22,533 nucleotides of DNA from a virus. The position numbers were made by a program, and so were the translations under genes. The stretch covers positions 1 to 22,533 of the IMG/VR virus record IMGVR_UViG_3300034198_002556; one strand, given 5' to 3'. This document shows positions 1-22,533 of this stretch, piece by piece; positions within the stretch are counted from its first letter, which is position 1, and each line of letters starts with the position of its first letter. The notes under the pieces were generated by a model, which made no database searches, had not been told where the DNA came from, and worked only from the letters and a program-made list of their open reading frames with translations.

Positions 1-49
1 CCGCTTTTTTTAAGAACTCATCCATCAACTCTTGAATCGGTGTTTTCAT
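1..49 (-). CDS. partial small protein, runs off the left edge
   Basis: An ATG at 49-47 opens a frame that reads MKTPIQELMDEFLKKA and is still open at the window edge, so only 16 codons are visible. Its ATG overlaps the stop of the preceding gene (46-192) as ATGA, the coupling seen throughout this minus-strand operon, which supports it being real. Function unknown. Confidence 0.5.
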   Translation of the reverse strand, partial: MKTPIQELMDEFLKKA

Positions 50-192
50 TTCTTTTTTGATTTAGGGTCATCCTTTCCATCAAGGAACTCTTGCATCAGG
101 TAGAAGTCATCTCCCTCGTTGTCTTGTTCGGTGCCGTTCTTAATCATATCAACGATTAGCATCAGCTCGGTCATTGTTAGTTCAATCTTCAT
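46..192 (-). CDS. hypothetical protein, 48 aa
   Basis: I start this frame at the ATG at 192-190 (MKIELTMTELMLIVDMIKNG) because that start overlaps the end of the upstream gene by only 11 bases. The longer reading would begin deep inside that gene. The protein is probably helical, with a hydrophobic first half and an acidic to lysine-rich tail ending SKKK. No family recognised. The stop overlaps the next ATG as ATGA. Confidence 0.6.
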   Translation of the reverse strand: MKIELTMTELMLIVDMIKNGTEQDNEGDDFYLMQEFLDGKDDPKSKKK

Positions 193-544
193 CTTCGTTA
201 TATTTATTGATTGAGCCACAGCAGGTGCACTCGTTGTATTCGTCGTTAACTTTATGCGGGTGTGAATCCTCACATTTTGTACATTCTCTGTAGTAAAGTT
301 CTTCTTCTACGTAAGATGGACTGCTTGAGTATTTTTCCCATTTACGCATAAGCGACTTAAGTTCTTTTTCTTCTTCGTATCCTTCAAACGCATCAAGAAG
401 GTAATCCAATACAGTTGGTACAGCGTATGGGATACTTTCATTTGAGCTAAAAAAACTGTCTATATGAAATTTAGCTTCAATCGGGAATTGAGCGACGAAC
501 TCTTTAACTGGAAGGTCTACTCTTTTGTTTTTTTGGTTAATCAT
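182..544 (-). CDS. hypothetical protein with C-terminal zinc ribbon, 120 aa
   Basis: The first 80 residues look helical and acidic with no recognised domain. The C-terminal 35 residues carry two CxxC knuckles, C88/C91 and C106/C109 (CTKC and CTCC), about 14 residues apart, with several histidines between. This fits a zinc-ribbon fold that could bind nucleic acid or a protein partner. It sits 13 bases after the 558-794 gene in the same operon and overlaps the next gene by 11 bases. The zinc ribbon is seen directly. A role in taking over host transcription or replication would be a guess from family habits and operon position. Confidence 0.72.
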   Translation of the reverse strand: MINQKNKRVDLPVKEFVAQFPIEAKFHIDSFFSSNESIPYAVPTVLDYLLDAFEGYEEEKELKSLMRKWEKYSSSPSYVEEELYYRECTKCEDSHPHKVNDEYNECTCCGSINKYNEDED

Positions 545-557
545 TTTTGGTTGCGTT

Positions 558-794
558 TTATTTTTTAGTAACTAATTCGTATGCAATTTTTACGTCTCTT
601 ATATCGAACTTTCCTTCATTAAGTATTACTCTATCACAGTATTCTGAGATGGCTATTGTGTCTTCAATCGTACACAATCCTATTGTCTCCCATTCATTTG
701 ACTTTCTATTGGTAGGTCCACTTTCTGTTAATGGATTAAAGTGAAGACATTTTTGTTTGATGCTATACTCTTGGTATCCTACTTCTGTTGTCAT
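558..794 (-). CDS. hypothetical protein, 78 aa
   Basis: The frame starts at ATG 794-792, which overlaps the stop of the 47-aa gene upstream as ATGA. It encodes a soluble protein of mixed composition ending in VTKK, with no membrane segment. The middle (TIEDTIAISEYCDRVIL) is probably helical. I do not recognise a family. The length, the coupling and the continuity with the minus-strand operon support a real gene. The overlapping plus-strand frame at 547-744 is its shadow. Confidence 0.62.
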   Translation of the reverse strand: MTTEVGYQEYSIKQKCLHFNPLTESGPTNRKSNEWETIGLCTIEDTIAISEYCDRVILNEGKFDIRDVKIAYELVTKK

Positions 795-934
795 TGCGTG
801 TTGTTTTTACGTTCATACCATCTGCGATACATTGATGCGGCCACCGCTATGCGTTGAGGCAGGAACGGATAGTCGCTCTTTAGTCGAGCAGTTGCAATAC
901 GCATAAACTGCTCTCGTAACTCTTTTGTGCTCAT
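791..934 (-). CDS. hypothetical basic protein, 47 aa
   Basis: A short frame from ATG 934-932 to TGA 793-791, starting MSTKELREQFMRIATARL. It is rich in arginine and lysine, probably helical, and carries YPFLPQRIAVAASMYRRWY, a pattern typical of small phage proteins of unknown role. It overlaps the next gene as ATGA and begins 15 bases after the stop of the start-less frame at 950-1099. No family named. Confidence 0.6.
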   Translation of the reverse strand: MSTKELREQFMRIATARLKSDYPFLPQRIAVAASMYRRWYERKNNTQ

Positions 935-949
935 TATCAGTTAATTATA

Positions 950-1099
950 CTATTTGTTTATTTGACACATTGCGCCTGTATTGCGCTCGTATACTACCGA
1001 GTAGTCGTTCGTCTTACCGAGTCGGCGGCGAGGGGGCCCTTCAAAGCCCCCATAGCCGCTTATCGTGTTGTCTGTTACGGCAAAGCCGATAGGGCGAAG
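950..1099 (-). other. protein-like open frame without a normal start codon
   Basis: Between an in-frame TAA (1102-1100) and a TAG (952-950) lie 49 sense codons reading LRPIGFAVTDNTISGYGG, then FEGPPRRRLGKTNDYSVVYE and RNTGAMCQINK. The composition is very protein-like and the frame fits the operon spacing, because the next ATG is 15 bases on. There is no ATG, GTG or TTG except a Met six codons from the end. It may use a near-cognate start (ATC or ATA), be a gene that lost its start, or be chance. A GC-rich hairpin (1025-1059) lies inside it. Confidence 0.35.
1025..1059. other. GC-rich hairpin
   Basis: GGGGGC (1032-1037) pairs with GCCCCC (1046-1051) around an 8-nt loop. An outer GCGGC (1025-1029) pairs with GCCGC (1055-1059). 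This gives 11 G-C pairs in all, far more stable than its surroundings. No T-run follows on either strand, so it is not a standard terminator. It lies within the start-less frame at 950-1099. Confidence 0.6.
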
Positions 1100-1150
1100 T
1101 TAGCGCTCGTTAGTGAGACAATCAATGCTTTGTAAACAAGTGTTGATAAC

Positions 1151-1333
1151 TCAACGTAACGTAGTCACGTACGGCTTATCGAGCAGTTGGTCAAGTAGGT
1201 GTTGACGTTCAGCCTCGAGATAGTCGCATCTCTCTTGCAGTTTGTTCAACTGCTTGCCTCGTTCTTCTACCTCGTTAGACAGCGCTTGGATGCGTTGCTG
1301 TAGGTAGATAATCATATCTTGGTTGTAGGTCAT
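1151..1333 (-). CDS. small coiled-coil protein, 60 aa
   Basis: ATG at 1333-1331 overlaps the stop of the preceding 59-aa gene (ATGA). Residues 8-50 (MIIYLQQRIQALSNEVEERG, then KQLNKLQERCDYLEAERQHL) show heptad spacing of hydrophobics with many E, Q, R and L. This indicates one long coiled coil, probably a dimer or oligomer. There is no signal peptide or membrane segment. Small coiled-coil proteins are common in phage early regions and may serve as adaptors. No specific role can be assigned. Confidence 0.65.
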   Translation of the reverse strand: MTYNQDMIIYLQQRIQALSNEVEERGKQLNKLQERCDYLEAERQHLLDQLLDKPYVTTLR

Positions 1334-1509
1334 ACGAATTGGATGTTACGAATTGGAGTGAATTTGCTTTTGCCGTATGCGTCGATAATCCTGACACGAT
1401 GGTTGCCGAGGCAACGATTATCCGTCTTGATGTCTACGAGTAGGGCGGGTGTCTTGAATCCAAGTTTGGATACGTACACAACTGATGTTTTGATGAATTT
1501 ACTTTCCAT
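1330..1509 (-). CDS. hypothetical protein, 59 aa
   Basis: The frame runs from ATG 1509-1507 to TGA 1332-1330. It starts MESKFIKTSVVYVSKLGFKT and ends TPIRNIQFV. Alternating hydrophobic residues suggest a small beta-rich domain (VVYV, ALLVDI, VRIIDAYG). The DNA leader is A/T-rich without a clear ribosome site, as elsewhere here. It begins 54 bases after the glucosaminidase stop and overlaps the next gene as ATGA. No family recognised. Confidence 0.65.
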   Translation of the reverse strand: MESKFIKTSVVYVSKLGFKTPALLVDIKTDNRCLGNHRVRIIDAYGKSKFTPIRNIQFV

Positions 1510-1563
1510 AATTAGTGAAGTTTAGAAGTTTTGCGTTTCGAATGCTCTCGATGATAGTGAACA

Positions 1564-2112
1564 CTAAAAAAGTTCGCGTAGGCCGTCGCGCTCGATGACC
1601 TCACGAAGTTTCGTTTCGTAGAGTGAATCCTCCGCGTAACGTGATAGCAGGGCGTAGAACTCGTCTTCGCTTCTGCAACTGCTTGCATATGTAGCGCACC
1701 AATATGCGTAGTCGAGGACGCTGTCCTCCCACGTTGCATAGTATGCGTGTCCACGTTTTGTACCTGCGGCCAAGTTCACGCGAACACGTGCCTGTTTCAT
1801 ACCGAACAGGTTGTTGTTCTCACTGAAGATGTCCGACCTGAAGTTTCCGCTCTCCAACTTAGCCTGCGCCAATGCGATGTGCGGGTACTTGATGTTTAAC
1901 TGCTTGAACTTCTCAACCAGTCGGTCTTCCGTGAATGCGGCATCGGTCACGTTCACGTTCAGTATGTTCTCGTAGATGCGTTCATCTACGTTGTCAACTC
2001 CATAAAGGCCGAAACCAAAGAGGGCAGTCGCTAAGGCCAATCCCGAAGCGACCCCTCTTGTGGTTACGATAGGGCGAAACACGAGGTTCACCTTGTCATA
2101 CTTGTACAACAT
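1564..2112 (-). CDS. membrane-anchored glucosaminidase-type peptidoglycan hydrolase
   Basis: A 182-aa protein of the glucosaminidase family (GH73, Pfam Glucosaminidase). Family members cut the glycan strand of peptidoglycan next to N-acetylglucosamine. Residues about 21-38 (GVASGLALATALFGFGLYGV) form one hydrophobic segment that fits a signal anchor, so the domain would face the periplasm. The catalytic domain shows AQAKLESG with the expected general acid E87, NNLFGMK at 100-106, and YYATWEDSV with the family's Y/W pair around 124-128. The ATG shares one base with the stop of the amidotransferase gene (TAATG), so the two are probably translated together. It could be a lysis enzyme or could remodel the wall for entry or exclusion. 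The anchor and early-strand location make it unlike a simple late endolysin. Confidence 0.88.
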   Translation of the reverse strand: MLYKYDKVNLVFRPIVTTRGVASGLALATALFGFGLYGVDNVDERIYENILNVNVTDAAFTEDRLVEKFKQLNIKYPHIALAQAKLESGNFRSDIFSENNNLFGMKQARVRVNLAAGTKRGHAYYATWEDSVLDYAYWCATYASSCRSEDEFYALLSRYAEDSLYETKLREVIERDGLRELF

Positions 2113-2915
2113 TAGATTTGTCCGTCGTCGTCAAGGAATGCACTGAATGTCTCGCTACGTAACTCGTCACGTGATGCGTTCCATTTGTACGATGGTTCGT
2201 CATCCCAATCCTCGTCGAGCCAATCTGACGCGGGAGCCTTAGGTATTGCAGGCACAGCGACCTTACGTTCTGAATCCCAAATAGTCGGCTGAGCAGGGTA
2301 AGCGTTTTTGACAGCGCTTTTCGTAAGGCTTTTGTATACCTTCTTGCTCCCCTCCCATACGTAGGTATTCAACTGCTTGTACGATGTGTTACTGAACCAA
2401 TTGCCGTAATCGTCGTAGTGACCCAAGTGTGCGTTGAGGATACGAACCTCACCGCGCCAATCGAGTAACGCGACCTTGTTGGATTTACCGAGTAGTGCGA
2501 GTGCCATAGCCTCGATGCCTACGTGGTCGATGAAGTCAACATTATCAGGATAGAACTTACTGAGCATTTCTGCGAACTCACGAGTGTCGCTCACGATAGT
2601 GTTGCCGAGACCGCTGATAACTCCGTTGTGAATCAGAGATACACGACCTTCGGTTACGCTGTGCGGGTGGAGCATATCGATGCCTTTGCCGTGCGTGGCG
2701 ATGCGGAAGTGAATCAGTATGGGTGTGTCAGTCAACTCACGAATGAACTCGTACTCCTCGAAGAAGTCCTCGAAACTATACGGCTCGTGGTATGTCATAA
2801 CCCTGCCGTTGTCGACGTAGGCGATACCTGCTCCGTGGTTGTTGTTGTCCCAAGCATTCTTTAGTTGTTGCTTAGGTATGAAGTAGTTTGGTTGGTTTAC
2901 AATTGCAATACACAT
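2112..2915 (-). CDS. class II glutamine amidotransferase (Ntn hydrolase)
   Basis: A 267-aa protein. The second residue is cysteine (MCIAIV), which becomes the N-terminal nucleophile of class II glutamine amidotransferases once Met is removed. Other class II marks are NHGAGIAY (26-33), HFRIATHGKG (69-78) with the glutamine-binding R71, HPH (83-85), HNGVI (96-100) and SDT (109-111), ending in WFSN. This fold hydrolyses glutamine to glutamate and ammonia. No synthetase domain is attached: residues 180-267 are an acidic, tryptophan-containing tail of unknown role. The ammonia acceptor is therefore probably a separate protein, and the amidoligase upstream in the same operon is the obvious candidate. 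The start is fixed by the need for Cys at position 2. It lies 12 bases after a small membrane-protein gene. Confidence 0.92.
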   Translation of the reverse strand: MCIAIVNQPNYFIPKQQLKNAWDNNNHGAGIAYVDNGRVMTYHEPYSFEDFFEEYEFIRELTDTPILIHFRIATHGKGIDMLHPHSVTEGRVSLIHNGVISGLGNTIVSDTREFAEMLSKFYPDNVDFIDHVGIEAMALALLGKSNKVALLDWRGEVRILNAHLGHYDDYGNWFSNTSYKQLNTYVWEGSKKVYKSLTKSAVKNAYPAQPTIWDSERKVAVPAIPKAPASDWLDEDWDDEPSYKWNASRDELRSETFSAFLDDDGQI

Positions 2916-2927
2916 AATTGAAATAGA

Positions 2928-3116
2928 TTATTTGTTGTAGTTAACGATGTAGCCGAAGGCTGAGATTAGGAAGATTAAGATGCCCCCCACTATAAGCGTT
3001 CCTGTGGACTCGCTTGGGTGGCCCTGCGTGATGCGTGCCGTAGCGCCGATAATCAGCATAAGTGCTGAGAAATACATACCGACACGGAAGAATGATTTGT
3101 CGTTTTCTAAGTTCAT
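2928..3116 (-). CDS. small two-helix membrane protein, 62 aa
   Basis: Two hydrophobic segments are visible, at about 13-28 (MYFSALMLIIGATARI) and 40-58 (LIVGGILIFLISAFGYIV). A short polar linker (TQGHPSESTG) joins them, and the tail is short and basic. The size and hairpin topology resemble class II holins or small membrane effectors of phages, but the sequence alone does not prove a holin. The ATG overlaps the stop of the 3113-3313 gene (ATGA), and the amidotransferase gene follows after 12 bases. Confidence 0.7.
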   Translation of the reverse strand: MNLENDKSFFRVGMYFSALMLIIGATARITQGHPSESTGTLIVGGILIFLISAFGYIVNYNK

Positions 3117-3313
3117 AGTTCAAATACTTCAAGTGATACATTACCTTTTTTGTCAATCCATCCTGCCTCAATTAGTCGTTGAGCAGTGCGGCCGTAGTGG
3201 CCCTGTAGAATCCAAGCCTGTCCTGTGCGGACGAGGTCGGCAAATAAGAACACGACCTGTTGGTCGTCAAGTTCTCCGCTTTCGTACTGAATGATTAAGT
3301 CGATTTGGCTCAT
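3113..3313 (-). CDS. small conserved phage protein (LQGxYGR type), 66 aa
   Basis: A soluble 66-aa protein with the pattern YESGELD near the start, an LFADLVRTG helix, and LQGHYGRTAQRLIEAGWI in the second half. I associate this pattern with a small phage family often annotated as a domain of unknown function (possibly DUF7417, number uncertain). It is typically found in early regions. Its biochemical role is not known to me. The ATG follows the 53-aa gene after 2 bases, and its stop overlaps the membrane-protein start. Confidence 0.78.
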   Translation of the reverse strand: MSQIDLIIQYESGELDDQQVVFLFADLVRTGQAWILQGHYGRTAQRLIEAGWIDKKGNVSLEVFEL

Positions 3314-3315
3314 AA

Positions 3316-3477
3316 TTATTTTACTTGAATGATTTCGTATTGTTCTGCACCTTGTGCGAACTGAACTGCTGACTCATAACTCTTGAACAGCATAACTCGT
3401 GACGGATACTCGCCTCCGTAGTGTGCGAATACCTTGAATAAAGTAGTAGGTGGTGGTAGAAAAATATCTTTAAACAT
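3316..3477 (-). CDS. hypothetical protein, 53 aa
   Basis: Frame from ATG 3477-3475 to TAA 3318-3316, reading MFKDIFLPPPTTLFKVFAHY and ending EQYEIIQVK. It looks like a small mixed alpha/beta domain with two strands flanking a helix (ESAVQFAQGAEQYE). It overlaps the end of the 40-aa membrane gene by 8 bases and is followed after 2 bases by the 66-aa gene, so it fills the operon without gaps. No family recognised. Confidence 0.62.
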   Translation of the reverse strand: MFKDIFLPPPTTLFKVFAHYGGEYPSRVMLFKSYESAVQFAQGAEQYEIIQVK

Positions 3478-3592
3478 TTTGCTTGAATTGAATGGTTGAC
3501 AAAACTGCCGACACGATAACGACGGCGATTGAACCTGCGGCTCCGATTAGTATGCCGTAGGTAGGTGCGATTGAAATAGATAGTTCGTACAT
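3470..3592 (-). CDS. single-span membrane peptide, 40 aa
   Basis: ATG 3592-3590 to TAA 3472-3470. Residues 6-31 form one continuous hydrophobic helix (IAPTYGILIGAAG, then SIAVVIVSAVL) with a short tail ending TIQFKQNV that contains two lysines. It could be a pinholin-like lysis peptide, a membrane toxin, or an inhibitor of another infecting phage. The leader TTAAG plus A/T-rich sequence is like its neighbours. Location near a second small membrane protein and a membrane-anchored hydrolase is consistent with cell-envelope work, but the role is inferred. Confidence 0.58.
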   Translation of the reverse strand: MYELSISIAPTYGILIGAAGSIAVVIVSAVLSTIQFKQNV

Positions 3593-3611
3593 CTTAATTT
3601 TTTTTTACTGA

Positions 3612-4013
3612 TTATTGAATGGTGAACCAATCTTCGCTCATATTGAACTCATCGATTTTCGCTTGCGTTACGAATGTTTCGCAGTACCAAGAATCTTCAT
3701 CGGTGTTGGATAGGTCGAGGTCGTAAGTGACTTCCGTACCTAATAACGTAGACCACTCACTCGTGAATTCTTCTATCTCTGTTTCTTCCGATGCGTTAAA
3801 ATATGTCCAAACACGAATTAGTCCCTCAGGTGTTTCGCTTTCAGTACAAGTTAGTTCTGAGTAAACTTCGGTTGGAACGCAAAGGTCTTTAACTGCATTT
3901 CTATCTGCAAAACCATTGTCGTAAGCAAGTTTCATCGCCTCCTTATAGTTTTCTGCGTTAATAATGAAGGTGTTAGAATTTGTGATTGTAAGGGTGAATT
4001 TGTAAGCGTTCAT
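3612..4013 (-). CDS. hypothetical acidic protein, 133 aa
   Basis: I prefer the ATG at 4013 (MNAYKFTLTITNSNTFIINA) over an upstream one at 4061, because the downstream start has the typical A/T leader and the protein then opens with a clean beta-hairpin. The upstream extension would run back across a hairpin. The protein is strongly acidic with many E, T and W residues and no transmembrane segment. Residues 4-40 resemble a small beta-beta-alpha unit (strand TLTIT, helix NYKEAMKLAYDNGF) like the small phage domains that read ENYKEA. No function can be named. Confidence 0.68.
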   Translation of the reverse strand: MNAYKFTLTITNSNTFIINAENYKEAMKLAYDNGFADRNAVKDLCVPTEVYSELTCTESETPEGLIRVWTYFNASEETEIEEFTSEWSTLLGTEVTYDLDLSNTDEDSWYCETFVTQAKIDEFNMSEDWFTIQ

Positions 4014-4031
4014 CTTAATTAGTTTATGGTT

Positions 4032-4051
4032 AAGACGCCTCACGGCGTTTC
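4032..4051 (-). other. small hairpin in the leader of the 133-aa gene
   Basis: ACGCC (4035-4039) and GGCGT (4044-4048) pair around a 4-nt loop, extended by a G-T and an A-T pair. It lies between the 66-aa gene and the 133-aa gene, about 20 bases before the latter's ATG on the minus strand. No T-run follows, so it is more likely an RNA-stability or translation element than a terminator. Confidence 0.4.
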
Positions 4052-4072
4052 GGCTACTCAAGCCATCGTCAG

Positions 4073-4273
4073 TTAACCTTGTTCTTCTAGATATTGCGTT
4101 AGCGTTTCGTATGCGGCCTCCAAGTTTTCTTCGAGGTCGATGCTTTGCCGCTCGATTATATCGAACGCAATCAACTTGTAGCGTTCGGTTTCGTCGGTTG
4201 CTTCGATGAACCTCGATACCTTACTCAGGTAGTTGTCGTAGGCTCGCATCATTTCGTTTAGTTCGTGTTTCAT
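4073..4273 (-). CDS. hypothetical helical protein, 66 aa
   Basis: Start taken at ATG 4273 (MKHELNEMMRAYDNYLSKVS), since an upstream in-frame start would lie across the terminator at 4293-4325. The protein is all helical and acidic, with a likely coiled-coil pair (residues 1-30 and 40-64) and no cysteines or membrane segment. It is the first gene after the amidoligase terminator, so its expression may depend on read-through or on a promoter I cannot see. No family recognised. Confidence 0.62.
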   Translation of the reverse strand: MKHELNEMMRAYDNYLSKVSRFIEATDETERYKLIAFDIIERQSIDLEENLEAAYETLTQYLEEQG

Positions 4274-4292
4274 AATTTGATTCGTGATAGTG

Positions 4293-4325
4293 AAAAAAGC
4301 AGGGCGCTCCGTGCAACGCCTGCTC
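4293..4325 (-). terminator. rho-independent terminator after the amidoligase gene
   Basis: On the minus strand AGCAGGCG pairs with CGCCCTGCT (one bulged base) around a 10-nt loop and is followed directly by six T residues. It lies 32 bases past the amidoligase stop. Its loop contains CACGGAG, which is complementary to CTCCGTG at 4348-4342, so an alternative fold is possible. Confidence 0.8.
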
Positions 4326-4356
4326 ACCTTAACCACCCTTACACGGAGGGGACATC

Positions 4357-5865
4357 TTACAACTTACCTGCGGCCTTGTTGACTGAGTAAGTACCGAACT
4401 TGCTCTCGACCTCGCGGCGAACGTAGCCCTGTACGCTGTCGTAGGCTCGTTTCATACGCTCGATGGTGCGGTCGTAGTTGTCAGCATCGGTGAGAAACTC
4501 GCTCGGTGACTGACCTTCGAGACATCCGCCGAACACGTAGGTGAGGGCTTGTTTACGAGCCAACTTGTCTACGCTGTACTGCTGACGGAGTAACTTGTTC
4601 AACTTCTTGTCGTTGAACATAGCATCGGCCACCTGAGTGAACGTGGTGAACGTACTCTTGTCGATGTGAGCGCATATCCACTGAACCAACTTCGTGCGGA
4701 ACTTGATTGACTCGAGCGTAGATACTGCGCTGAAGATGCGAATCTCAACTGCCTCCTTGCGGTTGTTGTAGGAACGTGAGCAGTTGTTGATGGCGCGGCG
4801 TGAACCTCGCTTGATTTCATCCTTGTTCTGAACTCCGCTGTACTGATTGGACAGGCGGCCTTCGTAGAGTGAGAAAAGCATAGGTACGAACGGAGCCAAC
4901 TTGTCGACGAGGTCATCGGCTGAAATTCCACGACGGCTGATGGTGATGTGGCCACCACAGCGGCGTGAGTACTCTGCGTTCATAACCCAATCGTACTTCT
5001 CGAACTGCTCGAACAATGTCTTCGTATCGAACAGGTTGAGTACAGGTGACACAACCTCGACACCTGTCGATGAATCGAGTGAGCCGTCGCGCTCGGCAAT
5101 CCATCCGTCACCCAAGTTGCAGTTAGCACGAGCACAGCGGTTGCGAACATTCAGGTCCTCCTTCTCAACCTCGAAACCTACGAACCACTCAACTGATGAA
5201 TCGTTGAAGATTTCGGTGTTGCGTGATGGGCCGTGGTAACCGCTAAGTTCAGGGGCCGCACCGAAGCGCTCTTGAATATCGGAGTTGGCGAAGATTGCCG
5301 TATTGCCCCGAAGGTCACGACCTGTTAAGTACTCAGTGTCACCTGCACGAATTGCAGAAAATACGTGGCCGTACTCGTTGTCTTGGAAACGCAACTCGTG
5401 AGCCTCTCCGTTCGCATCGTAGAACTTCACCGATGTGGTTGCGTACTGACGAACGACAAGGTCGGTCGTGTGCAGTACTCCGCCTATGAGCAGTGATACG
5501 TACGTGTTTGACTCTGATTCACGAACTTCGAAGTTGACCTTCTCAGCATCGGTTAGCGTAACGTGAGAAATGCCGAGGATGCGGCGCTCAGACACGTACT
5601 CGCTACGGAAGTAACGACCTCGCATAATTTGCTGACCGCGCAGTTCGAATGATGCCGACGAGTGCAGACCTGTACGAAGGTCGATGCCCCATTCAGCGGC
5701 GTTGAGTGCACGAGGGAAACGAGTGCGGTTAAGTTCACCTTCGTTGTTGGCGTAGGTGTACACAAAGAAGTCGTTGTTGATACCGAAGTAGAAGTTGAAC
5801 TGCTCGTTGAAGTAAGCGCGTCGGATTTCAATCTGACGGCCTGATACGATATTGGTAACTTTCAT
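4357..5865 (-). CDS. amidoligase (glutamine-synthetase-like COOH-NH2 ligase)
   Basis: A 502-aa protein. Residues about 226-400 carry the amidoligase family pattern (Amidoligase_2 type): GFEVEKED (230-237), ERDGSL (258-263), GVEVVSP (268-274), CGGHITISRRG (303-313) and RKEAVEIRIF (369-378). These correspond to the metal- and ATP-binding acidic, histidine and arginine residues of the glutamine-synthetase fold. Family members use ATP to join an amine to a carboxylate, and have been predicted to modify peptides or make peptide tags. The first 225 residues are a beta-rich region of unknown function, and the last 100 are helical. The A-rich leader before ATG 5865 is typical of Bacteroidota. A class II glutamine amidotransferase in the same operon could supply ammonia. 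Substrate unknown: wall peptides or proteins are guesses. Confidence 0.88.
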   Translation of the reverse strand: MKVTNIVSGRQIEIRRAYFNEQFNFYFGINNDFFVYTYANNEGELNRTRFPRALNAAEWGIDLRTGLHSSASFELRGQQIMRGRYFRSEYVSERRILGISHVTLTDAEKVNFEVRESESNTYVSLLIGGVLHTTDLVVRQYATTSVKFYDANGEAHELRFQDNEYGHVFSAIRAGDTEYLTGRDLRGNTAIFANSDIQERFGAAPELSGYHGPSRNTEIFNDSSVEWFVGFEVEKEDLNVRNRCARANCNLGDGWIAERDGSLDSSTGVEVVSPVLNLFDTKTLFEQFEKYDWVMNAEYSRRCGGHITISRRGISADDLVDKLAPFVPMLFSLYEGRLSNQYSGVQNKDEIKRGSRRAINNCSRSYNNRKEAVEIRIFSAVSTLESIKFRTKLVQWICAHIDKSTFTTFTQVADAMFNDKKLNKLLRQQYSVDKLARKQALTYVFGGCLEGQSPSEFLTDADNYDRTIERMKRAYDSVQGYVRREVESKFGTYSVNKAAGKL

Positions 5866-5899
5866 TTTGTTTTGTTTTTGAATTAGTGGTTAAAGTTTG

Positions 5900-5950
5900 A
5901 CTGCCGTAGGGACTCGAACCCTATGCACGATGTGCACTCCAAGCGGCAGT
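5900..5950 (-). ncRNA. 51-nt tRNA-like element without D-arm
   Basis: On the minus strand, ACTGCCG (5950-5944) pairs perfectly with CGGCAGT (5906-5900) as a 7-bp acceptor-like stem. Next to it is a canonical T-arm, TAGGG-TTCGAGT-CCCTA (5923-5907), which includes the GGTTCGAnTCC consensus. Between them are a 7-nt single strand CTTGGAG and a 5-bp hairpin TGCAC-ATC-GTGCA (5936-5924). A D-arm and a standard anticodon stem are missing, so it is not a working tRNA by normal rules. It sits in the leader of the amidoligase gene. Confidence 0.65.
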
Positions 5951-5975
5951 AATGTGCCTTGAACAGGTGAACTTT

Positions 5976-6074
5976 TTTGGCGGCCTGTGGCGTGAGCCTG
6001 TTGACCGCATATGCTGTTAGTTCATCCACACCTGCTATCCTTTGGCGGCGCTGTTTACGCACCGCATATTCTGT
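5976..6074. repeat. two imperfect direct repeats (TTTGGCGGC ... ACCGCATAT)
   Basis: Unit 1 (5976-6017) and unit 2 (6041-6074) both begin TTTGGCGGC and end ACCGCATATkCTGT, with different spacers between. The ACCGCATAT boxes are 57 bases apart, a multiple of three, so the repeats also read in the same frame of the start-less minus-strand ORF (TEYAVR and TAYAVN). Confidence 0.55.
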
Positions 6075-6137
6075 CTTTCGCTTGATGTTGTTTTCGGCTT
6101 TGTTTTGACTTGATTCACTCAGGTGTTCAGGTGGCGT

Positions 6138-6578
6138 TCATTGGACTCCTCCGCACTGCTTGTCGCTCCGCGCCACGGCGCTTTGCTTCATTAGGTTTGG
6201 ACTCGTGTTTCTTACGGCCGCCGTACTTGGCTTTGCTTGTCTTGTCTACCTGCCCTCGCTACTTTCAATCGACCTGTGTTGGCTTACTTGCGCTACGCTT
6301 TCTGCTTACATCGCTCTACTATCCTGACCTGACCTGCTACTCCGCTCCTTAACGCCCGAGAGAAAGTGGCCGTGGCTCACTGACTCAATCGTACAAGGTT
6401 CACAAGGTGGGTTTCAGAAATTGGAGAGGCGTTTTCGCCAACATCCGTTCGTCTATCGTCACTTGGGACTTTCCTGCCTAATCCGCTCTGCTCTTGTCTC
6501 CGACTCTGAGTTCGCGTTTCGGTTGATATTTCAAAAAACTTCGTCGAGTGGTGGTGGCCCGTTGGCCTTTCGACACCA
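6138..6578 (-). other. purine-rich minus-strand leader, no intact gene
   Basis: This stretch follows the minus-strand promoter at 6586 and precedes the tRNA-like element. The minus strand is rich in A and G. It contains several short protein-like frames, none with a normal start, for example 6258-6130 (KAKYGGRKKHESKPNEAKRR). A longer frame ending at 6377 begins upstream of the promoter. I read the region as a long RNA leader, a decayed gene or both. The plus-strand frame at 6110-6352 is a mirror of this composition and is not called. Confidence 0.4.
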
Positions 6579-6586
6579 CAAACATA
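6579..6586 (-). promoter_or_regulatory. candidate promoter for the left operon
   Basis: TATGTTTG on the minus strand matches the Bacteroidota -7 element TAnnTTTG exactly. No clear TTTG is found at the usual 20-base spacing, so it is supported only by the -7 box and by its position upstream of the whole left operon with no other candidate between it and the amidoligase gene. Confidence 0.5.
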
Positions 6587-6711
6587 CGCAAACTTTCCAA
6601 AAACGAAAAGTTTCACCAAAAGAATTTTCGAGGAGCCCACGCCCCTTATAGGAATATATAGGGCTAACTGCTTGATAATCAGCACCAAAAAAAAAGTTAC
6701 TTCGAAGTGAA

Positions 6712-6730
6712 ATTTAGAATCGTTCTAAAT
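6712..6730. repeat. perfect inverted repeat, 8 bp arms
   Basis: ATTTAGAA (6712-6719) and TTCTAAAT (6723-6730) are separated by 3 bases. A 10-bp palindrome ACTTCGAAGT lies just upstream (about 6698-6707). Both border the iteron-like array, a common arrangement for operators or origin elements. Confidence 0.6.
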
Positions 6731-6738
6731 AATACTAC

Positions 6739-6870
6739 CTGAAAATCAACGAGTTAGTAAACCACTGAAAACCAAGTACTTACTAACAGGCTAAAACTCA
6801 GCAAGTTACAACATACTGAAACACAGATAGTTAACGTAACTACCTGATAATCAGCGTCATTTAAGATATC
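6739..6870. repeat. array of five ~26-bp direct repeats (iteron-like)
   Basis: Units begin at 6739, 6765, 6791, 6816 and 6844 (spacings 26, 26, 25, 28). Each opens with a 12-base core close to CTGAnAAnCAGC, and the first four cores are followed by an AGTTAnTAAC-like tail. The last core, CTGATAATCAG, is a perfect palindrome. TGATAATCAGC also recurs exactly at about 6673, before the array. Unit length near 2.5 helical turns, divergence between units and position between divergent operons suggest binding sites for a replication initiator or repressor. Confidence 0.65.
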
Positions 6871-7034
6871 GTATGTACGTAATTCAGCACCTAACTGATT
6901 GAACCACAACAGCATAACCCGACCCAATATGTACCAAATACGGGCAAAAGCATACTTTTTCCATTGTAGAAACTATTAGTATAATTCCTGCCGTAATCGT
7001 TAACTGAGGCCCTGTCTACTATAGTATACTAAAT

Positions 7035-7068
7035 AAACATACACGAAACATACAGCGAAACGTACTCG
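7035..7068. repeat. three tandem 11-12 bp repeats
   Basis: AAACATACACG (7035-7045), AAACATACAGCG (7046-7057) and AAACGTACTCG (7058-7068) lie head to tail just after the palindrome TAGTATACTA (7022-7031). Read on the minus strand, two of the three units contain TATGTTT, close to the -7 promoter element. They may be protein-binding sites or weak promoters. Confidence 0.5.
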
Positions 7069-7077
7069 AAAAGTTTA

Positions 7078-7117
7078 GGGGAGTAGGTGGGATAATGTGG
7101 GGAAAAGTAGAGAGGGG
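7078..7117 (+). other. G-run cluster, possible G-quadruplex
   Basis: Four runs of three or four G lie at 7078-7081, 7089-7091, 7099-7102 and 7114-7117 with loops of 7, 7 and 11 bases. This satisfies a relaxed quadruplex pattern. In a gene-free control region it could affect replication or transcription, but stability with an 11-base loop is uncertain. Confidence 0.4.
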
Positions 7118-7159
7118 ATTGATGCAGGTCTGCGACCGAACACACCCACGAAAAAAAAC

Positions 7160-7209
7160 ATACGTTCAGTACACTTTTCCTACAGCAAACGACCTGAATA
7201 CGTTCAGTA
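7160..7209. repeat. repeated 12-mer ATACGTTCAGTA
   Basis: Exact copies lie at 7160-7171 and 7198-7209. The second is part of the inverted repeat CTGAA-TACG-TTCAG (7194-7207). They may be a second class of protein-binding site in the control region. Confidence 0.5.
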
Positions 7210-7436
7210 AACCGACGCCTAAGCGACATAGAGTAGACATACCACACAGGAGCCTACCCAAACAGGAAACGCTAAAAAGTTTGAACGTAACGTGCTGTAA
7301 ACGAGGGGGTTGGGTTCAGGATTCGGTTTCGGAGTACGTCCGTCAGCGTCGCTCTTGTATAATTCTCCCCACTACACGTAGAACTCGTTGTCGAATTAAA
7401 ACATATGTATCCCATAGATAAATAAAGACAACGGTG

Positions 7437-7467
7437 GAATACTTAAATAGCAGTTAAATAAGTATTC
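7437..7467. other. inverted repeat, possible terminator of the 7649-7437 unit
   Basis: GAATACTTA (7437-7445) and TAAGTATTC (7459-7467) are perfect 9-bp arms around a 13-base loop. On the minus strand it is followed by a weak T-rich stretch (GTTGTCTTTATTTA). It could end the small minus-strand transcript from 7649 or serve as an operator. It overlaps the end of the start-less frame. Confidence 0.45.
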
Positions 7468-7601
7468 TTGGGGGGTATGAACTGATTGAACACACGCCAC
7501 CTGTATTCAGAGTACTTTGCGAGGCTGTCGCCCTCCTTCTTTGCAGCGGCGGACTGTCGCTTGAGGCTGTCCTCTGCTGCAATCGTGTCGTAGTTACGAC
7601 T
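7443..7601 (-). other. start-less protein-like frame / candidate structured RNA
   Basis: Between TAG 7604-7602 and TAA 7445-7443 lie 52 sense codons with a convincing protein look: SRNYDTIAAEDSLKRQSAAA, then KKEGDSLAKYSEYRWRVFNQ and FIPPKNTYLTAI. No ATG, GTG or TTG occurs at a useful place; the best near-cognate is ATT at 7583. The same DNA can fold: TTGCAGC (7541-7547) pairs with GCTGCAA (7576-7582), and GAGG/CCTC hairpins lie at 7521-7535 and 7563-7574. A strong promoter and a 5' hairpin precede it. Either a short gene with an unusual start, a remnant, or a regulatory RNA. Confidence 0.4.
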
Positions 7602-7627
7602 CTAGGACGTTAGGTATACTGCGGTAG

Positions 7628-7648
7628 GTAGTGCTACTCTTGCACTAC
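7628..7648 (-). other. hairpin at the 5' end of the small minus-strand transcript
   Basis: On the minus strand GTAGTGC (7648-7642) pairs perfectly with GCACTAC (7634-7628) around a 7-nt loop. It starts about six bases after the promoter box, so the RNA would begin with a stem-loop, as in stable small RNAs. Confidence 0.6.
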
Positions 7649-7653
7649 AGAGG

Positions 7654-7685
7654 CAAAGGTACACAAGAAATTTGACATAATCAAT
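7654..7685 (-). promoter_or_regulatory. Bacteroidota-type promoter, minus strand
   Basis: TACCTTTG (7661-7654, minus) matches the -7 element exactly, and ATTG (7685-7682) lies at the expected 20-base spacing as the -33 element. This is the only minus-strand promoter here with both parts at good spacing. It points into the gene-free region, not at a normal gene. Confidence 0.7.
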
Positions 7686-7735
7686 AGTGTGTAATACATA
7701 GTACCGACATTCGTGAGCATATAAGTAAGAATGTT

Positions 7736-7743
7736 TACCTTTG
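7736..7743 (+). promoter_or_regulatory. promoter for the M15 peptidase gene
   Basis: TACCTTTG matches the -7 element. Transcription would start near 7750, leaving a leader of about 14 bases before ATG 7764. A start codon at 7731 would lie upstream of this point, so the box also decides the start. The -33 element is not clear. Confidence 0.62.
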
Positions 7744-7763
7744 CTTCTATAACACAGATAGTT

Positions 7764-8225
7764 ATGCAACTGACAGAGAACTTTTCGCTCAAAGAGCTTA
7801 CGGATAGCCCGACGGCTGATAAGTTGGGGATTAAGAACACCCCGGACGAGAAACAACTCGCAGCACTTCAACTGCTAGCTGAGAAGATTCTACAGCCCCT
7901 GCGTGAGGGGATTGATAAGCCTATTAAGATTAACAGTGGCCTGCGTGGCACAGCACTGAATAAAGCCATCGGCGGGTCAACCACCTCACAGCATTGTAAG
8001 GGAGAGGCTGCGGACCTTAGCCTTAAGTCAGTTAAGAACGGTAATGCGTTGTTGTTCCACTACATCAGAGAGAATCTTGTGTTCGACCAAATGATTTGGG
8101 AGTTTGGGACTGATGAGAACCCTGACTGGGTACACGTTAGCTACTCAGCTAAGGGCAACCGCAAGGAGATTCTTAAGGCATACAAGCACCACGGTAAGAC
8201 GGCCTACAAACTCTGGAAGCCGTGA
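7764..8225 (+). CDS. M15-family peptidase (peptidoglycan peptide cleavage)
   Basis: A 153-aa protein of the M15 family (Peptidase_M15_3 / D-alanyl-D-alanine carboxypeptidase-like). The zinc-site pattern SxHxxGxAxD is complete as SQHCKGEAAD, with H77 and D84. The second part, WEFGTDENPDWVHVS, supplies H124 and the catalytic acid at or near E113. SGLRGTALNKAIGG is the usual lead-in. Family members cut the peptide stems of peptidoglycan. There is no signal peptide, so export would need a holin or virion delivery. Promoter TACCTTTG 21 bases upstream fixes the ATG at 7764. It heads a coupled run of small plus-strand genes. Likely the endolysin or a virion-associated wall enzyme. Confidence 0.9.
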   Translation: MQLTENFSLKELTDSPTADKLGIKNTPDEKQLAALQLLAEKILQPLREGIDKPIKINSGLRGTALNKAIGGSTTSQHCKGEAADLSLKSVKNGNALLFHYIRENLVFDQMIWEFGTDENPDWVHVSYSAKGNRKEILKAYKHHGKTAYKLWKP

Positions 8226-8341
8226 TAGCAGTTAAGAGACCAGTTGACCCCAAAGGCCAGAAGGCTGAGGTTCGCCCTGACAACAGAGCGAAGCTGGTTA
8301 AGTTTGATTGGAGTAAGATTTCTAAAAAGAAGAAAAAATGA
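8222..8341 (+). CDS. hypothetical basic protein, 39 aa
   Basis: A GTG start at 8222 overlaps the M15 stop as GTGA. The protein reads MIAVKRPVDPKGQKAEVRPD and ends in a cluster of lysines (ISKKKKK). It is very basic and probably binds nucleic acid or a membrane surface. No family recognised. Its stop overlaps the next ATG as ATGA. The non-ATG start keeps confidence moderate. Confidence 0.5.
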   Translation: MIAVKRPVDPKGQKAEVRPDNRAKLVKFDWSKISKKKKK

Positions 8342-8511
8342 AACCTAGAAAGTACAACGAAGGCGGTAAGATGGGCGAAGGCCAAGAGATTGAGGTGAAG
8401 AACCCCGACCTTATGGCAGCCGTTAAGCAGGTACAGGCAGCCGTAAAGGCCGCAGGTATGGAGCCTATGCACTACAAGATTAAGGCTTGCTACGAGAGCG
8501 AGGAAGAATAG
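8338..8511 (+). CDS. hypothetical protein, 57 aa (MKPRKY type)
   Basis: Starts MKPRKYNEGGKMGEGQEIEV, then a helix (LMAAVKQVQAAVKAAG) and an acidic tail (CYESEEE). The N-terminal KYNEGGKMG pattern occurs in small proteins near the virion genes of Bacteroidota phages, where it may mark virion-associated peptides, but this is a recollection, not a proof. It shares its first six residues and nearly the same DNA with the next gene. Confidence 0.6.
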   Translation: MKPRKYNEGGKMGEGQEIEVKNPDLMAAVKQVQAAVKAAGMEPMHYKIKACYESEEE

Positions 8512-8515
8512 AGAT

Positions 8516-8737
8516 ATGAAACCTAGGAAGTATACATCCAATGAGCCGAACGGCGAGATGATTGTCACTCAGCTGATGAGTATCAAGGAGTCAATCGATG
8601 ACATCCTGATGCACATCGACGCTAAGTCCAACCTCGACCCGTGGATGGCATCTAAGGTCGCCGTGATGGAGCATAGCGTGGAGGCTATTGAAGATTACAT
8701 CAAACACAACGGTAAAGGTGAAAGCAAGGAAGAGTAA
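8516..8737 (+). CDS. hypothetical helical protein, 73 aa (MKPRKY type)
   Basis: Begins MKPRKY like its left neighbour, then two helices: VTQLMSIKESIDDILMHI and LDPWMASKVAVMEHSVEAIE. The pattern LDPWMASKV..E...EAIEDYI is similar to a short helix motif (LPxWxxSKIxxAExYI) seen in head-associated proteins of several marine phages. A virion or head-morphogenesis role is therefore possible. It starts 5 bases after the previous stop and overlaps the following gene by 20 bases. Confidence 0.68.
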   Translation: MKPRKYTSNEPNGEMIVTQLMSIKESIDDILMHIDAKSNLDPWMASKVAVMEHSVEAIEDYIKHNGKGESKEE

Positions 8738-8951
8738 GAGCGCAGAGTTCTACGCCAACAGCCCCGAGGCTAGAGAAAAGAAGAAGGCGTACGACACTAA
8801 GTACCACTCAACTGAAGAGCGGAAGAAGTACCGTGCGTTCCTAAATAAGAAGAACAGAGACGCTGGCACATACGGGAACGGAGACGGGAAGGATTACGAC
8901 CACGACGAGGCACGTATGATTATGGCCAGACGCAACAGAAGCAAGAAATGA
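8718..8951 (+). CDS. hypothetical basic protein, 77 aa
   Basis: I choose GTG 8718 (MKARKSKSAEFYANSPEARE), preceded by GGTAAAG, over a TTG at 8688 that lies further inside the previous gene. Proteins with this ARKSKSA..YA..PEA opening and an NKKNRDAGTYGNGDGKDYDH middle are common in phage late regions. The GNGDGxDxxH section looks like a conserved loop, possibly metal-binding. The protein is highly basic and likely contacts nucleic acid. Function unknown. The stop overlaps the next ATG as ATGA. Confidence 0.66.
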   Translation: MKARKSKSAEFYANSPEAREKKKAYDTKYHSTEERKKYRAFLNKKNRDAGTYGNGDGKDYDHDEARMIMARRNRSKK

Positions 8952-9127
8952 AGAACGAAGCATTCAACGATTGGCTGTTCCACTATAACCCATACGAGGA
9001 TACGTGGAATGCATTCACTCGTGATTACTCGAACGATTACTTCAACGGGGTGGAAATCCCACAGGGGAAGTACCTCCAGAGCAAAGACATCAAGATTATC
9101 CTACATTACATCAACTGGAATGGCTAA
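8948..9127 (+). CDS. hypothetical protein, 59 aa
   Basis: Reads MKNEAFNDWLFHYNPYEDTW, then NAFTRDYSNDYFNG, and ends with a helix YLQSKDIKIILHYINWNG. The motif WxFHYNPYxxxWNAxxR is one I have seen in small proteins of many marine phages, always without known function. The stop overlaps the next gene by 8 bases and the start overlaps the previous stop (ATGA), so it is well fixed in the operon. Confidence 0.68.
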   Translation: MKNEAFNDWLFHYNPYEDTWNAFTRDYSNDYFNGVEIPQGKYLQSKDIKIILHYINWNG

Positions 9128-9242
9128 GTCACTGAAGAAGAGAGGCAACAACACCAAGGGTGTCAAGCGTGTGAGTGCCGACAGAGCAACTGTTGGTGTT
9201 CGTAATTTTGAGATTATCAACAGATTAGGCAGTGGAAGCTAA
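9120..9242 (+). CDS. hypothetical basic protein, 40 aa
   Basis: Starts MAKSLKKRGNNTKGVKRVSA and ends INRLGSGS. A longer upstream frame exists but would run through the previous gene, so the ATG at 9120 is chosen. The lysine- and arginine-rich N-terminus suggests nucleic-acid or virion contact. No family recognised. It overlaps both neighbours by a few bases. Confidence 0.55.
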   Translation: MAKSLKKRGNNTKGVKRVSADRATVGVRNFEIINRLGSGS

Positions 9243-9615
9243 GAAGAAGGACCCGGCGAAGTGGAAGCGCATCGTCGCCAGCGTGAAGGCAGGCTCTAAG
9301 GGCGGAGACCCCGGTGAGTGGTCAGCACGTAAGGCACAGCTGGCCGTACTTAGATACAAGAAGTCAGGCGGTGGATACTCAGGCCCTAAGAAAGAGACGA
9401 GCCTATCTAAGTGGACCAAGCAAGACTGGACGACCTCCGACGGTAAGCCCAGTGAAGGCAAAAAGCGCTACCTACCCAAGGCTGCGTGGAGTGCAATGAG
9501 TGCCGCAGATAAGGCCGCAACCAACCGTGCGAAAGCTAAGGGTAACAAGTCTGGTAAACAGTTTGTACCACAACCCAAAAAAATCGCCGAGTGGGCGGCT
9601 AAATTCCGTAATTGA
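9232..9615 (+). CDS. DUF5872-like small basic protein, 127 aa
   Basis: Start is GTG 9232 (MEAKKKDPAKWKRIVASVKA); no ATG is near. The body carries the pattern GGDPGEWSARKAQLAVLRYK, then SGGGYSGPKKETSLSKWTKQ and RYLPKAAWSAMSAADKAATN. It ends GNKSGKQFVPQPKKI. This order of motifs matches a family of phage and giant-virus proteins of unknown function that I know as DUF5872. The protein is strongly basic and rich in lysine, suggesting DNA binding or packaging. It lies at the end of the small-gene run and overlaps the following gene (TGATG). Confidence 0.75.
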   Translation: MEAKKKDPAKWKRIVASVKAGSKGGDPGEWSARKAQLAVLRYKKSGGGYSGPKKETSLSKWTKQDWTTSDGKPSEGKKRYLPKAAWSAMSAADKAATNRAKAKGNKSGKQFVPQPKKIAEWAAKFRN

Positions 9616-9791
9616 TGAAAGCTAAGCGTACAGACTTGAAGAGACCCAACGAGGTTATGGTTAAAGCACCGAAAGGCTACCACTGGATGAGCAAGGGTGG
9701 ACGCTACTTCCTTATGGAGCACACGGGTGAGTTCGTCCCGCACACCGACGCTGCGATGGAGATGCCATTCAAGGTCATTCGTCAGCATTGA
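9615..9791 (+). CDS. hypothetical protein, 58 aa
   Basis: ATG at 9615 overlaps the previous stop as TGATG. The sequence MKAKRTDLKRPNEVMVKAPK, then GYHWMSKGGRYFLMEHTGEF, ends PFKVIRQH. A short beta-rich domain is likely after the basic start. I recall similar small proteins in Bacteroidota phages, always next to DUF5872-like genes, without a function. It ends 17 bases inside the convergent regulator gene, so the two 3' ends overlap. Confidence 0.68.
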   Translation: MKAKRTDLKRPNEVMVKAPKGYHWMSKGGRYFLMEHTGEFVPHTDAAMEMPFKVIRQH

Positions 9792-10215
9792 TAGCCTCAC
9801 GGCCCTCCAGCTTCCTGTAAATCTTCTGAACGAGCAATCTCCCCTTCTGGGTGAGCGCATACCTAGCGGCGTATCCCTCACTGCTCGATATCCCGAACAT
9901 CTGACGTACGTCACTCTTAAGGCTGTGCTTATTGACGTACACATCTATAATACCAGCATCCAGCAGTGGCTTAGTGTAGAGAAGTCGCATCTTGTTGTCT
10001 GATATGGCCGCAAAGTGTGTTCTGGCATACATCAGAGTGAAGAACTCTAGGTCATAGATAAATAGCAGGAACTGGAACTGCCCGGGCGTGAGCTCAAACT
10101 TCTGACATACATCCAATTGTACGTGACGTAGATACTTGAGATAGTTACGTGCTATATCTCTGGCTGGTAGAATCGCATACTCCCGCATACGTCTGGAATT
10201 GCCTCCACGTCTCAT
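9775..10215 (-). CDS. winged-helix (MarR-like) DNA-binding regulator
   Basis: A 146-aa protein with start at ATG 10215 (MRRGGNSRRMREYAILPA), preceded by an A-rich leader. A possible longer start at 10251 overlaps the divergent promoter. The middle reads LTPGQFQFLLFIYDLEFFTL, followed by a helix, LLDAGIIDVYVN and YALTQKGRLLVQKIYRKLEG. That is the order expected of a winged-helix domain of the MarR/PadR kind (helix, recognition helix, wing, then LTxKGR). It is the only minus-strand gene among the late plus-strand genes and faces away from the 10267 gene. It could repress or activate late transcription through the shared upstream region. The regulator role is inferred. Confidence 0.7.
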   Translation of the reverse strand: MRRGGNSRRMREYAILPARDIARNYLKYLRHVQLDVCQKFELTPGQFQFLLFIYDLEFFTLMYARTHFAAISDNKMRLLYTKPLLDAGIIDVYVNKHSLKSDVRQMFGISSSEGYAARYALTQKGRLLVQKIYRKLEGREAINADE

Positions 10216-10226
10216 ATTGTATTTGT

Positions 10227-10258
10227 TTTGTAAATTCGTAGCAAATTTCATACATTTT
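10227..10258 (+). promoter_or_regulatory. promoter for 10267 and downstream genes
   Basis: TTTG (10227-10230) followed after exactly 20 bases by TACATTTT (10251-10258), one mismatch from TAnnTTTG. Transcription would start close to the ATG at 10267, giving a very short leader. On the other strand GAAATTTG (10249-10242) is a weaker box that could serve the regulator gene. Confidence 0.58.
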
Positions 10259-10266
10259 TCATTACA

Positions 10267-10587
10267 ATGAGCATCCCCCAAGAAATTAGAGACGAGCTTT
10301 ACGAGGAGTTTACTGGCCTTGTAGCACAGATGAACGGCCTTATTATTAAGCACGGCCTCGAAGACTATGGATTTGTTGTGGCAGCCATTGGGGTAGTATC
10401 TCCATCGGAAGATGACGAGGATTCAGAGATGGACCTTGCGTTCTCAGTTAATGTGAACGACGAGGACGAACTGGACGAAATCGTAGGCTTCATCATCGAA
10501 GGATACCAGCACCAGCAACGCAACGACACAAGCAGCGTAGATTACTGGCTGCGGCGTATGGGAGGAAAAGACTCAGACTTAAACTAA
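10267..10587 (+). CDS. hypothetical acidic protein, 106 aa
   Basis: A soluble, very acidic protein with a helical N-terminus (IRDELYEEFTGLVAQMNGLI), a beta-strand pair (YGFVVAAIGVV and MDLAFSVNVN) separated by an acidic loop SEDDEDSE, and a helix at the end. It starts just after the promoter at 10227-10258 and lies 5 bases before the next gene. No family recognised. Because it is the first gene facing the regulator, a regulatory or anti-regulator role is possible but unproven. Confidence 0.68.
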   Translation: MSIPQEIRDELYEEFTGLVAQMNGLIIKHGLEDYGFVVAAIGVVSPSEDDEDSEMDLAFSVNVNDEDELDEIVGFIIEGYQHQQRNDTSSVDYWLRRMGGKDSDLN

Positions 10588-10592
10588 GCAAT

Positions 10593-10823
10593 ATGATTAG
10601 AAAGATTATTGTGGGGACGAATCCTAAGGACGCCCTAGCATACGTCGTAGGCAATAACGCCGGAAACGACGGAACCATCGCAGCCATCGAGCTTGATGAG
10701 CGCACATTCGCTAAGTACGGACGTAAGGATTACACCATCTACATCCAGAATGCTGACGGAACGATGCCTTGGAAGGAAATTATCGGTATGCCAGTGGTAA
10801 TCGAAAACGACTGCAAGTTCTGA
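10593..10823 (+). CDS. conserved hypothetical phage protein, 76 aa
   Basis: Starts MIRKIIVGTNPKDALAYVVG and later has YTIYIQN and WKEIIGMPVVIEND. The pair VGxNPKDALAYVVG and WKxIxGMPVxIE is one I recall from small proteins just before terminase genes in Bacteroidota phages. It looks like a compact beta-rich domain. No activity known. The stop overlaps the GroES-like gene's ATG as TGATG, so the two are coupled. Confidence 0.72.
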   Translation: MIRKIIVGTNPKDALAYVVGNNAGNDGTIAAIELDERTFAKYGRKDYTIYIQNADGTMPWKEIIGMPVVIENDCKF

Positions 10824-11398
10824 TGAAGGTTCTACACGAGTTTATCGTACGTATGCCCAAGAAGTTCAAGGACACCATTAAGTTCGGTGATACTGAGATT
10901 TTCTTGGATTCTAGATTCGACGAGTTTGCCAACCGCATCTCAGAGGCTGAGATTGTCGCAACCCCGATAAAATTCCCAACCGGAGCCAAGGAGGGTGATA
11001 CGCTGTACTTCCACCACCACGTGGTGCTAGACAAACGTGCAGAAATCGACAAGGAGCTGTACAGAGTGAAGTTTGACCCAGACGGTGGTTACGGCTCACA
11101 GGCTTACGCCTACAAGGGTGATGACGGAGAAGTGAAGGTTCTCACCGGATGGGTGTTTCTCATACCGGAGGAGGCCGAAGAACCAACATCTGATTCTGGA
11201 CTGATTATCTCTACAAAGAAGGAAGTCAAGATGGAGGGAGTCATTCGCTTCGATACCCCCGAACTGCTTGATATGGGAGTTAAGGCTGGCGACAGAGTAG
11301 GCTTCAGCAAAGAATCTGACTATACGATGGATGTGAACGGTGAAAAACTCTGGAGAATGACACCTAACGACCTGCTGTATGTCAAGGAAGAAGTCTGA
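10823..11398 (+). CDS. GroES-like co-chaperonin, two-domain form
   Basis: A 191-aa protein, about twice a normal GroES. The chosen ATG (10823) sits in TGATG. The first half has AKEGDTLYFHHHVV and LYRVKFDP. The second half has GWVFLIPEE, SDSGLIISTKKE and GVKAGDRVGFSKESDYTMDV, and ends LWRMTPNDLLYV. That order (GDxVxF, a mobile-loop-like stretch SDSGLII, then a final beta-strand with DLLYV) matches the chaperonin-10 fold. Phage co-chaperonins, with T4 gp31 as the classic case, work with host GroEL to fold capsid protein. Its place directly before the terminase genes fits a role in head assembly. Activity with GroEL is inferred. Confidence 0.75.
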   Translation: MKVLHEFIVRMPKKFKDTIKFGDTEIFLDSRFDEFANRISEAEIVATPIKFPTGAKEGDTLYFHHHVVLDKRAEIDKELYRVKFDPDGGYGSQAYAYKGDDGEVKVLTGWVFLIPEEAEEPTSDSGLIISTKKEVKMEGVIRFDTPELLDMGVKAGDRVGFSKESDYTMDVNGEKLWRMTPNDLLYVKEEV

Positions 11399-11675
11399 AT
11401 TCACCACCATTGATGCGGCCATCAGACTTATGGAGTCGATGGAGGTCGCCATCAACAATATGATTGAGGAGATTAAGAAGCCAGTCGACCCGGAAATCAA
11501 CGGGTCTGCACGCAAGGCTGAGCTCCAATCAATCAAACAGACGGCAGTTGATGCTCGTGAGCTTCTGCAAGAAAGGCAACGGCTCGAGGAGATGATTAAG
11601 ATGCTATCCGAGAACGGGAGTATGGGTGAGCAAGTCGACTTTGCGGGTGGCTTCGCTGAGAAATTCAGGAAGTAA
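11379..11675 (+). CDS. probable small terminase subunit, 98 aa
   Basis: A helical protein: MSRKKSEFTTIDAAIRLMES, then EVAINNMIEEIKKPVDPEIN, and a long coiled coil (ARKAELQSIKQTAVDARELL, QERQRLEEMIKMLSENG), ending FAEKFRK. Small size, coiled coil and immediate coupling to the large terminase gene (TAATG) fit a small terminase subunit, which recognises phage DNA as a ring oligomer. No clear helix-turn-helix is visible, so another packaging adaptor is possible. The start overlaps the GroES-like gene by 20 bases. The in-frame Met at 11430 is a less likely alternative. Confidence 0.6.
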   Translation: MSRKKSEFTTIDAAIRLMESMEVAINNMIEEIKKPVDPEINGSARKAELQSIKQTAVDARELLQERQRLEEMIKMLSENGSMGEQVDFAGGFAEKFRK

Positions 11676-13801
11676 TGGCTGGGCTAAGGAAGGTTGATGG
11701 ATATAAAGACTTCTTGGTGAACATCTGTCCGGATGATTCGCAGGGAGATGTTATTGAGATATCCGACATCTTCATCCAGCTACCCAAGAAGCCAGCTAAG
11801 ACAGAGATTCTGTTCCACGACAAGAAGCGTGAGGAGCAGATGTGGAAGAGATTGCCAGTACCTCAGGACTTAGTGCGTGTACGCTCTATGGATGAGTGGA
11901 TGGAGCAGCCCAAGGAGTTCCGTATAAAACATAATGCTTACATCGAGCAGGAGTTCCACCGCCGTAGGAACGGTGTGTGGTTCTATAATAACGGTGTTCC
12001 AACATATATTACTGGACATCACTATATGCTACTGCAGTGGAGCCAGATGGACATCGGTTACGCCAGCTTCCTAGACTTCCAGCGTACAATCTTCCTACAT
12101 CTGGAGGCGTGCAAACAAGACCCGAGGTGTGTGGGACAGATATACACCAAGTGTCGACGCTCAGGTTACACCAACATCTGTGGTTCTGCACTGGCAGATG
12201 AGGGTACTCAGGTATCCAATAAGGTGCTAGGCATTATGTCCAAGACAGGTAAGGACGCACAGGAGAACATCTTTATGAAGAAGCTACTCCCGATGTTCCG
12301 CTCCTACCCATTCTTCTTCAAGCCTATTCAGGATGGTACGACCAACCCACGTGTGGAGCTCGCATTCCGTGAGCCAGCTAAGCGAATCACAAAGACCAAC
12401 AAAGTCAGTGGGCAGACCGAAGCTCTTGATACGGTAATCAATTGGAAGAACTCAGTTGCCAACGCATACGACGGTGAGAAACTACACTATCTATACCTCG
12501 ATGAGGCCGGAAAGTGGGAGAATCCGCTCGATATCAATGAAGTTTGGCGTGTACACAGGACCTGTCTGCTGGTAGGTAAGAAGATTGTAGGTAAGGCTAT
12601 GGTCGGCTCAACTGTTAACCCTCTGGATAAGGGCGGAGCCAACTACAAGAAGCTGTACTACGACTCGGACCCCACCAAGCGTAACGAGAACGGCCGCACT
12701 AAGAGTGGACTCTACAAACTGTTTATCCCAGCATACGAGGCACTGGAGGGATTCTTCGACGTGTACGGTATGCCCGTGGTTGAGGACCCAGCGGAGCCAA
12801 CGCTTACGATGGATGGAGACATCATCAGCATCGGAGCTAAGACGTATCTATCGAACGAGCGTAAGGCACTGATGCACGACCCGTATGAACTCAATGAGGT
12901 TATCCGTCAGTTCCCGTGGAGCGAGGAGGAGGCATTCCGTGACTCCACCAAGTCATCTCACTTCAACGTGGGAAAGATTTACGAGCAGTTGCAGCACAAC
13001 AGAGAGTTATACCCAAGCCCCGTAATCAAGGGCAACTTCGTGTGGAAGGACGGCAAGCCAGACACCGAGGTTCTATGGAACCCAGACGCTAGCGGTAGAT
13101 GGACGGTTACGTGGCTACCACCCGATGATATTCGAAACAAACGAAAGACGGAGTTCGGTAAGGTATTCCCCGGGAATGACCACCTAGGAACTGGAGGAGT
13201 TGACTCCTATGACCTCGACAATACGATGGACGGACGTGGCTCTAAGGGGGCCTGCCACATCTACAATAAGTTCAATATGAGCTATCCGTCGAATATGTTC
13301 GTGGCTGAGTACGCCAACAGACCTCCGCTAGCCAGAATCTTCTATGAGGATGTACTGATGGCCGCAGTGTTCTACGGATATCCACTGCTCATAGAGAACA
13401 ACAAATATGGGATAGTACGATACTTCGAATCACGAGGATACGACGGATACATTATGGACAGACCAGAGCACCTAAGGGCCCCCGGTTCTAGTTCCAACGT
13501 CAAGACCAAGGGTATCCCATCTAACTCACAGGACGTGATACAGGCCCACGCACAGGCTATCGAGGCGTACGTACACGAGCACGTGGGTCTTAACGCAGAG
13601 AGTGGTGATTACGGTAAGATGTACCTAGATAAGACCCTCGAAGACTGGATTGGTTACCGAATCGACGACCGAACTAAGTTTGACTTGACCATCAGTTCAG
13701 GTCTCGCACTGCTCGCAGCACAGCGTGTAAAACAGGAGCGTAAGTCAGCAGATATGTCATCAAAAGTATTCCTCAGGCGATTCAAGGACATAACTCGCTA
13801 A
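11675..13801 (+). CDS. terL: large terminase subunit (packaging ATPase-nuclease)
   Basis: A 708-aa protein. The ATPase half has an unusual Walker A-like site KCRRSGYT (159-166), where the usual GK[ST] lysine is absent and basic residues come earlier. It also has a clear Walker B YLYLDEAG with D276 and E277, and a coupling motif VGSTVNP near 310. The C-terminal nuclease half shows the first acidic metal site in GVDSYD (about residue 508) and a final aspartate in DRTKFDLTI (about 670). The protein drives DNA into the prohead and cuts it at the end. Size and style are like terminases of Bacteroidota phages. The start overlaps the small subunit stop by one base. Confidence 0.93.
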   Translation: MAGLRKVDGYKDFLVNICPDDSQGDVIEISDIFIQLPKKPAKTEILFHDKKREEQMWKRLPVPQDLVRVRSMDEWMEQPKEFRIKHNAYIEQEFHRRRNGVWFYNNGVPTYITGHHYMLLQWSQMDIGYASFLDFQRTIFLHLEACKQDPRCVGQIYTKCRRSGYTNICGSALADEGTQVSNKVLGIMSKTGKDAQENIFMKKLLPMFRSYPFFFKPIQDGTTNPRVELAFREPAKRITKTNKVSGQTEALDTVINWKNSVANAYDGEKLHYLYLDEAGKWENPLDINEVWRVHRTCLLVGKKIVGKAMVGSTVNPLDKGGANYKKLYYDSDPTKRNENGRTKSGLYKLFIPAYEALEGFFDVYGMPVVEDPAEPTLTMDGDIISIGAKTYLSNERKALMHDPYELNEVIRQFPWSEEEAFRDSTKSSHFNVGKIYEQLQHNRELYPSPVIKGNFVWKDGKPDTEVLWNPDASGRWTVTWLPPDDIRNKRKTEFGKVFPGNDHLGTGGVDSYDLDNTMDGRGSKGACHIYNKFNMSYPSNMFVAEYANRPPLARIFYEDVLMAAVFYGYPLLIENNKYGIVRYFESRGYDGYIMDRPEHLRAPGSSSNVKTKGIPSNSQDVIQAHAQAIEAYVHEHVGLNAESGDYGKMYLDKTLEDWIGYRIDDRTKFDLTISSGLALLAAQRVKQERKSADMSSKVFLRRFKDITR

Positions 13802-13820
13802 CCTGCAACACATTATTCGG

Positions 13821-13828
13821 TATATTTG
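13821..13828 (+). promoter_or_regulatory. promoter for the portal gene
   Basis: TATATTTG matches the -7 element exactly. Transcription would start near 13835, about 20 bases before ATG 13856, in the only gap between terminase and portal. A -33 element is not clear, which suggests activation by a phage factor. Confidence 0.65.
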
Positions 13829-13855
13829 CACATAAACTGGGGATAAACAATAGGT

Positions 13856-16288
13856 ATGGAAAGCAATAACAAGCAAGGGAACTTCCCTGACCCACTAGCT
13901 TCTCCCGATGCTAAGGCGGCTAAGTCCTACGGACTGAAGTACGCTAAGGCCATCGAGTCGCAGTGGGGACATACAGACGACCACGGAAGTATTTTCCGTA
14001 AGCGTCTCGATGAGTTCGAGCGATACAGAGACTACGCCAACGGAACTCAAGACACAAAGATTTACAAGCAGATTCTAAATTCGCTTGACCCTAACAATGG
14101 AGATGGCTCTCTATTGAACATCGACTGGTCACCGGTCCCCATCATCCCTAAGTTCGTTAAGATTGTAGTAAACAAGATTCTCTCTAAGAATCCATACCCC
14201 AACGTAGAGGCAATCGACCCACTCAGTATTACGGAGAAGGAGCGCAAGAAGGCTGAACTCAAGTTCAATGTGAATAACAGAGATATGCTACAGCAGGCTC
14301 AGCAGGCTGGAGTTGACATCGGTACTAACCTAGAGAAAATCCCCGACACCCCAGAGGAGGCTGAAATTTTCCTAGAGTCAAACATCAAGACAAACGCTGA
14401 GATTGCCGCACAGATTGCAGCCAACCTCACACTTGAGTGGAACGAATACAACCACACCGTACACCGCAGATGCGTAAACGATTTGGTGCAGGTAGGTATG
14501 GGCGTCACTAAGAATGAGTACGACCCAAACTACGGGCTCGTAGCCAAGTACGTTGACCCGGCATACTTCATCCACTCGTACACCGAGGACCCACTGATGA
14601 ACGACCTGACCTACGCTGGTCACGTTAAGCGTATCACCATTTCGGAGCTTAAGCGTCTGGCTGGTGATGAGTTCACTGAGCAGGAGTACGACCAGATGGC
14701 TCGCAACGTACAGAATAAGTACGCCAACGACCCAAACAAGCTGTCTCACTCTTACTACGACAGAAACCTACAGCGCACAATCTTCGGATACGACGAGTAC
14801 ATCGTTGAGGTTATGGATTTCGAGTTCCTGTCAGTTGACGACATCTTCTACGAATCTAAGGAGTCTCGCTTCGGCAATGTAGGATTCTACTACAAGGGTA
14901 TGGTATATCAACCACCCAAGGAGAGCGTATTCGACCGTAAGCCAGTGCGTATGTCATTCGTTACGTTGTACGGAGGTAGCTACATTGTGGGTACGAACAA
15001 GATGTACGGCTATGGTATGAAGAACAACCAGCCACGTAACATCCACGATATCACCAGAACTCGCCTGTCGTACAGTGCAGTTGCCGTGAATATGCGTCGT
15101 ATGATACCTAAGTCTATGGTTAGCGGCATCGTAGGATTCGCCGACCAACTGCAAATCACTCACTTGAAGATTCAGCAGTCCATCGCCAAGGCTAAGCCTG
15201 ACGGACTCATCATCGACATCGAGGGATTGGAGAACGTACAGCTCGGACAGGGTGGAGAACTTCAGCCATTGGAGATTCAAGACATCTACGAGCAGACTGG
15301 TATCTTCTACTATCGCTCTAAGAACCCAGAGGGAGGATTCCAGAACCCACCTATCCGTGAGATTGGTAACGCCATCCGCAACATTGAGGCGTATGTAAAT
15401 ACATACAACCACTACCTGCGTATGATTCGTGACGCTACGGGTATCAACGAAGTGGTTGACGCATCTACTCCTAAGGGTGACGCATTGGTTGGTGTCCGCC
15501 AGCAGGCAATTGAGGCATCAAATAACGCCACGTACGACATTACTCACGCATCTATGATGCTGTACAAGAAAGTAGTGGAATACGTCGTTAAATGCCTTCA
15601 AATCGTGCCTCCGCAGTCTGTCATCTACAGAGTGTACGAGAACGCAATCGGTAAGGCTAATATGGAAGTTCTGGCATCATTCAAGGACCTGCCTATGTAT
15701 AACTTCGGTGTACGTGTAGTACCTGAGATGTCCGACAACGACAAGGCTTACTTGGAGGCTAACATCCAGCAGTCCATCGCTCAGGGAGAGATTGACTTGG
15801 AGGATGCTATGGCTATCCGCAGACTTAAGGACGTAGACCAAGCCGAGCAACTACTGATTGTTCGTCGTAAGAAGCGCATTAAGCAGAGACAAGACATCGC
15901 AGCTCAGAACAGTCAGATGCAGGCTCAGATGAACCAGCAGACCGCCCAAGCTACGGCTCAGGCAGAGCAGCAGACAGAAGAAGTTAAGTTGAGTCTTGAG
16001 ATGCAGAAGTTGCAGCTTGAGGCTAAAATCAAACTTGACCTTCTCGAGCGTGAGTACCAACTCAAGATTGAACTCGCTAAGGCTGAGGCTGAGGCACGTA
16101 AGGAGGTCAATCAGGAGGACAGACAATTCCGTATGAGCGTGGAGGATAAGCGTGAGATGGCTAAGGATGAGCGTGTGAAGAAGCAGGCAGTCGAGCAGTC
16201 AAAGCTAATCTCTCAGCGTAAGGGAGAGCGTGGAGAGCTCACTGACGAAGAGACTAACCTTCTCTCTCAAATTCTTGGCAATCAATAA
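13856..16288 (+). CDS. portal protein
   Basis: An 810-aa protein following the large terminase. Residues 1-660 carry portal-like features: LDEFERYRDYANGTQ, then NIDWSPVPIIPKFVKIVVNK, helical clip-like segments, YDEYIVEVMDFEFLS and RDATGINEVVDASTPKGDA. The latter resembles the RDxTGIxxxxDxSxPKxxx lead of other phage portals. Residues about 678-790 form a long glutamine- and glutamate-rich coiled coil (IAAQNSQMQAQMNQQTAQAT, KLSLEMQKLQLEAKIKLDL). This could be the barrel-like crown. Twelve copies form the head vertex through which DNA passes. A promoter lies just upstream (13821). Identification rests on order, size and motifs. Confidence 0.88.
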   Translation: MESNNKQGNFPDPLASPDAKAAKSYGLKYAKAIESQWGHTDDHGSIFRKRLDEFERYRDYANGTQDTKIYKQILNSLDPNNGDGSLLNIDWSPVPIIPKFVKIVVNKILSKNPYPNVEAIDPLSITEKERKKAELKFNVNNRDMLQQAQQAGVDIGTNLEKIPDTPEEAEIFLESNIKTNAEIAAQIAANLTLEWNEYNHTVHRRCVNDLVQVGMGVTKNEYDPNYGLVAKYVDPAYFIHSYTEDPLMNDLTYAGHVKRITISELKRLAGDEFTEQEYDQMARNVQNKYANDPNKLSHSYYDRNLQRTIFGYDEYIVEVMDFEFLSVDDIFYESKESRFGNVGFYYKGMVYQPPKESVFDRKPVRMSFVTLYGGSYIVGTNKMYGYGMKNNQPRNIHDITRTRLSYSAVAVNMRRMIPKSMVSGIVGFADQLQITHLKIQQSIAKAKPDGLIIDIEGLENVQLGQGGELQPLEIQDIYEQTGIFYYRSKNPEGGFQNPPIREIGNAIRNIEAYVNTYNHYLRMIRDATGINEVVDASTPKGDALVGVRQQAIEASNNATYDITHASMMLYKKVVEYVVKCLQIVPPQSVIYRVYENAIGKANMEVLASFKDLPMYNFGVRVVPEMSDNDKAYLEANIQQSIAQGEIDLEDAMAIRRLKDVDQAEQLLIVRRKKRIKQRQDIAAQNSQMQAQMNQQTAQATAQAEQQTEEVKLSLEMQKLQLEAKIKLDLLEREYQLKIELAKAEAEARKEVNQEDRQFRMSVEDKREMAKDERVKKQAVEQSKLISQRKGERGELTDEETNLLSQILGNQ

Positions 16289-16293
16289 GTTGG

Positions 16294-16301
16294 TATATTT
16301 G
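16294..16301 (+). promoter_or_regulatory. promoter at the BppU-like gene, probably leaderless
   Basis: TATATTTG matches the -7 element and ends five bases before ATG 16306, so the start site would fall at or next to the A of the start codon. A -33 element is not obvious. The same box-to-gene relation with longer leaders is seen at 13821 and 18238. Confidence 0.6.
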
Positions 16302-16305
16302 CACT

Positions 16306-16665
16306 ATGGCCGCCCAGATTAACTTAGATACAGCACAAAGAGTAGACATCACCTGCAGAAAGGGTGACTCTTTCCGTCTTGAACTCACGTTTAAGGACGA
16401 CACAGGTGCTGTAATCAACCTCACCGGATACACGTGGAAGCTTGATGTTCGTGAGACGGACACCTCCGCCTCTACAATCATCGAAGACGATGCGTTCTCC
16501 TACAGCGGAACCGCTCAGGGTGTGTTGACCATTACGGCAGCTCCCGTCACTATGGCCGCCGTTAGTGGAGGGCTCTATGTGTACGACCTTCAGAGCACTA
16601 ATACTGGAGCCGTTAAGACGTGGTTGTACGGAATCTTCAAAGTAAATGAGGACGTTACGCTATGA
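16306..16665 (+). CDS. BppU-like baseplate/tail domain protein, 119 aa
   Basis: The protein looks like the N-terminal domain of phage baseplate upper proteins (BppU type). It has VDITCRKGDSFRLELTFKDD, then GAVINLTGYTWKLDVRETD, and a C-terminal GLYVYDLQST and WLYGIFKVNEDV. Family members form an immunoglobulin-like beta-sandwich that links fibres to the tail. The gene overlaps the next one as ATGA and lies directly before fibre genes, which fits a fibre connector. The mRNA may be leaderless. Confidence 0.75.
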   Translation: MAAQINLDTAQRVDITCRKGDSFRLELTFKDDTGAVINLTGYTWKLDVRETDTSASTIIEDDAFSYSGTAQGVLTITAAPVTMAAVSGGLYVYDLQSTNTGAVKTWLYGIFKVNEDVTL

Positions 16666-16988
16666 GTGATATAACCATCAATAGCGGAGAGCAAATCAAT
16701 GTAAGCGTACAACAGCCCACGCTTCAGAACACTATTGTCATCCCAAGACCAACCACCAGTCTCTCTATCAAGGGAGTCACTGGGGGTGGAGGCGATGCTC
16801 ACTACACTCACGTTCAAGGGGTAGCTGAGGCTACTTGGGAGGTGACTCACAACTTAGGAAAACGAGCATCGGTAACGGTGGTTGACTCAACCGATAACGT
16901 CGTGATTGGCGAAATCGAATATCTAACAATGAACTCTGTACGTCTAAAATTTGCTGGAGCCTTTAGCGGCAAGGCATACTTTAACTAA
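16662..16988 (+). CDS. tail fibre-associated protein, 108 aa
   Basis: The first 50 residues are a beta-rich, Gly- and Thr-containing stretch (INVSVQQPTLQNTIVIPR, SLSIKGVTGGGG). The last 55 carry WEVTHNLGKRASVTVVDSTD and VVIGEIEYLTMNSVRLKFAG, then SGKAYFN. The block HNLGKxASVxVVDSxxxVVxGExEY is a known small domain in phage tail and fibre proteins, ending in a beta-strand GKAYFN. It probably forms part of the receptor-binding apparatus. It starts inside the previous stop and is followed after 5 bases by the fibre gene. Confidence 0.72.
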   Translation: MSDITINSGEQINVSVQQPTLQNTIVIPRPTTSLSIKGVTGGGGDAHYTHVQGVAEATWEVTHNLGKRASVTVVDSTDNVVIGEIEYLTMNSVRLKFAGAFSGKAYFN

Positions 16989-16993
16989 GCACT

Positions 16994-18178
16994 ATGGCAC
17001 TCAATTATTTCTCACCGATAGATATGAACAAGCTCGAGATTATCGAGCCTAGAATTCATAACTCACTTAACGCACCGGGAACCCCAGTACCGGGTCAGAT
17101 TTACTTTGACACCACCGTCAACAGTATGTTCTTCTACAACGGCACAGACTGGGTAGACATCAAAGGTGACATCCAACAGGTACTTGCCGGTGATGGTCTC
17201 ACTGGTGGTGGCTCTGGCGGTTCGGTAACCCTTGACGTTGGTGCTGGTACTGGTATCACCGTAACCACTAATGCCGTAGGTCTTGACACTGCCAACACCC
17301 GTAACGTAGACCACACTGGTCTTGACGTTTTCGCAGGTAATGGTTTGACTGGTGGTGGTGAACTTACTGGTGATGTAACTCTTAACGTAGGTGTTACTGC
17401 TAACTCGGGTATTACTGTTGGTGCTAACGCAATTGAGCTTACCAACTACAGCAACCTCACGCAGTACAACATCCTTATGTGGGGCGCAGGTGGTCAGTTG
17501 GAGAACGCTCCAATCATCCGCACTGTTGACCTTGAGAACAACCCGACCATCACGATTCAGGCTAACCTTATCGTTACTGGTACCACTACGAGCGTCAACT
17601 CTAACGAGGTAAACATTGGTGACAGCATCATCAAGTTGAACTCTGACGAGGTTGGAACTCCTTCACAGAACGCTGGTTTCGAGGTTGAGCGTGGTACTTC
17701 TACCAACGTATCGTTCTTGTGGGACGAGGATGCTGACCGATTCACTACTGTAGACCAAAAGCTTCACGTAGGTAATGTTGAGTCAATCGCTAGCCTTGAC
17801 AACCAAGACTACTTCTATATGTACGAAAACGCCGTCGGTGAGACTGGCGAGCTTAAGAAGGCTGGATTCACTGATGTAGCTGACCTACTCGGTGCACCTA
17901 AGTCATACACGCTTTCGGACATCCAAGGTAACGTAGTTAAGAATGGTAACGTATACACAATCACGCATACGTTCAATACCAAGATTATCTCAGTACAAGT
18001 AATCTCTACTTCAACGTACGAGACTGTGTTCGTGGACGTAGCACGTCCTACCACAAGCACTGTGACTGTATCGTTCGCCTCTACTGTAACGGATGGCGCT
18101 TACATCGCAATCCTTTCTGCTGCAAAGAGCACCGGAGATACCACAATTGAAGAGCCCCCACAGGGCCTACAACCATAA
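16994..18178 (+). CDS. tail fibre protein, 394 aa
   Basis: Opens with IHNSLNAPGTPVPGQIYFDT and VNSMFFYNGTDWVDIKG, the head-binding type of module seen in fibre proteins (xxPxPGQIYFDTxxNxxxxYNGTxWxxI). The middle has two glycine-rich repeats, AGDGLTGGGSGGSVTLDV (about 67-84) and AGNGLTGGGELTGDVTLNVG, then beta-strand shaft sequence. The end (SYTLSDIQGNVVKNGNVYTI, HTFNTKIISVQVIST) is a small beta-rich domain. It is a trimeric fibre by analogy, used for binding the host surface. A rho-independent terminator lies directly after the stop. Confidence 0.82.
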   Translation: MALNYFSPIDMNKLEIIEPRIHNSLNAPGTPVPGQIYFDTTVNSMFFYNGTDWVDIKGDIQQVLAGDGLTGGGSGGSVTLDVGAGTGITVTTNAVGLDTANTRNVDHTGLDVFAGNGLTGGGELTGDVTLNVGVTANSGITVGANAIELTNYSNLTQYNILMWGAGGQLENAPIIRTVDLENNPTITIQANLIVTGTTTSVNSNEVNIGDSIIKLNSDEVGTPSQNAGFEVERGTSTNVSFLWDEDADRFTTVDQKLHVGNVESIASLDNQDYFYMYENAVGETGELKKAGFTDVADLLGAPKSYTLSDIQGNVVKNGNVYTITHTFNTKIISVQVISTSTYETVFVDVARPTTSTVTVSFASTVTDGAYIAILSAAKSTGDTTIEEPPQGLQP

Positions 18179-18200
18179 CTAAATCATTGAATGGTAATTC

Positions 18201-18235
18201 AAAGGGGGAGGCAACTGTCTTCCCCTTTTTTATTT
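18201..18235 (+). terminator. rho-independent terminator
   Basis: AAAGGGGGAG (18201-18210) pairs with CTTCCCCTTT (18219-18228), with one G-T pair, around an 8-nt loop, and a T-run extends to 18235. It ends the fibre transcript just before a new promoter. Confidence 0.88.
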
Positions 18236-18237
18236 CG

Positions 18238-18245
18238 TAGATTTG
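18238..18245 (+). promoter_or_regulatory. promoter for the large fibre gene
   Basis: TAGATTTG matches TAnnTTTG. Transcription would start near 18250, about 20 bases before ATG 18270. It directly follows the terminator at 18201-18235, so this gene and those after it form a separate unit. Confidence 0.62.
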
Positions 18246-18269
18246 TATATTGTATTAGGCTGGTAAACT

Positions 18270-21200
18270 ATGAAGTTTTTATCTCAGATTAACGTCAACA
18301 CGGAGTATACCCTGCCGATAGTTGATGGAGTAAATGGGCAGGTGTTGGCGACTGACGGCAACGGGACAGCCTATTGGGGCAGTATATCCGCAGGTGCTAC
18401 AAACTTAAACGCACTAACTGACGTTGTAATCAGCTCACCATCCAGTGGTCAGTTGCTTCGCTACGGCATTCCATTGGGGTCAGAGGACCCTAACCCGGTG
18501 TGGTATAACTGGAGCCACAACTTCCTTACGACTGGTTCATCTATTGACGCATTAGGTGACGTTACGATTAGTTCTGCAGCTTCTGGACAGGTTCTAACTT
18601 GGAGTGGTAGCGCTTGGGTAAACGCTACGATAACGACTGCTGGATATGTATCTAAAGTACAGCACGAAGTAAAGGCTGGTGTTGCAATCACAAAGGGTCA
18701 GGCTGTTTACGTTACTGGAGCTGACGGAACTAATATGATTGTTGGCCTTGCATCTAATACAAGCGAGGGCACATCATCAAAGACAATGGGCATTGCCTTG
18801 TCTACTGCCGCAGTGAATGGCAAGTTCTTTGCTGTTACAGAGGGTCTTATTGATGGACTAAACACTGCATCCGCAAATGCTGGTGACCCCGTATGGCTCG
18901 GGACTAATGGCAACCTAATCTTCGGATTACTGAATAAGCCAACCTCTCCAGCACACTTGGTGTATCTCGGTGTAGTAACGAGAGCTAATCAGAACAACGG
19001 TGAGATTTTCGTTAAGGTTCAGAATGGAGTTGAGATAGATGAGATTCACGATGTTCAGATTTCATCTCCCGCCACAGGACAGCTTCTTCGCAGGGACACG
19101 GATGGTTACTGGAAGAACTGGACTCCTAACTTCCTTACTTCGCTCCCAGCCCACACACACGACGACAGATACTACACCGAGTCGGAGATTGATGCGTTCT
19201 TTGGTGGAGAGACTGCCATCGCTGGATACAACCAAAGTAACTGGGATGCTGCGTACAACGATAAGATTAACAGCGCATCGTTTGCTACATCTACTGGCGT
19301 TCTTACTCTTACTCAGCAGGACCTAGGGACAGTAACTGTGGACCTTGACGGTAGGTATCTTCAGTCATTCACTGAGACCGACCCAACAGTTGCTACCCAC
19401 GTTAAGAATATTACGGCTACGAACATCAGCAACTGGAATGATGCGTTTAATGATTCTATTAGGTCTGCATCATTTAACACGGCTAACGGTGTTTTAACGC
19501 TTACACAAGCTGACTTAGGTACTGTAATTGTAGACCTTGATGGTCGCTACATTACATCGGAGACTGATTCGCAGACACTTACTTGGACTAAGGCTACAAG
19601 TTCTCTAGCTATCTCTAACGGAAATAGCGTTACCCTTGAGGGCTTGGCTACAGAGGTTTATGTGGACACTGGCCTAGACACAAAGGTTCCAACAACACGA
19701 ACGCTTACAATCAATGGAACGGCGTTTGATTTGTCTGCGAACAGGTCTTGGACTATTTCTACTGCTGAGACTGATACGCTTGCTACGGTTACTGGAAGAG
19801 GAAATAGCACAACCACCGCATTATATTTAGCTGGCGGAAGTGCTGAAGTGCCAGCCCTGCATATCCGTTCAGGTGGAAGTAGCTGGTCAGAGGGATTGGC
19901 AATACATCCATCTACAGACAGTGGATATGCCTTGTCGTTTTATAGGACTAGAGCAGCATACACTGACCAAACAAACACTTGGGCGATAGGTAACCTAGGT
20001 GACTCAAATGCACTAAATCACTTTGGTTTACTAAGAAAGGGCTTAACTGGTGGTATTGCTGACCGCCCTTCAGATGCGATTTTTACTGTAAGCCCAACTG
20101 GAACATTCAAGTTTGGATTTAATCCATACGTTGGGACCAATCTAATTTGGCACGCAGGTAATGACGGCTCTGGTAGTGGTCTTGATGCGGACCTCATTGA
20201 CGGAATCGACTCATCAAGCATCCTGTGGGGTAACGCTAAAGGAACCAACGATTCGGTAACTACTGACGCCGACGGATTAGACAAGACTGGATTCTACACA
20301 TCTAGTGCGTTTGTAACCAGACCAGATGGGGTAGAAAACTGGATGTATATACAGCACATCAAGCTGTACAGCGCCAACTCTCAGTACCAAAAGCAAATTG
20401 GCTATGATACATACGATGACCGTATGTGGGTTAGAACAAAGTCTGCTAACACGTGGAGCACTTGGAAGGCTATTCTCACTAGTGATAACATCGGAGAATA
20501 TGCGCTAACGTCTCTTCCGGCTCACACGCATACTATTGCAAACGTAACAGGATTGCAGACTGCTTTAGATGGAAAAGCTTCATCATCACATACTCACGGA
20601 GCTGGAGACATAACATCTGGAACTCTTTCTGCGGATAGACTTCCAACGCAAGAGCTTGGTATTTCTATTGCAGGAAACTTCGGTCAGTGGCAGCTTCATA
20701 GCGCATATACCAACTTCAATACTGCAGTTAACTATTGGGGATGGAACTATGTTCAAGGAAACACAAATGCTCCGCATCAGACATCTTCACAATGGTATCG
20801 TGGTAGATTTAGTCTTGGTAATGAATACGGTTTTGGCAACGACCCAGGAGATTACTGGATGGAGATTGCTATCCCTAGATACAATCAGGATAGCACGGCT
20901 GGAAACTTATTTGTAAGGACTGCTGAGAATGGCGGCATAAATGCTTGGCAGGGAGTAAGAGCCGCTTATGCGACAACAGCTGGAACAGCTGCAGATGCGG
21001 ACACACTTGATGGATATCACGAGACTTCATTTATTAGACTTGCCGCAAACAGCAGTTCTCCTACAAATGGAACATTTGCTATTGGTAGCGCATCAGGTAG
21101 AAACTTTATTCAGTCACATAGCGGACAGCCTCTTGATATCAACCCACTTGGTAACGGAGTAAACGTAGGTTCAGATTTAACTGTGTCTGGCACAATTACA

Positions 21201-21476
21201 GAAAACTCTTCTATCCGATATAAGGAGAACGTAAAATCTATCCCTAACGTATCACAGAAGGTAGAACAGCTTGATGCTGTGTCCTACAATAAGATTGGAA
21301 GCAATCAAGAAGAGATTGGTCTTATCGCAGAAGATGTAGCAGAACTGTTCCCAGAAGTTGTTAAGTACGACAACGAGGGACGCCCTGACGGGGTTAACTA
21401 CTCTCGCCTTAGCGTAATTTTGCTGAAGGCAGTGCAAGAGTTAACAGAACGAGTAAACAAGTTAGAAAACAAGTAA
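18270..21476 (+). CDS. large tail fibre with S74 self-cleaving chaperone domain, 1068 aa
   Basis: The first 250 residues are a beta-rich head (TVINGQ-like VNGQVLATDGNGTAYWG, SSPSSGQLLRYG), with LVYLGVVTRANQNNGEIFVK. Two near-identical modules (SASFATSTGVLTLTQQDLGT and SASFNTANGVLTLTQADLGT) show internal duplication. A pyocin-knob-like unit (LDKTGFYTSSAFV ... WSTWKAIL) and DADTLDGYHETSF follow. The last 89 residues are the Peptidase S74 intramolecular chaperone: N979-S980-S-I-R-Y-K985, with S980/K985 as the likely catalytic dyad, and GLIAEDVAELFPEVV. This domain folds the trimer and then cuts itself off. The fibre would bind the host surface. Confidence 0.88.
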   Translation: MKFLSQINVNTEYTLPIVDGVNGQVLATDGNGTAYWGSISAGATNLNALTDVVISSPSSGQLLRYGIPLGSEDPNPVWYNWSHNFLTTGSSIDALGDVTISSAASGQVLTWSGSAWVNATITTAGYVSKVQHEVKAGVAITKGQAVYVTGADGTNMIVGLASNTSEGTSSKTMGIALSTAAVNGKFFAVTEGLIDGLNTASANAGDPVWLGTNGNLIFGLLNKPTSPAHLVYLGVVTRANQNNGEIFVKVQNGVEIDEIHDVQISSPATGQLLRRDTDGYWKNWTPNFLTSLPAHTHDDRYYTESEIDAFFGGETAIAGYNQSNWDAAYNDKINSASFATSTGVLTLTQQDLGTVTVDLDGRYLQSFTETDPTVATHVKNITATNISNWNDAFNDSIRSASFNTANGVLTLTQADLGTVIVDLDGRYITSETDSQTLTWTKATSSLAISNGNSVTLEGLATEVYVDTGLDTKVPTTRTLTINGTAFDLSANRSWTISTAETDTLATVTGRGNSTTTALYLAGGSAEVPALHIRSGGSSWSEGLAIHPSTDSGYALSFYRTRAAYTDQTNTWAIGNLGDSNALNHFGLLRKGLTGGIADRPSDAIFTVSPTGTFKFGFNPYVGTNLIWHAGNDGSGSGLDADLIDGIDSSSILWGNAKGTNDSVTTDADGLDKTGFYTSSAFVTRPDGVENWMYIQHIKLYSANSQYQKQIGYDTYDDRMWVRTKSANTWSTWKAILTSDNIGEYALTSLPAHTHTIANVTGLQTALDGKASSSHTHGAGDITSGTLSADRLPTQELGISIAGNFGQWQLHSAYTNFNTAVNYWGWNYVQGNTNAPHQTSSQWYRGRFSLGNEYGFGNDPGDYWMEIAIPRYNQDSTAGNLFVRTAENGGINAWQGVRAAYATTAGTAADADTLDGYHETSFIRLAANSSSPTNGTFAIGSASGRNFIQSHSGQPLDINPLGNGVNVGSDLTVSGTITENSSIRYKENVKSIPNVSQKVEQLDAVSYNKIGSNQEEIGLIAEDVAELFPEVVKYDNEGRPDGVNYSRLSVILLKAVQELTERVNKLENK

Positions 21477-21477
21477 T

Positions 21478-22533
21478 ATGGCTGTTTTATTATCAGGAAC
21501 CACCATTGGAGGACACGTTGCTGTCCACGCAAACAACATTAGTACATATGCTATTACGAGTGTGCCAGCTAACGTAATAACAACTTCTGGAGGACAGACT
21601 ATTGCTGGCACTACATATTTTTCAGGAGGAGAGTCATTAAACTTGTACGGTATTCGTGGTAGGTTTACTAACGAGTATATCCATCTTTATAACAAAGTAG
21701 GAATTGGACACCCAAGCGGCTGGGGGCAAGGAGAGGGAAACACTCCAGGATATGGTCTATCTACCTATGGCGGAATGAACATTGCATATGGCAACGGTGC
21801 ATCGTCTACCATCAATGGATACTTGCGCATTAATCAAAACTGGGCGGGTGGGGACTATAGTGCTGAAGCTCTAACTATTCGTGGCACATACCCCTCTATT
21901 ACTTTAAGAAGTACCGGAAACAATTCAAAGTGGTTAATTCACCACGCCAATGGAAACCCTTTGCAGTTTTATTTTGGTGGAGCAGTAGACAATAACGAAT
22001 GGTATAAAAAGATTGAGTTTGCTTCAGACGGAAATATCTGGTCAGCATATTATGGCGACTGGTTGTCTAATATATTCAATAGCAAGCAAAACGCTTCTAC
22101 TGCTATTACAACCAGTAACATCGGTTCTCAGTCAGTAAACTATGCTGCATCTGCTGGTAACGCCAATACATTAGACAGCCTTGACAGTTCTGATTTTGCT
22201 AGAGGTAGGGCCGCATATCAAGTTATGAGTCTTGATGATATTAAGCAACCAGGACTGTATCAGTATGATGGTGGAATTGGTGGTACGCAGCCAGAAGGTG
22301 CAGACCAAGCAAACCTTAGAACCATTGAAATAGGCTCTGGGAGTAGATATAGTCAGATGGCCTTTGACTGGGCCTCGGACCAAGCTTGGTTTAGAAGACA
22401 AACAGGAGATGTTTGGTCTACTTGGCGTGAGTTTATACACTCTGGCAACATTGGTTCCCAGTCTGTAAGCAATGCTGACACCGTAGATGGTCTTCACGCA
22501 AGTGTTTTCGTAAGAAACGACATTTACAACTCG
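21478..22533 (+). CDS. second tail fibre gene, partial at right edge
   Basis: ATG 21478 follows the previous stop by one base and the frame stays open for 352 codons to the window end. It starts MAVLLSGTTIGGHVAVHANN and contains SGGESLNLYGIRGRF, INQNWAGGDYSAEALTIRGT, then SAGNANTLDSLDSSDFARG, a pyocin-knob-like unit (LDDIKQPGLYQYDGG ... VWSTWREFIHSGN) and SNADTVDGLHASVFVR. The repeated xADTxDGxxxSxF pieces match those in the first fibre. Codons are richer in A and T than in the terminase and portal. A further receptor-binding fibre; its end, possibly another chaperone domain, is not visible. Confidence 0.85.
   Translation, partial: MAVLLSGTTIGGHVAVHANNISTYAITSVPANVITTSGGQTIAGTTYFSGGESLNLYGIRGRFTNEYIHLYNKVGIGHPSGWGQGEGNTPGYGLSTYGGMNIAYGNGASSTINGYLRINQNWAGGDYSAEALTIRGTYPSITLRSTGNNSKWLIHHANGNPLQFYFGGAVDNNEWYKKIEFASDGNIWSAYYGDWLSNIFNSKQNASTAITTSNIGSQSVNYAASAGNANTLDSLDSSDFARGRAAYQVMSLDDIKQPGLYQYDGGIGGTQPEGADQANLRTIEIGSGSRYSQMAFDWASDQAWFRRQTGDVWSTWREFIHSGNIGSQSVSNADTVDGLHASVFVRNDIYNS

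Follow-up and report, generated by a model that had tools for sequence, protein, structure and literature searches.

A candidate structured RNA unit behind a host-type promoter in a Bacteroidota phage, with a second copy in the same genome and relatives in other phages

What does a phage make from a strong minus-strand promoter when the next 1.5 kb contain no gene? The question is raised by a linear virus record of 22.5 kb, called the window here, which belongs to a flavobacterial phage. The terminase and portal of this phage match PHROG families 6681 and 6547, and its nearest named relatives (33-48% terminase identity) are an uncultured spring-water phage, Flavobacterium elemo phages and Cellulophaga phages. 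Its minus-strand genes start at 5865 and read leftwards, its plus-strand late operon starts at 7764 with an M15 endolysin, and the unit under study sits inside the 1.9 kb without an evident gene that lie between these positions. The original prediction had left three readings side by side, namely a phage regulatory RNA, a gene initiating at ATT and a gene remnant. A conserved promoter, a covarying hairpin, a conserved 3' motif and a second copy all speak for the first of these, and we consider it probable (roughly 0.62) that the unit gives rise to a non-coding structured RNA, transcribed from a strong promoter by the host sigma-A-type polymerase and acting in cis, which would be one of two copies in this phage and a member of a wider family.

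The promoter of the unit, hereafter copy 1, occupies positions 7654 to 7684 of the minus strand and is of the flavobacterial type, TTGATTATGTC-N12-TACCTTTG. It comprises TTG (7684-7682), a spacing of 20 nucleotides and TACCTTTG (7661-7654), and its -33 region forms the quasi-palindrome TTGAttatgTCAA. The predicted promoter is of a rare and conserved form: a scan of both strands for TTG-N20-TANNTT[TC]G found only two matches in the window, at 7684-7654 and 1125-1095, and relatives keep TTGAYwwTnTC-N12-TAmCTTyGC at the same place. The sites follow the consensus for host-type promoters of the phylum (PMC6847099; PMC9723704), and given that the TAnnTTTG element is placed at -12 to -5 (PMC9723704), the RNA of copy 1 would start at about 7649. 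Judged by this conservation, the host sigma-A-type RNA polymerase would transcribe the unit from the promoter at 7684-7654. A scan for E. coli-type promoters and terminators called nothing, as expected, since Bacteroidota promoters differ from those of E. coli. Divergent from the promoter of copy 1 is the -7 element TACCTTTG of the late operon (7736-7743, plus strand), and an inverted repeat (7646-7665 and 7732-7751) spans the divergent pair; relatives have TATCTTTG where this divergent element lies in the window. The listed ORF start, ATG 7731, is found just upstream of the late -7 element, and ATG 7764 is the more probable start of the M15 endolysin.

Downstream of copy 1 follows a conserved non-coding block of 147 nt (7243-7389, minus strand), which reads GGGGAGAATTATAC...CCGAAAC..GAATCC.GAACCCAACCCCCT...AAACTTTTTAGCGTTT and can also be written GGGGATTATATAC..CCGAAAC..ACCCCACCCCC..AAACTTTTAGGCTTTTT. 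Its orientation is constant among relatives, and nhmmer matched it in about 25 TerL relatives at the same place, with identity down to 66%. Upstream of this block, the promoter is present at constant N20 spacing in about 16 relatives and is inverted in about 12 more.

The predicted RNA of copy 1 measures about 213-215 nt (7437-7649, minus strand), with a start set by the promoter and an uncertain 3' end; in relatives, the DNA of this stretch is conserved and a protein is not. It opens with the anticipated 7-bp hairpin, GTAGTGC-aagagta-GCACTAC (7648-7628, minus strand), of which the GTGC/GCAC core is kept in the nearest relatives only. The main hairpin, TTGCAGC ... GGAC-a-GC-ctcaa-GC-gaca-GTCC ... 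GCTGCAA (7541-7582, minus strand), reached a covariation score of 0.237 among five distinct relatives. Shuffles gave 0.103, with 1 of 500 matching the observed score, and slid versions of the hairpin scored 0.03-0.10 on the same five sequences. In this set, 87.5% of the cells pair and three pairs carry double changes; a sample of five is small, yet the pairing is consistent. Independent compensatory changes were also seen outside the set, in L083/L084 (TGT..ACA vs TGC..GCA) and in L010/L239 (GGGCT/AGCCC vs GGGGT/ACCCC). As to the nested stems that had been proposed, TTGCAGC/GCTGCAA is conserved, whereas the two GAGG/CCTC stems are not conserved pairings and GGAC/GTCC inside the main hairpin is. 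Over 219 nt, the RNA has a fold z of -2.65, a stability equalled by 3 of 200 shuffles, whereas the window's RNA taken by itself and trimmed folds only moderately (z = -1.07); we take the conservation of promoter and hairpin in relatives as stronger proof than fold energy. Further along lies the 3' motif CTGAATACAGGTGGCGTGTGTTCAATCAG, also written GAATACAGGTGGCGTGTGTTC (7482-7510, minus strand), which was recovered by an EM motif search in other Bacteroidota phage leaders. The RNA had been expected to end at a 9-bp inverted repeat, and this repeat is indeed present (7437-7467, minus strand), with arms GAATACTTA (7467-7459) and TAAGTATTC (7445-7437) followed by TTGTCTTTATTT. However, the arms are A+T-rich, the T-rich stretch behind them is loose and the terminator scan called no standard terminator at 7467-7437, which leaves the repeat as a possible weak terminator.

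The other promoter match, TTGATTGTCTC-N12-TAACTTCG (1095-1125, minus strand), heads a second copy at a distance of 6.5 kb, with the G+C-rich hairpin GCGGCtatGGGGGCtttgaaggGCCCCCtcGCCGC (1025-1059) and the 3' motif GCGCAATACAGGCGCAATGTGTC (964-986), both on the minus strand. Directly behind copy 2 is an ORF of 47 aa, MSTKELREQFMRIATARLKSDYPFLPQRIAVAASMYRRWYERKNNTQ (791-934, minus strand), and homologues of this ORF follow the same leader in three relatives (L250, L292 and L303); on this arrangement, copy 2 would be the 5' leader of the 47-aa ORF. Five related genomes each contain exactly two promoter sites, on one strand and 6.4-6.9 kb apart, while a reversed-pattern control in the same genomes gave none. 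In L183 (reverse complement 11454-11784), the usual small gene is replaced by a different gene of 158 aa (MSKILKLKNMV...), which starts inside the copy 2 motif, and the leader is therefore not tied to one gene.

How far the unit extends beyond these genomes was addressed with a promoter-pattern scan of IMG/VR, from which we took, among the matches listed, 100 dereplicated downstream stretches; the pattern matches surely include chance ones. EM motif search in these 100 leaders, again among the matches listed, returned a 20-nt motif with the consensus RtAtacaGGcgcAcTaTgTyC (for example GGCGCATTGTGTTC and GGGCTAATTATATTC), mostly 90-220 nt behind the promoter. The motif was recovered in one of three held-out splits, with 25 of 50 unseen leaders above the 5% shuffle level; in the other two, EM settled on G+C hairpins (15-16 of 50) and not on the motif. 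Sixty motif-bearing leaders have a mean fold z of -1.67, compared with -0.58 for the DNA upstream and -0.29 for the DNA downstream, and a stricter apical motif (stem-RNM-GC-N4-6-GC-RNA-stem) marks a subset only, 6 of 61 against 0.5 in shuffles. We rejected the 3' motif as a phage-specific promoter, given that it is not scattered through the window or the genomes. Among phages with names, an uncultured spring-water phage, MW202828, has a clear leader; no clear leader was seen in the Flavobacterium elemo phage or in large parts of Cellulophaga phi18:3 and phi38:1, and blastn found no match to the leaders among isolates in the phage collection. The strict promoter pattern occurs twice in 85,000 bacterial genomes, neither time with the motif, and this near-absence makes the unit look viral. 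Rfam 15 had no match in window positions 6900-8000 even at E<=5 and yielded only tRNAs over 12 related loci, ARAGORN called no tRNA or tmRNA, and a search of the open-access literature found no description of such a leader or RNA family. Our best reading is that the family is undescribed and belongs among phage leader or small RNAs. As with RNA candidates of the Weinberg type and Rfam families, it was found by comparative genomics and has covarying stems; in contrast to 6S, tmRNA, riboswitches, GOLLD, ROOL and other Rfam families, neither the window nor its relatives are matched by any Rfam 15 model.

Taken together, the predicted unit consists of the promoter TTGAYwwTnTC-N12-TAmCTTyGC and a leader 90-200 nt long, which contains a G+C-rich hairpin and the terminal motif. 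Of 61 leaders, 25 are followed by an ORF of at least 35 codons whose start lies no more than about 75 nt, and mostly no more than 40 nt, past the motif. Gene starts thus lie about 1-70 nt from the motif in many relatives, which makes the RNA there an mRNA leader. The other motif-bearing leaders have no ORF behind the motif, and a few have a terminator instead: in class A, that is, relatives with the RNA on the minus strand as in the window, intrinsic terminators immediately follow the motif in L032 and L345 and, by eye, in L053 and L332. These terminators end the RNA at about 170-190 nt, and in these few relatives it would be a stand-alone small RNA. Copy 1 might be either a stand-alone RNA or a long leader of the minus-strand operon. 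In the mechanism that we favour, the folded leader would act in cis, on the very transcript at whose start it lies. Most likely it would alter termination or elongation, or shield and present the 5' end of the main phage transcripts.

The most testable form of this mechanism is antitermination of the kind known from the put RNA of the lambdoid phage HK022, a nascent leader that binds the host RNA polymerase in cis and thereby enables read-through of terminators. The put RNAs occur twice per genome, directly behind strong promoters and independent of the following gene. The window leaders likewise stand directly behind strong promoters and in more than one transcript, as put and the nut sites of lambda do; the five related genomes each have two homologous leaders, placed directly behind two strong host-type promoters; L183 shows a leader that is independent of the gene behind it; and copy 1 would need read-through of 1.5 kb of untranslated DNA. 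However, terminators sit right behind the motif in L032 and L345, and the leaders are for the most part longer than put, as it is generally described, and more varied. Put has two adjacent stem-loops and nut has boxA/boxB; the predicted folds here show one main G+C hairpin and, close to the start codon, a terminal motif. The leaders belong to Bacteroidota phages, and both copies lie on one strand. In a comparison by description we saw no sequence or structural match to put, and the general Rfam search gave no match. We regard host polymerase binding in cis, a special case of our main reading, as doubtful though not far-fetched.

A second possibility, which we regard as doubtful though not far-fetched, is that copy 1 works in trans as a stand-alone small RNA, either by base pairing with mRNAs of the host or the phage or by sequestering a protein. 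Copy 1 may be a free small RNA, given that no gene follows for 1.5 kb and that some relatives have a terminator at about 170-190 nt (L032 and L345, by eye L053 and L332). The unit resembles known phage-encoded small regulatory RNAs in being short and structured, in having a promoter of its own and, in some relatives, in ending at a terminator. In contrast to these, the same RNA unit here doubles as a 5' leader of phage genes, as in copy 2 and the class B copies, and outside the hairpin and motif the sequence varies, an uncommon trait in an RNA that acts by seed pairing.

The cis-acting leader that we prefer takes on an additional feature in distant terminase relatives, in which the unit adjoins the one-way block and is itself found in either orientation. 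The order there is palindrome, promoter, RNA, palindrome. Across 3.6 Mb of fetched loci, the palindrome, TTAAAG-N5-CTTTAA (17 bases), is present at 33 distinct places, 31 of which have a promoter of this kind within 330 nt. One palindrome begins 19-20 nt upstream of the promoter, the one on the other side follows about 165-290 nt downstream, and the block comes about 65-90 nt after the nearer palindrome, whichever way the cassette points. These fixed positions indicate a palindrome-bounded cassette that has been inverted as a unit, and inversion of such precision implies that the module evolves as a unit, too. On the TerL tree, orientation, which was read from consensus contigs as one orientation per contig, changes four times, at least two of these changes being forced by well-supported branches (2-4 inversions), and it is so clustered that 0 of 500 shuffles were as low; inversion therefore looks rare. 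Rapid phase inversion is unsupported, as orientation follows the tree. The cassettes share with Bacteroidota invertons a promoter segment of about 200-260 bp between repeats and the occurrence of both orientations in distant relatives, whereas they differ in that the repeats are palindromes, orientation follows phylogeny and the repeats are gone in the clade of the window, which has the minus orientation and lacks TTAAAG-N5-CTTTAA palindromes. It is an attractive but unlikely proposal that the invertible cassette gives one regulatory leader to either the minus-strand or the late operon and represents a general cis regulator, for example an antitermination RNA, that would be the first in the phylum.

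In other members, the flanking palindromes look like operators for a regulator, and together with the divergent promoter pair they might suggest that the region controls transcription at the DNA level only, the RNA fold being incidental. We consider this rather improbable, given that the covarying hairpin and the motif lie inside the transcribed part and that the leaders fold better than their flanks.

That the unit is a protein gene with an unusual ATT start, or the remnant of one, is scarcely credible: although a 52-codon open frame exists (7443-7601 with its stop, codons 7601-7446, minus strand), it is broken by frame-shifting indels or stops in 13 of 13 homologous loci and has no homologues, which removes both readings. 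The frame begins as had been described, behind a TAG and with no ATG, GTG or TTG at its start, but it does not withstand comparison as a true protein. Even in the nearest relatives, which share about 80% of the DNA sequence, six indels shift the frame and a stop interrupts it, and neither an intact protein nor a normal ATG gene was found in this frame among the relatives compared. With the 52-aa query, IMG/VR gave only a contig nearly identical to the window, and the phage records gave no real match; across IMG/VR, phage records, Pfam and PHROGs, nothing beyond this contig and chance matches emerged. A 52-codon open frame is in itself not rare, and its protein-like look stems from the G+C-rich hairpin sequence.

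Little is known about regulation in Bacteroidota phages. An RNA module that recurs behind their strongest host-type promoters, once or twice per genome, now offers a concrete handle on it.

The DNA beyond copy 1 holds further features. The whole 1.9-kb gap (5866-7389) is conserved without an evident gene, at 73-89% DNA identity in relatives; the stretch 6853-5872, for example, is 79% identical to L086 over 999 nt, and the gap could harbour a further RNA or an origin of replication. Within it, direct repeats of the form TAACTrCyTGATAATCAGC, 89% alike and iteron-like, are located at 6665-6683 and 6837-6855. The first gene behind copy 1 (4357-5865, minus strand) encodes 502 aa with a weak amidoligase match (E 0.006), and a pattern search of IMG/VR found just three close relatives of it, though the flanking DNA is conserved.
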